Assembly: GCA_947364365.1 (NCBI GenBank)
Contig: CANASP010000002.1
Span: forward strand, 1 to 64,000
Length of the DNA stretch: 64,000 nt
Origin: an uncultured Alistipes sp.
GTDB lineage: Bacteria; Bacteroidota; Bacteroidia; Bacteroidales; Rikenellaceae
Direction of reading: 5' to 3'
Made by a program: the position numbers and the translations under genes. Positions 1-64,000 of this stretch are shown here, one piece after another. Every line of letters starts with the position of its first letter. Within the stretch, counting starts at the first letter, position 1. The notes below the pieces were generated by a model. It did no database searches and was not told where the DNA came from. It saw only the letters and a program-made list of their open reading frames with translations.

Positions 1-125
1 GCCGAGCCGAAGCCTATCTAAGGCGAAGCCAAAGTAGGGCAAGGCGAGCTGCCGAGCAAATTTATTTGCTTAGCCGAGCCGCAATTCCAAATTAAAAATG
101 AAAAATTAAGAATTAAAAATTGAGT
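1..125. repeat. Remnant of hairpin-repeat family plus AT-rich spacer
   Basis: Bases 1-75 contain fragments (tatctaaggcgaagccaaag, gccgagcaaatttatttgc) that recur at 17905-18068 and 30967-31110, so this is a partial copy of that hairpin repeat family. Bases 85-125 are AT-rich with repeated aaaatt words. I see no gene here. Confidence 0.55.
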
Positions 126-164
126 GCCGGGAATCAACACGCCGAGCTGCCGATCTCAAAAAGC

Positions 165-511
165 GGACACGCAGCCGGCGGAGACGGCTTTTCGAGCCTG
201 CGCGAAAAGAGCGGCCCTCCGCGCCGGGTGGCTACTCTCTGCGCGGCCTAAAAGGCCGCAATCTAAAAACGGAGCTGCGGGATGACGCTTCTCGTTTCCG
301 AAGAGCCTCTTTTCAACAATGATTCGCAATCGGGTCGCAGCCTGCGAAGGGCGCAACCTAGTTGCGGGCCTTCGCCGCCGAAGGCTGCGGCCCGCCGGCT
401 CTGCCGAGCCGTATTTACCACAGAAGAAAAGCCGGCCCGGAGCCGGCGGAGGCGGTTTTCGAAGCGGCAGCGACAAAAACAGCCCTCCGCCGGGGGGGGG
501 CGGCTCCGGGC
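165..511. repeat. Dispersed GC-rich intergenic repeats (mosaic of two element types)
   Basis: Bases 334-412 are a copy of what I call element beta (cagcctgcgaagg ... gttgcgggccttcgccg ... ggctgcggcccgc), also found at 32718-32810 and 53017-53105. Bases 434-511 are element alpha (agccggcggaggcggtt ... gcgacaaaaacagccctccg), also found at 10131-10208 and 32891-32970. Bases 171-222 are a diverged half of alpha. Open frames cross the region but have no recognisable protein features, so I treat it as non-coding. Confidence 0.7.
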
Positions 512-980
512 TGTGCGGCTCAGCGAGCCGCAGACAGTAGGAAAGCAGGTTGCGTCTCTGCCCGGAGGCAGCTCCGGGCTGTGCGGCTCAACGAGCCGCA
601 GCCAGGACGAAAGCAGGTTGCGGCTCTGCCCGAAGGCAGCTCCGGGCTGTACGGCTCAGCGAGCCGCAGCCAGCTCGAAAGCAGGTTGCGTCTCTGCCCG
701 GGGGGCGGCTGCGAACCGTGCGACCCAGCGAGCCGCAGCCAGCACGAAAGCAGGTTGCGCTTCTGCCCGGGGGCGGCTCCGGGCTGTGCGGCTCAGCGAG
801 CCGCAGACAGTACGAAAGCAGGTTGCGCTTCTGGCCCAGAGGCGGCTCCGGGCTGTGCGGCTCAGCGAGCCGCAGACAGTAGGAAAGCAGGTTGTGTCTC
901 CGCCCGGAGGCAGCTCCGGGCTGTGCGACCCAGCGGGCCGCAGACAGTAGGAAAGCAGGTTGCATCTCTGCCCGGAACGG
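503..980. repeat. Seven tandem copies of a 68-69 bp GC-rich unit
   Basis: Units begin near 503, 571, 639, 708, 776, 845 and 913. Each reads approximately gctccgggctgtgcggctc, then agcgagccgcag, a variable 7-9 bases, gaaagcaggttgcg and a pyrimidine-rich end. Every unit contains a small hairpin (gcggctc-agc-gagccgc). The period is not a multiple of three, so the long frames running through it are not genuine proteins. Related 67-bp units lie at 4374-4530. Confidence 0.85.
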
Positions 981-1080
981 CTGTGGGTTACGCGATCTGA
1001 AACCTGCAAACCATCGTCGTCCTAAACATCCATCCGTCGAAACGACTGCACACAGACAAAAAAAATTCCGCCCGCCCCAC

Positions 1081-1111
1081 TTGTTTTTTCAGAAACATTT
1101 TGCTTACTTTG
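1081..1111 (+). promoter_or_regulatory. Bacteroidota-type promoter for the SPFH operon
   Basis: TTG at 1081-1083 and TTACTTTG at 1104-1111 are 20 nt apart, close to the TTG/TAnnTTTG pattern of the Bacteroidota primary sigma factor. The first codon follows about 35 nt downstream. Confidence 0.5.
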
Positions 1112-1146
1112 CAATATCAAAATAATATCACAAAAACCACACCGAT

Positions 1147-2106
1147 ATGGAGAACAAGAACTACACCTACGACGGCTGGAAGGCCAACGGTTTCGTCGCA
1201 CTGACCCTGATACTCGCCGGCATCGCCGCCGGCATCTACGCCATCGTCGCGGGCGCCGAGTGGACGGTCCTGGGCCGCACCGGCGCGGGCGTGGGGCTGA
1301 TCGTAGGCGGCAGTCTGGCGATCCTCGCCGCACTCGTCTCGCTGGGCGGATTCATGCTGCTCGAACCCAACGAGGCGCGCGTGATGGTCTTCTTCGGCAC
1401 CTACCGCGGCACCTTCTACGAGACGGGCTACTGGTGGGTCAACCCCTTCATGTCGGCCAAGCAGATCTCGATGCGCGCCCGCAACCTCAACGTCGACCCG
1501 ATCAAGGTCAACGACCGCACGGGCAACCCCATCATGATCGGCCTGGTGCTCGTGTGGCGCATCAAGCGCGACGACATCTACAAGGCCGTCTTCGAGATCG
1601 ACGCCCCGGCGACGGCCGCCGGCGTCGGCGTCTCGGCCTCGGCCCGCATGAACATCCTCGAGAACTTCGTGGGCGTGCAGAGCGACGCCGCGCTGCGCCA
1701 GGTCGCCGGCTGCTACGCCTACGACGACAACGGCTCGGCCGACGAGCTGACGCTGCGTTCCAACTCGGAGAAGATCAACGACCAGCTCGAGCAGAAGCTC
1801 AACGAGCGGCTGGCGATGGCGGGCATCGAGGTGGTCGAGGCACGCATCAACTACCTGGCCTACGCCCCCGAGATCGCCGCCGTGATGCTGCGCCGCCAGC
1901 AAGCCGACGCCATCATCTCGGCCCGCGAGAAGATCGTCGAGGGGGCCGTGTCGATGGTTCAGATGGCCCTCAAGCGACTGGGCGAGGAGCAGATCGTCGA
2001 GCTCGACGAGGAGCGCAAGGCCGCCATGGTATCCAACCTGCTCGTGGTGCTCTGCGCCGACGAGGCGGCCCAGCCCGTGGTCAACGCCGGAACGCTCCAC
2101 CACTAA
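1147..2106 (+). CDS. SPFH/band-7 domain membrane protein
   Basis: This 319-residue protein has two hydrophobic segments (about residues 15-38 and 44-74) followed by an SPFH/band-7 domain (from about residue 75, LLEPNEARVMVFFGTYRGT) and an alpha-helical, charged C-terminal part. Proteins of this family are membrane-anchored scaffolds (stomatin/flotillin-like) that oligomerise on the inner membrane; the exact role here is unknown. The next gene, an Arc-like protein, starts 10 bp downstream, an arrangement I believe is common in Bacteroidota. The ATG follows a plausible promoter. Family assignment is confident; function is not. Confidence 0.88.
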   Translation: MENKNYTYDGWKANGFVALTLILAGIAAGIYAIVAGAEWTVLGRTGAGVGLIVGGSLAILAALVSLGGFMLLEPNEARVMVFFGTYRGTFYETGYWWVNPFMSAKQISMRARNLNVDPIKVNDRTGNPIMIGLVLVWRIKRDDIYKAVFEIDAPATAAGVGVSASARMNILENFVGVQSDAALRQVAGCYAYDDNGSADELTLRSNSEKINDQLEQKLNERLAMAGIEVVEARINYLAYAPEIAAVMLRRQQADAIISAREKIVEGAVSMVQMALKRLGEEQIVELDEERKAAMVSNLLVVLCADEAAQPVVNAGTLHH

Positions 2107-2116
2107 TCGACGCGCG

Positions 2117-2311
2117 ATGGCCGAAAAGACCGCAAACAAGAGCTTCGTGCTGCGCGTAGACCCCGCGACGATGGAGGCGCTGGAGCAGTGGGCCGACGAC
2201 GAGTTCCGCTCGATCAACGGCCAGTTGCAGTGGATCATCGCCGAGGCGCTGCGCCGCAGCGGACGCTCGCCCCGAAAACCGAAGAGAGATGACCGCCTCA
2301 CCGAAAAATAA
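2117..2311 (+). CDS. Arc-family (ribbon-helix-helix) DNA-binding protein
   Basis: A 64-residue protein with the layout of a ribbon-helix-helix protein: a short beta strand (SFVLRVDPAT), helix A (MEALEQWADDEF) and helix B (RSINGQLQWIIAEALRRS), then a basic tail. The S-I-N-G-Q-L turn resembles the SxNxxI turn of Arc/Mnt repressors. It lies 10 bp after the SPFH gene and its 3' end overlaps the next gene by 23 bp, so all are probably one transcript. It may regulate its own operon; that is inference. Confidence 0.8.
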   Translation: MAEKTANKSFVLRVDPATMEALEQWADDEFRSINGQLQWIIAEALRRSGRSPRKPKRDDRLTEK

Positions 2312-2789
2312 CCGCTCCGGCTGCTACTCGCGCGCCCACGTCGCGCTCTTTCTCCGCAGCCGCCTGTGGCTGGGCGCCCCCGTCGCGGCGCTCCTCGCCT
2401 TCGTCGCGACCTTCCTGCTGCGCTGCCTGGGCGACGGCAAGCCCGTGGGCGACTCGCTGCGCGTCGGCGCGATCTTCGCCGCCGTGGCCGTGTTCACATG
2501 GGGCCTGGGCGTCTGGGCGGCCACCGACCCCTCGGAGGAGGCGGAAGAGACCGCCCGGGAGGAGACGCCGCCCGCGCCGCCGGTCTCGCGCCTGCGACTG
2601 CTGGGACGGCGGGTGCTGTTCGTCGCGCTGCTGCTGGGCGCCCTCGCGCTCGTCTTCGCGTCGCAGATCGAAGGGCTCGTCACGGGCGAGGTGTCGCTCG
2701 CCAAATTCTTCGCCGGCATCGCACTCAAATTCATCTGTATCGGCTCGACCCTGATCCCCGTATGGATCGCCCAGCGCACAAGATCGTAG
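2289..2789 (+). CDS. Small integral membrane protein, function unknown
   Basis: 166 residues with four predicted membrane segments (about 24-46, 58-78, 106-127, 138-160) and an acidic, proline-rich loop between the second and third (EEAEETAREETPPAPP). No enzyme motif is visible. It overlaps the Arc-like gene by 23 bp and is followed after 7 bp by another membrane protein, indicating translation within one operon. I do not recognise the family beyond its location in this SPFH/Arc cluster. Confidence 0.65.
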   Translation: MTASPKNNRSGCYSRAHVALFLRSRLWLGAPVAALLAFVATFLLRCLGDGKPVGDSLRVGAIFAAVAVFTWGLGVWAATDPSEEAEETAREETPPAPPVSRLRLLGRRVLFVALLLGALALVFASQIEGLVTGEVSLAKFFAGIALKFICIGSTLIPVWIAQRTRS

Positions 2790-2796
2790 AGACGCC

Positions 2797-3255
2797 ATGC
2801 AACCCCACGGCACACGCCCCCGCACCAACCGGCAGCCCCCCGGCAGACAACTCCGCACGACACAGATTCTACTGGCGCTGCTCCCCCTGCTGGCCCTCGC
2901 CCCCTACGCGATGAATGTACCCCGCATCGTCCGGCTGCTGATCCTGCCGGTGCTGCTGATGCGGGCCGCCTGGGAGATCGCCCGCCTGTTGCGCCGCCAG
3001 CGCCCCCGCCGGAGAATGCGGACGACGGCCCTGATGAGCGGCACGCTCGCCCTCGTCTTCGCGTGTATGGCCGCCGCGATCGCCGCCGAGGCCGAAACGG
3101 AGTGGCCCGCATTCGCCGTCCTCGCCCTCCTCCTGCTTGCGACGTGCGGCGGATCGCTCGTCCGCTACCGTCGCCTCGCCGCCGAGGCCTCGCTGCGGCT
3201 CGAACAGCTGCGCCGCATGCGCCGCAGAGACAAAAACAGAACACGAATCGGATAG
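2797..3255 (+). CDS. Small integral membrane protein, function unknown
   Basis: 152 residues: a basic, proline/arginine-rich N-terminus, two hydrophobic stretches (about 24-60), a basic loop (RRQRPRRRMR), two further hydrophobic stretches (about 80-115) and a basic C-terminal helix. It follows the previous gene by 7 bp, so co-transcription is likely. No family is recognised; I infer an inner-membrane protein. Confidence 0.6.
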   Translation: MQPHGTRPRTNRQPPGRQLRTTQILLALLPLLALAPYAMNVPRIVRLLILPVLLMRAAWEIARLLRRQRPRRRMRTTALMSGTLALVFACMAAAIAAEAETEWPAFAVLALLLLATCGGSLVRYRRLAAEASLRLEQLRRMRRRDKNRTRIG

Positions 3256-3313
3256 CGGAGGCGCGCCGAAGCCGCAACGTCGCCGTAATCCGGCCCGAAA
3301 AACGGATACGAAC

Positions 3314-4012
3314 ATGAAAAAACTCGTCGTCTTCACCGGCGCCGGCATCAGCGCCGACAGCGGCCTGGCCACCTTCCGCGACGCCGACGGCCTGTGGGCC
3401 GACCACCGCATCGAGGAGGTCTGCACCCCCGAGGCGCTCGCGCGCGACCGCGCCACGGTCATCCGCTTCTACAACATGCGGCGCCGCGAGGCCTTCGCCG
3501 CCGCGCCCAACGCCGCCCACCGCGCGATCGCCCGCCTCGAACGCCACTTCGACGTGGAGGTCGTCACGCAGAACGTCGACGACCTGCACGAGCGGGCCGG
3601 CTCGTCGCGCGTGCTCCATCTCCACGGCGAGCTGCGCAAGCTGCGCTCGACACGCGATGCGGAGCTCGTGGTCCCCGTCGAAGGGTGGGAGCAGCCGCTC
3701 GACGCCACGGCACCCGACGGAGCGCCGCTGCGCCCCCACATCGTCTTCTTCGGCGAGGCGGTGCCGCTGTTCGAGCGGGCCGCGGAGATCGCCGCCCGGG
3801 CCGACGCGATGGTCGTCGTCGGCACCTCGCTGGCCGTCTACCCCGCCGCGTCGCTCGTGCGCTACGTGCGCCCCGAGATCCCGCTCTATGTGGTCGACCC
3901 GGGCGCGCCCGACACCTCGGGCATCCGCAACCCGCTCACGCATCTGCGCCTGCGCGCCGCCGAGGGAATGCCCCGCCTGGCCGAGGAGCTCGTGGCACGG
4001 TTCGTGCGCTGA
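3314..4012 (+). CDS. Sir2-family NAD-dependent protein deacylase
   Basis: This 232-residue protein begins with the sirtuin NAD motif (VFTGAGISADSGLATFRD), has TQNVDDLHERAG and the catalytic-His motif LHLHGEL, and ends with FFGEAVP and GTSLAVYPAAS. These are hallmarks of CobB/SIRT5-like enzymes that remove acyl groups from lysines using NAD+. The segment that usually carries two CxxC zinc pairs (after LHGELRKL) contains no cysteine at all. The start ATG at 3314 was chosen because upstream codons are unrelated to the family. It is 58 bp after the previous gene. Confidence 0.92.
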   Translation: MKKLVVFTGAGISADSGLATFRDADGLWADHRIEEVCTPEALARDRATVIRFYNMRRREAFAAAPNAAHRAIARLERHFDVEVVTQNVDDLHERAGSSRVLHLHGELRKLRSTRDAELVVPVEGWEQPLDATAPDGAPLRPHIVFFGEAVPLFERAAEIAARADAMVVVGTSLAVYPAASLVRYVRPEIPLYVVDPGAPDTSGIRNPLTHLRLRAAEGMPRLAEELVARFVR

Positions 4013-4190
4013 ACACCGGCGAACGAGCGCCTCGCGCCCCTGCCCTCCCGCGGGCGGCAAGGGACTTCCCCCCGGAAGAGACCTTCCCGCGAAACGGCAC
4101 CTTCCGCGACACGCCCGCATCCATCCGACGACCTGCCCTTACGGCGGGTCGTTTTTCTTTCGGACCGGGGAGGGCGGCGGCCGCACGGGG

Positions 4191-4640
4191 CGCAGCCAGC
4201 GGGGGCGTGACGGAGGCGTCGGCCGACAGAGCAGCCCTCCGCTGGCTGCGACCCGAGAGAGAAATCACAACAATTACAGCCCCGATCTACAAGAGAAGAG
4301 CAACAGCCCTCCGCCCGGGGGCGGCTCCGGGCCGTGCGGCCCAGCGAGCCGCAATCTACCGGCTGGACTGCGGCCATGCGGCCCGATGAGCCGCAGCCGG
4401 CACAAAACAGGTTGCGCCTCCACCCGGGAACGGGGCCGGGCCGTGCGGCCCGATGAGCCGCAGCCGACACAAAACAGGTTGTGCCTCCACCCAGGAACGG
4501 GGCCGGGCCGTGCGGCCCGATGAGCCGCAGCCAGCCAGCAAGGGCGACGGCCCGCACGCTCCGGCGAGCCGGACACACGATCCGCGACCCTGGCGAGCCG
4601 GACACACGATCCGCGGCTCCAGCGAGCCGGACACACGGCA
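4191..4640. repeat. GC-rich repeat block: alpha fragment, 67-bp units and three 29-bp units
   Basis: The gap between the Sir2 gene and the 5-alpha-reductase-like gene is filled with repeats. 4191-4253 forms a hairpin-like inverted pair (cgcagccagcgg / ccgctggctgcg). 4295-4341 is a fragment of element alpha. The core gcggcccgatgagccgcagcc recurs every 67 bp (4374, 4441, 4508), related to the 68-bp units at 503-980. The word gcgagccggacacac recurs at 4564, 4593 and 4622 (exact 29-bp spacing). No supported gene lies within. Confidence 0.75.
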
Positions 4641-4700
4641 AAGGCCGAACGAACAGAACGCTTTCCGGGAAAGATCGACCGACAAAAAAGAGGCCGCGCG

Positions 4701-4732
4701 TTTTCGGATTCGCCGCGGAATCGCTATCTTTA
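4701..4732 (+). promoter_or_regulatory. Possible promoter of the steroid/bile-acid-type operon
   Basis: TATCTTTA at 4725-4732 differs by one base from the TAnnTTTG box, with a TTTTC stretch about 19 nt upstream. The first ATG lies at 4757. Confidence 0.4.
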
Positions 4733-4756
4733 CGGCATCAAACGCTTTACGGACCG

Positions 4757-5518
4757 ATGATCGAATCCTACGACACGCTGCTCGTCGCGATGGCCGTGCT
4801 GGCCCTCGTCGTCTTCGTGGCCCTGCGCTTCTTCGAGGCGGGCTACGGTTACCTGTTCGACCGCCGCTACGGTCCGCCCGTCCCCAACAAGATCGGGTGG
4901 ATCGTGATGGAGGCCCCGGTCTTCATCGCCATGTGCGTGCTGTGGGCCTCGTCGGAGCGCATGTGGCAGCCCGCGCCGCTGGTGCTCTTCGGCCTCTTCC
5001 AGGCCCACTACCTCCAACGCGCCTTCATCTTCCCGCTGCTGATGCGCGGGCGGTCGAAGATGCCGCTGGGGATCGTCGCGATGGGGGCCGCGTTCAACCT
5101 CGTCAACGCACTGATGCAGGGCGGCTGGATCTTCTACGTCGCCCCGGCCGACTACTACGACGGGTGGTTCGCCCGGCCCTGCTTCTGGATCGGCACGGCC
5201 CTCTTCCTCTTCGGCATGGCGGTCAACCTCCATTCGGACCATATCATCCGCCGCCTGCGCCGCCCGGGCGACACGCGCCACTACATCCCCCGCGGCGGGA
5301 TGTTCCGCTACGTCTCGTCGGCCAACTACTTCGGCGAGCTGACCGAGTGGACGGGCTTCGCCATCGCCTCGTGGTCGTGGGCCGGAGCGGTCTTCGCGCT
5401 GTGGACCTTCGCCAACCTCGCGCCGCGCGCCCGCTCGCTCTACCGCCGCTACGAGCAGGAGTTCGGCGACGAATTCACGCAGCTGCGCCGCCGGAAGATC
5501 ATCCCGTTCATCTATTAA
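4757..5518 (+). CDS. 3-oxo-5-alpha-steroid 4-dehydrogenase (steroid 5-alpha-reductase) family membrane enzyme
   Basis: 253 residues with several membrane segments. The C-terminal third is strikingly like animal SRD5A1: NLHSDHIIRRLRRPGD, IPRGGMFRYVSSANYFGE, LTEWTGFAIASWS and the final RRKIIPFIY. In this family these regions bind NADPH and the 3-oxo-delta4-steroid, whose C4-C5 double bond is reduced to a 5-alpha (flat, allo) A/B ring junction. It is followed after 12 bp by an Old-Yellow-Enzyme family reductase and then by a short-chain dehydrogenase, which suggests a bile-acid or steroid A-ring pathway. The substrate itself is inferred. The ATG at 4757 begins immediately before the first membrane helix. 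Confidence 0.9.
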   Translation: MIESYDTLLVAMAVLALVVFVALRFFEAGYGYLFDRRYGPPVPNKIGWIVMEAPVFIAMCVLWASSERMWQPAPLVLFGLFQAHYLQRAFIFPLLMRGRSKMPLGIVAMGAAFNLVNALMQGGWIFYVAPADYYDGWFARPCFWIGTALFLFGMAVNLHSDHIIRRLRRPGDTRHYIPRGGMFRYVSSANYFGELTEWTGFAIASWSWAGAVFALWTFANLAPRARSLYRRYEQEFGDEFTQLRRRKIIPFIY

Positions 5519-5530
5519 ACGCGCCTCACC

Positions 5531-6757
5531 TTGGAATCCAAACTCTTCACCCCCTATAAGCTGGGCCCCGTCACCCTGCGCAACCGGACGATCCGCTCGG
5601 CCGCCTTCGAGTCGATGGGCAAGGACTTCGGCCCCACGCAACAACTCAAGGACTACCACGTGGCCGTCGCGCGCGGCGGCGTGGGCATGACCACGCTGGC
5701 CTACGCCGCGGTCAACCGCAGCGGCCTGTCGTTCAACAAGCAGCTGTGGCTGCGCGACGAGATCGTCCCCGCGCTGCGCGACATCACCGACGCCATCCAC
5801 GCCGAGGGTGCCGCCGCCGGCATCCAGATCGGCCACTGCGGCAACATGACCCACTGGTCGACGGCCGGCTGCTTCCCGGTGGGGGCCTCGACGGGCTTCA
5901 ACCTCTACTCCCCCACCTTCGTGCGCGGCATGCGGCGCAGCGAGTGCGTGCAGTTCGCCCGCGACTTCGGCCGCGCCGTGACGACCGCTCACGAGGCGGG
6001 CTTCGACTCGGTGGAGGTCCACGCCGGCCACGGCTACCTCATCTCGCAGTTCCTCTCGCCCTACACCAACCGCCGGCGCGACGAATACGGCGGCTCGCTG
6101 CAAAACCGCATGCGCTTCATGACGATGTGTCTGGAGGAGGTGCTGGAGGCCGCGGCGAAGACCCGCACGGCCGTGGTGGTCAAGCACAACATGGAGGACG
6201 GATTCAAGGGCGGCATCCGGATAGACGAGAGCATCGAGATCGCCCGCGAGATCGAGCGCTGCGGGGTCGACGGCATCGTCTTGACGTCGGGCTTCGTGTC
6301 GAAGGCGCCGATGGCCGTCATGCGCGGCCGCATCCCCACCAAGACCATGAGCTACTACATGCCCTGGTCGTCGTGGCCGCAGAAGATCGTCGTCAACCTC
6401 TTCGGGCAGTGGATGATCAAGCAGTACGACTTCGAGGAGTGCTATTTCCTGGAGAACGCCCGCAAGTTCCGCGCGGCGCTCAAGGGACCGCTGATCTATG
6501 TCGGCGGACTGGTCTCGCGCGAGGGCATCGAGCGGGTGCTCGGCGAAGGGTTCGAGCTGGTGCAGATGGCCCGGGCGCTGGTCAACGACCCGGCCTTCGT
6601 CAACAAACTGCGCGCGGGCGACCTCACGACCCGCTCGGGATGCGACCACCGCGACTACTGCATGGCCCGCATGTATTCGGTCGACATGCAATGCTGCCAC
6701 AACTGCCGCGAGGAGATCCCCGAGCGGCTCTGGAAGGAACTCAGAAAGATCAAGTGA
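5531..6757 (+). CDS. Old Yellow Enzyme family NADH:flavin oxidoreductase (putative delta4-steroid/bile-acid 5-beta-reductase)
   Basis: 408 residues forming an FMN-binding TIM barrel of the OYE/BaiCD family: LFTPYKLGPVTLRNR at the N-terminus, IQIGHCGN, VEVHAGHGYLISQFLSP, NRRRDEYGGSLQNR and YVGGLVSREG. The C-terminal end is cysteine-rich (GCDHRDYC, then QCCHNC), reminiscent of the Fe-S site of BaiCD-type enzymes, but the large FAD/NAD domain of BaiCD is absent. The start is a TTG: the conserved N-terminus begins right there and the next ATG would delete it. Neighbouring 5-alpha-reductase-like and dehydrogenase genes suggest reduction of 3-oxo-delta4 bile acids; that specificity is inference. 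Confidence 0.85.
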   Translation: MESKLFTPYKLGPVTLRNRTIRSAAFESMGKDFGPTQQLKDYHVAVARGGVGMTTLAYAAVNRSGLSFNKQLWLRDEIVPALRDITDAIHAEGAAAGIQIGHCGNMTHWSTAGCFPVGASTGFNLYSPTFVRGMRRSECVQFARDFGRAVTTAHEAGFDSVEVHAGHGYLISQFLSPYTNRRRDEYGGSLQNRMRFMTMCLEEVLEAAAKTRTAVVVKHNMEDGFKGGIRIDESIEIAREIERCGVDGIVLTSGFVSKAPMAVMRGRIPTKTMSYYMPWSSWPQKIVVNLFGQWMIKQYDFEECYFLENARKFRAALKGPLIYVGGLVSREGIERVLGEGFELVQMARALVNDPAFVNKLRAGDLTTRSGCDHRDYCMARMYSVDMQCCHNCREEIPERLWKELRKIK

Positions 6758-7587
6758 TGAAACGCGGAGCAGTCATTCCCGGCAGCGCCTGGGCGCTGGT
6801 GACGGGGGCCGGGAGCGGCATCGGCCGCTGCTATGCGCTGCGGCTGGCGGCGCTGGGCTACCGCCTGGCCCTGGCGGGCGACCGCCGCGAGCCGCTGGAG
6901 GCCGTGCGGGCCAAGATTCTCGACCGGGCCGCCCGCCAAGGGAGCGCCGCCACGGCCGAGGTGCGGCTGTGCGCGATCGACCTGGCGCGCGTCGGGGCCG
7001 CCGAGGAGCTCCACGCCTGGACCGAGGAGGAGGGGATCGCCCCCGACGTGGTGGTCAACAACGCGGGGATCTTCTCGTTCCGCGACATCGTCTCGACGCC
7101 CGCCGAGCGGATCGAGCGGATCATCCTGCTGCACGACCTCACGCTGACGAAAATATGCCGTTTATACGCCGCCGACATGATCCGCCGCGGCTGCAAGGGG
7201 CGGCTGCTCAACATGTCGAGTTTCTCGCTGTGGATGCCCTTCCCGGGGCTGGCGCTCTACAGCGCCTCGAAGGCCTACGTGCGCGCCTTCTCGGTGGCGC
7301 TGGCCAAGGAGGTGCACGAGCGGGGGCTGCGCGTGACGGCCGTCTGCCCGGCGGGCGTGGCCACCGACCTCTACGGGCTGCCGCCCCGCTGGCAGCGCGT
7401 GGGCCTGCGCTGCGGCGCCCTGATCTCGGCCGACTCGTGCGCGCGGCGCGGTCTCGACGCCCTGTGGCGCGGACGGCGGACGATCGTTCCCGACTGGTGG
7501 AACCGTCTCTTCATCCCGTTCTGCAAGATACTGCCCCTGTGGGCGCTGCGCCCGCTGCGCCGCTTCACCATGCGATTCCAAAAATAA
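6757..7587 (+). CDS. Short-chain dehydrogenase/reductase (putative hydroxysteroid dehydrogenase)
   Basis: 276 residues. Classical SDR motifs are present: TGAGSGIGR (residues about 16-24, NAD(P) binding), NNAG, a catalytic Ser in NMSSFS and YSASKAY with catalytic Tyr/Lys. The C-terminus is basic and hydrophobic (WNRLFIPFCKILPLWALRPL), as in membrane-associated hydroxysteroid dehydrogenases. The start codon overlaps the stop of the reductase (TGATG), indicating translational coupling. In comparable Bacteroidota clusters the SDR oxidises or reduces the 3-hydroxyl of bile acids (3-beta-HSDH); I infer that role but cannot fix position or stereochemistry. Confidence 0.82.
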   Translation: MKRGAVIPGSAWALVTGAGSGIGRCYALRLAALGYRLALAGDRREPLEAVRAKILDRAARQGSAATAEVRLCAIDLARVGAAEELHAWTEEEGIAPDVVVNNAGIFSFRDIVSTPAERIERIILLHDLTLTKICRLYAADMIRRGCKGRLLNMSSFSLWMPFPGLALYSASKAYVRAFSVALAKEVHERGLRVTAVCPAGVATDLYGLPPRWQRVGLRCGALISADSCARRGLDALWRGRRTIVPDWWNRLFIPFCKILPLWALRPLRRFTMRFQK

Positions 7588-7595
7588 CCTGTCCT

Positions 7596-8225
7596 ATGTT
7601 CGAAACGATCCGAAACGTAGTCTTCGACCTGGGCGGCGTGCTGGTCGACCTCGACATCGAGCGCTGCCGCGCAGCCTTCCGCTCGCTGGGCATGGAAGCC
7701 GCGGCACGGCTTGTCGACCCCTGCTACCCTGCCGAAGTCTTCGGGCTGCTCGAAGGGGGCGCTATCCCCTTTGCCGAGGCGTGTGCGCGGCTGCGCGACC
7801 TTTCGGCCACGCCGTCGGTCACGGACGAGCAAATCGCCGGAGCCTTCGGCGCCTTTCTCACGGGCGTTCCCGTCGGGAAGATCCGCCAGATCGCCGCGCT
7901 GCGCCGGCGCGGGATCCGCACCTACGTCTTGTCGAACAACAACCCCGCCTCGATGCGCTACATCCGCCGCATGTTCGAGGCCGACGGGCAGACGATGGAC
8001 GACTATTTCGACCGTATTTACCTCTCCTACGAGATGAAGATGCTCAAGCCCTCGCCCGCGATTTTCCGCGCGATGCTCGACCGGGGCGGCATGCGGCCCG
8101 ACGAAACGCTCTTCATCGACGACGGCGAGAAGAACGTCGCGACGGCACGCTCGCTCGGCATGGCGGTCTACCGCCCCGCCCCGCACGAGGATTTCGGCGA
8201 GCTGCTCGACGAGATCGGACGATAG
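7596..8225 (+). CDS. HAD-superfamily hydrolase (HAD-IA type)
   Basis: 209 residues with motif [14 protein letters not shown] (nucleophile Asp), motif II VLSNNN, motif III Lys in [12 protein letters not shown] and motif [12 protein letters not shown] helical cap lies between motifs I and II, as in HAD-IA phosphatases similar to YihX or haloacid dehalogenases. It begins 8 bp after the SDR gene and probably belongs to the same transcript, though it may have an unrelated role in sugar-phosphate or nucleotide removal. The substrate cannot be read from the sequence. Confidence 0.88.
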
Positions 8226-8259
8226 AAAAAGCGTGTCCCGACCCGAAGTCGAGACACGC
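8225..8259 (-). terminator. Rho-independent terminator of tRNA-Pro
   Basis: The stem gcgtgtc(t)cgac / gtcgggacacgc at 8231-8259, read on the minus strand, is followed by TTTTT. It lies directly downstream of the tRNA gene. Confidence 0.75.
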
Positions 8260-8268
8260 CTGTGCCGT

Positions 8269-8344
<76 letters not shown>

Positions 8345-8357
8345 TCGTTTTGCGGTG

Positions 8358-8387
8358 CAAAGATAGCGGCTTTTTCCATCACCACAA
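8358..8387 (-). promoter_or_regulatory. Promoter of tRNA-Pro
   Basis: On the minus strand TTG (8387-8385) and TATCTTTG (8365-8358) are separated by 19 nt, an exact match to the Bacteroidota promoter pattern. Confidence 0.75.
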
Positions 8388-8487
8388 ATTTTTAGCGCGA
8401 AAACCTCGCCGCACGCCGCACGGAAAATCCGGCATGCGATTTGCTCTGCTCCCGGGCAAAACCTCACCGCAAAGCAAACGCACCGAC

Positions 8488-9999
8488 ATGAAACCTTCCG
8501 ACAAGCAGCGCAAGACGCTCACCGCCGAGAACGGCCGTCCCGTGGCCGACAACCAAAACATCCAGACCGCCGGGCAGCCCGGCGTCGCCACGTTGCAGGA
8601 CGTGTGGTACCTCGAAAAGCTCGCCCACTTCGACCGCGAGGTGATCCCCGAGAGGCGCATGCACGCCAAGGGCTCGGGGGCCTTCGGCACCTTCACCGTC
8701 ACGCACGACATCACACGCTACACCCGCGCCTCGATCTTCGCCGCCGTGGGCAAGCAGACCGAGTGTTTCGTGCGCTTCTCGACCGTCGCGGGCGAGCGCG
8801 GCGCGGCCGACGCCGAGCGCGACATCCGCGGCTTCGCCATGAAGTTCTACACCGACGCGGGCAACTGGGACCTGGTGGGCAACAACACGCCGGTCTTCTT
8901 CCTGCGCGACCCGATGAAGTTCCCCGACCTGAACCACGCCATCAAGCGCGATCCCCGCACGGGCATGCGCAGCGCCAATAACAACTGGGACTTCTGGACG
9001 CTGCTGCCCGAGGCGCTCCACCAGGTGACCATCACCATGTCGCCGCGCGGCATCCCCGCGTCGTTCCGCCACATGCACGGCTTCGGCAGCCACACCTACA
9101 GCTTCTACGACCGCGACAACCGCCGCACGTGGGTCAAGTTCCACTTCCGCACGATGCAGGGGATCCGCAACCTCACCGACGCCGAGGCCGAGGCGATCAT
9201 CGCCAAGGACCGCGAGTCGAACCAGCGCGACCTCTACGAGGCGATCGAGCGGGGCGACTTCCCGCGCTGGAAGATGCAGGTGCAGCTGATGTCGGAGGAG
9301 GAGGCGCGCCGCTACCACATCAACCCCTTCGACCTGACGAAGGTGTGGTACCACGGCGATTTCCCGCTCCACGACGTGGGGATCCTCGAACTCAACCGCA
9401 ACCCCGCGAACTTCTTCGCCGAGGTCGAGCAGGCGGCCTTCAACCCGACGAATATCGTCGAGGGGATCGGCTTCTCGCCCGACAAGATGTTGCAGGGGCG
9501 CCTGTTCTCCTACGGCGACGCGCAGCGCTACCGGCTGGGGGTCAACCACAACCTGATCCCCGTCAACCGGCCCCGCTGCCCCTTCCACGCCTACCACCGC
9601 GACGGGCAGATGCGCACCGACGACAACTACGGCGGCACACCGGCCTACGAGCCCAACAGCTACGGCGAGTGGCGCGACACCCCCTCGGTCAAGGAGCCGC
9701 CGCTGGAGACGGCGGGAGCGGTCGACAGCTACGACGAGCGCACCTACGACGACGATTACTACACGCAGCCGGGCAAGCTCTGGCGCCTGATGACGCCCGA
9801 GGACCAGCAGGCCACGTGCGAGAACACGGCCCGCGCGATGGGCGACGCGGCGCTCTTCATCAAGCAGCGCCACGTGCGCAACTGCCACCGCGCCGACCCG
9901 GCCTACGGCCGCGGTGTCGCCCGGGCGCTGGGCATCTCGCTCGAGAAGGCCCTCGCGGCCGAGGATCCGGCCCACCCCGCCTGGGACAAGCGAAAATAG
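8488..9999 (+). CDS. katA: Monofunctional heme catalase
   Basis: 503 residues, the size of small-subunit (clade 3) catalases, which convert hydrogen peroxide to water and oxygen in the cytoplasm. Catalytic His59 lies in [14 protein letters not shown], the distal-site Asn in VGNNTPVFF (about 132-133), and the heme-ligand Tyr342 in [13 protein letters not shown]. The ATG at 8488 gives the usual catalase N-terminus; the frame stays open upstream but overlaps the tRNA gene. No signal peptide. It is likely monocistronic: a strong hairpin follows at 10056-10094. In Bacteroidota catalases are commonly peroxide-induced via OxyR, but no operator was identified here. Confidence 0.97.
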
Positions 10000-10055
10000 G
10001 CGACAGAGCGCGGCGGGTCCGTCCGCACGAAACGACGCACGATCCGCCGCACGAA

Positions 10056-10094
10056 ACGAGGAGCGCCGCCCCGCAAGGGGGCGGCGCTCCTCGT
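10056..10094. terminator. Perfect 17-bp hairpin downstream of catalase
   Basis: Arms 10056-10072 (acgaggagcgccgcccc) and 10078-10094 are perfect complements with a 5-nt loop. There is no T-run, so it may be a terminator or an mRNA 3'-end stabiliser. Confidence 0.55.
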
Positions 10095-10130
10095 CGATAC
10101 ACACCTGCCGCGCAGATAAAGGAGGGTGCG

Positions 10131-10208
10131 GCCCGAAGCCGGCGGAGGCGGTTTCGGAGCGGCAGCGACAAAAACAGCCCTCCGCCCGGGGCGGCTACGG
10201 GCTGTGCG
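10131..10208. repeat. Element alpha, GC-rich dispersed repeat
   Basis: This is a close copy of the segments at 434-511 and 32891-32970, including the shared core gcgacaaaaacagccctccg. The rest of the 10000-10360 gap holds only the two hairpins. Confidence 0.8.
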
Positions 10209-10295
10209 ACGTTGAAAAAAGCGCAGTCCGCACGAAAGACCGCGCCGGACAACTACGGACCGGCAGCTCGAAGAGCCGCTCCGTTTTCCGGAAAC

Positions 10296-10332
10296 AGCGA
10301 GCAGCCCCTCCGCCGGGGAGGGGCTGCTCGCT
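10296..10332 (-). terminator. Hairpin terminator of the GH20 gene
   Basis: A perfect 16-bp stem (agcgagcagcccctcc / ggaggggctgctcgct) with a 5-nt loop lies just beyond the stop codon of the minus-strand hexosaminidase. Confidence 0.55.
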
Positions 10333-10360
10333 GCAACGCTCCGGAGAGAACCGAAGCGCG

Positions 10361-12634
10361 CTACTCGATCGCGATCTCGTCGCAGCAGAGCTGCGCTTCG
10401 CGGCCGGGACGGGGCGCCGTGGGCGGTGCGACACCGGCGCTGCGGGCCCTCACGCGCACCCAGCGGGCCGCGGCGCCGCCCAGATCGAGCACCACGTCGC
10501 GCACACCGCGCCAGTCGGCGAAGAGGCTGTCGGCGGGAGCCTCCCACCGCGCCGCCCCGACGAAATGCTCGCCGTCGGACGAGAGCTCCACGAGCACCTC
10601 CCGGGGGAGGTAGATGCCCATGCCGGGGTTGGCGATCGTCCCCAGCGTGCAACGGCGGAGCTCCTCCTCGCGCAGCAGGTCGACGGTCGCCGTCAGCTCG
10701 CCGCCCGTGCGGCCGCACCACTCGAAGTCGGAGTTACGCTGCCCGCGCACGCCGTTGACGAGCAGCGCGCCCTGCGGTCCGAGCCCCTCGACGGGACGGG
10801 CTGTGGCCTTGTTCCAACCGATCGCAAGGGTCAGCACCTCGCCCATGCGCTCGCCGCGGCGGAAGGTGGCACAGCGAAGCGTCGTGGCGCGGTCGACAAC
10901 CACGGGACCGCGGTATGCGGCCGACCGCGCGGCGGGTTCGCTCCCGTCGGTCGTGAAGCGGATCTCGACGTCGGGCCGCTCGCACGCCAGCCGGACTTCA
11001 AGCCGCCCGTCGAGGGGGCGCACCGTGTGCTGGATGTTGTACATCGAGCGCGCCGCCACGATCCCCGCGCCGGCCAGCCGGCCGACATAGCGGTCCAACG
11101 CCCCGAGGAACTCGGGCCACCGCTTGCGGTCGGGCTGCGACCAGCCGATCTCGGCCAGCGCCGCCGTGCGCGGGAAGAGCAGGTAGTCGACCTCCTCGGG
11201 CGACGAGCAGAACTCGGTCCACAGCGACGCCTGCACGCCCAGCAGCAGGTCGCGCCACGCCGGGTCCCAATCGGCCCCCACGGGGTCGTAGTCGAACAGC
11301 CCGCGCAGCGTGTTGTTGCCGAAATAGGTCTCGGGCTCGAACCACTGGGGACCCTGGTAGCGGATCAGGTAGCACACCTGCGCCGGGGTCATGACGAAGC
11401 GGTGGCCCTGCCGCGCGGCCCGCAGCGCCAGGTCGCCCCTCCCCTGCCAGCCGTAGACGATCGCCTCCTCGGGCAGCTCAGCGCGGGTCAGCTCGTCCCA
11501 GCCGCACACCTCGCGGCCGCGCCTGCGCACGTAGGCGGCCAGACGCTTCATGAAGTAGCCCTGCAACTGCTCGGGGTCGGTCATCCCCTCGGCCCGCATG
11601 CGCTCGCGGCAGCGGGGGCAAAGCGCCCAATAATATTTGTCGGCCTCGTCGCCGCCCAGGTGGATGCGACGCGAGGGAAAGAGCGCCATCACCTCGTCGA
11701 GCACGTTTTGCAGGAACTCGTAGACGGCGTCGTTGCCCGCGCAGAAGATGATGCGGGCGTTGTCGCCGCCCAGGCCCGGCAGCACGCCGATGTATTTGTC
11801 CACCACGGGGCAGGCGAGACAGGGATAGGCCGCCAGCGCGGCGTTGCTGTGGGCCGGGATGTCGATCTCGGGGATCACGTCGATCCGCCGCGCGGCGGCA
11901 TAGGCCACGATCTCGCGGATGTCGTCCTGCGTGTAGTAGCCGCCGACGGTCGCCTCCTCCCATTGGAGCGCGTTGCGCCGCGCGGGGAACGGAACGCCGG
12001 GACGGTCGACGCGCCAGGCTCCGACCTCCGTAAGGCGGGGATAGCGGCGGATCTCGACGCGCCAGCCGTTGTCGTCGCTCAGGTGCAGGTGGAGCGTGTT
12101 GATCTTCAGCGCCGCAATGGCGTCGATGATCTTCAGCACGTGCTCCTTGGGGATGAAGTAGCGCGCCACGTCGAGCATCAGCCCGCGGTAAGCGAAGCGC
12201 GGGGCGTCGGCGATCCGCACCGCAGGCACGCGCCACTCGGCGGCCCGGGCGTCGGGCAGCAGCTGGCCGAGGGTCTGCAACGCATAGAGGAATCCCCGCT
12301 CCGACGAGGCCGCCACGGCGATCCCGCCCGGCGTCACCTCGAGCCGGTAGCCTTCGTCGGCAAGCGACGGATCGGTCGCGAAGCGCACCGCGGAACTCCG
12401 CGGCACCGCGACCGTCACTTCGGGCGCATAACCCAGCGCCACGACCGCGAAGCTGCGCACGAGGGCGGCCTGCGCGGCATCTTCGGCGACGAAGGGCGTC
12501 TTACGGGTCATGCGGAAGGTCCCCCGGCCCGTCTCGACCGCGGCGGGTCGGGGCAGCAACAGCGGTTCGGGCACGGCGGCACGGAGGGTTGCGCCGTAGA
12601 GCGCGAACAGAAGGAGCGGCAGCAGTCGTTTCAT
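10361..12634 (-). CDS. Secreted GH20 beta-N-acetylhexosaminidase
   Basis: 757 residues from the ATG at 12634, chosen because it starts a signal peptide (MKRLLPLLLFALYGATLRAA). Order: GH20 N-terminal domain 2 (about 25-140), the GH20 barrel (about 145-480) with LHLHLSDDNGWR, VIPEIDIPAHSNA and the catalytic pair Asp329-Glu330 in HLGGDEADKYYW, then a chitobiase-type C-terminal beta domain (FTTDGSEP, about 550) and a discoidin-like end. It removes terminal GlcNAc or GalNAc from host glycans or chitooligosaccharides in the periplasm or on the surface. A longer upstream frame overlaps the helicase gene and is not used. Confidence 0.93.
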   Translation of the reverse strand: MKRLLPLLLFALYGATLRAAVPEPLLLPRPAAVETGRGTFRMTRKTPFVAEDAAQAALVRSFAVVALGYAPEVTVAVPRSSAVRFATDPSLADEGYRLEVTPGGIAVAASSERGFLYALQTLGQLLPDARAAEWRVPAVRIADAPRFAYRGLMLDVARYFIPKEHVLKIIDAIAALKINTLHLHLSDDNGWRVEIRRYPRLTEVGAWRVDRPGVPFPARRNALQWEEATVGGYYTQDDIREIVAYAAARRIDVIPEIDIPAHSNAALAAYPCLACPVVDKYIGVLPGLGGDNARIIFCAGNDAVYEFLQNVLDEVMALFPSRRIHLGGDEADKYYWALCPRCRERMRAEGMTDPEQLQGYFMKRLAAYVRRRGREVCGWDELTRAELPEEAIVYGWQGRGDLALRAARQGHRFVMTPAQVCYLIRYQGPQWFEPETYFGNNTLRGLFDYDPVGADWDPAWRDLLLGVQASLWTEFCSSPEEVDYLLFPRTAALAEIGWSQPDRKRWPEFLGALDRYVGRLAGAGIVAARSMYNIQHTVRPLDGRLEVRLACERPDVEIRFTTDGSEPAARSAAYRGPVVVDRATTLRCATFRRGERMGEVLTLAIGWNKATARPVEGLGPQGALLVNGVRGQRNSDFEWCGRTGGELTATVDLLREEELRRCTLGTIANPGMGIYLPREVLVELSSDGEHFVGAARWEAPADSLFADWRGVRDVVLDLGGAAARWVRVRARSAGVAPPTAPRPGREAQLCCDEIAIE

Positions 12635-12649
12635 AGGTCGGTATAGTTT

Positions 12650-12672
12650 CGAGGCCGGCAGTGCCGGCCTCG
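12650..12672 (-). terminator. Hairpin after the DEAD-box helicase gene
   Basis: The inverted repeat cgaggccgg / ccggcctcg lies 3 bp past the helicase stop codon on the minus strand. No long T-run follows. Confidence 0.45.
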
Positions 12673-12674
12673 GG

Positions 12675-14156
<1,482 letters not shown>

Positions 14157-14184
14157 AGTGCGAAAATGTATTTATGGTTGTGAA

Positions 14185-15537
14185 TTACTCGATCTCCTCG
14201 CCCAGCAGCGTGGCGGCCGTGCAGCCGGTGACGCGCACCCGCACGTAGTCGCCCACCCGGTGGTCGCCGCGGTCGAAGACCACCACCTTGTTCTGCGACG
14301 TGCGGCCCGAGAGCTGCCCCTCGTCACGCTTCGAGGCGCCCTCGACCAACACCTCGAACTCGCGGCCCACGTCGCGGCGGTTGCTCGCCAGCCCCAGCTC
14401 GTTCTGCAAGGCGATGATCTCCTGCAGGCGGCGCGACTTGACCGCGTCGTCCACGTCGTCGGGCAGGTGCTTCGAGGCGAACGTCCCGGGACGCTCGGAA
14501 TACTTGAACATGTAGGCGAAGTCGTAGCCCACCTCGCGCATGAGCGACAGGGTCTGGAGGTGCTCCTCCTCCGTCTCGCCCGAGAAGCCGGCGATCAGGT
14601 CGGTGGTGATGGCGCAGTCGGGCATGTAGCGGCGGATGGCCGCCACGCGGTCGAGGTACCACTCGCGCGTATACTTGCGGTTCATGCGCGCGAGCATCGA
14701 CGAGGCGCCCGACTGGGCCGGCAGGTGGATCGCCCGGCAGATGTTGGGCCGCGAGGCCATCACTTCGAGCAGGCGGTCGCTCATGTCCTTGGGGTGCGAC
14801 GTGGCGAAACGCACGCGCAGCAGCGGCGAGAGGTCGGCCACGCGGCGCAGCAGCTCGGGGAAGTCGACGTCGCCCGTGCGGTAGGAGTTGACGTTCTGCC
14901 CCAGCAGCGTCACCTCGCGGTAGCCGTTGGCGAAGAGCGAGCGCACCTCCGCGAGGATGGTCTCGGCCGGGCGGCTCCGCTCGCGGCCGCGCGTGTAGGG
15001 CACCACGCAGTAGGAGCAGAAGTTGTCGCAGCCGCGCATGATCGCCACGAAGGCGCTCACGCCGTTGCGGTCGAGGCGCACCGGCGCGATCTCGGCGTAG
15101 GTCTCCTCGGTCGAGAGCAGCACGTTGACCCCCTTGCCGCCCGCCTCGGCCTCGCGCACCAGGCGCGGCAGGTCGCGGTAGGCGTCGGGGCCCGCCACGA
15201 CGTCGACGGCCGAGGGGCCCTCGGTGAGCCGCTCGCGCAGCCGCTCGGCCATGCAGCCGATGATGCCCACGACGAGCCCCGGACGGGCCTTGCGCAGGCG
15301 CTTCATCTCGGCCAGGCGGCCCCAGATGCGCTGCTCGGCGTTGTCGCGGATCGAGCAGGTGTTGATGAGGATGACGTCGGCCTCCTCCGCCCGCTCGGTA
15401 TAGATGTATCCCTCCTGCTGCATGAGCGCGACGACGATCTCCGTGTCGCCCGCGTTCATCTGGCAGCCGTAGGTCTCGATGAAAAGTTTGCGTCCGGCTC
15501 CGGAGAGCGGCCGCAACGTATTGACATTGATTTCCAA
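14185..15537 (-). CDS. miaB: tRNA-2-methylthio-N6-dimethylallyladenosine synthase MiaB
   Basis: 450 residues. The N-terminal UPF0004 domain has three cluster-binding cysteines (Cys25 in YGCQMN, Cys61 in NTCSIR, Cys95 in IGCMAE); the radical-SAM domain has Cys170-x3-Cys174-x2-Cys177 (RGCDNFCSYC); a TRAM domain ends the protein. It methylthiolates i6A37 of tRNAs using S-adenosylmethionine and two 4Fe-4S clusters. The start is a TTG at 15537: an in-frame stop lies nine codons upstream and no ATG precedes the first conserved cysteine. It lies 28 bp upstream of the DEAD-box gene in the same orientation. Confidence 0.96.
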   Translation of the reverse strand: MEINVNTLRPLSGAGRKLFIETYGCQMNAGDTEIVVALMQQEGYIYTERAEEADVILINTCSIRDNAEQRIWGRLAEMKRLRKARPGLVVGIIGCMAERLRERLTEGPSAVDVVAGPDAYRDLPRLVREAEAGGKGVNVLLSTEETYAEIAPVRLDRNGVSAFVAIMRGCDNFCSYCVVPYTRGRERSRPAETILAEVRSLFANGYREVTLLGQNVNSYRTGDVDFPELLRRVADLSPLLRVRFATSHPKDMSDRLLEVMASRPNICRAIHLPAQSGASSMLARMNRKYTREWYLDRVAAIRRYMPDCAITTDLIAGFSGETEEEHLQTLSLMREVGYDFAYMFKYSERPGTFASKHLPDDVDDAVKSRRLQEIIALQNELGLASNRRDVGREFEVLVEGASKRDEGQLSGRTSQNKVVVFDRGDHRVGDYVRVRVTGCTAATLLGEEIE

Positions 15538-15578
15538 CTCTTGATCTTTAATTCCCGGTTCTTAATTTTCGTTGGCCC

Positions 15579-16574
15579 CTACTCCGCCTGCATGGCATCC
15601 TTGTCGGGCAGCGGTTTGAAGCCCTCGCCGTAGGTGTCGTAGGCGTCGGTGACGACGACGAACGCACGCGGATCGATCTCCTTGATCTTGTGCTGGACCT
15701 GGTGCACCTCCTTGCGGCTCACCACCAGGAAGATCATGTCGCGCGACGTGCCGGTGTACATGCCCCGCGAGCGGATGTAGGTGGCGCTGCGGTCGAGGTC
15801 CTCGATGATGAAGCGGCGGAGCTCCTCGTGGTTGTCGCTGATGATGAAGAGCAGCTTGTCGTACGACGCGCCGTCGAGCATGTAGGCCACCACGCGCGAC
15901 GAGGCGTAGATCGTCAGCAGCGAGTAGAGCGTCAGCATCCACCCCTCGGGGGCCGCCTCGCCCGTGCCCAGTCCGAAACCGATGACCACCAGACCCGACA
16001 GCACCACGGCGCCGTCGGCCAGGAAGATGCCCGTGGAGAACTTGATGCCGCAGAACTTCTGCAGGAGCATCCCCACGATGTCCGTGCCGCCCGTGGTGGC
16101 CTGCTGCCTGACGACGATGCCCTGGCCCACGCCCACCGTCACCGCAGCCATGAGGCACGTGAGCAGCAGGTCGTTCGACAGGTCGAGCCGCCCGCCCAGC
16201 ATGAGCGCCGGATCGAGGCTCTCGACGGCCGCGGCATCGGGGTAGATGAGCTGCGTGAGCACGTTCATGAAGCCGGGCGTGTAGAGCGCCGCGACGACCG
16301 TGCGGGCGCCGAACTGCCCGCCGAAGACGAGCAGCGCCACGAGCATCAGCGGGATGTCGAACATGTAGCCGAACGTACCCACCTGGATCGAGGGGAAGAT
16401 GTTGTGCAGGACGATGCCCAGACCGTAGACGCCGCCCGGGACGAAGTTGTAGGGGTTGATGAAGAGCACGAAGCCCGCGCCCATGACCGAGCAGCCCAGG
16501 ATGATGAGAAACCACGAGCGCCACCAGGCCCACGAGCCCATCGGTTCGAGCATCGACAGTGTTTTAGTATCCAT
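15579..16574 (-). CDS. YitT-family membrane protein (DUF161 plus C-terminal DUF2179)
   Basis: 331 residues with about five to six membrane helices (from residue 21; motif NPYNFVPGGVYGLGI, and GGTDIVGMLLQKF typical of DUF161) followed by a cytosolic ferredoxin-like DUF2179 domain (about 240-325, RDMIFLVVSRKEV). The family is widespread and the transported substrate is unknown. The start at 16574 was preferred because a consensus -7 box sits 21 bp upstream; the longer frame reads through that promoter. Confidence 0.88.
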   Translation of the reverse strand: MDTKTLSMLEPMGSWAWWRSWFLIILGCSVMGAGFVLFINPYNFVPGGVYGLGIVLHNIFPSIQVGTFGYMFDIPLMLVALLVFGGQFGARTVVAALYTPGFMNVLTQLIYPDAAAVESLDPALMLGGRLDLSNDLLLTCLMAAVTVGVGQGIVVRQQATTGGTDIVGMLLQKFCGIKFSTGIFLADGAVVLSGLVVIGFGLGTGEAAPEGWMLTLYSLLTIYASSRVVAYMLDGASYDKLLFIISDNHEELRRFIIEDLDRSATYIRSRGMYTGTSRDMIFLVVSRKEVHQVQHKIKEIDPRAFVVVTDAYDTYGEGFKPLPDKDAMQAE

Positions 16575-16594
16575 ACGATTTCGTATTCGAGCAA

Positions 16595-16602
16595 CAAAGT
16601 TA
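16595..16602 (-). promoter_or_regulatory. -7 box upstream of the YitT-family gene
   Basis: TAACTTTG on the minus strand, an exact match to TAnnTTTG, 21 bp before the start codon. No clear -33 TTG. Confidence 0.55.
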
Positions 16603-16623
16603 GCAATAAAAAGCGAGATCCCG

Positions 16624-16667
16624 AAAAATAAGGAGGGCAGAACGGCCCGCATTCCGATGCGAGCCGT
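16624..16667 (-). terminator. Terminator of the endonuclease/exonuclease/phosphatase gene
   Basis: Stem acggc(c)cgcat / atgcg(a)gccgt at 16642-16667, a short distance after the stop of the minus-strand gene; a T-rich stretch follows some 14 nt later. Confidence 0.4.
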
Positions 16668-16687
16668 CCGATATCCGCCCCGGCGGG

Positions 16688-17866
16688 CTATCGCCGCACC
16701 CGGCGGAAGGTCACGAGCACCCCCTTGTGGTCCGTCGGCCACGTTCCGTCGCCTGCGGGTTCGACGAACTTATCGCGGCTCCGCTCCTCCGCGCGCCCGC
16801 ACCGCACGATCGACGAGCGGGGCCCCACGACCGCAGCGCGCCGGGGACGGAAGGCGCCGCCCGCGAGGTAGTAGACGAAGTCGATGCGGTCGCGCTCGTC
16901 GGCCTCGGGGGCCCACGTCAGATCGCGGGGCTCCTTCGCGGCGTTGTCCGACGGATAGGTGAAGCCCGGATGGGTCACCGGGTCGGGATGGACCGCGCGG
17001 TAGGCATCGCGGAAACCGCCCCCGTAGAGCAGCACCGAGCAGTCCCACGGGACGATGCAGCCGCCGTGGTCCCACAGCGAGCGCGTGGCGTCGGTCCAGT
17101 CGAGATGCGAGGGTTCGTTGAAATCGCCGGCCAGCAGCACCAGGTCGGCCTTCTCGCCCGAGGCCTCCGCGAGAAACGCCCGGATGGCCTCGTCGCGCGT
17201 CGAACCCCGGTTCATCCGCACGATGGCCTCCGTATCCGCGACCGGGGTCTCCAGCCGCTTCCACGTGACGCCGTCGTAACCGCGCGGCAGATAGCAGGCG
17301 TAGTGGGTATAGTCCAGATGCGCGGGATAGATCACCACGTCGCAGCCGTCGACGTCGATGCGCACCTTGGTGTCGACACCGCCCGAGATCGTCGCGAGCC
17401 CGTTGCGGCACTCCACGATCGGATAGCGCGACACCACGCAGACGTCGGTGCCCTGCACCCCCGAGCAGCTGCCCGAGGCGCCGTACCATTTCTGCCCGCG
17501 ACAGCCGAGCGCCTCGACCAGCCGGTCGCAGGTCACCCCGTCGTGGTTCGAGACCTCGCACAGCGAGACGATGTGGGCGTCGGTGGCGATGATCTGGTCG
17601 ACCAGCGCCTCGAAACCGCCCGGCACGGCCGAGGCATCGTGCCAGATATTGAGCTGGAGCACGCGCAGCTCCCGCGAAGCGGACGGGGCCGCGGAGGCAT
17701 CCGCGGCATCCGTGGCGGAGGAGGCAACGGCGGAAGCGACGGCCGCGGAGGAAGAGGCGGTCTCCGTTCGCGCGCGTTCGGAGCGCGCATCGCGGAGCGG
17801 ACGGGCCGCTGCGGGGCAGGCGACGGCCAGCACCCAGGAAAAGAGGAGAAGATTACGTAACATCAT
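16688..17866 (-). CDS. Secreted endonuclease/exonuclease/phosphatase-fold protein
   Basis: 392 residues. A signal peptide (MMLRNLLLFSWVLAVACPAAA) is followed by a low-complexity Ala/Ser/Glu-rich linker (about 25-70) and an EEP-fold domain: VLQLNIWHD, SLCEVSN, LLAGDFNEPSHLDW, RIDFVYY and the terminal WPTDHKGVLVTF His motif. This fold hydrolyses phosphodiesters in nucleic acids, sphingomyelin or inositol phosphates; export suggests an envelope or secreted role, but substrate is unknown. ATGs at 17866 and 17863 are adjacent. Hairpin repeats with -7-like boxes lie upstream. Confidence 0.85.
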   Translation of the reverse strand: MMLRNLLLFSWVLAVACPAAARPLRDARSERARTETASSSAAVASAVASSATDAADASAAPSASRELRVLQLNIWHDASAVPGGFEALVDQIIATDAHIVSLCEVSNHDGVTCDRLVEALGCRGQKWYGASGSCSGVQGTDVCVVSRYPIVECRNGLATISGGVDTKVRIDVDGCDVVIYPAHLDYTHYACYLPRGYDGVTWKRLETPVADTEAIVRMNRGSTRDEAIRAFLAEASGEKADLVLLAGDFNEPSHLDWTDATRSLWDHGGCIVPWDCSVLLYGGGFRDAYRAVHPDPVTHPGFTYPSDNAAKEPRDLTWAPEADERDRIDFVYYLAGGAFRPRRAAVVGPRSSIVRCGRAEERSRDKFVEPAGDGTWPTDHKGVLVTFRRVRR

Positions 17867-17904
17867 ATTGCGGATCGGTTGGTGACGGGACAATGCGCGG
17901 TCGA

Positions 17905-18068
17905 AGGTACGAATAAGTGAGGGCAAACGCAAACTTGTTTGCACTTTGCCGAACGAGAGTATCTAAGACGAGGCGTAGCCGAAGTCAAAGATACGAATAA
18001 GCGAGGGTAAAAAGCAAGCTCGCTTGCTTTTTGCCGAGCGAAAGTATCTAAGGCGAAGCCAAAGATAC
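17905..18068. repeat. Two copies of a hairpin repeat with -7-like boxes at its ends
   Basis: Two imperfect palindromes (about 17908-17963 and 17989-18049). The second has outer arms agatac / gtatct and an inner stem gcaag-ctcg-cttgc flanked by ggtaaaaa / tttttgcc. The words caaagata at 17986 and 18060 read TATCTTTG on the minus strand. Other copies lie at 20139-20205 and 30967-31110. Confidence 0.75.
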
Positions 18069-18091
18069 GAAAAATCGGGCGCAAACGCAAG

Positions 18092-18123
18092 CGGACGCAC
18101 CCCTCGCGCGAGGAGTGCGTCCG
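18092..18123 (-). terminator. Hairpin downstream of the second GH20 gene
   Basis: A nested perfect stem: cggacgcac / gtgcgtccg enclosing cctcg-cg-cgagg, starting 22 bp after the stop codon of the minus-strand gene. Confidence 0.6.
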
Positions 18124-18144
18124 TCGTCGGAGCGCTGGCGTCCG

Positions 18145-20118
18145 CTATTTCAGCCGGTGCACCTCCAGATTCGACACGCGGCTGCGGAAGTCGCCCGCCT
18201 CGGCCAGCGGGAAGGCCAGCGTGCGCACGTCGCGCATGCGCGCCTTGCCCTCGTTGTGCCACAGCGTGCGGATGTCGAGCTCGTCGACCAGACGGCCGTC
18301 GACGTAGAGGCGCGTCGCCCGGTTGTCGCACTCGACGCCGATGCGCACCCGCTCGCCCGGCAGGGGCCTGTAGGAGAACGTGTTGAGGTAGCCGTCGCGC
18401 GCGAAGCCCAGCATGCCGCGCACGGGATCGGCGAGGTAGAACACCGCGGCGGGCGAGCGGAACAGCACCGTCCCGGGCTCCTCGGCCGCACAGTCGAGGT
18501 CGAACTCCACGCGGTAGCCGTAGCCCGCCTCGCGGTGGGGCGTGCGGCTGCCGGGAGCCACCGCCGGGGCCTTGTAGACCACGCCCGGCCCGTCGCCGAT
18601 GCGGCCGGCGAGGTTGACGCCCGGGGCCTCCGAGAGCCCCGCGCGCAGGCGGTCGAACGCATCGAAGGGAAGGGTCGTGGCGTCGGCGCCCGACCACATC
18701 TTCACCGCGAGGGTCTGCACGGCCGGATAGAGGCGGTCGTGGATGTCGCGCGTCGAGATGCCGTTGCCGCAGTGGTCGTTCCACACGGCGAACATGCCGC
18801 CCAGGATCGCCGGGTCGCGCTCCGCGAACCGCACGCCGTTGACGTTGGCAGGGGTCCACTCGTCGTAGAGCGCCCGCGTGTCGAGGTAGTCGTAGTAGTA
18901 ACCCGCGGCGGGCACGATATAGAGGTAGCCGTCGGGGATGCTCACGAGTTTGTAGCCCAGGTCGGCCATCGCCCTGGGGTCGGCATAGTCGTTCGACCAG
19001 GCGTGCATCACCACGTCGTCGACCTTCACCGGCGTCTCGCCCTTGGCGTGGGTGAGCGAGCCCCACACGCAGGCCTGCTTGCCGAAGCCTTCGACATAGC
19101 GGATATAGCGGTCGGTGAAGGCGCGGAACTTCTCCACCACCTCGGGGTCCTTGTTCGAGTACTCGTCGGTACCGATATGGACGCGCGGCCCGACGAAGAC
19201 GGGCTCGTCGCCCGCGAGGTACTCCTCGAAGAGCGCGTCGAGGAACCGGTAGGTCTCGGGGTTGAACAGATCCATGTGGTCCATGCCGTACTCCTTGCTG
19301 CCCAGCTCGGGCCGGTAGTGGCTGAAGGCGAGCGTATGGGCCGGGGCGTCGATCTCGGGGATGATCTCCACGCAGCGGTCGGCGGCCAGATGTTGCAGAT
19401 CGATGAATTCGCGCTTGGAGTAGCTGCCGTCGCGGGCCGTGAGACCGGGGAAGGTCTCCGATTCGAGGCGGAACGCCGCGTAGGTCTTGTCCCAGTCGTT
19501 GCCGAAATACTGCTTGAACCCGTTGTCGTTGAGATGGATCTGCAAGGCATTCATCTTGTAGTAGGCCAAGATCTTGACCCAGTCGCGCAGAAACGGCATG
19601 GGGATGAACTTGCGGCCGCAGTCGATCATCAGCCCGCGCAGCCCGTAGTCGGGCCAGTCGCGCAGCTCGCCCTGCGGCATGCGGCGGTCGGGCGTCTGCT
19701 CGCCCAGCTGCAACAGCGTGCGCGTGGCCCAGTAGAGCCCCTTTGCGGTGGGGGCCGTCACGGTCACGCGGTCGCCGATGCGGATGGCGTAGCCCTCATC
19801 GCCGAGGTTCTTGTCGGCCTTGAGCGCGAGCACGATATCGCCCTTGGCCGCGCGGCCCGCCGTCACCTCGGGGCGGCTGCCGAACAGTTCGGCCCAGTCG
19901 GCGGCCAGTTCGCGCGCCACGTGCTGCTGCGCGGCATCGTCGCCGCAGACGATGCGCATCGCGGCGGAAGGGACGAAGTCGCCCGCGGCGCCCCGCCACT
20001 CCTTGAGTTCGGGAATGACGAAGGGTTTGGGATTGGTAGAGGCAGCCCCGGCCGCGACGATGCCGCCCAGGGTGCAGAGGAGCGCGAGGAGCGATCCGAG
20101 AAGTCGATTTTTTCTCAT
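18145..20118 (-). CDS. Secreted GH20-family glycoside hydrolase with C-terminal concanavalin-like domain
   Basis: 657 residues from the ATG at 20118, which begins a signal peptide (MRKNRLLGSLLALLCTLGG). A GH20b N-terminal domain (about 30-155) precedes a GH20 barrel (about 158-480) with IDCGRKFIPM, LQIHLNDNG, IIPEIDAPAHT and the catalytic pair Asp318-Glu319 in HIGTDEY. Residues about 500-657 look like a jelly-roll/LamG-type domain (VEFDLDCAAEEPGTVLF, RLYVDGRLVDE). It lies downstream of the SusCD-like pair with its own -7 box; the likely role is release of terminal HexNAc from the glycan imported by that pair. Confidence 0.9.
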   Translation of the reverse strand: MRKNRLLGSLLALLCTLGGIVAAGAASTNPKPFVIPELKEWRGAAGDFVPSAAMRIVCGDDAAQQHVARELAADWAELFGSRPEVTAGRAAKGDIVLALKADKNLGDEGYAIRIGDRVTVTAPTAKGLYWATRTLLQLGEQTPDRRMPQGELRDWPDYGLRGLMIDCGRKFIPMPFLRDWVKILAYYKMNALQIHLNDNGFKQYFGNDWDKTYAAFRLESETFPGLTARDGSYSKREFIDLQHLAADRCVEIIPEIDAPAHTLAFSHYRPELGSKEYGMDHMDLFNPETYRFLDALFEEYLAGDEPVFVGPRVHIGTDEYSNKDPEVVEKFRAFTDRYIRYVEGFGKQACVWGSLTHAKGETPVKVDDVVMHAWSNDYADPRAMADLGYKLVSIPDGYLYIVPAAGYYYDYLDTRALYDEWTPANVNGVRFAERDPAILGGMFAVWNDHCGNGISTRDIHDRLYPAVQTLAVKMWSGADATTLPFDAFDRLRAGLSEAPGVNLAGRIGDGPGVVYKAPAVAPGSRTPHREAGYGYRVEFDLDCAAEEPGTVLFRSPAAVFYLADPVRGMLGFARDGYLNTFSYRPLPGERVRIGVECDNRATRLYVDGRLVDELDIRTLWHNEGKARMRDVRTLAFPLAEAGDFRSRVSNLEVHRLK

Positions 20119-20138
20119 CTTGATTCGGGTTGGTGGTG

Positions 20139-20205
20139 TAAAGATACGAAAAGTCTCGGCATAATCAAGCGTTCCGCTTGCTTCTGCCGAGACGGAGTAT
20201 CTTGG
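20139..20205 (-). promoter_or_regulatory. Hairpin repeat carrying a -7 box for the GH20 gene
   Basis: TATCTTTA (20146-20139, minus strand) lies 21 bp before the start codon and forms the edge of a hairpin repeat: agatac (20142-20147) with gtatct (20197-20202), gtctcggca with tgccgagac, and inner caagcg-ttc-cgcttg. Confidence 0.55.
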
Positions 20206-20243
20206 GCGCAGCCGGAGTATGCCCCACGACGCCGAGTTCGCGA

Positions 20244-20277
20244 TAAAAAAACCCGCGGATCCTTCCGGATCCGCGGG
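20244..20277 (-). terminator. Terminator of the susCD-like operon
   Basis: A perfect 11-bp stem cccgcggatcc / ggatccgcggg with loop ttcc (20252-20277) is followed on the minus strand by a run of seven T. It lies about 30 bp after the SusD-like stop codon. Confidence 0.85.
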
Positions 20278-20307
20278 CCACGCACGCAACGCGTAACAGC
20301 AAGTCTA

Positions 20308-22350
20308 CTAATGACCGCCGATCGCCCACCAGATGGGGGTTACAGGTTCGTCCACGCCGCCGAGCAGCTCTACGGCATGCTCATACTCCTTGGGGTCGGC
20401 GTTGTTCAGGCTCGAAGGATACTTCATACGCTGATAGAAGTAACCGGGCTTCTGTGCGCTCTTGTACGACTCCTTCGTCCACTCGGGCATCGTATTCATC
20501 GCAACCGACGACGAGGGAATCTCGAAGAACGGCAGACCGAGACGACGGTGATCCGACCAGCACTCCAGAGCCTGCCAAGGCGTATTGGCGATATACTTCT
20601 GGGTGATGATCTTCGTCAGCTGGTCGTTCAGCGCCGGGGTCCTGGCCACCTTGGCATAGAGCGTGTTGGCAGCCTTCGGGAACTCGTAGGTCCACGTACC
20701 CTCGTTGCCGGTGTAACCGTCGACATACTTCATGGCGGTAGCCACGGGCTCGGTCGTGTGCGAGAACTTCACCGACGTACCTACGCGGTTGTAGCTCTCC
20801 GACTCGATGTAGTCGGCATAGAAGTCGCCCATACCGTGGTACTCCAGGCTGACCTTGATACCGGCGTTGTAGGCGGCCTCGGCCGTCATACCGGCATTCC
20901 AGCCGCGGACGGCAGCCTCTGCGATCAGGAAATAGGTCTCCCACGGACCGAAGAAGATACGGCCCTGCGTCTTACCGTTGCGGAACTTGTCGTCCAGAGC
21001 GGGGAAGCATCCGCCGACAGTGGTCATCGACGTGCCGTTCCAGATAATACCGTTGTAACCGATGGCGATATCATCCATGACGAAGCAGTTCGTATAACCG
21101 TTCCAGGCATAGGAGATGTCGGTCTTGGTCTTGGGCAGCAGCGATTTATCGTCCTTGCCCTCGGCATTGGTGTCGTACATGTACTCGGTGATCGGCGCCT
21201 TGATGTTGCCCAGCGTCGGATAGTATCCCGACTCGATGCGGTTCTCGTTATCGCCCGGGAGATAGTAGTAAACGAACGCACGGGGATCGATGTTGGCGGG
21301 AATACCGTCGAGGAAGAACGCCTGCGTCGGGTTGTCGGTGTTGAGCTCGTAGTGATCCTGGAAGCGCTTGCCGAGGTAGTCGGCATCCTTGATATGCGCT
21401 TTGTAACGATTGACGTCGGGAGCCGTATAGAGGGCCTTGCCCGGATCGGCCAGCACCTTCTCCGAAGCCACACCGAGGTTGGTCGTCAGGTTGGTGAACG
21501 TAGCCGAAACCGACAGACGGTAACCGCGGCCGTAAACCGGCGTATAGTCGTCCCACGTAGCACCCGGAGCCTCCTGAATGCAGAATGCCTCGTCACCGGT
21601 CAGAATACCGCTGCCGGCAGCCACGGCCTTCTCGAACTCGGCCTGAGCCGTTGCGGGAGCCACCTCCGACAGACGCATCGCCAGACGCATCCACAGCGAG
21701 ATACCGAACTTCTTCCACTTGGCGGCATCGTACTTGAACGCCGGATCGCACTTGGCCTGGTCGTCCGTCGGTACGACGTTGACGTCGATAGCGGGAATCA
21801 CCTCGGCCAGCTCCTTATAAAGATAGGCATAAACCTCCTCCACGCTCTTGAACTCGGGGTTCTCGCCCTGGAAGCCGTCGATGGGCATCGGGCCGAAGCA
21901 GTCGGTGAAATCGGCCATCGCCATGACACGCCAGATGCGGGCGAAGAGCTTGAGGTTGGGGAGGAACTTCTCCTCGGTTTCGGTGGTACCGGCAGCGAGG
22001 TGCTCGTCGACCAGATTCATGGCCACGACGGCTCCCTTGATGCTGTTGGCGATCAGACCGTACGTACCGCCGTTCCACTCGTCGCTGTAGTCGCCGGTCA
22101 GGATACCGTAGTTGTCGAAACCGTTGAAACGGGCATAAACCGCCCAGCTGAGGATCCAGGTACGCTCACCGTAGTAAGGCTCCTGCATATAGCCCTTGAA
22201 TGCCTGATTGAGCGCATAATAAGGCTTCGTCTGGAGCACACCGGCAACCATCGGCTTCTCGTTGATCTCGTCGAAGTCCGAGCAGGCGGACAGCGCAAGC
22301 GATGCGGAAGCCAGGGCGACGGCTGCGAATTTTATCATGTTGTTTTTCAT
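20308..22350 (-). CDS. SusD/RagB-family outer-membrane lipoprotein
   Basis: 680 residues. A lipoprotein signal ends at the lipobox ALSAC (Cys about residue 23), followed by SDFDEINEKP. The body is an alpha-helical SusD-like protein (KLFARIWRVMAMADFTDCFG, then YEHAVELLGGVDEP near the end), most like the SusD/RagB subgroup that pairs with large SusC proteins. SusD proteins sit on the cell surface as lids that bind glycan or peptide over the SusC channel. The start is 15 bp after the SusC-like stop; the pair is one operon. Codon use is less extreme than in neighbours. Ligand unknown; the adjacent GH20 suggests HexNAc-containing glycans. Confidence 0.93.
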   Translation of the reverse strand: MKNNMIKFAAVALASASLALSACSDFDEINEKPMVAGVLQTKPYYALNQAFKGYMQEPYYGERTWILSWAVYARFNGFDNYGILTGDYSDEWNGGTYGLIANSIKGAVVAMNLVDEHLAAGTTETEEKFLPNLKLFARIWRVMAMADFTDCFGPMPIDGFQGENPEFKSVEEVYAYLYKELAEVIPAIDVNVVPTDDQAKCDPAFKYDAAKWKKFGISLWMRLAMRLSEVAPATAQAEFEKAVAAGSGILTGDEAFCIQEAPGATWDDYTPVYGRGYRLSVSATFTNLTTNLGVASEKVLADPGKALYTAPDVNRYKAHIKDADYLGKRFQDHYELNTDNPTQAFFLDGIPANIDPRAFVYYYLPGDNENRIESGYYPTLGNIKAPITEYMYDTNAEGKDDKSLLPKTKTDISYAWNGYTNCFVMDDIAIGYNGIIWNGTSMTTVGGCFPALDDKFRNGKTQGRIFFGPWETYFLIAEAAVRGWNAGMTAEAAYNAGIKVSLEYHGMGDFYADYIESESYNRVGTSVKFSHTTEPVATAMKYVDGYTGNEGTWTYEFPKAANTLYAKVARTPALNDQLTKIITQKYIANTPWQALECWSDHRRLGLPFFEIPSSSVAMNTMPEWTKESYKSAQKPGYFYQRMKYPSSLNNADPKEYEHAVELLGGVDEPVTPIWWAIGGH

Positions 22351-22365
22351 AGAATGTTTCGTTTA

Positions 22366-25300
22366 TTAGAATCCGAGCGAAATGTTGAATACATAGCTGC
22401 GCGACGTCGGGATGGAACCGTACTCGAAACCGGTTGCGTTGGTCGAGGTGGCGTATACCGACTCGGGGTCGAGACCGCGCATAGCGCTGTAGATCATGCA
22501 GACGTTCGTCATCGAGAAGCCGACCTTGATCGACTGGAAGACGCGCGTGCGGGCCAGCAGACGCTTGGGCAGCGAGTAGTTGATCGAAAGGTTACGCAGA
22601 CGGACGTTGGTCGCATCGTAGAGGTTGGCCTCGCCGATACCGAGGTTACCCGTACCCGACACGGCGCTCCAGTACTGCTGCGGCGTCACCTTGTTCTCGT
22701 TGACCACGTAGTTGCCGTCGCCGTCCTTGTAGACACCCGGCACGACGAACTCCTCACGGGCGCCGTTCACGACGGTGCAGGCTGCCGTACCGGCCGACTG
22801 CATCATCTGCTGCGTACCCGAGAAGATCTTACCGCCTACGCGGGCATCGATCTGGAATGCGAACGAGAGGTTCTTCCACGAGAATTCGTTGGTCCAGCCC
22901 AGGTTGGCCGAAGCCTGCTGCGTACCGAGGTACTGGGCGCCGGTGGCCGTCGGCAGACCCGACGAGTTGAGCACGAGCTGACCGTAGTAGGGGCTGTTCT
23001 CGTCGTCCACGCGGGCGAACTTCGTACCGTAGATTTCACCGTAATCGCCGCCGACCATCGCATAGACGTTCAGGTTGTCGAAACCGCCGAGCGAATAGCG
23101 CTCCACGCCGTCGGCCAGCTCGAGAATCTTGTTCTCGTTGTGGGCGATGTTGAAGTTGGTGCGCCAGGTGAAGTTCTCCGAACGGACGGGCGTCGCGTTG
23201 AGCATGATCTCGATACCCTCGTTCTGGATGTTACCGGCATTGACCTTCTTCGAACCGTAACCCGAAAGCTGGTTCATCGGCAGGTTGATGAGCTGGTTGG
23301 TGGCGTTGGACTTGTAGTATGCGAAGTCGATACCCAGTCGGTTGTCGAAGAACTTGATCTCGAAACCGGCCTCCCACGACTTGATGAGCTCGTTCTTGAC
23401 ATTGGCATCGAACTTCACCGAACCGCTCTCGCTGGCCGTCGGACGCTCGAAGTAGTCCTGACCCACGCTGTAGGTGTTGTAGAGCTGGTAGGGATCCATG
23501 TCGTTACCCACCTGGGCGTACGATGCGCGCACCTTGGCGTAGGTGATCCAGTCGGGCATGTTGCCGTACTTGTTGATCATGTCGCTCAGCACCCACGAAA
23601 GCGAAACCGAGGGATAGAAGAACGAACGGTTGGCCTTCGACAGGGTCGAGGTCCAGTCGTTGCGGAAGGTGGCGTCGAGGAAGATCCAGCCGCCGTAGTT
23701 GATCTGGGCCGTACCGTAGAGCGAGTTCATCTTGCGGTGCGAGTAGCTCTCGCTCACGCCGGGCTTCGACGTACCGTTGTTCAGGTCGAACAGGTCGCGG
23801 ACGTTGAGCGTGTTGCTCGACGACAGGCCGCGGCTCTCGCGCTCCATGAGGTTGCCGCCGAAGGTCAGGGCACCGCCCCACTCGCCGAAGATGTTGTCCT
23901 TCTTGGCCGAGAGGAGGAACGAGTAGTTGTTCTCGAAGAAGCGGCTCTCGCCGATCGAGTAACGACCGTTCATCTGGAGGTTCTTGTTACCGCCGTAGAG
24001 GTGCGACGTGGTCTCGGTGAAGTACATATCGCTACCGGCACGCAGCTCGGCGTCGAGCCAGTCGGTGAAGCGGTACTTGATCGATGCGTTCATCAGGAAA
24101 CGATCGCGGGCGTCGTCGCTGAGGTTGTACTTGCGCATCCAGTAGGGGTTGTTGGCGTCGGGGTTGTAGTAGGACATGTTGCCCGAAGCATCCAGCGGAT
24201 TGCGGAACTCCGTCACGTCGAGCGACGTGGGATAGGTGTAGAACGCACGCGACATGTTGCTGGCGTTGGCACCCGACACGGGACGGTTGTTGGCCTTGGC
24301 ACGGATATACTGTACCTTGGCGTCGAAGGTCCAGCGGTCGTCCTTACCGAAGGTCGACGTACCGCGGAGCATGAGGTTCGTACGACGCAGCTCGGCGCCC
24401 GGAGTCTGGCTCTGGTCGTTCATGCGGGTCAGCGACGAATAGATCGACGTCTTGCCGTACTGCTGCTGGAAGGTGATGTTGCCCTGGAGGTTGACGCCCG
24501 TGTCCATGTAGTTTTCGAGGCTGTCGTAGTAGCGCATATGGCCCGTGGTGCCATCCCAGCGCGTATACTCCTGACCCTCGATCTTGGGACCCCAGCTCGA
24601 ACCCGACTGGCTGTCGTAAGCGCCCGTCGAACCCTGGCCGAAGATGGTCTGGTGATCGGGACGCATGAAGGTGGTGGTAGCGGCCACCGAACCGCCGATC
24701 GTGATACCCAGACCGGGATTTTCACGACCCTTCTTGGTGGTGATGAGGATGACACCGTTACCGGCGCGCGAACCGTAGAGTGCGGCGGCCGAGGCGCCCT
24801 TCAGCACCGACATCGACTCGACGTCCTCGGGGTTGATATCCTGCAGACCGTTACCCATATCGGCCGAAGGATTCCAGAAGTCGTTATTCGACGCACCGAT
24901 GAAGTTATCCATCGGGGTACCGTCGATGACGATAAGAGGCTGGTTGAGACCGGTAAGCGAGTTGTTACCGCGAAGCTGGATTTTCGACGATCCGGCAGGA
25001 CCGTTGCTCGAACGGATGATCTGGACACCGGCGATCTTACCGGTCAGTGCGTTCGTGATGTTGGTCTCGCGCGCCTGGACGAGCGACTCGCCCTTGACCT
25101 CCTGGATGGCGTAACCCAGGGTCTTCTTCTCGCGCGAAATACCGAGGGCCGTTACAACGACCTCGCCAATTGCTTGAGAATCTTCAAGAAGCGTGACCGT
25201 GACGGGGGGGGGGAACTTTCGCCCCGATCTCTACGGTCTGAGGTACGTAGCCGATAAACGACACCTCGATAATGGAGTTGGGCTTCACCGAGATGGAGAA

Positions 25301-25501
25301 AGCGCCGTTCACGTCGGCGGTGACACCGTTGGTCGTTCCGGGAACGATGACCGATGCGCCCGGGAGCGCATTGCCTTCGGAGTCGACGACCGTACCCTTC
25401 ACTACCAGCGACTGCGCCGAGGCTGCGGTCGCTACGAACAGAGCGACGGCCACGAGCAGATTGCGGCAGAGAGCATAAAAACTCATCGATTTTTGTTTCA
25501 T
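22366..25501 (-). CDS. SusC/RagA-family TonB-dependent receptor, frameshifted at a C10 tract
   Basis: The gene encodes a SusC-type outer-membrane importer of about 1,044 residues if frame is restored. Segment 25501-25184: signal peptide and carboxypeptidase-like N-terminal domain (VVKGTVVDSEGNALPGASV, GYVPQTVEIGAKVPPP). Segment about 25190-22366: LGYAIQEVKGESLVQARETN, plug domain (LRGNNSLTGLNQPLIVIDG, ALYGSRAGNGVILITTKKG) and the beta barrel ending in FNISLGF. The two frames meet at ten C on the coding strand (25204-25213); nine would join them. Either the gene is switched off by slipped-strand mispairing, or it is a pseudogene or a sequencing error. A -7 box lies at 25617-25624. Confidence 0.9.
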
Positions 25502-25616
25502 TGCATTTTAAAATTAGGTGAATTGGTAAAGTTAAAGCTGTTTCCGAGATCTAATGATGGGTAATTCTCATAGGCAGTTTTTAACGTTTTTAATTAAACA
25601 GTCGGGTTCTATTTTT

Positions 25617-25624
25617 CAAAGATA
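25617..25624 (-). promoter_or_regulatory. -7 box of the susCD-like operon
   Basis: TATCTTTG on the minus strand, giving a leader of about 110 nt before the SusC-like ATG. A C8 tract lies 44-51 bp upstream of it (25668-25675). Confidence 0.55.
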
Positions 25625-25738
25625 AAACTTTTTTTCTTTAAACACACCTTTTTGGTCAAAAAAAATACCCCCCCCTAAAAAAGCTGGGTATAAGAGCGAT
25701 CCGGCATACCGGAAAGCGCATTCGGCGCCGTCGGCGCT

Positions 25739-25767
25739 TGCCGGGCCGATTATTTTTCCTATATTTG
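25739..25767 (+). promoter_or_regulatory. Promoter of plsY
   Basis: TTG (25739-25741) and TATATTTG (25760-25767) are 18 nt apart, close to the Bacteroidota pattern. The leader to the ATG is about 70 nt. Confidence 0.6.
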
Positions 25768-25842
25768 CAAATAGTTAAACACGGCGCCCGCCGACCCGCA
25801 CGCACGCCTTCGCGCCGGGCGCCGACAAACCGACGAAAAAAA

Positions 25843-26550
25843 ATGATACTGACATACTCCATCCTCGTTTCGATGCTCGTGGTGGCCTATCTGCTCGGGT
25901 CGATCCCGAGCGCCGTGTGGATCGGCAAGAAATACTACGGCATCGACATCCGCGAGCACGGCTCGAAGAACGCCGGAGCGACCAACATGCTGCGCGTGCT
26001 GGGCCGCCGCGCCGCGCTGCCCGTCTTCGGGCTCGACATGCTCAAGGGCTTCGTCGCCGTGACGATCATCGACCTGGCGAAATACACCAGCCTCTTCGAG
26101 GGAGGCGCCAACGAGGATTGGTTCTATGCGCTGCGCTTCGCCGCGGTCTTCGCCGCCGTGCTGGGCCACATCTTCCCCGTTTTCGCCGGGTTCCGCGGCG
26201 GCAAGGGGGTCGCCACGCTCGTGGGCGCCATCATGGGGGTCAACGCACCGCTCGTGCTGCTCTGCTTCGGCGTGTGGTTCCTGGTGCTGATGACCACCCA
26301 CTACGTCTCGCTCTCGTCGATGATCGCCGGGTGCAGCTTCCCCGTCTTCACGCTCATCTCGCCGAAGGTCAACCACGTATGGCCCTTCGTCGCCTTCTCG
26401 TTCATCGTCGCCGTGCTGCTCCTCTACACCCACCGCAAGAACATCGAGCGGCTGCGCGCCGGCACCGAGTCGAAGATCTACATCTGGCGCCCGCGCCGCG
26501 TCGGCGTTCCCCACGACGACACGACGCCTCCCGGACAGCCCGAAGCATAA
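25843..26550 (+). CDS. plsY: Glycerol-3-phosphate acyltransferase PlsY
   Basis: 235 residues with about five membrane helices. Conserved family sites are visible: LLGSIPSAVWIGK near the N-terminus, GSKNAGATNMLRVLG (substrate-binding block) and FRGGKGVAT (second conserved block). PlsY transfers acyl groups from acyl-phosphate to glycerol-3-phosphate, giving lysophosphatidate, the first step of phospholipid synthesis. The ATG at 25843 is preceded by an A-rich stretch. An acyl-CoA ligase follows after 40 bp, fitting a lipid-metabolism pair. Confidence 0.95.
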   Translation: MILTYSILVSMLVVAYLLGSIPSAVWIGKKYYGIDIREHGSKNAGATNMLRVLGRRAALPVFGLDMLKGFVAVTIIDLAKYTSLFEGGANEDWFYALRFAAVFAAVLGHIFPVFAGFRGGKGVATLVGAIMGVNAPLVLLCFGVWFLVLMTTHYVSLSSMIAGCSFPVFTLISPKVNHVWPFVAFSFIVAVLLLYTHRKNIERLRAGTESKIYIWRPRRVGVPHDDTTPPGQPEA

Positions 26551-26590
26551 ACCGCGGCGGCCGCCGCCCTTACGGATAACCCCCACGCCC

Positions 26591-28291
26591 ATGTTACAGG
26601 ACAACCTGATCCGAATCTACGAAGCGAGTTTCCGCGAAAACCGCGAAATGTCGGCCCTGACCGACTATTTCAAGGGCGAGACCTTCTCCTACTACGAGAT
26701 GGCGAAGGAGATCGCCAAACTCCACCTGCTCTTCGACAAGGCGGGCATCGTCCCCGGCGACAGGATCGCCCTGATCGGGCGCAACAACCCCCGCTGGTGC
26801 ATCACCTACATCGCCACGATCACCTACGGAGCCGTCATCGTCCCCATCCTCCAGGACTTCACCCCCACCGACATCGTCCACATCATCAACCACTCCGAGA
26901 GCCGGCTGCTCTTCCTGGGCGACAACTTCTGGGACGTGATCGAGGAGGAGCAGATCCACCGCGTCGAGGCGGTCTTCTCGCTCACCGACTTCCACGCGGT
27001 CTTCGAGCGCGAGGGCGACCGGCTGACCCGCTACCAGAAGAACATCCTCAAGAACTACCGCGCGGCCTATCCCCGCGGCTTCAGCGTCAACGACATCCGC
27101 TACCCCGAGATCCCCAACGACCGCGTCTGCCTGCTCAACTACACGTCGGGCACCACGGGCTATTCGAAGGGGGTGATGCTCACGGTCAACAACCTCACGG
27201 GCAACGTCGTCTTCGCCCGCTCGGCCCTCAACACCCAGACCGGGCAGTGCTACTTCCAGCGCGGCGGCCGCACGCTCTCGTTCCTGCCGCTGGCCCACGC
27301 CTACGGCTGCGCCTTCGATTTCCTGGCGCCGCTGGCCGTCGGCGGCCACATCACGCTGCTGGGCCGCATCCCCTCGCCCAAGATCCTGCTGGAGGCGATG
27401 GCCTCGGTCCAGCCCACCATCATCTGCTGCGTGCCGATGATCCTCGAGAAGGTCTACCGCAAGCAGGTGCTCCCGCTGCTGGAGAAGGGCCCCATGTCGA
27501 TCGCCATGAAGATTCCGCTCGTCAACACGGCCATCTACTCGGTGATCCGCAAGAAGCTCATGGACGCCTTCGGCGGCAACGTCTCGATCTTCATCGTCGG
27601 CGGCGCGCCGATGAACCAGGAGACCGAGTCGTTCCTCATGAAGATCCGCTTCCCGATCACCATCGGCTACGGCATGACCGAGTGCGCCCCGCTCATCAGC
27701 TTCGCCCCCGACAACGAGTTCAAGCCGGGTTCGTGCGGCCGCTATCTCGCCGGCCTGCTCGACGTGCGCATCGACTCGTCCGACCCCGAAAACACGGCCG
27801 GCGAGATCCTCGTGCGCGGCGAGCACGTCATGACGGGCTATTACAAGAACGAGCGCGACACGCGGAAGGTCCTCGACGCCGACGGCTGGCTCCACACGGG
27901 CGACATGGGCACGATGGACCCCGACGGTACGCTCTACATCCGCGGCCGGTCGAAGACCATGATCCTCTCGGGCAACGGGCAGAACATCTACCCCGAGGAG
28001 ATCGAGGATAGGCTCAACAACATGTATCTGGTACTCGAATCGCTCGTGCTCGACGCGGGAGGCGGGAGGCTGAAGGCCCTCGTGGTGCCCGACTACGAGC
28101 AGGCCGAGGCCGAAGGGGTCGACAAGGAGGAGCTGCCCGCCATCATGCAGCGCAACCTCCAGGAGCTCAACACCCAGCTCGCCGCCTACGAGCGGGTCGC
28201 CGAGGTAATACTCTACCCCACCGAGTTCGAGAAGACCCCCAAGCGCAGTATCAAGCGCTACCTCTACGCGCCCCAGCTGCTCAACAAATAG
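26591..28291 (+). CDS. AMP-forming acyl-CoA synthetase (long-chain fatty-acid ligase type)
   Basis: 566 residues of the ANL adenylate-forming family: P-loop YTSGTTGYSKGVM, GYGMTECAP (adenine binding), HTGDMG and the hinge RGRSKTMILSGNGQNIYPEE, with the C-terminal Lys in KTPKRSIKRYLY. It activates a fatty acid to acyl-AMP and then acyl-CoA. The length matches FadD-like enzymes of Bacteroidota. It follows plsY by 40 bp and is probably co-transcribed. No membrane segments. Confidence 0.92.
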   Translation: MLQDNLIRIYEASFRENREMSALTDYFKGETFSYYEMAKEIAKLHLLFDKAGIVPGDRIALIGRNNPRWCITYIATITYGAVIVPILQDFTPTDIVHIINHSESRLLFLGDNFWDVIEEEQIHRVEAVFSLTDFHAVFEREGDRLTRYQKNILKNYRAAYPRGFSVNDIRYPEIPNDRVCLLNYTSGTTGYSKGVMLTVNNLTGNVVFARSALNTQTGQCYFQRGGRTLSFLPLAHAYGCAFDFLAPLAVGGHITLLGRIPSPKILLEAMASVQPTIICCVPMILEKVYRKQVLPLLEKGPMSIAMKIPLVNTAIYSVIRKKLMDAFGGNVSIFIVGGAPMNQETESFLMKIRFPITIGYGMTECAPLISFAPDNEFKPGSCGRYLAGLLDVRIDSSDPENTAGEILVRGEHVMTGYYKNERDTRKVLDADGWLHTGDMGTMDPDGTLYIRGRSKTMILSGNGQNIYPEEIEDRLNNMYLVLESLVLDAGGGRLKALVVPDYEQAEAEGVDKEELPAIMQRNLQELNTQLAAYERVAEVILYPTEFEKTPKRSIKRYLYAPQLLNK

Positions 28292-28520
28292 CACCCGCAC
28301 GCCGGAGAAGCGCGGGGCGGACGAAGGAGGATATGTCGGCTTCGGCGACGATCCTCTTAAAAGTCCGCGGGAACGGATGGAATGCAGCAAGCCGGCGGCG
28401 GCGAAATCCGACGGGCGGCGCTCGCCCCGATATGCCGGAACCGGCCGTCATCGCACGGTATCGGAGCGTCCCGAAAAGCAGGTTAACGGCATCTCGCGCG
28501 AAATTGTAGCCGGTTTTTGC

Positions 28521-28528
28521 TAACTTTG
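28521..28528 (+). promoter_or_regulatory. -7 box almost touching the histidine-kinase ATG
   Basis: TAACTTTG ends 4 nt before the ATG at 28533, predicting a leaderless or nearly leaderless transcript. Confidence 0.55.
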
Positions 28529-28532
28529 CTTC

Positions 28533-29597
28533 ATGAAAATCCAGAAAAAACAGACGATCGGCGAAAACCTGCTCTACGTGATGACCTGGCTGGCCATCAT
28601 CCTCGTGCCGGTGCTCAACTCGCAGATGATGGCCGAGATGCACGTCAACTTCGAGAAGGTGCTCATCGCCTGGCGCCAGATCGCCCCCTACTTCATCATC
28701 TTCCTGCTGCACAACGGCTACCTCGCCCCGCGCCTGATGCTGCGCCGCAAATACGGCAAGTACCTCGCCGGCGTGCTGCTCCTCGTTATCGGCGTATTCT
28801 CGCTGGTCTACCTCTACGAGGAGTTCTTCCCCGGGCAGGTGCCCGACGCGACGGTCGCGGACGACGGCGTCGTGCGCCGCGTGTCGTTCACCAACCTGGA
28901 GATGTACTGGAACGTCATCCTGGGCATCTTCATGTGCGGCGCCAACATGGGCATCAAGCTCATCTACCAGTCGATCCGCGACGAGCAGACCATGACCGAG
29001 CTCAAACGCCAGAACCTCCAGGCCGAGATGGATTATCTGAAATACCAGATCAATCCCCACTTCTTCATGAACACGCTCAACAACATCCACGCGCTGATCG
29101 ACATCGACGCCGACTCGGCCAAGAGCGCCGTGATCGAGCTCTCGAAGATGATGCGCTACGTGCTCTACGACTCGGGCCACGCGCGCACGACGCTCGACCG
29201 CGACATCCAGTTCCTGCGCAACTACATCGAGCTGATGCGCATCCGCTATACCGACGCCGTCGAGATCCGCATCGACATCCCCGAGGGGCTGCCCATGCAG
29301 GTGTCGATCCCGCCGCTGCTGCTCATCGTCTTCGTGGAGAACGCCTTCAAGCACGGCGTGAGCTACAACCGCCCCTCGTTCATCCACCTCACGCTCGGCT
29401 ACGCCGACGGACGCGTGAGCGCCACGATCGCCAACAGCCGGGCGCCGCGCACGCCGGGCCACCGGCCGGGCATCGGTCTGGACAACGTCCGCAAGCGGCT
29501 GGCGCTGATCTACGGCGAGCAGAACTATTCGCTCCGGATCGACGACGACGCGGAGCGGTTCACCGTCAAACTCGTAATTCCCGCACTCCATGCTTAA
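28533..29597 (+). CDS. LytS/YehU-type sensor histidine kinase
   Basis: 354 residues. About four membrane helices lie in residues 12-145, without a large sensor domain, followed by a short coiled coil (TELKRQNLQAEMDYLKYQ) and the His_kinase domain with phosphoacceptor His176 (QINPHFFMNTLNN). The N-box is VENAFKHGV and the G-box GIGLDNVRKRL. It overlaps by 8 bp with the LytTR response regulator, its evident partner. The signal sensed is unknown. Confidence 0.94.
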   Translation: MKIQKKQTIGENLLYVMTWLAIILVPVLNSQMMAEMHVNFEKVLIAWRQIAPYFIIFLLHNGYLAPRLMLRRKYGKYLAGVLLLVIGVFSLVYLYEEFFPGQVPDATVADDGVVRRVSFTNLEMYWNVILGIFMCGANMGIKLIYQSIRDEQTMTELKRQNLQAEMDYLKYQINPHFFMNTLNNIHALIDIDADSAKSAVIELSKMMRYVLYDSGHARTTLDRDIQFLRNYIELMRIRYTDAVEIRIDIPEGLPMQVSIPPLLLIVFVENAFKHGVSYNRPSFIHLTLGYADGRVSATIANSRAPRTPGHRPGIGLDNVRKRLALIYGEQNYSLRIDDDAERFTVKLVIPALHA

Positions 29598-30333
29598 GTG
29601 TATCGCCATCGACGACGAGCCCCTCGCGCTGCGTCAGCTGACCTCCTACATCGGCAAAACGCCCTACCTCGAACTGGCCGGGGCGTGCAACAACGCCCTC
29701 GAAGCGCAGCAGCTGCTGGCCACGACGGCCGTCGACCTGATCTTCTGCGACATCGACATGCCCGACCTGAACGGCGTGGATTTCGTCCGCACGCTCGTCG
29801 CGCGCCCCATGGTGATCTTCGCCACGGCCTACTCCGACTATGCTGTCGAAGGGTTCCGGCTCGATGCCGTCGACTACCTGCTCAAACCGATCTCGTTCGC
29901 CGACTTCAGCCGGGCGGCCGCCAAGGCCAACTCGCTCTACGAGCTGCGCAACAGCCAGCGTCAGAGCGCCGACACCGCCCCCGCCGAGGCGCTGCCCCGC
30001 GACCGCGAATACATCTCGGTCAAGGCCGACTACAAGACCTCGCTGGTGCGCATCGCCGACATCGTCTACATCGAGAGCGAGAGCGAATACGTGCGGCTGC
30101 ACCTGGCCGACGGCACGACCATCACCACGCTCTTCCGCCTGAAGAACATGGAGGCGTCGCTCCCCGCGGAGATGTTCCTGCGCGTCCATCGCTCCTACAT
30201 CGTCAACCTGCGCTGTATCACGGGTTATGCCCGCGGCCGCGTCTACCTCAACAATTCGGAGTACGTCCCCGTGGGCGAGAACTACAAGGAGCAGTTCCTC
30301 GCCTACGTCGAAAAACACTTTCCGAATCTGTAG
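29590..30333 (+). CDS. LytTR-family response regulator
   Basis: 247 residues. A receiver domain (1-120) has acidic residues DDE at 8-10, phosphoacceptor Asp54 (FCDIDMPDLNG) and Lys in VDYLLKPIS. A LytTR DNA-binding domain spans about 140-245 (YISVKADYKTSLVRIADI, FLRVHRSYIVNL). LytTR regulators bind paired direct repeats upstream of targets. The start overlaps the kinase gene by 8 bp. Targets cannot be seen in this window. Confidence 0.95.
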   Translation: MLKCIAIDDEPLALRQLTSYIGKTPYLELAGACNNALEAQQLLATTAVDLIFCDIDMPDLNGVDFVRTLVARPMVIFATAYSDYAVEGFRLDAVDYLLKPISFADFSRAAAKANSLYELRNSQRQSADTAPAEALPRDREYISVKADYKTSLVRIADIVYIESESEYVRLHLADGTTITTLFRLKNMEASLPAEMFLRVHRSYIVNLRCITGYARGRVYLNNSEYVPVGENYKEQFLAYVEKHFPNL

Positions 30334-30484
30334 GAAGCCGGGCCGGCGCAAGGAGAGGCATTTCGCATCGCCGACAGGCTGCGCACCAATAAACCGAAGA
30401 TCGACGGGCGAGGCCGGAACAGCGAAAGCCGGAGGGCCGCCTCGCTTCACAAGGCCCGGAGCGCGGCCTCAGCCCCGGTGGAAT

Positions 30485-30931
30485 CTACCCCAGGCGGGGG
30501 AAGCCGTCGAGCGGCACATAGTCGCCCTCGCGCCGTTCGTAGCAGTAGTGGCGCATCCCGTCGGTGAGCACCACGTAGCGGGCGCCGAGCACCGAATTGT
30601 AGCGCACGGCCTGCGCCAGCGCCTGACGGTCGATCCCCACGCCGGGGGCCTTGCACTCGGCGACGAGCAGCGGCCGCCCGTCGTCGCCCACGACCACCGC
30701 GTCGGCGCGCTGCGTCTGACCGTTGAGCCGCACGGCGTACTCCTCGACGATCCGCATCGGGTGGGCTCCGCAACCGTCTGTCAGATAGGCCACCAGGTGG
30801 CGGCGCACCCACTCCTCGGGCGTCAGCACGAGCCACGCACCGCGGTTGTCGCACCACACTTCCACCCCGTCGTCGCGCCGTCGCGCGCGGAGCTTTATGG
30901 CAGGGAAATTGAGCCGGGGAAACAATGACAT
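30485..30931 (-). CDS. Stand-alone HsdR N-terminal (type I restriction R-protein N-domain) protein
   Basis: 148 residues with the PD-(D/E)xK-like nuclease core of HSDR_N domains: QTQRADAVVVGDDGRPLLVA followed by ECKAP, where Asp, Glu and Lys correspond to the catalytic residues. No helicase, HsdM or HsdS genes are nearby, so it is not a full restriction system. Such orphans are frequent in Bacteroidota and their role is unknown. A TATATTTG box lies 36 bp upstream. A decayed 3' copy of this gene exists at 36711-36890. Confidence 0.82.
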   Translation of the reverse strand: MSLFPRLNFPAIKLRARRRDDGVEVWCDNRGAWLVLTPEEWVRRHLVAYLTDGCGAHPMRIVEEYAVRLNGQTQRADAVVVGDDGRPLLVAECKAPGVGIDRQALAQAVRYNSVLGARYVVLTDGMRHYCYERREGDYVPLDGFPRLG

Positions 30932-30966
30932 GCGTCCGTTTGAAAAAAATAACGTATCTTTATCGG

Positions 30967-31110
30967 CAAATATACGAATAAGGCGAGCGCAAAAGCAAAT
31001 TTATTTGCATTTTGCCGAGCCGGGAGTATATTCGATGAAATCAAATATACGAATAAGCGAGGGTAAAAACCAAACTGATTCGGTTTTTACCGAGCGGAAG
31101 TATATTCGAT
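30967..31110. repeat. Two hairpin repeats; the first carries a -7 box for the HsdR-N gene
   Basis: Copies at about 30970-31030 and 31042-31105 share atacgaataag and an inner stem (gcaaatttatttgc in the first copy; aaccaaactgattcggttt, imperfect, in the second). At 30974-30967 the minus strand reads TATATTTG, a -7 box serving the divergent HsdR-N gene. A third, degenerate end lies near 31120-31190. Same family as at 17905 and 20139. Confidence 0.65.
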
Positions 31111-31207
31111 GAAATCCAATACACGAAAAGTCGGGCGCAGAACCAAGCGTCGGCCCGTTTCCGCCCCGACTGCGTATATCCGAAGAAGTCAAACAACCGG
31201 AAAAACC

Positions 31208-32512
31208 ATGAGATTCCTCCTTGCGATTCTGCTCTTTCTCGCGTGCGGCGCAGGTTCCGCCGCCGGACAGCTTCCGTCGCGCACTATCCAGCCGTCGCGC
31301 GGCACGCTCTACCCCGCCCCCTCGGCCGCGCTCGCAGCCGACTCGATGCGGGGCGACAACGCCTACATGCGCAGTGTCGGCGAATGGACGCAGCACGACG
31401 GCGCCTTCACGGCCCCCTTCACCGTCCCCTTCGCCTGGGCCAACCGCCAGGTGCTGCTGCGCATCGAATCGGCCTCGTCGGACTACGACATCCTGGTCAA
31501 CGGCCGCACGGTGGCCTACGTCGCCGACGGCAACACGCCCGCCGAAGTCAACGTCACGCGTGCGGTACGCGAAGGGCGCAACGAGGTGACCGTCAGTCTG
31601 CGCGACACCCCGGCGCTGCGCCGTATCGAGAGCTGGAAGGAAGGTGCCGCCCGGCCCGCCGTGGGGGCCGTCACGGTGCTGAGCCAGCCCACGCTCCACG
31701 TGCGCGACGTGCTGACCAAAACCTGGCGCGCGGCCGACGAAAGCGACTTTACGGCCGAGGTCGCCGTCGTGGTCAAGAGCGAGGCGCTCAACCCCCGCAC
31801 CTCGCGTCTGTGGTACGAACTGCTCTCGCCCTCCGGCGTCGTCGCCGCGACCGGCCACCGCGACGTCACGCTCGACATGCGCCGCGAGGATACGGTGCGG
31901 TTTCTGGCCCACCTGCCCGCCGACTCGCTCTGGAGCGCCGAGCATCCCCACCGCTACACCCTGCGGCTCAAGACGCAGCACGAGGGGCGCTACGACGAAT
32001 ATACGGAGTTCCGTCCGGGTTTCCGCAGCGTAACGCTCCGCGACGGACAGCTGTACGTCAACGAGCAGCCCGTGACGCTGCGGCCCGCATCGCTCACGGG
32101 CGAGGCCACGGCCGAACAGCTCGCCACCGCACGCGAGGCGGGCCGCAACGCCGTCGTCCTTGCCCCCGGGAGCGTACCACAGGCTTTCTACACGATGTGC
32201 GACACCATCGGGCTCTATGTCGTGGCGGCGGCTCCCGTAGACGGACGCAACGGCGGCGAGTCGCGCCGCATCGACGGGGCCCCGGCCAACGATCCGGCCT
32301 GGAAGGAGGCCTTCGCCGAGCGCACGCAGCGCAGCTACCACGCCGTCAAGCGCCACCCTTCGGTGGTCGCCTTCATCATCGCCCGCAACGCAGCCAACGG
32401 AATCTGCCTCTATGAGAGCTACCTCGCGCTCAAGCGCGAGGACGAAACCCGCCCGATGGTCTACCCCGAGGCCGGCGGCGAGTGGAACAGCGACCGGCTT
32501 CGGCTGGAATAA
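31208..32512 (+). CDS. Secreted GH2-like protein lacking the catalytic Glu (probable pseudo-enzyme)
   Basis: 434 residues with a signal peptide (MRFLLAILLFLACGAGSAAG). A GH2-type sugar-binding jelly roll (FTAPFTVPFAWANRQVLLRI, YDILVNGRTVAYVADGNTPA) precedes an immunoglobulin-like domain (VRDVLTKTW ... LPADSLWSAEHPHRYTL) and a short, shrunken barrel remnant. Where active GH2 enzymes have W-S-x-G-N-E, this protein has VVAFIIARNAANG, with no Glu. The protein is about half normal GH2 length but has a clean stop and start. I infer a carbohydrate-binding or structural role rather than hydrolysis. Confidence 0.75.
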   Translation: MRFLLAILLFLACGAGSAAGQLPSRTIQPSRGTLYPAPSAALAADSMRGDNAYMRSVGEWTQHDGAFTAPFTVPFAWANRQVLLRIESASSDYDILVNGRTVAYVADGNTPAEVNVTRAVREGRNEVTVSLRDTPALRRIESWKEGAARPAVGAVTVLSQPTLHVRDVLTKTWRAADESDFTAEVAVVVKSEALNPRTSRLWYELLSPSGVVAATGHRDVTLDMRREDTVRFLAHLPADSLWSAEHPHRYTLRLKTQHEGRYDEYTEFRPGFRSVTLRDGQLYVNEQPVTLRPASLTGEATAEQLATAREAGRNAVVLAPGSVPQAFYTMCDTIGLYVVAAAPVDGRNGGESRRIDGAPANDPAWKEAFAERTQRSYHAVKRHPSVVAFIIARNAANGICLYESYLALKREDETRPMVYPEAGGEWNSDRLRLE

Positions 32513-32554
32513 ACGCTTGCCGGGCTTTTCGGCCCGCCCGTCAGCCATTCAGGC

Positions 32555-32587
32555 AGGCCCCGACATGTTCGGGGCCTCTTTTTTTTC
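32555..32587 (+). terminator. Rho-independent terminator of the GH2-like gene
   Basis: A perfect 9-bp stem aggccccga / tcggggcct with loop catgt, followed by C and nine T. Confidence 0.92.
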
Positions 32588-32599
32588 GGGACGGAGCGG

Positions 32600-33265
32600 T
32601 GTTTTCCGGACATATCTTGCAGTCCGCGGCCGGCGGAGGCGGCTTTTCGGGTCTGCGCGAGAAGAATCGGAGCGGCTGCGGACTGCCTGTCTCACGGTCG
32701 CCTATCGTCGACTGCGGGGCGCAGCCTGCGAAGTCCCTCAACAAGCCCCAGGCGAAGTTGCGGGCCTTCGCCGGGAGGAGGCTGCGGCCCGCCGGCTCCA
32801 AGGAGCCGAATATACGGCAAAACACAGCAAACAGATTACCGGGCAGCGCGGCTCGCACGGCCCAAGGAGCCGAATTGAGCGGGCAGTCAGCCCGGAGCCG
32901 GCGGAGGCGGTTGCGGAGCGACAGCGACAAAAACAGCCCTCCGCCCGGGGCGGCTGCGGGCTGTGCGGCTTGAAAAGCCGCAGGCTACCCGAAAGCTCAC
33001 GGTCCGCACGGTTCCGACGAACCGAATATACGGCAAAACGCAGCAAACAAACTACCGGGCGGCGCGACCCGCAGGTGCCGGAGTTGCGGCCCGCACGGTT
33101 CCGACGAACCACCGACACACGTCCGTCGACACAAACAGCCGGCACAAATGGCAATGTCCTTCCCTCGAGCGCCAGGCCGGCCCGGCCCCGTTTTCGGGCG
33201 GAATCCCGACCGGCCCAAACCGGTCGCCGCCGCTTCCGGAAGCGGCCCGCGGCCGGTCGCCAAAA
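32600..33265. repeat. GC-rich repeat block with alpha and beta elements
   Basis: This gap holds a beta copy (32718-32810), an alpha copy (32891-32970), a diverged half-alpha (about 32628-32665, shared with 171-222), and a direct repeat starting ccgaatatacggcaaaac at 32814 and 33021. Open frames crossing it differ between copies and show no protein family, so I call no gene. Confidence 0.75.
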
Positions 33266-33303
33266 ATTTTCGCCCTGCTGTGAATAATCTAACAATAAAT
33301 TTT

Positions 33304-33311
33304 TACCTTTG
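33304..33311 (+). promoter_or_regulatory. -7 box of korAB
   Basis: TACCTTTG, an exact TAnnTTTG match, about 40 nt before the ATG of korA, within an AT-rich stretch. Confidence 0.6.
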
Positions 33312-33353
33312 TGTACGTTTAGACAAAACCAACTTAAAATCATAAATTAAGAC

Positions 33354-35201
33354 ATGGAAAACAAATCCGTACAAGAACTGCAGGACGTCGTGATCCGCTT
33401 TTCGGGCGACTCGGGCGACGGCATGCAGCTCACGGGCACGCTCTTTTCCGACACCTCCGCGTTGTTGGGAAACGGCATTTCGACCTTCCCCGACTACCCC
33501 GCCGAGATCCGCGCCCCGCAGGGCACCGTCGCCGGCGTCTCGGGATTCCAGGTACACTTCGGCAACCGCCGCGCGCTCAACCCGGGCGACTACTGCGACG
33601 TGCTCGTCGCGATGAACCCCGCCGCGCTCAAGGCCAACCGCAAGTGGCTCAAGGCGGGTGCCACGGTGATCCTCGACGGCGACTCGCTCACCGAGGAGCA
33701 CCTCAAAAAGGCCGGTTTCGCGACGCTCGACCCGCTCGCCGAGCTCAAGCTCGACGATTATAATGTCGTGATCCCCGACATCACCACCCTCACACGCGAG
33801 GCGCTCAAGGAGACGGGACTCGACAACAAGGCCGTGGTCAAGTGCAAGAACATGTTCGCCCTGGGCATCTGCTTCTGGCTCTTCGACCGCCCCGAGGCCC
33901 ACGCCCACAAATACCTCGACGGCAAGTTCGCCAAGAAGAACCCGCTCATCGCCGAGGCCAACAAGCTGGCCATCAAGGCCGGATACGACTACGCGGCCAA
34001 CACCCACCAGTTCGCCAACCACTACACCGTGGCCCCCGCCCAGCTCGAAAAGGGCACCTACCGCTCGATCTCGGGCAACGTCGCCACGGCATGGGGTCTC
34101 TGCGCCGCCGCCGAGAAGGCCGGCCTGCCCCTCTTCTGCGGTTCGTATCCCATCACCCCCGCCACGGTGATCCTCGAGGAGCTCGCCAAGCGCAAGGATC
34201 TGGGTGTGAAGACCGTGCAGGCCGAGGACGAGATCGCCGGCATCTGCACGGCCATCGGCGCCGCCTTCGCCGGCAACTTCGCCGTGACGACCACCTCGGG
34301 CCCCGGCCTGTCGCTCAAGAGCGAGGCGCTGGGTCTGGCCGTCATGACCGAGCTGCCGCTCGTCGTGGTCGACGTGCAGCGCGGCGGCCCCTCGACGGGT
34401 CTTCCGACCAAGACCGAGCAGAGCGACCTCCAGCAGGCTCTCTACGGCCGCAACGGCGAGTGCCCGGTCATCGTCGTCGCCGCCTCGTCGCCCAGCGACT
34501 GCTTCCACTACGCCTTCGAGGCGGGCCGTCTGGCGATGGAGCACATGACCCCCGTGGTGCTGCTCACCGACGGATTCATCGCCAACGGCTCGGAGCCCTG
34601 GCGCATCCCCTCGATGAAGGACTATCCCGCGATCTGCCCGCCGATCGTCGACCAGGCGCCCGAGGGCGGCTTCATGCCCTACGTCCGCAACGAGAAGCTG
34701 GCGCGCGGCTGGGCCTTCCCGGGCAAGGTGGGATTGGAGCACCGCGTGGGCGGTCTGGAGAAGGACGCCGTCAAGGGTTCGATCTCCCACGATCCGGCCA
34801 ACCACCAGCAGATGGTCGCGACCCGCGCCGCCAAGGTGGCTAAGGTGGCCGACTACATCCCCGCGCAGACGGTCTACGGCGACGAGGAGGGCGACCTGCT
34901 GGTCGTAGGCTGGGGCGGCACGCGCGGCCATCTCCAGAACGCCGTCGACGAGCTGCGCAGCGAAGGCAAGCGCGTGTCGCTCTGCCACTTCAACTACATC
35001 TCGCCGCTGCCCAAGGGCGTGGGCGAGATCTTCGCGAAGTTCCGCCGCATCGTCGTCTGCGAGCTCAACGAAGGCCAGTTCGCCGGCTACCTGCGCCAGC
35101 ACTTCCAGGAGTTCCGCTACGAGCAGTTCAACAAGTGCGAGGGTCTGCCCTTCACGGTGGTCGAACTCAAACAGAAATTCGAATCCTTATTAGCTGAATA
35201 A
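33354..35201 (+). CDS. korA: 2-oxoacid:ferredoxin oxidoreductase (2-oxoglutarate type), alpha subunit with fused gamma domain
   Basis: 615 residues. The gamma domain comes first (about 1-190: VIRFSGDSGDGMQLTG), then the alpha pyrimidine-binding domain (from about 225: SGNVATAWGLCAAAEKAGLP, GSYPITPAT, TTTSGPGLSLKSEALGLAV) and the alpha C-terminal domain. With KorB it oxidatively decarboxylates 2-oxoglutarate to succinyl-CoA, reducing ferredoxin, or runs in reverse in anaerobes. korB starts 5 bp later. Substrate choice between 2-oxoglutarate and other 2-oxoacids is inferred from overall similarity. Confidence 0.94.
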   Translation: MENKSVQELQDVVIRFSGDSGDGMQLTGTLFSDTSALLGNGISTFPDYPAEIRAPQGTVAGVSGFQVHFGNRRALNPGDYCDVLVAMNPAALKANRKWLKAGATVILDGDSLTEEHLKKAGFATLDPLAELKLDDYNVVIPDITTLTREALKETGLDNKAVVKCKNMFALGICFWLFDRPEAHAHKYLDGKFAKKNPLIAEANKLAIKAGYDYAANTHQFANHYTVAPAQLEKGTYRSISGNVATAWGLCAAAEKAGLPLFCGSYPITPATVILEELAKRKDLGVKTVQAEDEIAGICTAIGAAFAGNFAVTTTSGPGLSLKSEALGLAVMTELPLVVVDVQRGGPSTGLPTKTEQSDLQQALYGRNGECPVIVVAASSPSDCFHYAFEAGRLAMEHMTPVVLLTDGFIANGSEPWRIPSMKDYPAICPPIVDQAPEGGFMPYVRNEKLARGWAFPGKVGLEHRVGGLEKDAVKGSISHDPANHQQMVATRAAKVAKVADYIPAQTVYGDEEGDLLVVGWGGTRGHLQNAVDELRSEGKRVSLCHFNYISPLPKGVGEIFAKFRRIVVCELNEGQFAGYLRQHFQEFRYEQFNKCEGLPFTVVELKQKFESLLAE

Positions 35202-35206
35202 CAATC

Positions 35207-36238
35207 ATGGCAGATTATAAATACACCCCCGCCGATTTCAAGAGCGACCAGGAGGTACGCTGGTGCCCGGGCTGCGGCGACCACGGTATTCTGAACGCCG
35301 TGCAGCGCGCGCTGCCCGAGATCGCCGACCTGACGGACACGCCCCACAACCTCTTCACCTTCGTGTCGGGTATCGGCTGCTCGTCGCGCTTCATCTACTA
35401 CATGAAGACCTTCGGCTTCCACTCGGTCCACGGCCGCGCCAACGCCGTGGCCACGGGCGTCAAGGTCGCCAACCCCAAGCTCGCCGTGTGGGTCACCACG
35501 GGCGACGGCGACTCGCTGGCCATCGGAGGCAACCACTTCATCCACGCCATCCGCCGCAACGTCGACCTCAACGTCATCCTCTTCAACAACGAGATCTACG
35601 GTCTGACCAAGGGCCAGTATTCGCCCACCTCGAAGCTGGGCAAGATCACCAAGACCTCGCCCTACGGCACCGTGGAGAAACCCTTCAACCCCGGCGAGCT
35701 GGTCATCGGCGCCAAGGGCACGTTCTTCGCCCGCTCGATCGACATGGAGGTCGCCCTCTCGAAGGAGTGTCTCATCGCCGCCGCGCAGCACAAGGGCATG
35801 TCGGTGGTCGAGATGATGCAGAACTGCGTGATCTTCAACGACAAGACCCACGCCGCATTCGCTGCCGACAAGGCCACGCGCGCCGAGCGCACGATCACGC
35901 TGCGCCACGGCGAGAAGATGCTCTTCGGCGCCGACCGCAATAAGGGCCTCGTTTTCGAGAACATGAAGCTCAAGGTGGTCACCGTGGGCGAGGAGGGCTA
36001 CACGCTCGACGACGTCCTCACGCACGACGCCCACGAGCGCGACACGACGCTCCACTCGATGCTCGCCGCCATGAAGTACCCCGACTACCCCGTGGCGCTG
36101 GGCGTGATCCGCTCGGTCGAGGACGACGCCGTCTACGACCGCGCCGTCGAGCGCCAGGTCGAGGAGGTGAAGGCCGCAAGCAAGATCCGCTCGGTCGACG
36201 ACCTGCTCCGCTCGGGCGCCACCTGGGAGGTCGAGTAA
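35207..36238 (+). CDS. korB: 2-oxoacid:ferredoxin oxidoreductase (2-oxoglutarate type), beta subunit
   Basis: 343 residues, thiamine-diphosphate-binding subunit: RWCPGCGDHGIL (Cys20, Cys23 for the Fe-S cluster), IGCSSRF, TTGDGDSLAIGGNHF and FNNEIYGLTKGQ (the GDG...N metal/ThDP motif). It acts in the cytoplasm together with KorA, 5 bp upstream. A strong terminator follows 18 bp after the stop, so the operon has two genes. Confidence 0.95.
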   Translation: MADYKYTPADFKSDQEVRWCPGCGDHGILNAVQRALPEIADLTDTPHNLFTFVSGIGCSSRFIYYMKTFGFHSVHGRANAVATGVKVANPKLAVWVTTGDGDSLAIGGNHFIHAIRRNVDLNVILFNNEIYGLTKGQYSPTSKLGKITKTSPYGTVEKPFNPGELVIGAKGTFFARSIDMEVALSKECLIAAAQHKGMSVVEMMQNCVIFNDKTHAAFAADKATRAERTITLRHGEKMLFGADRNKGLVFENMKLKVVTVGEEGYTLDDVLTHDAHERDTTLHSMLAAMKYPDYPVALGVIRSVEDDAVYDRAVERQVEEVKAASKIRSVDDLLRSGATWEVE

Positions 36239-36256
36239 CGCGGCCGCAGAACAACG

Positions 36257-36299
36257 AAGCCGGTGCGTCGAACTTGTTTCGACGCACCGGCTTGTTTTT
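36257..36299 (+). terminator. Rho-independent terminator of korAB
   Basis: A perfect 16-bp stem (aagccggtgcgtcgaa / ttcgacgcaccggctt) with a 5-nt loop, followed by GTTTTTT. Confidence 0.93.
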
Positions 36300-36443
36300 T
36301 GCAAGGGCAGCCGGAATGCAACGTACTGAAAACAAGATCGAACAAAGGCTTTCCGGCAGGTATTCCGGTTCCGGCCGCGGAGAACGGGGCCGTCGCACGG
36401 CGCGCCCTCGGTTCGATTTTTCGATTATTTTTGGCGCCAACGC

Positions 36444-36473
36444 TTGCATATTCCGAAATTAGCCTTATCTTTG
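36444..36473 (+). promoter_or_regulatory. Promoter of tRNA-Ala
   Basis: TTG (36444-36446) and TATCTTTG (36466-36473) with 19-nt spacing; the tRNA starts 11 nt later. Confidence 0.75.
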
Positions 36474-36484
36474 CAACCACAAAC

Positions 36485-36558
<74 letters not shown>

Positions 36559-36562
36559 CAAG

Positions 36563-36590
36563 GCCCGACTGCAAAGTCGGGCTTTATTGT
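36563..36590 (+). terminator. Terminator of tRNA-Ala
   Basis: Perfect stem gcccgact-gcaa-agtcgggc (36563-36582) followed by TTTATTGTTT, starting 5 bp after the tRNA. Confidence 0.85.
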
Positions 36591-36710
36591 TTCCACAGCT
36601 CCCGCCTCATCTTCGAACCCGCAACACGATGCGGCGCATGCTTCCATCAGGGCCTGCGACTCCCGCGAACATGCGTTCGCCCCTCCTGCCGCGTGCTGCC
36701 AAGGCCGGCG

Positions 36711-36890
36711 ACAGGCCGTGCGCTACCGTTCGGTGCTCGGTGCCCGCTACGCGGTGCTCACCGACGGGATGCGCCACTACTGCCACGAACGGCGCGAGGG
36801 AGACTTATGTGCCGCCCGACGACCTTCTCCGCCCGGGACAGATTCCGCCGGGGGTAGATTCCGCCGAGTCAGATTCCACCGGGGCTGCGG
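36711..36890 (+). pseudogene. Decayed 3' copy of the HsdR-N-like gene
   Basis: Translation gives VRYRSVLGARYAVLTDGM and RHYCHERREGD, nearly identical to the C-terminal part of the protein at 30485-30931 (VRYNSVLGARYVVLTDGM, RHYCYERREGD). After EGD one extra T (gacttatgtgccgc versus gactatgtgccgc) shifts the frame. Similarity continues past the stop codon (agattccaccggggctg), so the copied segment included 3' flanking DNA. The 5' half of the gene is absent. It lies about 150 bp after tRNA-Ala, in the opposite orientation to the intact copy. Confidence 0.8.
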
Positions 36891-36900
36891 CAATGGCCTG

Positions 36901-36934
36901 AAAAATAGAACGGGAGCGGTCTCCCGCCCCCGTT
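36901..36934 (-). terminator. Terminator of the 80-residue ORF
   Basis: Minus-strand stem aacgggggc / gctcccgtt (one G-U pair) followed by CTATTTTT, 36 bp past the stop codon. Confidence 0.6.
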
Positions 36935-36969
36935 ATCCTTGCATGAATTCCGGTCCGCAGACCGCCCGC

Positions 36970-37212
36970 CTACCCCCGGCTCTCCATGCTCTCGACCGAA
37001 GGGTTGGTCGTCATGACATCCTGCTCCAGCTGCGCGCGCGAGGGTTCCTCGCCGGCATCCGTCGGGGTGATACGCTCGCCCCGGGCGATCGCATCGTCGG
37101 GCGTGGTCTGCGTAATGACCGCCACATCCATCGCCCCTCCGTGGCGCGCCTCGTGGCGGGCGGCCTCTTCGCGTCGTGCGGCGCACTGCGCCGCTGTAGT
37201 ATTCTTCTCCAT
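36970..37212 (-). CDS. Small hypothetical protein (80 residues)
   Basis: An 80-residue, charged, soluble protein (MEKNTTAAQCAARREEAARH at the start, VMTTNPSVESMESRG at the end) with no recognised family. It is supported as a gene by a near-consensus -7 box (GATCTTTG, 37247-37240) about 28 bp upstream and a terminator downstream. It sits alone between the HsdR-N remnant and a minisatellite. The function is unknown. Confidence 0.55.
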   Translation of the reverse strand: MEKNTTAAQCAARREEAARHEARHGGAMDVAVITQTTPDDAIARGERITPTDAGEEPSRAQLEQDVMTTNPSVESMESRG

Positions 37213-37349
37213 AATCGTTGCTGTTTACCCCTGCCGGGGCAAAGATCGTACCGAAGCGGACCCGCGAGGCCCCGACACCGCGAAGCCGCGCGAGCGGCAC
37301 GGGCGGCACGGGCGGCACGGGCAGGAAGCGGCTGCACCGTGCGGCGCCC

Positions 37350-37620
37350 GGACGAAAAACAAGACGGAGGCCCGACGAAAACAAGACGGAGGCCCGACGA
37401 AAACACGACGGAGGCCGCACGAAAAACGCGACGGAGGCCGCACGGAAACACGACGGAGGCCACACGAAAAACACGACGGAGGCCGCACGAAAAACGCGAC
37501 GGAGGCCGGACGAAAACACGACGGAGGCTCGACGAAAACACGATGGAGGCCCGACGAAAACACGACGGAGGCCCGGACAAAAAACACGACGGAGACCAGA
37601 CAAAAAACACGACGGAGGCC
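37350..37620. repeat. Minisatellite: 12 units of 22-24 bp
   Basis: The word gacgga (gatgga once) recurs at 37363, 37385, 37407, 37430, 37452, 37475, 37498, 37520, 37542, 37564, 37588 and 37611. The consensus unit is about gacggaggccgcacgaaaa followed by acac. Periods alternate between 22, 23 and 24, so no reading frame is preserved. The array abuts the tatC terminator, whose stem begins with the same ggaggcc word. Confidence 0.9.
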
Positions 37621-37638
37621 GGGATATTCCCGGCCTCC
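37614..37638 (-). terminator. Hairpin terminator of tatC operon, fused to the minisatellite
   Basis: Perfect stem ggaggccggga / tcccggcctcc with loop tat, 23 bp after the tatC stop codon. The left arm is also the last minisatellite unit. Confidence 0.7.
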
Positions 37639-37660
37639 GCACGAAACCTTGAAAACAGCC

Positions 37661-38464
37661 CTACTCCCGCGCGACGCGGATACCCAGCTCGTAGAGCATG
37701 TAGAGCGGCAGGAAGACGATCATCAGCGTGAACGGGTCGCCCGACGGGGTGATGAAGGCCGAGAGCACCATCAGCGCCACCACGGCGTGGCGGCGGTAGC
37801 GGCGGAAGAACGAGCGGTTGACCACACCCAGCCGCGAGAGGAGCCACGACAGCAACGGCAGCTCGAAGACGATGCCCATCAGGAAAATCAGCATCAGGAA
37901 ATTCCCCATGTAGGAGTTAAGCGAGATCTGGTTGGTGATCGACGCGCTGAGCTGGTACTCGGTCAGGAACCTGAAGGTGAAGGGGAAGACCAGCCAGTAG
38001 CCCACGGCGCACCCCAGAAAGAACATCACCGTGCCCAGCAGAAAGGCCGTCGAGACGCTCCGCACCTCGCGGGGATAGAGCGCCGGACGGATGAAGCACC
38101 AGATCTCGAAGACCAGGTAGGGAAACACCGCAACGAGCGCGAACCAGAACGACGTCGAGATATGGATCATGAACTGCGAGGCGACGTTGATGTTGATGAT
38201 CTCCACCCGGTAGTCGTCGTTGCCGAAATCGGGGAAGAACGACCCCAGCTCGCCCAGCCGCGCGAGCCAGCGGTAGAGCGGGAACGCCGAGGTGGTGGGG
38301 CCCAGCACGAAATCGTCGAAAACGTAGGGCATCGCGCAGAAGCAGGCGATCATCACCGCCAGCAGCACCGCAGCCACCCGAACCAGCGCCCAGCGCAGGT
38401 TTTCGAGGTGATCCCAGAAGGTCATCTGCGAATCGTCGTCCATCATCAGCGAATCGTTTTCCAT
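37661..38464 (-). CDS. tatC: Sec-independent protein translocase subunit TatC
   Basis: 267 residues with six membrane helices and the family start MTFWDHLENLRWALVRVA (the conserved HLxELRxR-type motif) plus FEIWCFIRPALYPREV and FITPSGDPF. TatC recognises twin-arginine signal peptides and exports folded proteins across the inner membrane. A periplasmic insertion of about 30 residues follows helix 1. The neighbouring operon contains tatA and a Gfo/Idh/MocA oxidoreductase with an SRRKFLK signal, its evident cargo. A terminator lies between it and the upstream isomerase gene. Confidence 0.95.
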   Translation of the reverse strand: MENDSLMMDDDSQMTFWDHLENLRWALVRVAAVLLAVMIACFCAMPYVFDDFVLGPTTSAFPLYRWLARLGELGSFFPDFGNDDYRVEIININVASQFMIHISTSFWFALVAVFPYLVFEIWCFIRPALYPREVRSVSTAFLLGTVMFFLGCAVGYWLVFPFTFRFLTEYQLSASITNQISLNSYMGNFLMLIFLMGIVFELPLLSWLLSRLGVVNRSFFRRYRRHAVVALMVLSAFITPSGDPFTLMIVFLPLYMLYELGIRVARE

Positions 38465-38486
38465 CGTAGGTTGAGTTGCTTGATGA

Positions 38487-38525
38487 AAACACCGGCTATC
38501 GCAGGCCGATAACCGGTGTTTTTCC
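38487..38525 (-). terminator. Terminator between isomerase-like gene and tatC
   Basis: Minus-strand stem aaaacaccggttatc / gatagccggtgtttt with a 7-nt loop, just after the stop codon of the upstream gene; TTTT is followed by C. Confidence 0.65.
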
Positions 38526-38538
38526 GTTTACGAAATCG

Positions 38539-39444
38539 TTATTTGCGGTACGAAGCCTCGACGAAGGGGGCCTCCAGCAGGTAGTCGACGCTCTCGCGCA
38601 CGCTGCGCAGGTCGTCGCCGTAGCTCGACTCCTCCATCTCCACGACGAGGTGCTCCACGCCCGACGCCGCCGCATTGCGGAAGATGGCGTCGAAGCCCAC
38701 CATACCGCTCTGGCCCACCTCGCGCAGGTCCTTGATATGGAGCAGGCGGAAGCGGCCGGGATAGCGGTTGAAGTAGTCCACCGGGCTGGCCTTGCCGATC
38801 ACCGTCCAATAGACGTCCATCTCGAAGAATACCAGCGCGGGATCGGTGTTCTCGATCAGGTAGTCGAGCATCACGCGGTCCTCGGTCTTGCGGAACTCGA
38901 AGTCGTGGTTGTGGTAGCCGAACGACATCCCCGCGGCCTTGCAGCGGGCACCCACCTCGTTGAAATAACGGCAGTAGGTCGCCAGGTCGGAGAGTTTCTC
39001 CAGATAGGGCATCGAGGGCATCACGATGTAGGACATCCCCGCGGCCTTGTGCGCCGCGATGCACTCGTCCCACCACGCGAGCGATTCGGCGAAGTCGCCG
39101 CTCGCGAGCTCCTCGGCGCTCAGGTAGCGGGCCGTGTGCGACGAAAGCACCTCCAGCCCGGCCTTCTCCACGTCGGCGCGGAACTGCTCGGGCGTGCGGC
39201 CGTAGAACTTGCCGTCGCCGTAGCTGGCCGCCTCGATCGAGGTGTAACCCATCTCGGCGAGCGCCTCCAGCACGGGCATGTAGTCGCCCTGCTCGTGGCC
39301 GAAAACGCCGATCTCGTTACGCAGCGAATAGAGCTGGATGCCGATCTCCTTGCGGGGACGCTCCGCTCCGGCGCCGCAGCCGTCGCAGGCGGTCATGCCA
39401 GCCACGGCGGCCACCATCGAAATTGCCATCAGAAAACGTTTCAT
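38539..39444 (-). CDS. Exported sugar isomerase/epimerase-like TIM-barrel lipoprotein
   Basis: 301 residues. The signal ends in AGMTAC (lipobox, Cys about 20) so it is probably a periplasm-facing lipoprotein. The body is an AP-endonuclease-2/xylose-isomerase-like TIM barrel (IGIQLYSLRNEIG, EMGYTSIEAASYGDG, SFGYHNHDFEF, LLHIKDLREVG, VEMEESSY) with Glu and His metal ligands visible. It lies 12 bp downstream of a DUF1080 gene and near a Tat-exported oxidoreductase. In the B. thetaiotaomicron 3-keto-glycoside pathway, as I recall it, a protein of this family acts on the keto or enediol intermediate; that role here is inference. Confidence 0.82.
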   Translation of the reverse strand: MKRFLMAISMVAAVAGMTACDGCGAGAERPRKEIGIQLYSLRNEIGVFGHEQGDYMPVLEALAEMGYTSIEAASYGDGKFYGRTPEQFRADVEKAGLEVLSSHTARYLSAEELASGDFAESLAWWDECIAAHKAAGMSYIVMPSMPYLEKLSDLATYCRYFNEVGARCKAAGMSFGYHNHDFEFRKTEDRVMLDYLIENTDPALVFFEMDVYWTVIGKASPVDYFNRYPGRFRLLHIKDLREVGQSGMVGFDAIFRNAAASGVEHLVVEMEESSYGDDLRSVRESVDYLLEAPFVEASYRK

Positions 39445-39456
39445 GTTTCCCGTCGA

Positions 39457-40311
39457 TTAGTCGAGTACCTTCACGCGGATGTTGCGGAACCAGACGTCGT
39501 CGCCGTGGTCCTGGAAGCCGATGTAACCCTCGTGGTTCTCGCCGCCGCAGTTATTGAGCAGCGCGAAGGCCAGGGGCCACTTCTCCTCGCTGAACTTGCT
39601 GGCCTGGAGCATGTCGGTCCACTGGGGCGTCCAGAGGTGGTACTCCACGACGTTCTTGTCGTTCTGGCCGTGTACGACGGTGCCTTTGTAGACCATGATC
39701 TTGGTCTTGTTCCACTCGCCGTAGGGGTTTTGGTTCTGCGGCACGGCGGGGATCATGTCGTAGAGCGACGCCGACTGGCGGTTGCCGTCGACACCCATCT
39801 GTGCGTCGGGGTGGTTGGCGTTGTCGAGCACCTGGTACTCGGGGCTCGAGATGTAGATCGGCTCGTAGCGGGTCTGGCCGTCCTTCTCGGTGGTCACCTC
39901 CTGCGCCAGGTAGAAGATACCCGAGTTACCACCCTTCGAAACCTTCCACTCGAGCTGCAGCTCGAAGTTCTTGAACTTCTTGGCGAAGATCAGGTCGCCG
40001 CCCTCGCCCGTCTGGGCCTCGCCGCCGCCCGAGCCGTTGAACTTGATGGCGCCGTTGTCGATCGTCCAGCGCGAGGGGACGTTCTGCTTGCCGTAGCCGC
40101 GCCAGCCGTCGAACGACTTGCCGTCGAAAATCACATAGTAGCCCTCCTTGTCCTGCGGGAACTGCGCCAGGTCGACCTGGGCGTTCTCCACGACGGTGTA
40201 TTCGGGCGTAGCCTTCGTCTCGGCTACCTCGGCCGTTGCGGCCTTCTTGGCGGTCTGACCGCCGCACGATGCCAGCGCTACGGCTGCGCACATCATAATC
40301 TCTTTTTTCAT
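39457..40311 (-). CDS. DUF1080 (3-keto-disaccharide hydrolase-like) lipoprotein
   Basis: 284 residues from the ATG at 40311; the lipobox is ALASC (Cys about 16). A DUF1080 concanavalin-like fold spans about 50-284: YYVIFDGKSFDGWRGYG, FELQLEWKVSKGGNSGIFY, EYQVLDNANHPD and the final DHGDDVWFRNIRVKVLD. Characterised members act on 3-keto-glucosides by hydrolysis or beta-elimination of the glycosidic bond. The gene follows the Tat-exported oxidoreductase by about 100 bp and precedes the isomerase-like gene by 12 bp, consistent with successive steps. A longer upstream frame overlaps the oxidoreductase in another frame and is a shadow. Confidence 0.9.
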   Translation of the reverse strand: MKKEIMMCAAVALASCGGQTAKKAATAEVAETKATPEYTVVENAQVDLAQFPQDKEGYYVIFDGKSFDGWRGYGKQNVPSRWTIDNGAIKFNGSGGGEAQTGEGGDLIFAKKFKNFELQLEWKVSKGGNSGIFYLAQEVTTEKDGQTRYEPIYISSPEYQVLDNANHPDAQMGVDGNRQSASLYDMIPAVPQNQNPYGEWNKTKIMVYKGTVVHGQNDKNVVEYHLWTPQWTDMLQASKFSEEKWPLAFALLNNCGGENHEGYIGFQDHGDDVWFRNIRVKVLD

Positions 40312-40412
40312 GTTGTCTATCGTCTTTTTATGTTTGTGTCTCTTATCCGCCGAATCCGGGTGCGACGGATGATCCGCCGCACCCGGACCGTCGGGTTCGG
40401 TTCGGTCGTTGC

Positions 40413-41885
40413 CTACCGCGGCATGTCGGGCAGCTTCCACCCGTCGCGATAGGTATGCTTGATGAGCTCCTGGGCGAACTGCTGGGCGTTGACAGGATCG
40501 GTCCAGGTCTTGTCGAAGGTCGGGTGACCGTCGGTGATCTGGAAGCCGTCCTTGATTACCGTGCGGATCGTCGCGTCGTCGGGGATGTTGGTGAAGCGCA
40601 TGTTCTCGCCGTCCCACTCCAGCTCGCGGTTGAGGCTCTGCAGACGCACGGCCAGCACGCCCATGACCACCATCTCGTTGAAGGGGCCCGACTCGCTGAA
40701 GTCCGAAGCGCTCGGCGTGCGGTACTCGGCGTCCTCCTTGCAGGCACGCACCCAGTCCATCTGATGGCCTTCGGTGATCTCGCGCATCACCTTGGGAGCC
40801 GACGGTTCGCGACCCGACACCAGGTAGGGACGCACGCCGTAGCAGCCGCAGATGAGCGTGTCCTTCGTACCGTAGAAGATCACGCCGCCGCCGTCCATGT
40901 TCAGGTCCTTGCCAGCGGGCAGACCGGCCGGACGCTCGGGCATCAGGCCGCCGTCGTACCAGTGCACCTCGACCTCGGGCATCGCCACCTTGGGCATGTT
41001 GTCGCGCGCCGGGAAGACGAACTTCACGCGCTGTGCGTTGGGAGCCGACTCGGTGAGCAGCAGCGTCGACGAGCCCTGCACCTTGGTCGGATAGCCCAGC
41101 TTGAGGGCCTTGAAGACGGGGTGGAGGATATGGCAGGCCATGTCGCCCAGGGCACCCGTACCGAAATCCCACCATCCGCGGAAGTTCCACGGCGTGTAGA
41201 TCGAGTTGTAGGGGCGGTAGGCGGCCGGGCCGATGAAGGCGTCCCAGTTCATCGTCTTGGGCACGCGCTCGTTGTTCTCGGGACGGGCCAGACCCTGGGG
41301 CCAGATCGGACGGTCGGTGAAGGCCTCGACCTTGCGGACCTCGCCGATCTCGCCGTTCCAGATCCACTCGCAGATCTTGCGCACGCCCTCGCCCGAAGCG
41401 CCCTGGTTACCCATCTGGGTGGCCACCTTGTGGTGGGCCGCCAGTTTGGTCAGGAGGCGCGACTCGTAGACGGTGTGGGTCAGCGGCTTCTCCACGTAGA
41501 CGTGCTTGCCCGCCGTGATGGCGTCGGCGGCGATGATCGCGTGGGTGTGGTCGGCCGTGGCCACCATCACCGCATCGGCCGACTTGAGCATCTCGTCGTA
41601 CATGCGACGGTAGTCGTTGTACTTCTTCGCTGCGGGATAACGCTTGAAAACGGGATCGGCATAACGCCAGTCCACGTCGCACAGACCGATGATGTTCTGG
41701 CTCTCGAGCCCGCGCAACACGCCCGAACCGCGGCCGCCGATACCGACACCGAGGATGTTGAGCTTGTCGCTGGGGGCCGTATGGCCGAATTTCTTACCGA
41801 GTACGGTGCTGGGCACCACTGCCAGCCCGAGTGCGGCGGTCGCTCCCGTCTTGAGGAACTTCCGTCTCGACATTTCGCTTGCCAT
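40413..41885 (-). CDS. Tat-exported Gfo/Idh/MocA-family oxidoreductase
   Basis: 490 residues. The N-terminus is a twin-arginine signal (SRRKFLKTGATAALGLAVVP), so the enzyme is exported folded with its nucleotide cofactor. The Rossmann motif is NILGVGIGGRGSGVLRGL; the catalytic Lys lies in YVEKPLTHT; WWDFGTGALGDMACHILHP is typical of the sugar-dehydrogenase subgroup. Such enzymes oxidise sugar or glycoside hydroxyls (often C3) with tightly bound NAD(P). tatA is 37 bp upstream and tatC is in the same cluster. I infer oxidation of glycosides to 3-keto forms. Confidence 0.92.
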   Translation of the reverse strand: MASEMSRRKFLKTGATAALGLAVVPSTVLGKKFGHTAPSDKLNILGVGIGGRGSGVLRGLESQNIIGLCDVDWRYADPVFKRYPAAKKYNDYRRMYDEMLKSADAVMVATADHTHAIIAADAITAGKHVYVEKPLTHTVYESRLLTKLAAHHKVATQMGNQGASGEGVRKICEWIWNGEIGEVRKVEAFTDRPIWPQGLARPENNERVPKTMNWDAFIGPAAYRPYNSIYTPWNFRGWWDFGTGALGDMACHILHPVFKALKLGYPTKVQGSSTLLLTESAPNAQRVKFVFPARDNMPKVAMPEVEVHWYDGGLMPERPAGLPAGKDLNMDGGGVIFYGTKDTLICGCYGVRPYLVSGREPSAPKVMREITEGHQMDWVRACKEDAEYRTPSASDFSESGPFNEMVVMGVLAVRLQSLNRELEWDGENMRFTNIPDDATIRTVIKDGFQITDGHPTFDKTWTDPVNAQQFAQELIKHTYRDGWKLPDMPR

Positions 41886-41922
41886 TGCTTTCGAAGTTTT
41901 TTAAGGGTTCTTGTTCGTTGGG

Positions 41923-42120
41923 TTATTTTTTCTCGGCGTCGCCGCCGTTTTCGATCTCCTTCTCGATGTTGTTCATCCCCTCCTTGAAGCTGCGGACGCC
42001 CTTGCCGAGCCCCTTCATCAGTTCGGGAATCTTCTTGCCGCCGAAGAGCAGCAGTACGATGAAGGCGATGACGATGATCTCGCCTGCCCCCAGGTTGCCG
42101 ATAAATAACAGATGGTTCAT
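41923..42120 (-). CDS. tatA: Twin-arginine translocase subunit TatA/TatE
   Basis: 65 residues: short periplasmic start, membrane helix ([17 protein letters not shown]), hinge ([20 protein letters not shown]) and an acidic/basic amphipathic tail, the standard TatA architecture. TatA polymerises to form the export path. It sits 37 bp upstream of the Tat-exported oxidoreductase, forming a cargo-plus-translocase operon with tatC further downstream. Confidence 0.95.
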
Positions 42121-42225
42121 GGTCTATTCGTTTTTAAGGTTCGTATTCATGGGTCGGACCGCCGCTGCGGAAACCGTTCGTCGCGCGCGCAGTCACAGGC
42201 CGCCGCCGCGGGCCGGCCGCGGGCA

Positions 42226-43302
42226 TCAGCCCCGGCGCTTGTTCAGCAGGCCGTAGCCCTCGGTCATGGTGCGGCGCCGCTCGCGGATCGCCTCCAGCTC
42301 GTCGAGCGTCCCGATGGCCGGCAGGTCGTTGTGCCGCGCATCCTCCAGGAAACGCCACGCATACTCCGAGGCGATCGCCGCATCGCGGAACGAAGGCAGC
42401 CCCTCGTCGCGCACGCCCGTGCGGAGCGACTCCTCGAAGCGCCGGCACAGCTCGTCGATGTTCTTGCCGCCGTAGGGGCGCTCGATGCGGTGCGTTTCGT
42501 TCACGCCGCGCAGCTCCACCACCGCCGTCTTGAAGTCGTGCGTCATGCGCGCGATGCCCTTCGTACCGATGATATCGATATACGAGTTGTGGGTCTGGTC
42601 CTTCGACAGCTGGCCGTAGACGTGTCCCTGGGTGATGTCGAACACCACGCCGTTGTCGAACGTGCCGTGGCACTGCAACCACCAGGGCTCCTCGTAGCTC
42701 CACATCCGCACCGCCTGGGCGTGCCACGTGCGGAACTCGGCCCCGGCATACCAGCGGGCGATGTCGACGTAGTGCATGCCGCAGTCGTGGAACGCCGGGC
42801 CCTCGTATTCGTGCCCCTCGCCGGGTGCCAGGCCGGGGGTCATGTGGCACACGCGCACGATCGCCAGCTCGCCGATCTCGCCCCGGGCGATGAAGTCGCG
42901 GATGGTGCGGTGGTACCACGAATTGCGCAGATAGAGGTTCACCGTCGAGAAGAGCGGCACGCGCTCGGCGGCCTCCACGGCGCGCCACTCGTTTTCGGGC
43001 GTGTCGGCGATCGGCTTCTCGGCGATCACGTGCTTGCCGGCGGCGAACGCCCGTTCGATCTGCCGCAGCCGCGAGTCGGCCAGCGCGAACAAACCCACGA
43101 CCCCGACCTCGGGATCGTCGAAAATCTCCTGCTCGTCGGCGATCACCTTCGCCTCAGGCGCCAGCCGACGGGCCAGCGCCCGCGACTCCTCCGCCGTATC
43201 GCAGATATAGGCGATCTCCCACGCCCCGCTTCTGCGCATCTGTTCGAGGTAGAAACCTCCCATCCGGCCGAAGCCGATCAACCCTACCTTTATAGGATAC
43301 AT
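42226..43302 (-). CDS. Cytosolic Gfo/Idh/MocA-family oxidoreductase
   Basis: 358 residues without signal peptide. Rossmann motif KVGLIGFGRMGGFYLEQM, VIAEKPIADTPEN with the catalytic Lys, and AFHDCGMHYVDIARWYAG in the substrate domain. It resembles inositol or sugar dehydrogenases. Located first in the tat/keto-sugar gene cluster, it might reduce the imported 3-keto-sugar back to a normal sugar; this is inference. The -7 box TATCTTTG at 43405-43398 precedes it by about 95 bp. Confidence 0.88.
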   Translation of the reverse strand: MYPIKVGLIGFGRMGGFYLEQMRRSGAWEIAYICDTAEESRALARRLAPEAKVIADEQEIFDDPEVGVVGLFALADSRLRQIERAFAAGKHVIAEKPIADTPENEWRAVEAAERVPLFSTVNLYLRNSWYHRTIRDFIARGEIGELAIVRVCHMTPGLAPGEGHEYEGPAFHDCGMHYVDIARWYAGAEFRTWHAQAVRMWSYEEPWWLQCHGTFDNGVVFDITQGHVYGQLSKDQTHNSYIDIIGTKGIARMTHDFKTAVVELRGVNETHRIERPYGGKNIDELCRRFEESLRTGVRDEGLPSFRDAAIASEYAWRFLEDARHNDLPAIGTLDELEAIRERRRTMTEGYGLLNKRRG

Positions 43303-43397
43303 CGTAAGCTGAAAAAAACGTTGTTATCGGTTAATAATCGTCGCTCGCCCACCGGTGCGTCACGGCCGGAAATCCGGCCTCGCGGGAGCTTGCTCTA

Positions 43398-43405
43398 CAA
43401 AGATA
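43398..43405 (-). promoter_or_regulatory. -7 box of the keto-sugar/Tat cluster
   Basis: TATCTTTG on the minus strand, 96 bp before the first start codon; no clear TTG at -33, which may point to activator dependence. Confidence 0.5.
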
Positions 43406-43531
43406 GCCCGAAATAAACAGCGATCCGATAGTTGGAAGCCAAAATGTAGGGATACGCATTTGGTATTATACTGTAAAAGAACGATATGATGTTTTAAAAA
43501 GGAGTTAAAAATATAGTCGATTCCGTAGCTG

Positions 43532-45184
43532 TCAGTGCAGCTTCCGATTGATTTTTCCGATCTGCATCACCCGCTCCTCGAACGCGTCGCGCGGCACGGC
43601 GGCACGGTTGCGCATGCGCGTGCGGTAGTTGTAGACGGTTGACAGCGAGCAGCGCAGGAACGAGGCGATGCGCTGGCTGTCGGCGATCCCCAGCCGCAGC
43701 AGCGCATAGATGCGCAGCTCGCGGTTGAGCAGATCGCCCGGGCGCCGCTCGATGCGCTCCTCCTCCGCCAGCAGCGCATTGAACTCCTCGACGAAGGTGG
43801 GATAGAGATTCAGGAAGATCGAATCGAAGGTCTTGTAGAACTCCTTCTGCTCGTTTTCGAGCATCGACGTCGACTTGAGCTGCCGGGCGAGCTGGTCGAA
43901 TTTCTGGTCCTGCACCAGTTTCTTGAGCGACTTGCGGTAGGCGTCCATCTTGTCGATATACATCGAACAGAGGTCCGAGAAACGGGCGATGTACTGCACC
44001 TTGGCGCTGTTGGCCTCGGCCAGCAGTCCGTTCTTGTCGGCCAGCTCCTCGTTGAAGCGGCCCAGACGGGCGTTGGCCTCGGAAAGCTCGATCCGGATCC
44101 GACGCAGGCGATGGACCTGGACATAGGCATAGAAGATCAGCGCCGCCAGCCCGACCAGCAACAGACACACCAGCGAGAGATAACGCTGCAAACGCCGCTT
44201 GTGCTCCACCTCGCGGGCCTGGTGCGAATCGGCGATGATGGCATAGAGCTCCGACATCTGCACCGCCCGGAACTGCACCGAGCAGAACAGGGCGTCGCCG
44301 ATGGCCGCCTGCGCGTAACGGAACGCCTTCGAGTAGTCGCCGCTGTTGAAATACTCCGTGGCCAGCAGCTGGAACGAGGCGTTCTCCTTGATCGAATTGC
44401 GCACGTCGGTGATCGCCGAAAGCATGTAGTACTCGCGGCTTTGCTCCCGATCGCCCCGGTGCTGGTAGAAATAGCCGAGGTAGAAGGCTACCTCCGCGAG
44501 GCGCGAATCGCCCGTCGGCTCCACCTCGGCGTAGAGCCGCTTGAGGTATCCCGCCAGCGAATCGGGCAGCTCCTCGGCCTCGGCGCGGTAGAGCCGCGAG
44601 AGTTTGTAACGCAACGTCGACGAATCGCCCACCATGAGCATCGAATCGATGTAGGCATTCATCGGGACGCGGCACGAAGGCTGGCGGCTCAACACCGCAT
44701 AGTGTTGATAGAACTGGCTGTAGGCGCGGTAGTAGGCGAATTTCAGGTCGCGCGAAAGGCTGCGGCCGTCGATCGACCGCAGGATCGCCAGCGCCTCGAC
44801 GCTCCGCCCCGACGACGAGTAGAGACGGGCCAGCCGCAGACGCGACCCGACGATCCGCTCCCGGTCGCCCATCGCGCAGGCCAGCTCCACGTTGCGCTCG
44901 ACATAGCGGATCGCCGAGTCGATCCGGTACTTCTTGTATTCGGTATACAGCCGCTCGTTGATGCCGTACTCCTGCTCCTCGGTGAGGCCCGCGATCCCGA
45001 GCGGCAGGCGCAGCTCGTCGATCCGCCGCTCCTTCGCGGCATCGATACGCTCCTTGTCGGCCAGCGTGCGGTCGAGCAGTTCGGCATACCGCTCCGGAGG
45101 CTCCGGGCGGCATGCGGCGAGGCAGACGACGGCCGTGAGCAGCAGGGTCGTCGCCACGAGACGGGATGGTTTCGGTGCGGTCAT
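43532..45184 (-). CDS. DUF6377-type membrane regulator with TPR-like repeats and C-terminal helix-turn-helix
   Basis: 550 residues from the ATG at 45184. An N-terminal signal/lipobox (TAVVCLAAC) is followed by helical TPR-like repeats (about 40-320; LAEVAFYLGYFYQHRGDRE), one membrane helix (about 332-355, LSLVCLLLVGLAALIFYAYV), a coiled coil (IELSEANARLGRFNEELADK) and a LuxR-like helix-turn-helix (RLGIADSQRIASFLRCSLST, VYNYRTRMRNRA). It would sense outside the membrane and bind DNA inside. It lies directly upstream of the keto-sugar/Tat cluster in the same orientation and is divergent from tag. Regulation of that cluster is a reasonable guess. Confidence 0.85.
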   Translation of the reverse strand: MTAPKPSRLVATTLLLTAVVCLAACRPEPPERYAELLDRTLADKERIDAAKERRIDELRLPLGIAGLTEEQEYGINERLYTEYKKYRIDSAIRYVERNVELACAMGDRERIVGSRLRLARLYSSSGRSVEALAILRSIDGRSLSRDLKFAYYRAYSQFYQHYAVLSRQPSCRVPMNAYIDSMLMVGDSSTLRYKLSRLYRAEAEELPDSLAGYLKRLYAEVEPTGDSRLAEVAFYLGYFYQHRGDREQSREYYMLSAITDVRNSIKENASFQLLATEYFNSGDYSKAFRYAQAAIGDALFCSVQFRAVQMSELYAIIADSHQAREVEHKRRLQRYLSLVCLLLVGLAALIFYAYVQVHRLRRIRIELSEANARLGRFNEELADKNGLLAEANSAKVQYIARFSDLCSMYIDKMDAYRKSLKKLVQDQKFDQLARQLKSTSMLENEQKEFYKTFDSIFLNLYPTFVEEFNALLAEEERIERRPGDLLNRELRIYALLRLGIADSQRIASFLRCSLSTVYNYRTRMRNRAAVPRDAFEERVMQIGKINRKLH

Positions 45185-45222
45185 TCGGGTCGGGTCGGTG
45201 CCGGAATGGTCCGGCAAGCAGC

Positions 45223-45250
45223 CAAAGTTACGACTTTTTCCCTACTTTTG
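45223..45250. promoter_or_regulatory. Divergent, closely packed promoters (DUF6377 regulator / tag)
   Basis: Minus strand TAACTTTG (45230-45223) drives the regulator; plus strand TACTTTTG (45243-45250) drives tag. The boxes are 12 bp apart and probably compete for RNA polymerase. Confidence 0.55.
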
Positions 45251-45281
45251 CACCCGCTGCGAACCAAAACCTTTGTCTGCG

Positions 45282-45866
45282 ATGAACGATCTGGTCGACG
45301 GCCGCTGCGGATGGGCCGGAAACGATCCGCTTTACGTGCGCTACCACGATTGCGAATGGGGCCGTGCGGTCGACAACGACCGCACGCTGTTCGAGTTTCT
45401 GGTGCTGGAGAGCGCCCAGGCCGGATTGTCGTGGCTCACGATCCTGCGCAAGCGCGAGGGCTACCGCCGGGCGTTCCACGATTTCGACGCAGAGCGCGTC
45501 GCCGGCATGACCGATGCCGACGTCGAGCGGCTGATGCGCTGCGGCGAGATCGTGCGCAACCGGCTCAAGATCGGCGCGACGATCGCCAACGCGCGGCTGT
45601 TCATACGGATACGGCGCGAGTTCGGATCGTTCCGCAATTATGTGCTGTCGTTCTTCGCGGCGGGAGTTCCCGTGGTCAACCGACCGGAGAGGCTGACCGA
45701 CATTCCCGCGACGAGCCCCGAGGCCGAAGCGATGAGCCGCGACATGCGGCGGCGCGGCTTCCGGTTCTTCGGCCCCACGATCTGCTACGCCTTTCTTCAG
45801 GCCACGGGCTTCGTCGACGATCATCTGGCGGGGTGCAGGTGTTGCCGCCGGCAGGGAAACGAATAG
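45282..45866 (+). CDS. tag: DNA-3-methyladenine glycosylase I
   Basis: 194 residues matching Tag: RCGWAGNDPLYVRYHDCEWG at the start (Cys9, His22 zinc ligands), LESAQAGLSWLTILRKREGY, and the C-terminal zinc pair in DDHLAGCRCC. The HhH-like fold excises 3-methyladenine from alkylated DNA. It is alone on the plus strand with its own promoter and a terminator shared with the convergent antiporter gene. Confidence 0.95.
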   Translation: MNDLVDGRCGWAGNDPLYVRYHDCEWGRAVDNDRTLFEFLVLESAQAGLSWLTILRKREGYRRAFHDFDAERVAGMTDADVERLMRCGEIVRNRLKIGATIANARLFIRIRREFGSFRNYVLSFFAAGVPVVNRPERLTDIPATSPEAEAMSRDMRRRGFRFFGPTICYAFLQATGFVDDHLAGCRCCRRQGNE

Positions 45867-45898
45867 CCGAACGGCAGCCGTAAGAGGCTGCCGTTCGG
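45867..45898. terminator. Hairpin between tag and the convergent antiporter gene
   Basis: Perfect 13-bp stem ccgaacggcagcc / ggctgccgttcgg with a 6-nt loop right at the tag stop codon. No T-run on the plus strand. Confidence 0.6.
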
Positions 45899-45973
45899 GC
45901 ATATTGCGGATGTCGTGCGGGCGTTGAGCGAGCGTTGAGCGGGCGCGGTGCAGGCGCGATGCGGGCGTCGACG

Positions 45974-47470
45974 CTACTGAAGCTCCATCACCTCGTCGAT
46001 TCCCATCCCCTTGTAGGTCGCCGCCAGCTCGTCGCCGCGGTCGGAGATCACCAGCAGTTTGTCGCCCACGCGCAGCTCGGTCTTGCCCTGGGGAACGAAG
46101 TAGGAGCCGTCGCGGCAGATCATCATCACCAGCGTATTCTCGGGCAGCGCGATGGACTGCAGGGTGTTTCCCGCGACGATCATGCTCTCGTTGACCTCCA
46201 CCTCGGTCAGACCCGAGGTCATGTCGTCGTGCATGTCGACGCGGAAGGCCGCCTCGCGCTCGGGGAACGAAAGTCCCAGCAGGTTGGCCATCCCGCTGAC
46301 GGTCGTGCCCTGGATCAGCAGCGACAGGATCGTGCAGAGGAAGGCGACGTTGAAGAGCAGATCGGCGTGGTCGACACCCGCCATGAGCGGATAGGTGGCG
46401 AAGAGGATGGGCACGGCGCCGCGCAGCCCGACCCACGAGACGTAGAGCCGGGCCCGGGCGGTGAACCGGCGGAAGGGGGCCAGCGCCAGGAAGACCGCCG
46501 CCGGACGCGCCACGAAGATGAGGAACGTGCCCACGGCGGCGCTCAGGAGCAGCACGTCGCGGTGGAGCAGCTCGTCGCTGTTGACGAACAGTCCCAGCGT
46601 GAGGAACATCACGATCTGGACCAGCCACGTGAAGCCGTCGAAGAAGATCGTGAGCGTGCGTTTCTGCACCAGCTTGTGGTTGCCGACGACCAGCCCCGAA
46701 ATGTAGACGGCCAGGTAGCCGTTGCCGCGCAGAAGGTCGGTGAACGCGAACGAGAAGAAGATGAAGGCGAGCAGCAGCACCGAGTAGAGCGAGTGGTTGT
46801 CGAGCGCGATGCGGTTGATCGTCCACACCCCGAGGCGGCCGATGAGGTAACCCGAAAGCGCGCCGACAAGCATCTGCACCAGGAAGAAGAGCAGGCCCGA
46901 ACCGAGCCCCATGCCGCCCGCGCCGGGCGTGGCGATGCCGATCAGCAGGACGGTCATCATGTAGGCCACCGGGTCGTTGGAGCCGCTTTCGAGCTCGAGC
47001 AGCGGCCGCAGGTTCTGCCTCAGGCCGGTCTTCTTGCTGCGCAGGATCGAGAAGACCGACGCCGAGTCGGTCGAGGCCATCGTCGAGGCGAGCAGCAGCG
47101 CCAGCACGAAGGGCAGGTCGATGCCCAGGAGCGGGCAGACGGCCCAGATGAAGGTGGCCAGAATCAGCGCCGTGAGCGCCACGCCGACGGTCGCCAGCAC
47201 GGCCCCGGGGGCGATGATGGGGCGCACCTCCGAGAACTTGGTGTCCATGCCGCCCGTGAAGAGGATGATGCAGAGGGCGACCATGCCGATGAACTGGGTC
47301 ATGTCGACCGACCGGTAGGAGATGAAATCGAGGCCGAAGAGCATGCCGACGCCCAGGAAGAGCAGCAGCGCAGGCGTACCGAAACGGTAGGCCACCTTAC
47401 CGGCCACGACCGCCACGAAGAGCAGCAGCGCACCGACCAACATCACGTTTTCACCAGTAAAATCGATCAT
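45974..47470 (-). CDS. CPA1-type K+/H+ (or Na+/H+) antiporter with TrkA-C domain
   Basis: 498 residues: about twelve membrane helices (1-390) with the CPA signature SNDPVAYMMTVLL (the ND ion-binding pair) and TDSASVFSILRS, followed by a cytosolic RCK/TrkA-C domain (about 405-490; VNESMIVAGNTLQSIALPEN). This corresponds to NhaP2/CvrA-type potassium/proton antiporters of the inner membrane. A small membrane protein gene lies upstream in the same orientation. Confidence 0.93.
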   Translation of the reverse strand: MIDFTGENVMLVGALLLFVAVVAGKVAYRFGTPALLLFLGVGMLFGLDFISYRSVDMTQFIGMVALCIILFTGGMDTKFSEVRPIIAPGAVLATVGVALTALILATFIWAVCPLLGIDLPFVLALLLASTMASTDSASVFSILRSKKTGLRQNLRPLLELESGSNDPVAYMMTVLLIGIATPGAGGMGLGSGLLFFLVQMLVGALSGYLIGRLGVWTINRIALDNHSLYSVLLLAFIFFSFAFTDLLRGNGYLAVYISGLVVGNHKLVQKRTLTIFFDGFTWLVQIVMFLTLGLFVNSDELLHRDVLLLSAAVGTFLIFVARPAAVFLALAPFRRFTARARLYVSWVGLRGAVPILFATYPLMAGVDHADLLFNVAFLCTILSLLIQGTTVSGMANLLGLSFPEREAAFRVDMHDDMTSGLTEVEVNESMIVAGNTLQSIALPENTLVMMICRDGSYFVPQGKTELRVGDKLLVISDRGDELAATYKGMGIDEVMELQ

Positions 47471-47514
47471 AATCGTTCTCTTTTTTCAACAAACGGCAGC
47501 CTGTCGGCAGCGGG

Positions 47515-48015
47515 TTATGCCCCCACGACGCGCAGTTCGGTCACGGGACGGTATTCCAGGTCGGCGTACTCGAAGGCCTGCATCGCCGCGAAACGGTTGT
47601 CGGGCGTATGGTAGAGCGCCACGGCCAGCGCCGGGACCTGGGAGCGCGGCAAGGCCAGCAGCCGGACGACATCGCCGCAGGCGATGCACTCCCGGACCAT
47701 CGTGCGCGCATCGCGCGAGAAGCGGAGCTCCTCGCAACGCAGGTAGCACTGCCCGCGGCTGTGGTAGGGCGACCCGTCGCCGCCCGCGAGCCGCATGGCG
47801 ACCAGCACGATGCCCGCGACGGCCGCCGCACCGCCCGTGAAGACCAGCGCCGAGCGCAGATCGACCGAGAGGGCCGCACCGTAGAGGTTGTTCAACACGA
47901 TCATCGCGGCACCTGCCAGCAGGACGGCGACGGGGATGGCGAGGGGCTTGCGGCGCTTGACCACGACGGCCCCGGGCAAGGCGTAGAGCGCCTCGCAGAT
48001 TTTCGTTTTGTTCAT
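47515..48015 (-). CDS. Hypothetical membrane protein
   Basis: 166 residues with two adjacent membrane helices (about 26-70) and a cytosolic C-terminal part with three close cysteines (GQCYLRCEELRF, ECIACGDV). I recognise no family. It is 44 bp upstream of the antiporter and might be co-transcribed. The paired helices and soluble tail suggest a small inner-membrane protein. Confidence 0.65.
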   Translation of the reverse strand: MNKTKICEALYALPGAVVVKRRKPLAIPVAVLLAGAAMIVLNNLYGAALSVDLRSALVFTGGAAAVAGIVLVAMRLAGGDGSPYHSRGQCYLRCEELRFSRDARTMVRECIACGDVVRLLALPRSQVPALAVALYHTPDNRFAAMQAFEYADLEYRPVTELRVVGA

Positions 48016-48123
48016 GATTCCTGAATGGTTGCTTGTTGGACTTTCGGGTCGGTGTCGGCCGCCATGGCCGACGCCTCGGGCCCTTTCGGGCTGTCGTGCC
48101 CGCCGGAACGGGCGACCGCCCCG

Positions 48124-48504
48124 TCAGATAAGCAGCCGCCGGAGCCGGACGGAGAGGTCGGCGCCCGACGGCGGTCGGGAATCGGAGACACTACGGTATG
48201 CGGCGGCCCGGCCGACGCCTCGGGCATGGGTCGGGAAGCGGAAATGCGGAAGGAGGAAAAGCGCGCGGGAGGCGCACGAGAGCCCCTGCGACGGCAAGAG
48301 CTCGCCGGCGGGACGGGGCAATGCCAGATCGGAGTTGCCCGCCCGCTCGCAGAGCCACTCGGCGGCCGACGGATCGACCAGGGCGGCGCACCGTCCCGGT
48401 ACCGGCGCGGCAGGAGCCGTCGCACGGGAGCCGGCGGCATGCAGCGCCGCGCACAGCAGCACGCAGCAGGCAGCGAAAAGCAGGATATGGATGCGGCGCA
48501 ACAT
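48124..48504 (-). CDS. Small secreted hypothetical protein
   Basis: 126 residues from the ATG at 48504, which begins a clear signal peptide (MLRRIHILLFAACCVLLCAA). The mature part has GNSDLALPRPAGELLPSQG and a basic, Arg-rich end (SVRLRRLLI). A TACCTTTG box on the minus strand (48598-48591) supports transcription. It resembles short exported proteins often seen in Bacteroidota but I cannot name a family. An in-frame ATG at 48582 would bury the signal peptide. Confidence 0.55.
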   Translation of the reverse strand: MLRRIHILLFAACCVLLCAALHAAGSRATAPAAPVPGRCAALVDPSAAEWLCERAGNSDLALPRPAGELLPSQGLSCASRALFLLPHFRFPTHARGVGRAAAYRSVSDSRPPSGADLSVRLRRLLI

Positions 48505-48590
48505 CGTCGGTCGGTTATCGTCGGGTTTTAATCGGTCGCGCGAACGGCAGCGTGCCGCAGCGCACCGGGATAGATCAGGCATGACGAAGC

Positions 48591-48598
48591 CAAAGGTA
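48591..48598 (-). promoter_or_regulatory. -7 box for the small secreted protein
   Basis: TACCTTTG on the minus strand, an exact match to TAnnTTTG, about 87 bp before the chosen start. Confidence 0.45.
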
Positions 48599-48640
48599 GA
48601 AAAAATCGTGCAAAAAACCGCCGGCGACGGACGAAAAAAG

Positions 48641-49675
48641 CTATTCGGACGAAATCGTACAGGAAAAGAGCGCTGCGAAGGCCTCGACGGGCATGGGGCG
48701 GACGGTGCAGTCGCCGATGCCCGCCGGCAGGACGATGTGGAGCAGATCGCCCTCGCGCTTCTTGTCGCGGGCGACCTCGCGGAGGAGCTGCCCGACGGCC
48801 ACCGGGGGCCGCAAATCGAAGCCCATGCGGCCGAGCAGGGCGGCGATGCGCGCACGGTCGGCCGCCGAGAGCAGCCCCATTCGCTCGGCGGCCCCGGCGA
48901 TGAGGTCGGTGCCCACGGCGACGGCCTCGCCGTGGTTCATCGCCGACGAGCACTTCTCGATGGCGTGGGCCAGCGTGTGGCCCAGGTTGAGCTTACGCCG
49001 CTCGCCCGTCTCGCGCTCGTCGCGCCCCACGATGTCGACCTTGACGCGCACGGCCGCCGAGACGGCGTCGGCCAGCAGGTCCCGATCACGGGTCAGCGTC
49101 TCGAAATCGACCGCTTCGAGCCGGGCGAAAAGGTCGGCGTCGGCGATGATCGCCGCCTTGATCAGCTCGGCCAGTCCGGCACGCAGCTCGCGCGGCGGGA
49201 GCGTGGCGAGGAGCCCGGGATCGCACAGCACGAACTCGGGCTGGGAGAACGTGCCGATCATATTCTTGTAGCCGTCGAGGTTGACGCCGTTCTTGCCCCC
49301 GACGGCGGCATCGACCTGCCCGAGCAACGTCGTGGAGAGGAAGCCGAAGCGCAGGCCGCGCATGTAGGTCGAAGCGACGAAGCCCGCCGTGTCGGTGGTC
49401 ACGCCGCCGCCGGCGACGAGCAGAAAGGTCTGCCTATCGACGCCCCTGTCGAGCAGCCGGCGGCAGAGCGCCTCGGCCGAGGCGACGGTCTTGGTCGACT
49501 CGTCCAGCGAGACTTCGAGGGTCTCGTAGGGGGCCAGCAGCGCCCCGTGGGCGCGCAGGAAGGCGGCGTCGGCCACCGCCACCGTGCGCCCCTCGGGCAG
49601 CAGGCCCGCGAGCAGTTCGGAAGCCGCACCGATATAGATACGGCTGCGGTCGTGGAGGTCGAATGCGGATTTCAC
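48641..49675 (-). CDS. aroB: 3-dehydroquinate synthase
   Basis: 344 residues. NAD-binding motif VAGGGVTTDTAGFVAS, LGQVDAAVGGKNGVNLDGYK, ELIKAAIIAD and the metal-binding NLGHTLAHAIE identify AroB, which converts DAHP to 3-dehydroquinate in the shikimate pathway. The start is a GTG at 49675: a -7 box (TAATTTTG, 49709-49702) lies between it and the next upstream in-frame ATG, so longer forms would start before the transcript. It is divergent from typA. Confidence 0.94.
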   Translation of the reverse strand: MKSAFDLHDRSRIYIGAASELLAGLLPEGRTVAVADAAFLRAHGALLAPYETLEVSLDESTKTVASAEALCRRLLDRGVDRQTFLLVAGGGVTTDTAGFVASTYMRGLRFGFLSTTLLGQVDAAVGGKNGVNLDGYKNMIGTFSQPEFVLCDPGLLATLPPRELRAGLAELIKAAIIADADLFARLEAVDFETLTRDRDLLADAVSAAVRVKVDIVGRDERETGERRKLNLGHTLAHAIEKCSSAMNHGEAVAVGTDLIAGAAERMGLLSAADRARIAALLGRMGFDLRPPVAVGQLLREVARDKKREGDLLHIVLPAGIGDCTVRPMPVEAFAALFSCTISSE

Positions 49676-49701
49676 GTTTCTTAAACTATTTAAGAAGTAA
49701 G

Positions 49702-49740
49702 CAAAATTAGTACAATTTAGCGAGAATTTGCGTACCTTTG
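49702..49740. promoter_or_regulatory. Divergent promoters of aroB and typA
   Basis: Minus strand TAATTTTG (49709-49702) for aroB; plus strand TACCTTTG (49733-49740) for typA, 21 nt before its ATG. Confidence 0.65.
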
Positions 49741-49760
49741 CAGGCATAAAACCATTCTTT

Positions 49761-51563
<1,803 letters not shown>

Positions 51564-51575
51564 ATCACGCGAACG

Positions 51576-51890
51576 ATGACCCACTTCACCCTGTCGCTCG
51601 CCGTCGGCGCGGTCGCCGGCGCGCTGGTCGCCATCCCGATGATCGCCCAGCGGGCCACGCTGCGCCACGCCTTCGCGGCCTTCTGCGCCTACCTGTTCGC
51701 CGGCGTCGTGGTCTTCTACTCGGATCTGCCCTACCTGCCCTGGTGGGCCGACGGCATGGGCGTGGCGCTGATGATCGCCCTGCCCATGGGAATCGTGGGG
51801 TCGGGCAAGGAGAACCGGCCGCTGCCGATGGTGCTCAACGCCGTGTTGATCGGATTTCTGATCAGCGTGGCCGAGCGTTATCTGGGATAG
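51576..51890 (+). CDS. Small membrane protein, function unknown
   Basis: 104 residues with three hydrophobic helices (about 4-24, 33-50, 60-76) plus a hydrophobic C-terminal segment (PMVLNAVLIGFLISVAERYL). It starts 12 bp after typA, so co-transcription is likely. Its last 29 bp overlap the 3' end of the convergent YbaN-family gene. No family recognised. Confidence 0.65.
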   Translation: MTHFTLSLAVGAVAGALVAIPMIAQRATLRHAFAAFCAYLFAGVVVFYSDLPYLPWWADGMGVALMIALPMGIVGSGKENRPLPMVLNAVLIGFLISVAERYLG

Positions 51891-52344
51891 CGCGGACCGG
51901 GCGCAGCGTGCGGGACAGAGCGTAAGCCGACGCCCCCGGTACGGAGTGAACGGATCGCCCCTGCGGGCGGTCCGTTTTTTCGTGGCCGGCACGGCCGAGG
52001 CGGAGGATGCAGCCCGTGGCGACGAGCCCCGCGCCGGCGACGGCCGCCTGCGCCCAAGGCCAGGGCCGCAGCAGGCCGAAGATGCAGAGCGAGAGGGAGA
52101 ACCACACCGAGCAGACCATCAGCAGCCGCAGGCGCAGCGGCAGCGTGCGCCGCTCGTGGTAGCGGCGCAGGATGTCGCCCAGGCGGGGGATGCGCAACAG
52201 CCGGTCGTGGAGCCGCGGCGACGAGCGCATCCACAGCGCCCCGGCGAGCAACACCAGCGGCGTGGTGGGAACAATCGGGAGGAAGATGCCCGCCACGCCG
52301 ACTCCCAGAGCCAGCCACCCCAATGCGACATAGAGCAGTTTCAT
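51862..52344 (-). CDS. YbaN-family (DUF454) inner-membrane protein
   Basis: 160 residues. The DUF454 core (about 1-115) has GVAGIFLPIVPTTPLVLLAG, RLLRIPRLGDILRRYHER and two C-terminal helices. Residues after about 120 are polar and unlike the family; they are encoded across a terminator of the opposite strand (51949-51980), so the gene may have lost its original stop codon. Function of the family is unknown. Confidence 0.82.
   Translation of the reverse strand: MKLLYVALGWLALGVGVAGIFLPIVPTTPLVLLAGALWMRSSPRLHDRLLRIPRLGDILRRYHERRTLPLRLRLLMVCSVWFSLSLCIFGLLRPWPWAQAAVAGAGLVATGCILRLGRAGHEKTDRPQGRSVHSVPGASAYALSRTLRPVRAIPDNARPR
51949..51980 (+). terminator. Rho-independent terminator of the typA transcript, inside the convergent gene
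   Basis: Stem aacggatcgccc / gggcggtccgtt (one G-U pair) with loop ctgc and six T. Confidence 0.8.
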
Positions 52345-52376
52345 GCCCGCACGAGGGACAAATTCGGTGCCGGAGA

Positions 52377-52406
52377 TTGTTTATGCGCCGATTTTGCTTA
52401 CCTTTG
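52377..52406 (+). promoter_or_regulatory. Promoter of rpiB
   Basis: TTG (52377-52379) and TACCTTTG (52399-52406), spacing 19; ATG 28 nt after the -7 box. Confidence 0.7.
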
Positions 52407-52433
52407 CATTCGGACAAACAACCACCCACCACC

Positions 52434-52874
52434 ATGGAAAAGATAGGCATCGCCTGCGACCACGCGGGCTACGAAATGAAGGAATTTCTGGTCGGCTACC
52501 TCGCCTCCAAAGGGCTGGAGGTGCTCGACTTCGGCACCCACTCGCCCGAGAGCGTCGACTACCCCGACTACGCCCACCAGCTTGGCGAGGCGATCGACCG
52601 GGGCGAACTCGTGCGCGGCATCGGACTCTGCGGCTCGGGCGAAGGGATGGCCATCACGCTCAACAAGCACCGGAAGGTGCGCGCCGGGCTCGCCTGGACC
52701 GACGAGATCGCCGCGCTCACGCGCCAGCACAACGACGCCAACGTGCTGGTGCTCCCGGCACGCTTCATCGAGAACGACGAGGCGGTGCGGATCGTCGACA
52801 CCTTCCTCGACACGGCTTTCGAGGGCGGACGCCACGAGAACCGCGTGAAGAAGATCGCTCCGGGCGACTGCTGA
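52434..52874 (+). CDS. rpiB: Ribose-5-phosphate isomerase B
   Basis: 146 residues of the RpiB/LacAB family: ACDHAGYEMKEFLVGYLASK at the N-terminus (Asp9, His10), GTHSPESVDYPDYA and GLCGSGEGMAITLNK with catalytic Cys66. It interconverts ribose-5-phosphate and ribulose-5-phosphate in the pentose-phosphate pathway. The ATG at 52434 begins the conserved fold. Monocistronic with its own promoter. Confidence 0.95.
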   Translation: MEKIGIACDHAGYEMKEFLVGYLASKGLEVLDFGTHSPESVDYPDYAHQLGEAIDRGELVRGIGLCGSGEGMAITLNKHRKVRAGLAWTDEIAALTRQHNDANVLVLPARFIENDEAVRIVDTFLDTAFEGGRHENRVKKIAPGDC

Positions 52875-52974
52875 TCCGCGGCGGGCGGAGCGAGAGAAAA
52901 GGCGACCGCAAGGACGGGCAGGCCCTTGCCGGCACGCAGCCAGTCAAGGACGCATGCGATCGTCGCACGCTTCG

Positions 52975-53110
52975 GGAGGCCCCGAAGCGCAGCGGTCTTC
53001 ACCGACGCACTTCGGGCCACAGCCTGCGAAGGGAGCACGAGCGACGAGCGAGTTGCGGGCCTTCGCCGCCGGAGGCTGCGGCCCGCACGGCTCGGAGAGC
53101 CGCAATCCCG
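52975..53110. repeat. Beta-type GC-rich repeat downstream of rpiB
   Basis: 53017-53105 matches the beta elements at 334-412 and 32718-32810 (cagcctgcgaagg, gttgcgggccttcgccgcc, ggctgcggcccgc). The rest of 52875-53205 shows nothing I can name. Confidence 0.75.
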
Positions 53111-53205
53111 CGAAACAGGATCATTCCGGTCGACCGATCCGAAGCGTGCGGGAAAATGCACGGGACCGGGCTGGGACCGCCTCCGAAAAAGGAGACGGCC
53201 GCCGG

Positions 53206-54033
53206 TCATAACGCGAAGACGAAGGGCGAGAGGGCGCGCAGCTCCTCGCCCTTTTTCGTGCCGTCGGCCGTGCGCAGGTCGAACAGCCCGAAGACCGCCG
53301 AGCCCGAGCCCGACATGGCGGCATAGAGCGCCCCGGCGGCGAGCAGCCGCTCCTTGGCGGCGCGGATCGCAGGGTGGGCGGCGAAGACGTGGGGCTCGAA
53401 GTCGTTGGTGACCGCGCCCTGCCACGCGGCCACGGGAAGGCGCAGCCGCTCGGCGAGCGGCACGGCCGGGACGCGGGGATGCACGCCGGCGTAGGCCTCG
53501 CGCGTGGAGACCCCCTCGTCGGGCTTCACGATCACGAGCGTGAGCCCCGCGAGGTCGAGCGCGAAGGGGGTCATCCGCTCGCCGCGCCCCGTGCAGAGCT
53601 GCGGGGTGTTGCGGACGAAGAAGGCCGTGTCGCTGCCCAGCTCGGCGGCGCAGGCGATCAGTTCCGTTTCGGGAAGGCGCAGGTCGAAAAGGCGGTCGAG
53701 CGCCAGCAAAACCGCCGTGGCGTCGGACGAGCCGCCGCCCAGCCCAGCGCCGAACGGGACGCACTTGTCGAGCGCGATCCCGACGCCGTCGACCCCGTAG
53801 CGGTCGCGCATCAGACGGAAGGCACGCAGGCAGAGGTTGTCCTCGGCGGGGCAGTCGACCGCGAGCCCCTCGCAGCGGAACGTCGCCCCGGGTGCCGCCG
53901 TGCGCACGACCTCGACGCGGTCGTAGAGCCCCTCGACGGGGATCATCACCGTCTCCAGGTCGTGGAAACCGTCGGCGCGGCGGCGCAGCACGTCGAGGCC
54001 GAGGTTGATCTTGCAGTTGGCATGGAGTATCAT
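53206..54033 (-). CDS. ispE: 4-diphosphocytidyl-2-C-methyl-D-erythritol kinase
   Basis: 275 residues of the GHMP kinase family: HANCKINLGLDVLRRRADGF at the N-terminus, the ATP loop PFGAGLGGGSSDA and AMSGSGSAVFGLF near the end. IspE phosphorylates CDP-methylerythritol in the MEP isoprenoid pathway. The ATG at 54033 was chosen because the -7 box TATCTTTG (54046-54039) ends only 5 nt upstream, which rules out longer forms and predicts a leaderless mRNA. Divergent from the GSCFA gene. Confidence 0.95.
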   Translation of the reverse strand: MILHANCKINLGLDVLRRRADGFHDLETVMIPVEGLYDRVEVVRTAAPGATFRCEGLAVDCPAEDNLCLRAFRLMRDRYGVDGVGIALDKCVPFGAGLGGGSSDATAVLLALDRLFDLRLPETELIACAAELGSDTAFFVRNTPQLCTGRGERMTPFALDLAGLTLVIVKPDEGVSTREAYAGVHPRVPAVPLAERLRLPVAAWQGAVTNDFEPHVFAAHPAIRAAKERLLAAGALYAAMSGSGSAVFGLFDLRTADGTKKGEELRALSPFVFAL

Positions 54034-54038
54034 GGGAA

Positions 54039-54117
54039 CAAAGATACGACGGAAAAGCGAAAGAGGACCGATTTTCCCTCCCCGATTTTTCATTGTTGAA
54101 TCTTGGGCTTATCTTTG
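54039..54117. promoter_or_regulatory. Divergent leaderless-type promoters (ispE / GSCFA)
   Basis: Minus strand TATCTTTG (54046-54039) lies 5 nt from the ispE ATG; plus strand TATCTTTG (54110-54117) lies 4 nt from the GSCFA ATG. Both would place the transcription start at or next to the A of ATG. Confidence 0.6.
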
Positions 54118-54121
54118 GGGC

Positions 54122-55087
54122 ATGAAGTTCCGCACGGAGATAACGCTCGGGGAATACCCCGCCAAGATCGGCTACGAAAACCGGGTGCTGGCGCTTGGGT
54201 CGTGCTTCGCCGACGAGATGGCCCGCCGTCTGGCCGCGGCGAAACTGCCCGTGGAGGCCAACCCCACGGGGGTGTTGTTCAACCCGCTGTCGATCGCCCT
54301 CGCCGTGGAGCAGTTCGCCGCTCCGCAGCCCGTGCATCGCGGGGAGCTGCACCGCGACGACGACCGCTGGTTCCACTACGACTTCCACGGCGACTTCGCG
54401 GCCCCGACGGCCGACGAGGCGCTCGGCAGGATGAACGCCGCGCGGCAGCGGGGCGCCGAGGCGCTGCGCCGCGCCGACCGCGTGCTGCTGACGCTCGGCA
54501 CGGCGTGGGTCTACCAGCGCGAGGGGCGCGCGGTGGCCAACTGCCACCGGCAGCCCGCCCGCGAATTCGTGCGCCGCAGGATGGGGGTCGGCGAGGTCGT
54601 CGAGACGCTGGAACGGCTCGTCGCCGGACCGCTCGCCGGACGCGAGATCATCCTCACGGTGAGCCCCGTGAGGCACCTGGGCGACGGGCTGGAGGGCAAC
54701 GCCGCGAGCAAGGCCACGCTGCGCCTGGCGGCCGAGGAGCTCACGGCGCGCTGCGCCTCGGTCCGCTACTTCCCCGCCTACGAGATCCTTCTCGACGACC
54801 TGCGCGACTACCGTTTCTATGCCGATGACATGGTCCACCCGGCGCCGCGCGCCGTGGAATACATATGGGAGCGCTTCGCCGGGGCGCTGCTGACCGACCG
54901 GGCCCGGGCGCTGCTGCCGGAGGTCGAGGCGATCGCGGCGGCGGCCGCCCACCGCCCGCGCGATGCGCGCAGCGAGGCACACCGCGCCTTCTGCCGCCGG
55001 CAGATCGAGCGCATCGCCGCGCTGCCCGAAGTAGATTTCAGCACCGAGGCTGCTTATTTCCGGCAATGTCTCGAAATAAATTCGTAA
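54122..55087 (+). CDS. GSCFA-domain protein
   Basis: 321 residues. The name-giving motif GSCFADEM is at about residues 27-34, and the N-terminus (FRTEITLGEYPAKIGYENRV), NPTGVLFNPLSIA and TLGTAWVYQ are typical of the family, which adopts an SGNH/GDSL-like hydrolase fold (Ser in GSCF; DDMVHPAPRAVEYIW near the end carrying Asp/His). The substrate is unknown. A phosphatase-like gene follows 29 bp later. Confidence 0.9.
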   Translation: MKFRTEITLGEYPAKIGYENRVLALGSCFADEMARRLAAAKLPVEANPTGVLFNPLSIALAVEQFAAPQPVHRGELHRDDDRWFHYDFHGDFAAPTADEALGRMNAARQRGAEALRRADRVLLTLGTAWVYQREGRAVANCHRQPAREFVRRRMGVGEVVETLERLVAGPLAGREIILTVSPVRHLGDGLEGNAASKATLRLAAEELTARCASVRYFPAYEILLDDLRDYRFYADDMVHPAPRAVEYIWERFAGALLTDRARALLPEVEAIAAAAAHRPRDARSEAHRAFCRRQIERIAALPEVDFSTEAAYFRQCLEINS

Positions 55088-55092
55088 ATTTG
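55085..55092 (+). promoter_or_regulatory. Possible -7 box before the phosphatase-like gene
   Basis: TAAATTTG overlaps the GSCFA stop codon and lies 24 nt before the next ATG. Confidence 0.4.
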
Positions 55093-55116
55093 CGGTCGAT
55101 CCATTCCAGAGAGCCC

Positions 55117-56682
55117 ATGAAACGTTTCCAGACAGTGATTTTGGCGCTGCTGCTCGCGGCATCGGCCGCCGCGGCCGACCGTCCGCGGCTGATCGTGCAG
55201 ATCGTCGTCGGCTCGATGCGCGCCGAGGACCTCGACCGCTATGCCGGCAATTTCTGCGAGGGCGGCTTCCGCCGTCTCGTGCAGGGCGGCACGGTCTATG
55301 CCGACGCCCGCTACGACTACCAGCAGACGCTGACACCCGTCTCGCTCGCGACGCTCACCACGGGGGCCCAGCCCTCGATGCACGGCGTGGTGGGAACCCG
55401 CTGGCGCGACTACGTGGACAACACCCCCGTGGAGCTCACCGAAGGGCGCGAGGGCCCCGGGCCCTACAACCTGATCGCCCCGACGCTGGCCGAGACGCTG
55501 CTGCAACATGTGCCGGGGAGCCAGGCCGTGACGATCGCCGCCGAGGCGACGTCGGCCGTGGTGATGGCCGGGCGCGGCGGGCAGGCCTTCTGGCTCGACG
55601 AGGGGCACTGCGGCTGGGCGTCGTCGGCCTGCTACGCCGCGACGCTGCCCGAATGGATGGAGCGCAGCAACAAGGAGCGTTACAACCGCTCCTACGTGGC
55701 TGCGGAGTGGCGCCCGCTGCTCGACCGCGACAGCTACCTCAACCACCGGCGGCGCGACCTCCCGGCTCCCGATGCCGGGCAGCGCAGGCAGGAGCGCACG
55801 GTCCCCTCGCACCTCGACCTGAAGGACGACTACGAGCGGCTGCTCTACACCCCGGCGGGAAACACCGCGGTGCTGGGGCTGGCCAAGCAGGCCATCGCGC
55901 AGCTGCGGCTGGGGCGCGACGAGACGACGGACCTGCTGAACATATGCCTCGACACCTCGCGCCGCATCACCGAGGCCTACGGACCCGAATCGATGGAGGT
56001 GGAGGACATGCTCTACCGCCTGGACCGCGACCTGGAGGACTTTCTGACGTTCCTCTTCGCGCAGGTGGGCGAAGGCGAAGCGACCGTCGTCCTGACGTCG
56101 GACCACGGCACGAGCCCCTCCTACGACGCAGGGCCCTCGGAGACCGACCGGTTCAACACGCGGCAGTTCGAGGTGATCGTCAACGGGTTTCTCAACGCCC
56201 GCTACGGCGTGGGCGAATGGGTGCTCGACTACGAGGACAAAAGCCTCTATCTGAACCACAACCTGATCTACGAGCGGGGCCTCAACCTGGCCGAGGTGCA
56301 GAACGAGGTGGCGATCTTCGCCATGCAGTTCCGCGGCGTGTCGCACGCCCAGTCGGCCACGGCGATCCGCACGAGCTACTTCGGCAGCGGCTACGCCCGC
56401 ATGATGCAGAACAGCTACTACCCGCGCCGTTCGGGCGACGTGCTGCTCAACCTCATGCCCGGGTGGATCGAGGAGCGCGACCGCTGCGTGTCGCGCTCGG
56501 GATCGATGTACGGCTACGACCGCGAGGTGCCGCTGGTCTTCTACGGCGCGGGAGCCGGGGTGCTGCGTGTGCAGCGGCGTGTGGACATGACCGCCGTGGC
56601 GCCCACGCTGGCCCGCCTGGCGGGGATCACCGAACCCGCAGCCTCCGAGGGGGCCGCCCTCGCGGAGATCGTCGATCTGTAA
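55117..56682 (+). CDS. Alkaline-phosphatase-superfamily protein (PafA-like), probably inactive
   Basis: 521 residues with a signal peptide (MKRFQTVILALLLAASAAAA). The fold is that of PafA-type phosphatases (TPVSLATLTTGAQPSMHGVV, LTSDHG, VPLVFYGAGAG). By eye against PafA, the nucleophile Thr is kept, and the Asp-His of SDHG is kept, but other zinc ligands are lost: the early Asp is Gly (VVGSMR instead of VVDQMR), the D...H...GP ligands are Arg and Glu (RRITEAYGP), and the late His is Ser (SGSMYGYD). I infer an exported pseudo-phosphatase or a protein with altered metal use. SufE follows 23 bp later. Confidence 0.85.
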   Translation: MKRFQTVILALLLAASAAAADRPRLIVQIVVGSMRAEDLDRYAGNFCEGGFRRLVQGGTVYADARYDYQQTLTPVSLATLTTGAQPSMHGVVGTRWRDYVDNTPVELTEGREGPGPYNLIAPTLAETLLQHVPGSQAVTIAAEATSAVVMAGRGGQAFWLDEGHCGWASSACYAATLPEWMERSNKERYNRSYVAAEWRPLLDRDSYLNHRRRDLPAPDAGQRRQERTVPSHLDLKDDYERLLYTPAGNTAVLGLAKQAIAQLRLGRDETTDLLNICLDTSRRITEAYGPESMEVEDMLYRLDRDLEDFLTFLFAQVGEGEATVVLTSDHGTSPSYDAGPSETDRFNTRQFEVIVNGFLNARYGVGEWVLDYEDKSLYLNHNLIYERGLNLAEVQNEVAIFAMQFRGVSHAQSATAIRTSYFGSGYARMMQNSYYPRRSGDVLLNLMPGWIEERDRCVSRSGSMYGYDREVPLVFYGAGAGVLRVQRRVDMTAVAPTLARLAGITEPAASEGAALAEIVDL

Positions 56683-56705
56683 AACGGACCTTACAAACGA
56701 ACATT

Positions 56706-57137
56706 ATGGACAAGATACAGGAGGAGATCGTCGCGGAGTTCGCTCTGTTCGACGACTGGCTCGACAAATACGACTACCTGATCTCGCTCGCCGAGACGCT
56801 GCCGGCCATCGCGCCCGAACACCGCACGGAGCAATACGTCATCGAAGGGTGCCAGTCGCGCGTGTGGGTCGACGCCCGCATGGAGGACGGAAAGGTCTAC
56901 TACACGGCCGACAGCGACGCGATCATCACCAAGGGGATCATCGCGCTGCTCGTCCGCGTTCTGAACGGCCGCACGCCCGGGGAGATTCTCTCGACCGAGC
57001 TGTCGTTCATCGATGCCATCGGCCTGAGCGCCAACCTCTCGCCCACGCGGGCCAACGGACTGCTGGCGATGGTCAAGCAGATGCGTCTCTACGCGCTGGC
57101 GTTCGACAACAAAAGCAAAAAAGAAGCGGAAAAATGA
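56706..57137 (+). CDS. sufE: SufE-family sulfur acceptor protein
   Basis: 143 residues. The catalytic cysteine is Cys49 in VIEGCQSRVWVD; the N-terminal helix IVAEFALFDDWLDKYDYLI is characteristic. SufE takes persulfide sulfur from the cysteine desulfurase SufS for Fe-S cluster assembly. It overlaps the DUF59 gene by 4 bp (ATGA), so the two Fe-S factors are translationally coupled. Confidence 0.95.
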   Translation: MDKIQEEIVAEFALFDDWLDKYDYLISLAETLPAIAPEHRTEQYVIEGCQSRVWVDARMEDGKVYYTADSDAIITKGIIALLVRVLNGRTPGEILSTELSFIDAIGLSANLSPTRANGLLAMVKQMRLYALAFDNKSKKEAEK

Positions 57138-57454
57138 CACCCGAGGAGATTTTACGGGTCGAGCAGGATATCATCGCGACCCTCAAGAACATCTACGACC
57201 CCGAGATCCCGGTCAACATCTACGACCTGGGGCTGATCTACGAAATCGACTACACGCCCGACGGCGTGGCCAACATCCGCATGACGCTCACGGCGCCCAA
57301 CTGCCCGATGGCCGACATGCTGGTCGAGGATGTCAACATCCAGGTGGGCAAGGTCAGGGGGGTCTCCTCCGTCAACGTCATCCTCACGTTCGACCCCGTG
57401 TGGGACAAGAGTATGATGAGCGAGGAGGCGCTGCTCGAACTCAACCTTTTCTAA
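57134..57454 (+). CDS. DUF59/MIP18-family metal-sulfur cluster assembly factor (SufT-like)
   Basis: 106 residues with the DUF59 signature DPEIPVNIYDLGLIYEID and the conserved cysteine Cys57 in TAPNCPMADML. Members help Fe-S cluster maturation (SufT, MIP18). The start overlaps sufE (ATGA). A DUF2851 gene begins 7 bp downstream. Confidence 0.94.
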   Translation: MTPEEILRVEQDIIATLKNIYDPEIPVNIYDLGLIYEIDYTPDGVANIRMTLTAPNCPMADMLVEDVNIQVGKVRGVSSVNVILTFDPVWDKSMMSEEALLELNLF

Positions 57455-57461
57455 AAGACAG

Positions 57462-58439
57462 ATGAACGCGCCGACCGCCGAGATCGAGGAGCGGCGCCGC
57501 CGCATGCTCCGCCGGCTCGAAGCCGGGGCCGCGACCATGGCCTGCGGCGAACGGCTGGCGGCACTCCCGCCGCTGCACCGCAGCGACCTCTGCACGGCGC
57601 TGGTCTTCGACCGGCTGGCCCGCAAGATGCGCCGCGTGGAGGAGCTCCATGCCGAGGCGGGCGAGAACTGGAACCAGACCTTCTACCGCCTCTACTTCCG
57701 CACGCTGGGCGACCGCCAGAACCAGGAGGCCTACCTCGCGCTCGCCCGCAGGGTCCCCTACCGCATCGTGCTGCGCGAGCGGCTGGTGCCCCGCGCCGTC
57801 GAGGCGATGCTCTTCGGCGCCTCGGGGCTGCTGGAACTCTACCCCGACGACAGCTACACGCTCGATCTCCGGCGTTCGTTCGTGCACCTGGCGGCCAAGT
57901 ACGGCATCGAGCCGATGGAGGCCGCGGCGTGGGAGCTCGCGGGCATCCGCCCGGCCAACCACCCCGTGCTGCGGCTGGCCGAAGCGGCCGAGTTCTTCGT
58001 ACAGGACGAGCTGGTGATGGACCGCACGATGGCCTGCCGCACGGAGGGCGACATACGGAGGCTCTTCTGCGCGGAGGCGTCGGGCTACTGGCGCACGCAC
58101 CACATCCCCGGCACGACGAGCGCCGACACCCCCAAACGGATCGGGGCGTTCAAGGCCAACATCATAGGGATCAATCTGGTAGCGGTGCTGCAATACGCCT
58201 ACGGCAGCTACACCGGCAGCGAACGGCTGCGCGACAGCGCCCTCACGCTGCTCGAACAGCTTCCGGCCGAGGAGAACCGCTACATGCGCGCGTGGCGGGA
58301 GGCGAGCGGACTCAGACCGCACAACGCCTTCGAATCGCAGGCCCTGCTGCAACTGGCCACCGAATACTGCACGGCGAAACGCTGCGCCCAGTGCCCGCTC
58401 GGGCGGAGGATCCTCGCGCGGGTGGAGCGGGCGGGATAG
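57462..58439 (+). CDS. DUF2851-family protein
   Basis: 325 residues, mostly alpha-helical, with GENWNQTFYRLYFRTLGDRQ, the block AANHPVLRLAEAA-like (PANHPVLRLAEAAEF) and a terminal cysteine cluster (CTAKRCAQCPLGRRIL), all typical of DUF2851, a Bacteroidota-enriched family of unknown function. It is last in the phosphatase-like/sufE/DUF59 run. The AT-rich island begins about 200 bp after its stop. Confidence 0.85.
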   Translation: MNAPTAEIEERRRRMLRRLEAGAATMACGERLAALPPLHRSDLCTALVFDRLARKMRRVEELHAEAGENWNQTFYRLYFRTLGDRQNQEAYLALARRVPYRIVLRERLVPRAVEAMLFGASGLLELYPDDSYTLDLRRSFVHLAAKYGIEPMEAAAWELAGIRPANHPVLRLAEAAEFFVQDELVMDRTMACRTEGDIRRLFCAEASGYWRTHHIPGTTSADTPKRIGAFKANIIGINLVAVLQYAYGSYTGSERLRDSALTLLEQLPAEENRYMRAWREASGLRPHNAFESQALLQLATEYCTAKRCAQCPLGRRILARVERAG

Positions 58440-58671
58440 GCCGTCCTATACGATTTCGCACAGAATCGGCATCGGGAAGCGGTTCCTGCTTCCGCCTGTC
58501 GGCGCCCTACGACCTTTGGCAGTATATGCAAATCGGCCCTTTTGAAAAGGAGCTTTCGGAGCGACCTGAAAGATCTCGGGATTTGGCAAGCAACTACCTC
58601 CGCAGCGGACTATCGACAGATAAGGACGTTACAACACTTACACAAAAGTCCAAAATACAACCTGCGGGGCT

Positions 58672-59247
58672 TCATTTCCACAAAAAGAAAAAAAGCAAAG
58701 ATAGCATCCACACGACAACACTAGGCAAGAATCTCAACATAGACAAATTTTTCAACATCCTAGTTAATATAACGAAATAAATTACAACCATACAAAAACT
58801 TCCTACTAAATCACAACATAAATATTTATGCATTAGATTATTATAGTAGTATTCATACAATAGCGGATTTGTCTGATGCAAAGAGATAAAGTTTAGATCA
58901 CAATTTAACAAAATTACAACCTTCACAACATCAAAGCATAAATTAACAATAAATATCCAGCTAGTTGCATATAAAAAAGAATGGGATGTATATACAAAAT
59001 CAAAATCATCGCCAGCAACAAGCACAAGTACAAAAAAAGACATTGAGCTTATGATAATAATAAGCCCTGTAACAATCGCAATATTTACGATATAACTTGA
59101 ATATGAAAAAACGCGATATGAAAACACTTCATCGGCTGCACAATAAGTTATTTCTTGCAATTCTCTAATTAAATATTCATATTTAAAAATACCAATAACG
59201 ATATTTACAAAAACAAATATCAGTATTGTGCCTATCAACCTTTTCAT
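58672..59247 (-). CDS. Polytopic membrane protein of the AT-rich island
   Basis: 191 residues with about five membrane helices (IGTILIFVFVNIVIGIF; IAIVTGLIIIISSMSFFVLV; SHSFLYATSWIFIVNLCF; DLVGSFCMVVIYFVIL; SVVVWMLSLLFFFLW). No family recognised. It is last in a four-gene operon and overlaps the preceding SpoIIM-like gene by 4 bp (ATGA). DNA is strongly AT-rich: 33% G+C in one 60-base line counted here (58981-59040) against 68% in a secA line. Possible roles are immunity or transport for the peptide encoded upstream; this is inference. Confidence 0.75.
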   Translation of the reverse strand: MKRLIGTILIFVFVNIVIGIFKYEYLIRELQEITYCAADEVFSYRVFSYSSYIVNIAIVTGLIIIISSMSFFVLVLVAGDDFDFVYTSHSFLYATSWIFIVNLCFDVVKVVILLNCDLNFISLHQTNPLLYEYYYNNLMHKYLCCDLVGSFCMVVIYFVILTRMLKNLSMLRFLPSVVVWMLSLLFFFLWK

Positions 59248-59756
59248 AAATACAATATCGAATAAGTTTCAACACAAGCAGCTATAAACAAAAAAATACA
59301 CCCAAGAATAAACATTCTAGTCAACAAAATTCGATCAAATAAATACTCTTTATCGGCAAAAAAATTTAATATATTTATTGTAATATTGAGCCCAATTGTC
59401 CCAAAAAGGAAAAACGCAGTTAGTTCAAATATGCCATGACCCCACAGATGACCTAAAATTTCCCCAAGCCGATATATTGGAACATTTAACAACCGACCAA
59501 CTAAAAAACCATTCCACCAAAGAATCGCAAAAATAGATATTCCTCCTGTCAGGAATCCACACATCAATGATATTGCGACTAATGAATTCGACCAAAATAT
59601 TCTACCAAAAATAATACTCCAATGTGGAACCTCGGGTTTTTCAATCCACATTGGAGTATATTCTTTAGTAAAAAATAATGCTGTAGCGACCCCTAATAAG
59701 AAAAGTAAGCAATTAGAACAAAATAACACAAGATTAAATTTACCATTCGTCTTCAT
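59244..59756 (-). CDS. SpoIIM/DUF95-like integral membrane protein
   Basis: 170 residues with about four helices. The layout fits SpoIIM/DUF95: a first helix with GVATALFF, IFWSNSLVAISLMCGFLTGG, ILWWNGFLVG, and WGHGIFELTAFFLFGTIGL (the H-G-x-x-E-L motif). The family includes DUF95 proteins encoded in circular-bacteriocin gene clusters as well as many uncharacterised ones. The ATG abuts the stop of the upstream peptide gene; the stop overlaps the next gene. Family assignment is by motif recognition. Confidence 0.8.
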   Translation of the reverse strand: MKTNGKFNLVLFCSNCLLFLLGVATALFFTKEYTPMWIEKPEVPHWSIIFGRIFWSNSLVAISLMCGFLTGGISIFAILWWNGFLVGRLLNVPIYRLGEILGHLWGHGIFELTAFFLFGTIGLNITINILNFFADKEYLFDRILLTRMFILGCIFLFIAACVETYSILYL

Positions 59757-60050
59757 TCAAAAAGCACCAATAAACGCTCCAACACTTCTCCCAAGACAAT
59801 AGCCGAAAGCACCTCCCATTGGACTAAAAATACAACCGATGGCCATCCCGCATGTTCCTCCAATATAATAGCCAGCATTCACTCCAGCCATAAGTAGTGC
59901 ATCTGTTGCTACATAGGCATCAGGCGGCAAATATTCATTCGCAATATATCCCGCAATTTTCATATCAGGCTGAGAAAGATTCACTATAACTGCAAACATC
60001 ATCGAACAAAATAACAGCCCGCACAAAGCCATGTTTTTCTGTTTTTTCAT
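59757..60050 (-). CDS. 97-residue glycine-zipper peptide (candidate bacteriocin-like precursor)
   Basis: A hydrophobic N-terminal segment (about 8-24: ALCGLLFCSMMFAVIVN) follows a basic start (MKKQKN). The last 45 residues are rich in Gly at small-residue spacing (GVNAGYYIGGTCGMAIGC, MGGAFGYCLGRSVGAFIGAF), with two cysteines. Such GxxxG helices are typical of membrane-inserting peptides, including several bacteriocins and effector pore segments. It starts 7 bp after the upstream gene's stop and abuts the SpoIIM-like gene. No sequence family is recognised; bacteriocin activity is inferred from features and company. Confidence 0.7.
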   Translation of the reverse strand: MKKQKNMALCGLLFCSMMFAVIVNLSQPDMKIAGYIANEYLPPDAYVATDALLMAGVNAGYYIGGTCGMAIGCIFSPMGGAFGYCLGRSVGAFIGAF

Positions 60051-60057
60051 AATCCAC

Positions 60058-60507
60058 TTATTTTTTATGAATATTTCCTATTGCATACAGATAAAGAACA
60101 TACACGACCATAAATAAAAATGCACAACCTAAATATCGCCAAAAGAGATCGTTTTTATAATACATCGCACATATAACAATCAATATCGGGGCAAATAATA
60201 TCTTTACCCGATAAAGATAGCCTTTCCAAGATTTTGAGGATGCAATATCCGCTTCCGCCCCTTTCAATTTATAGCGATTCTTTCTATTATGATATAAATT
60301 ACTGCAAAGAGCCAGAAACCCCACTAATACGGACAACGATCCGCAAACATAGCCCACACAATGCATTATTTTATCCCACAATGTTTTTGGGGGCGACATA
60401 TAAGCGAAAGCTAAAACAACCCCACAGCCGACAACGATCATAAAGACAAAACCTAGTTCTTCCTTATATCTATAATATAAATTGCAAAAAGAATCAAATT
60501 TTACCAT
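60058..60507 (-). CDS. Membrane protein, first gene of the AT-rich island operon
   Basis: 149 residues from the ATG at 60507 (an upstream TTG at 60531 is possible). Four membrane helices: FVFMIVVGCGVVLAFAYM, IMHCVGYVCGSLSVLVGFLA, ILFAPILIVICAM and LGCAFLFMVVYVLYLYAI, with a basic cytosolic loop (YHNRKNRYKLKG). No family recognised. It opens the operon followed by the glycine-zipper peptide, the SpoIIM-like protein and another membrane protein. DNA is AT-rich like the rest of the island. Confidence 0.72.
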   Translation of the reverse strand: MVKFDSFCNLYYRYKEELGFVFMIVVGCGVVLAFAYMSPPKTLWDKIMHCVGYVCGSLSVLVGFLALCSNLYHNRKNRYKLKGAEADIASSKSWKGYLYRVKILFAPILIVICAMYYKNDLFWRYLGCAFLFMVVYVLYLYAIGNIHKK

Positions 60508-60647
60508 ACAAGTTAAATTAAGACAATGCAATATAATAAATATATACTATTTCGCCAAATTTAGCACGTATTTTTCTCAATCGAGCATCCAAAAAGCGCA
60601 CCCGCTGCGCGCATTCGTCCGCAAACGCTCGCTTTCCGTCCGCGGGC

Positions 60648-60678
60648 TTGCAGATGTGGCGGAAAATCACTATTTTTG
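60648..60678 (+). promoter_or_regulatory. Promoter of secA
   Basis: TTG (60648-60650) and TATTTTTG (60671-60678), spacing 20; leader of about 45 nt. Confidence 0.7.
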
Positions 60679-60729
60679 TAGGATTTCCGGCCCAACCGGA
60701 AAACGACTGCGAAAACAACGAAAGCATCT

Positions 60730-63700
60730 ATGGATATTCTTGCATCAATCATCAAGACCCTCTTCGGCTCGAAGGCCGACAAGGACCGCAAGGAGATAGA
60801 GCCCTATCTCCGGAAAATCAAGGAGGTATACCCCTCGATCGAAGCGCTGTCGAACGACGAACTGCGCGCCCGCAGCGAGGCGCTCAAGAAGCGCATCGCC
60901 GACTTCATCGCCTCCGACGAGCAGCGCATCGTCGAGCTGAAGGCCACGCTCGAGAAGGCCGAGACGACGCTCGCGGAGAAGGAGAAGACCTCGAAGGAGA
61001 TCGACGAGACCACCAAGCGCATCGACGAGAAGATCGAGCAGGTGCTCGACGAGATCCTGCCCGAGGCCTTCGCCATCATGAAGGACACGGCGCGCCGCTT
61101 CGCCCAGCAGGAGGAGGTGGTCGTCACGGCCAACGACTTCGACCGCGACCTGGCCGCCACGAAGGATTTCGTGCGCATCGAGGGCGACAAGGCCATATAC
61201 GCCACCCACTGGACGGCGGGCGGCAACGACCTGAAATGGGACATGGTGCACTACGACGTGCAGCTCTTCGGCGGCGTGGTGCTCCACAAGGGCAAGATCG
61301 CCGAGATGGCCACGGGCGAGGGAAAGACGCTCGTGGCGACGCTCCCCGTATTCCTCAACGCCCTGGCCCGCAAGGGCGTGCACCTGGTGACGGTCAACAA
61401 TTACCTGGCCAAGCGCGACTCGGAGTGGATGGGCCCGATGTACGAGTTCCACGGACTGTCGGTGGCCTGCATCGACGACACGCAGCCCAACTCCGACGCC
61501 CGCCGCAAGGCCTACATGGCCGACATCACCTTCGGCACGAACAACGAGTACGGCTTCGACTACCTGCGCGACAACATGGCCTCGTCGCCCAAGGACCTCG
61601 TGCAGCGCAAGCACCACTTCGCCATCGTCGACGAGGTCGACTCGGTGCTCATCGACGACGCCCGCACGCCGCTCATCATCTCGGGCCCCGTGCCCAAGGG
61701 CGACGACCAGCTCTTCGAGCAGTACCGCCCGGCGATCGAGCACCTCTACAACCTCCAGAAAAACTTCGTCACGGGACTGCTCGCCGAGGCCCGCGGCCTG
61801 ATCGGCGAGGGCAAGAACGACGAGGGCGGCGTGAAGCTCTACCGCGTGCACAAGGGTCTGCCCAAGTACAAGCCGCTGATCAAATACCTCTCGGAGACGG
61901 GTGTCAAGGCCCTGATGCAGAAGACCGAGAACACCTACATGCAGGACAACAACCGCCGCATGCCCGAGATCACCGACGCGCTCTACTTCGTCATCGACGA
62001 GAAGCTCAACTCGGTGGAGCTGACGGACAAGGGCCACGAGGCGCTGTCGAAGTTCTTCAACGAGGACGGCTTCTTCGTGCTGCCCGACATCGGCGCCGAG
62101 GTGGCCGAGATCGAGAAGAGCGACCTCACGGCCGAGGAGAAGGCGCAGCGGCGCGACGCTGTGATCAACGACTACTCGGTCAAGTCGGAGCGCGTCCACA
62201 CCGTCCACCAGCTGCTGAAGGCCTACGCCATGTTCGAGAAGGACATCGAGTATGTGGTGATGGACAACAAGGTGAAGATCGTCGACGAGCAGACGGGCCG
62301 TATCCTCGAAGGGCGCCGCTACTCCGACGGCCTGCACCAGGCCATCGAGGCCAAGGAGCACGTCAAGGTCGAGGCCGCGACGCAGACCTTCGCGACGATC
62401 ACCTTGCAGAACTACTTCCGCATGTACCACAAGCTGGCCGGTATGACCGGTACGGCCGAGACGGAGGCTTCGGAGTTCTGGTCGATCTACAAACTGGACG
62501 TCGTGGTGATCCCGACCAACCGGCCCGTGCTGCGCGACGACCGTCAGGACCTGATCTACAAGACCAAGCGCGAGAAGTACAACGCCGTGATCGAGGAGGT
62601 CGTCAAGCTCGTCGGAGAGGGCCGGCCCGTGCTCGTGGGCACCACGTCGGTGGAGATCTCGGAGCTGCTGAGCCGCATGCTGAAGCTGCGCGGCATCAAG
62701 CATAACGTACTGAACGCCAAGCAGCACGCGCTGGAGGCACAGGTCGTGGCCGAGGCCGGCCGCTCGGGCCAGGTGACCATCGCCACCAACATGGCGGGCC
62801 GCGGTACCGACATCAAGCTCACGCCCGAGGTCAAGGCCGCGGGCGGTCTGGCGATCATCGGCACCGAGCGCCACGAGAGCCGCCGCGTCGACCGCCAGCT
62901 GCGCGGCCGTGCCGGCCGTCAGGGCGACCCCGGATCGTCGCAGTTCTTCGTCTCGCTGGAGGACGACCTGATGCGTCTGTTCGGCTCGGGCCGCATCGCC
63001 ACGATGATGGACCGCATGGGTCTGAAGGAGGGCGAGGTGATCCAGGCCGGGATGATGACCAAGGCGATCGAGCGCGCGCAAAAGAAGGTCGAGGAGAACA
63101 ACTTCGGCATCCGCAAGCGTCTGCTGGAGTACGACGACGTGATGAACTCGCAGCGCGAGGTGATCTACACGCGCCGCCGCCACGCATTGTACGGCGAGCG
63201 GGTGGAGATCGACCTGAACAACATCATGTACGACTACGCCGAGAACTTCGTCGAGGAGCACCGCGGCATCGAGCTGGAGGATTTCCGCTTCGAGCTGATC
63301 CGCGAGGTGGCCGTCGAGCCGTCGATCGACGCGGCGACCTACGCCTCGGCCAAGCCCGAGGAGCTCGTCGAGGCGATCGTCGCTGACCTGAAGGCCGCCT
63401 ACGCCCGCCGCGCCAAGGCCGTGGCCGACACGGTGCGTCCCGTCATGGAGCGCATCTACGAGGAGCGCCGCGAGCAGCTCGATTCGAACATCTACTTCCC
63501 GCTGACCGACGGCCACCTGGGCTACAACGTGCCGGTGAACCTGCGCCGCTGCCAGGAGACCGACGGAGGGGAGATATATAAGGTATTCTCGAAGGTGGTG
63601 ATGTTCACCTCGATCGACGACGCATGGCGCGAGCACCTGCGCGAGATGGACGACCTGCGCCAGAGCGTGCAGAACGCCTCCTACGAGCAGAAGGACCCGC

Positions 63701-64000
63701 TGCTGATCTACAAGTTCGAGTCGTTCGGGCTCTTCTCGAAGATGCTCGTGAAGGTCAACCGCGAGGTGCTCTCGATCCTGGGCCGCGCTTACGTGCCCGT
63801 GAGGGAGCAGCGCCCCGACGAGGCCGAGCGCCAGCGCCAGATGCAGCTGCAACAGCAGCGCGAGCGCGCCAAGGTCGACGTCAACAAGTTGCAGGCCTCG
63901 CGCATGCAGGCCGCCGCGCAGGCCGGGCAGGGCGAGCGGCAGAAGCCCATGCCGATCCAGGCCGAGAAGAAGGTCGGACGCAACGACCCCTGCCCGTGCG
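60730..64000 (+). CDS. secA: Preprotein translocase ATPase SecA (partial, runs off the window)
   Basis: 1,090 complete codons are present. The DEAD motor domain has [20 protein letters not shown] (Walker A), [12 protein letters not shown] and [20 protein letters not shown] (Walker B); the second motor half has [12 protein letters not shown] and [20 protein letters not shown]. An insertion-rich N-terminal region (about 40-110) is longer than in E. coli, as usual for Bacteroidota. The sequence ends inside the zinc-binding tail (VGRNDPCPC), so only about ten to fifteen residues are missing. SecA drives protein export through SecYEG. Confidence 0.98.

What the first reader, a model, noticed from the sequence alone, without database searches (positions are those of the whole stretch)
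58640..60540. AT-rich four-gene membrane operon with a SpoIIM/DUF95-like protein: candidate undescribed bacteriocin-type system
Seen: an abrupt drop in G+C (20 of 60 bases in line 58981 versus 41 of 60 in secA line 61261), four tightly packed or overlapping minus-strand genes, all encoding small membrane proteins, one a glycine-zipper peptide. Known: circular-bacteriocin clusters carry a DUF95/SpoIIM-family membrane protein next to a hydrophobic precursor and small membrane immunity proteins. Inference: this may be a horizontally acquired peptide-toxin/immunity cassette of a type not described in Bacteroidota. It could equally be a membrane-remodelling or defence cassette.
Basis: partly seen in the sequence, partly recalled or inferred. 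Interest (0 to 1): 0.78.

Follow-up and report, generated by a model that had tools for sequence, protein, structure and literature searches.

The report
Acquired gut-bacterium operon resembling bacteriocin clusters
A gut bacterium carries a small, foreign-looking cluster of four genes whose layout resembles clusters thought to make small antibacterial peptides in other bacteria, which points to a little-known branch of such systems in the Bacteroidota; its activity is untested.

Summary
Four tightly coupled minus-strand genes (58672-60507), 33% G+C, interrupt a 65% G+C region (z -9.6). Gene C is a SpoIIM/DUF95 protein (Pfam E 2.6e-16); no other of 180 genus genomes, many incomplete, gave a SpoIIM hit. 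In 19 of 29 relatives' loci the flanking genes lie within 556 bp of each other, so the cassette was gained. Other Bacteroidota repeat parts of the plan: glycine-rich peptide, often an M48 protease, short SpoIIM, 5-TM protein. In Flavobacterium taihuense the peptide is related to gene B (0 of 1000 shuffles as good). The same search recovered SpoIIM of a Clostridium-type cluster (L046) laid out like circular-bacteriocin clusters: 67-aa precursor, SpoIIM, membrane protein, ABC ATPase. In all five scanned relatives with a peptide gene, the strongest hairpin follows that gene directly; here it starts 80 nt beyond, inside gene C. I conclude: a bacteriocin-type peptide production/immunity operon, a Bacteroidota variant of the SpoIIM-dependent kind. 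It is not shown to be a circular bacteriocin: no ABC ATPase gene lies in the window, the precursor is unlike L046's, and there are no activity data.

The parts
60058..60507 (-). Gene A, 149 aa, 4 hydrophobic segments, cationic (18 K+R, 7 D+E); candidate immunity protein (inferred)
   Evidence: ORF and hydropathy; no significant family in Pfam, NCBIfam, PADLOC or PHROGs; no relative in viral contigs or plasmids
59757..60050 (-). Gene B, 97-aa candidate precursor: hydrophobic signal-like N-terminus plus glycine-zipper C-terminal half
   Evidence: 8 GxxxG vs 1.8 expected, 0/2000 shuffles; BLASTP E 3e-5 to the F. taihuense peptide for the single pair; alignment z 7.2, 0/1000 shuffles
59244..59756 (-). 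Gene C, 170-aa SpoIIM/DUF95 membrane protein
   Evidence: Pfam PF01944 E 2.6e-16, 60.4 bits over cut-off 26.9; ten-sequence alignment A10 with invariant N57, N82, H107, E111
58672..59247 (-). Gene D, 191-aa protein with 5 hydrophobic segments; same place, size and segment spacing as the last gene of the Flavobacterium cassettes
   Evidence: segment positions and alignment z 4.0 to the L043 protein; Yip1 relation not supported (hhalign prob 3%)
59597..59676 (-). Long, nearly perfect RNA hairpin, nt 81-160 of gene C, just after the peptide gene
   Evidence: inverted repeat; RNA fold -34 kcal/mol, z -8.2, 0/200 shuffles
60556..60563 (-). TAAATTTG, like the Bacteroidota -7 promoter element (consensus recalled), about 50 nt upstream of gene A; weak evidence
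   Evidence: pattern match; 6 such matches in the region against 2.8 expected
57462..58439 (+). Left flank: DUF2851 gene, within 556 bp of secA in 19 of 29 relatives' loci
   Evidence: Pfam PF11013 E 4e-61
60730..64000 (+).

Best explanation
The four genes are a horizontally acquired operon that makes, matures or exports, and protects against, a small secreted glycine-zipper peptide, working like the SpoIIM-dependent (circular-type) bacteriocins. Proposed course: B is made with a signal-like leader; its leader is removed and the Gly-zipper core, which could pack helices in a membrane, is released by a membrane complex built on SpoIIM (C) and the 5-TM protein (D); an M48 protease, encoded in the operon in several relatives, is absent here and would have to come from elsewhere in the chromosome; A is the likely immunity protein; a long RNA hairpin just after the peptide gene keeps peptide expression higher than that of the genes behind it. 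Shown by sequence: gene content, foreign origin, SpoIIM identity, relation of the peptide to that of F. taihuense, recurring gene order, hairpin position. Inferred: secretion, antibacterial action, the roles of A, C, D and the hairpin.
For: C is SpoIIM; no SpoIIM hit in the other 179 genus genomes; near-empty site in 19 of 29 loci. Same plan in Flavobacterium L043 (peptide-M48-SpoIIM-5TM) and L055 (regulator-peptide-M48-SpoIIM-5TM), in rumen Bacteroidia L048 (M48-SpoIIM-5TM); M48 confirmed by Pfam in these three, E 2.6e-20, 6e-18, 8e-14; with MacA/MacB, outer-membrane efflux and ABC ATPase genes in L036. Peptide B related to the L043 peptide. The search with three cassette SpoIIMs recovered near-identical SpoIIMs of Lachnobacterium bovis L045 and Clostridium MAG L046 (185 of 187 positions counting the stop); L046 has 67-aa precursor-SpoIIM-membrane protein-ABC ATPase, the layout given for circular bacteriocins (PMC6131525, PMC8659200, passages). 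M48 and Yip1 genes also occur in some head-to-tail clusters. Strongest operon hairpin directly after the peptide gene in 5 of 5 relatives scanned that have one; the AS-48 mRNA is likewise processed into a TA and a TBC part (PMC3942455, passages).
Against: No ABC ATPase gene in the 64-kb window (16 PF00005 matches in the genome, none at C2:1-64000); no protease or regulator beside the cassette. B resembles the L055 peptide only weakly (z 3.2, 10 in 1000) and the L036 and L046 peptides not at all (z -0.2, 0.5). D is only weakly related to the relatives' 5-TM proteins (z 4.0, 0.6, 1.5). The L046 precursor is circular-type by layout and by my eye only, and in L045 no intact precursor frame stands before this SpoIIM, so the published L. 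bovis circularin-like peptide cannot be tied to this locus. Glycine zippers also occur in envelope proteins that are no toxins. Two of the six genome-contig hits (L044, L047) show no such cassette. No expression or activity data.
Confidence: 0.58

Rival explanations
1. An incomplete or orphan cassette: the remains of a peptide cluster kept for immunity (A, C and D protect the membrane against a peptide of neighbours), no longer producing it.
For: Transport, M48 and regulator genes of the relatives are missing; a DUF95 protein is suggested to act in immunity as well as production (PMC3942455, passage); partial SpoIIM copies stand beside peptide genes in G514 (L062), and in L045 the precursor frame is gone while SpoIIM stays.
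Against: All four frames are intact and tightly coupled; the peptide gene itself is retained.
Confidence: 0.2
2. A membrane-remodelling or small-protein secretion complex unrelated to antagonism, as proposed for archaeal SpoIIM + Yip1 + small membrane protein cassettes.
For: PMC5898192 (section 3.3 read) describes three- or four-gene cassettes of SpoIIM-family, Yip1-family and fast-evolving small membrane proteins.
Against: Relatives carry a signal-like small peptide with M48 or MacAB-type genes; sporadic occurrence and low G+C fit antagonism cargo better than a housekeeping complex.
Confidence: 0.13
3. A secreted signalling-peptide system (regulator-peptide-protease-exporter) rather than a toxin.
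For: A response regulator (Pfam E 5e-8 and 4e-10) sits directly upstream of the peptide in L055, and two genes upstream in L043.
Against: No regulator in the window cassette; a Gly-zipper hydrophobic peptide with a separate cationic membrane protein fits a membrane-active peptide with immunity better.
Confidence: 0.07
4. A phage- or defence-related membrane cassette.
For: Foreign composition and sporadic presence.
Against: PADLOC: no hit for any of 4 proteins; PHROGs: only hits at E 0.1-0.2; no relatives of C in phages or of A, B, C in viral contigs.
Confidence: 0.02

Closest known systems
Circular (head-to-tail cyclised) bacteriocins: circularin A, enterocin AS-48, leucocyclicin Q type
   Same: SpoIIM/DUF95 gene, small hydrophobic peptide gene directly upstream, further hydrophobic membrane proteins, strong RNA hairpin after the peptide gene (seen here in the circular-type cluster L046)
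   Different: Gly-zipper peptide with a signal-like leader, unlike the L046 precursor; no ABC ATPase gene in the window; host is a diderm Bacteroidota. Surveys seen in passages place circular precursors in Firmicutes, Actinobacteria and Thermotogae (PMC8534725) or in Firmicutes and Chloroflexi, none in 14 Bacteroidetes strains (PMC4289311)
Flavobacterium peptide-M48-SpoIIM-5TM cassettes found here (L043, L055; L040 without a peptide gene seen)
   Same: Gly-rich peptide, SpoIIM, 5-TM protein, order SpoIIM then 5-TM, low G+C
   Different: They carry an M48 protease and a response regulator; the window has gene A upstream and no protease
Archaeal SpoIIM (arCOG01996) + Yip1 + small membrane protein cassettes
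   Same: SpoIIM-family protein with small membrane proteins in a short cassette
   Different: Yip1 relation of D not shown; no precursor-like peptide is named in the section read
Bacteroidetocins
   Same: Peptide toxins of Bacteroidetes (start of abstract of PMC6671954 seen)
   Different: Related to class IIa bacteriocins according to that abstract; not compared by sequence here

Membership tests
Circular bacteriocin cluster | SpoIIM/DUF95 gene in the cluster | tested here: met
   PF01944 E 2.6e-16
Circular bacteriocin cluster | Small hydrophobic precursor gene adjacent | tested here: met
   Gene B immediately upstream of C, 0-bp gap
Circular bacteriocin cluster | Precursor similar to circular precursors | tested here: not met
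   z 0.5 to the one circular-type precursor at hand, that of L046; no Pfam or NCBIfam family, but the L046 precursor hits none either, so the profile test says little; named circular bacteriocins were not compared
Circular bacteriocin cluster | ABC transporter ATPase in the cluster | tested here: not met
   16 PF00005 matches in the genome, none in C2:1-64000; the nearest on that contig is at C2:132624. ATPases do occur in L036 (Pfam) and L045/L046 (by eye)
Circular bacteriocin cluster | Small cationic hydrophobic immunity protein | tested here: inconclusive
   Gene A is cationic and hydrophobic, 149 aa, and matches nothing
Circular bacteriocin cluster | Head-to-tail cyclised product with antibacterial activity | not testable with these tools
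   Needs mass spectrometry and bioassay
SpoIIM (PF01944) protein family | Score above Pfam's cut-off over nearly the whole model | tested here: met
   60.4 bits vs 26.9, model positions 2-160 of 163
Long (about 320-aa) SpoIIM of Bacteroidota | Long frame, common in relatives | tested here: not met
   170 aa here; no hit at E <= 0.001 in the other 179 genus genomes, while most order and phylum hits lie in frames of about 315 aa or more
Yip1 family (gene D) | PF04893 match | tested here: not met
   No Pfam match for D; hhalign prob 3% against a Yip1-like profile
Known anti-phage defence systems | Match to a PADLOC model | tested here: not met
   No hit at E <= 1 for any of 4 proteins
Bacteroidetocins / class IIa-like peptides | Sequence similarity of the peptide | not tested
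   No bacteroidetocin sequence was fetched; NCBIfam gave no hit for B

The most novel reading that the evidence does not exclude
A class of signal-leader glycine-zipper peptide bacteriocins spread through the Bacteroidota, matured by a SpoIIM + 5-TM complex with an M48 protease as the missing leader peptidase or cyclase, sharing the post-precursor RNA hairpin with circular bacteriocins and thus one SpoIIM-dependent plan across monoderms and diderms.
Probability: 0.33. Interest if true: 0.82.

Novelty: new variant of a known kind. Interest (0 to 1): 0.6.

Why it matters
How circular bacteriocins lose their leader and are joined is unsolved; papers seen here say that no enzyme has been identified (PMC8659200) and that DUF95 is only presumed to act in circularisation (PMC6131525). 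Bacteroidota cassettes in which a SpoIIM protein, an M48 protease and a peptide stand together as a minimal operon would make that question directly testable in genetically tractable hosts, and would add a peptide-antagonism system to a major gut phylum. The RNA hairpin offers a further, simple test of shared regulation.

Tried and rejected
Close relatives of C by single sequence: none in viral contigs, plasmids, phages or genome contigs; only its own genome among 180 genus and 393 order genomes. L036's SpoIIM: none in plasmids or viral contigs. B and A in viral contigs: none. B, A and D in plasmids: none but one 37-residue Gly-rich hit of B at E 0.6 in a dynamin-family gene. Two weak genus hits for B (E about 0.009) were not followed.

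Short or weak SpoIIM hits that proved unrelated: 3 of the 7 inspected (L037, DedA-like by eye; L038, FtsX-like permeases by eye; L039, no SpoIIM gene seen). Not inspected among the partial, weak or odd-length rows: G508 of the order search and G749, G683, G694, G593 and G675 of the phylum search. L044 and L047 showed no cassette (the ORFs of the G+C-rich L044 were not resolved).

In L045 no intact precursor frame precedes this SpoIIM, so that tie is withdrawn; only the near-identical L046 shows a precursor there. I lowered confidence from 0.62 to 0.58 and the novel case from 0.35 to 0.33 for this, and raised the orphan rival.

Gene D as a Yip1 protein: no support. Flanking target-site repeats: none convincing. 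Rfam: no match at gathering score. PDB sequences: no match to the SpoIIM profile at E <= 1. tRNAs: two in the window, none near. Sigma-70-like promoters and terminators: 11 against 9.4 and 3 against 2.0 expected. M48 in trans: the own genome has an M48 gene at C5:122228 and two weaker hits; a link with the cassette is untested.
Full report
WHAT IS THERE. The window lies in a 2.15-Mb genome of 38 contigs, 87% complete. Between a DUF2851 gene (57462-58439; Pfam E 4e-61) and secA (from 60730) sit four minus-strand genes: A (60058-60507, 149 aa), B (59757-60050, 97 aa), C (59244-59756, 170 aa) and D (58672-59247, 191 aa). They are separated by 7 bp, 0 bp and a 4-bp overlap. G+C is 0.329 against 0.652, sd 0.033, in 580 other windows of that size (z -9.6), and GC3 is 0.26-0.33 against 0.92-0.95 in the two neighbours.

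FAMILIES. C matches Pfam SpoIIM (PF01944) at E 2.6e-16, 60.4 bits against a cut-off of 26.9, over positions 2-160 of 163. A, B and D match nothing significant in Pfam, NCBIfam, PADLOC or PHROGs. B has one hydrophobic N-terminal stretch (residues 7-25) and a glycine-rich tail with 8 GxxxG motifs against 1.8 expected, reached by 0 of 2000 shuffles. A has 4 and D 5 hydrophobic segments; A is cationic, 18 K+R to 7 D+E.

ORIGIN. Protein C finds only its own genome among 180 genomes of the genus and 393 of the order. The SpoIIM profile finds 1 of 180 genus genomes, this one, at E <= 0.001 (only 70 of the 180 are at least 90% complete and at most 5% contaminated), while 62 of 393 order genomes and 107 of 326 phylum genomes have a hit, mostly in frames of about 315 aa or more. 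To look for the empty site I searched 51 genus genomes for SecA (49 matched) and examined the 29 best loci besides its own. In 19 of 29 the DUF2851 gene lies 69-556 bp from secA; of the other 10, one had 1287 bp between and nine did not show DUF2851 in the DNA held; A-D were found in none of the 29. Longer flanks for 8 of those 10 show DUF2851 further off with other genes between in 5 of 8, and no linkage within about 7 kb in 3 of 8 (one at a contig end), again without A-D. So the spot is variable and the cassette was gained.

RELATIVES. I inspected 7 short or weak SpoIIM hits from the order and phylum searches: 4 of 7 are cassettes, L036, L040, L041 and L042; 3 of 7 are not; six further partial, weak or odd rows were not inspected. 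A scan of genome contigs with an alignment of three of these SpoIIMs (C, L040, L041) gave 6 loci: Flavobacterium taihuense L043, a rumen Bacteroidia MAG L048, Lachnobacterium bovis L045, a Clostridium MAG L046, and two without a visible cassette, L044 and L047. A search of 199 genomes of the genus of G773 found 6 with a match: G773 (already seen as L040), G923 (carries the L043 sequence), the new cassette L055, and three in frames of 321-366 aa. A search of 60 genomes of another family found 3: G514 (with L036, plus two partial copies), G1109 (L061: SpoIIM and a 5-TM protein, no peptide seen) and a 359-aa frame not examined.

GENE ORDER. L043: response regulator - DUF6625 protein - peptide (93 aa) - M48 - SpoIIM - 5-TM. 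L055: response regulator - peptide - M48 - SpoIIM - 5-TM, the last three at 0.20-0.24 G+C. L040: regulator-like frame - M48 - SpoIIM - 5-TM, no peptide seen. L048: M48 (cut by the contig end) - SpoIIM - 5-TM. L041: M48 - SpoIIM - membrane protein. L036: MacB - MacA - two genes - peptide - 78-aa TM protein - SpoIIM - Yip1-like (E 1.5e-4, below cut-off), and further on an outer-membrane efflux gene interrupted by an IS66 transposase, and an ABC ATPase. L042: peptide - Yip1-like (E 0.0037, below cut-off) - SpoIIM. M48 is confirmed by Pfam in L040 and L041 (E 5e-21, 2e-19) and in L043, L055 and L048 (E 2.6e-20, 6e-18, 8e-14), response regulators in L043 and L055. The window has A - peptide - SpoIIM - 5-TM and neither an M48 nor a regulator gene next to it.

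HOW GOOD ARE THE LINKS. C against L040's SpoIIM: BLASTP E 2e-8 for the single pair. In a ten-sequence SpoIIM alignment four positions are invariant (N57, N82, H107, E111). B against the L043 peptide: E 3e-5 for the single pair, z 7.2, 0 of 1000 shuffles; against L055 z 3.2 (10 of 1000); against L042 z 2.6 (21 of 1000); against L036 z -0.2; against the L046 precursor z 0.5. The GxxxG excess is strong in B, weak in L043 and L055 (P 0.04 and 0.02) and absent in L036, L042 and L046. D against the L043 5-TM protein z 4.0, against L048 0.6, against L055 1.5; its five segments start at 4, 58, 98, 143 and 171, against 7, 55, 91, 139 and 167 in L043. A Yip1 relation of D is not supported. So C is certain, B likely, D plausible and A unassigned.

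LINK TO CIRCULAR BACTERIOCINS. L046 has a 67-aa hydrophobic peptide directly before SpoIIM, then a 540-aa membrane protein and an ABC ATPase (the last two named by eye), which is the layout described for circular bacteriocins (PMC6131525 and PMC8659200, passages). It matches no Pfam or NCBIfam bacteriocin model, and I did not compare it with a named bacteriocin. L045, Lachnobacterium bovis DSM 14045, has a nearly identical SpoIIM (185 of 187 positions, stop included) but no intact precursor frame before it. PMC13289728 (passages) reports that strain DSM14045 encodes a peptide 75.7% identical to circularin A and calls SpoIIM class-defining; whether that peptide belongs to this locus I cannot say. 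PMC8659200 reports Yip1 proteins in several head-to-tail groups and an M48 peptidase in two members of group 1. PMC7132975 (passages) says SpoIIM was found in almost every cluster and that circularised leucocyclicin Q accumulated in cells when it was removed.

ABC TRANSPORT. The own genome has 16 ABC_tran (PF00005) matches at E <= 1e-5, none in the window; the nearest on the same contig is at C2:132624. Export would thus need another route or a partner in trans.

THE HAIRPIN. Folding 84-nt windows in steps of 12, the strongest hairpin lies directly after the peptide gene in L043, L055 and L036 (ranked by shuffle z) and in L042 and L046 (ranked by energy): 5 of 5 relatives scanned that have a peptide gene. 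In L040 it lies before the M48 gene, where no peptide is seen. L048, with no peptide gene in the DNA held, has no strong hairpin (best z -2.4). The top hairpins of L041 (z -3.2 and -4.3) and L061 (z -2.2) are not next to a recognised peptide gene. z-scores with dinucleotide shuffles are -6.0 (L043), -4.0 (L055), -4.7 (L036), -5.2 (L040) and -8.2 (window); these stretches were picked after the scan, so the scores are selected. In the window the hairpin begins 80 nt after the peptide stop, inside gene C (59597-59676). In AS-48 the first transcript is processed into TA and TBC parts with different half-lives (PMC3942455, passages). I infer the same purpose here.

MECHANISM. Best reading: B is the precursor; C and D form the membrane maturation/export complex; A is immunity; the protease is supplied in trans (M48 genes exist elsewhere in the genome) or is not needed. 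Only gene content, relations and hairpin position are shown; the rest is inference.

NOVELTY. Surveys seen in passages place circular precursors in Firmicutes, Actinobacteria and Thermotogae (PMC8534725), or in Chloroflexi and Firmicutes with none in 14 Bacteroidetes strains (PMC4289311). In a RiPP survey of Bacteroidales a term search found no SpoIIM, sporulation, circular, M48 or Alistipes, and 'head-to-tail' only in a reference (PMC10352776). My ten searches of the open library listed no paper that I recognised as describing this in Bacteroidota; three of them listed only part of their finds (28 of 31, 20 of 1,226, 12 of 464), one search listed 6 of 7 and one search listed 9 of 10, and most subscription journals and preprints are not covered. 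I file it as a new variant of a known kind and not as a circular bacteriocin, because two features (ATPase in the cluster, precursor of known type) were tested and not met.

Noticed in passing
L062 (G514:C1:957000-969000), about 3707-6529: Three repeated units of a peptide gene plus a 78-82-aa two-TM protein, with two truncated SpoIIM frames between them and a DDE transposase gene beside; the pairing suggests that the 78-aa protein may be the peptide's immunity partner in that lineage.
   Followed up: partly
L036:7568-7804 and 5521-5775: The 78-aa two-TM protein beside the peptide has a similar protein further down the cluster; that one has a weak Pfam match to Saf_2TM (E 0.003, below cut-off).
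   Followed up: no
L036:1845-5509: An IS66-family transposon interrupts the outer-membrane efflux gene of the G514 cluster.
   Followed up: partly
L045:5520-5863: In Lachnobacterium bovis DSM 14045 the stretch before this SpoIIM lacks the intact precursor frame that the near-identical Clostridium MAG locus L046 has.
   Followed up: partly
Genus loci L094, L096, L098, L099, L100: The interval between DUF2851 and secA holds different cargo in several relatives (by eye an O-acyltransferase-like and a glycoside-hydrolase-like protein among others), so it may be an insertion hotspot.
   Followed up: partly
L043:3180-4475: A DUF6625 protein (Pfam E 2.5e-65) lies between the response regulator and the peptide gene in F. 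taihuense; L055 has no such gene between its regulator and peptide.
   Followed up: no
window 60596-60613: A G+C-rich stretch with a small terminator-like hairpin lies between the cassette and secA; whether it is part of the insertion is unclear.
   Followed up: no
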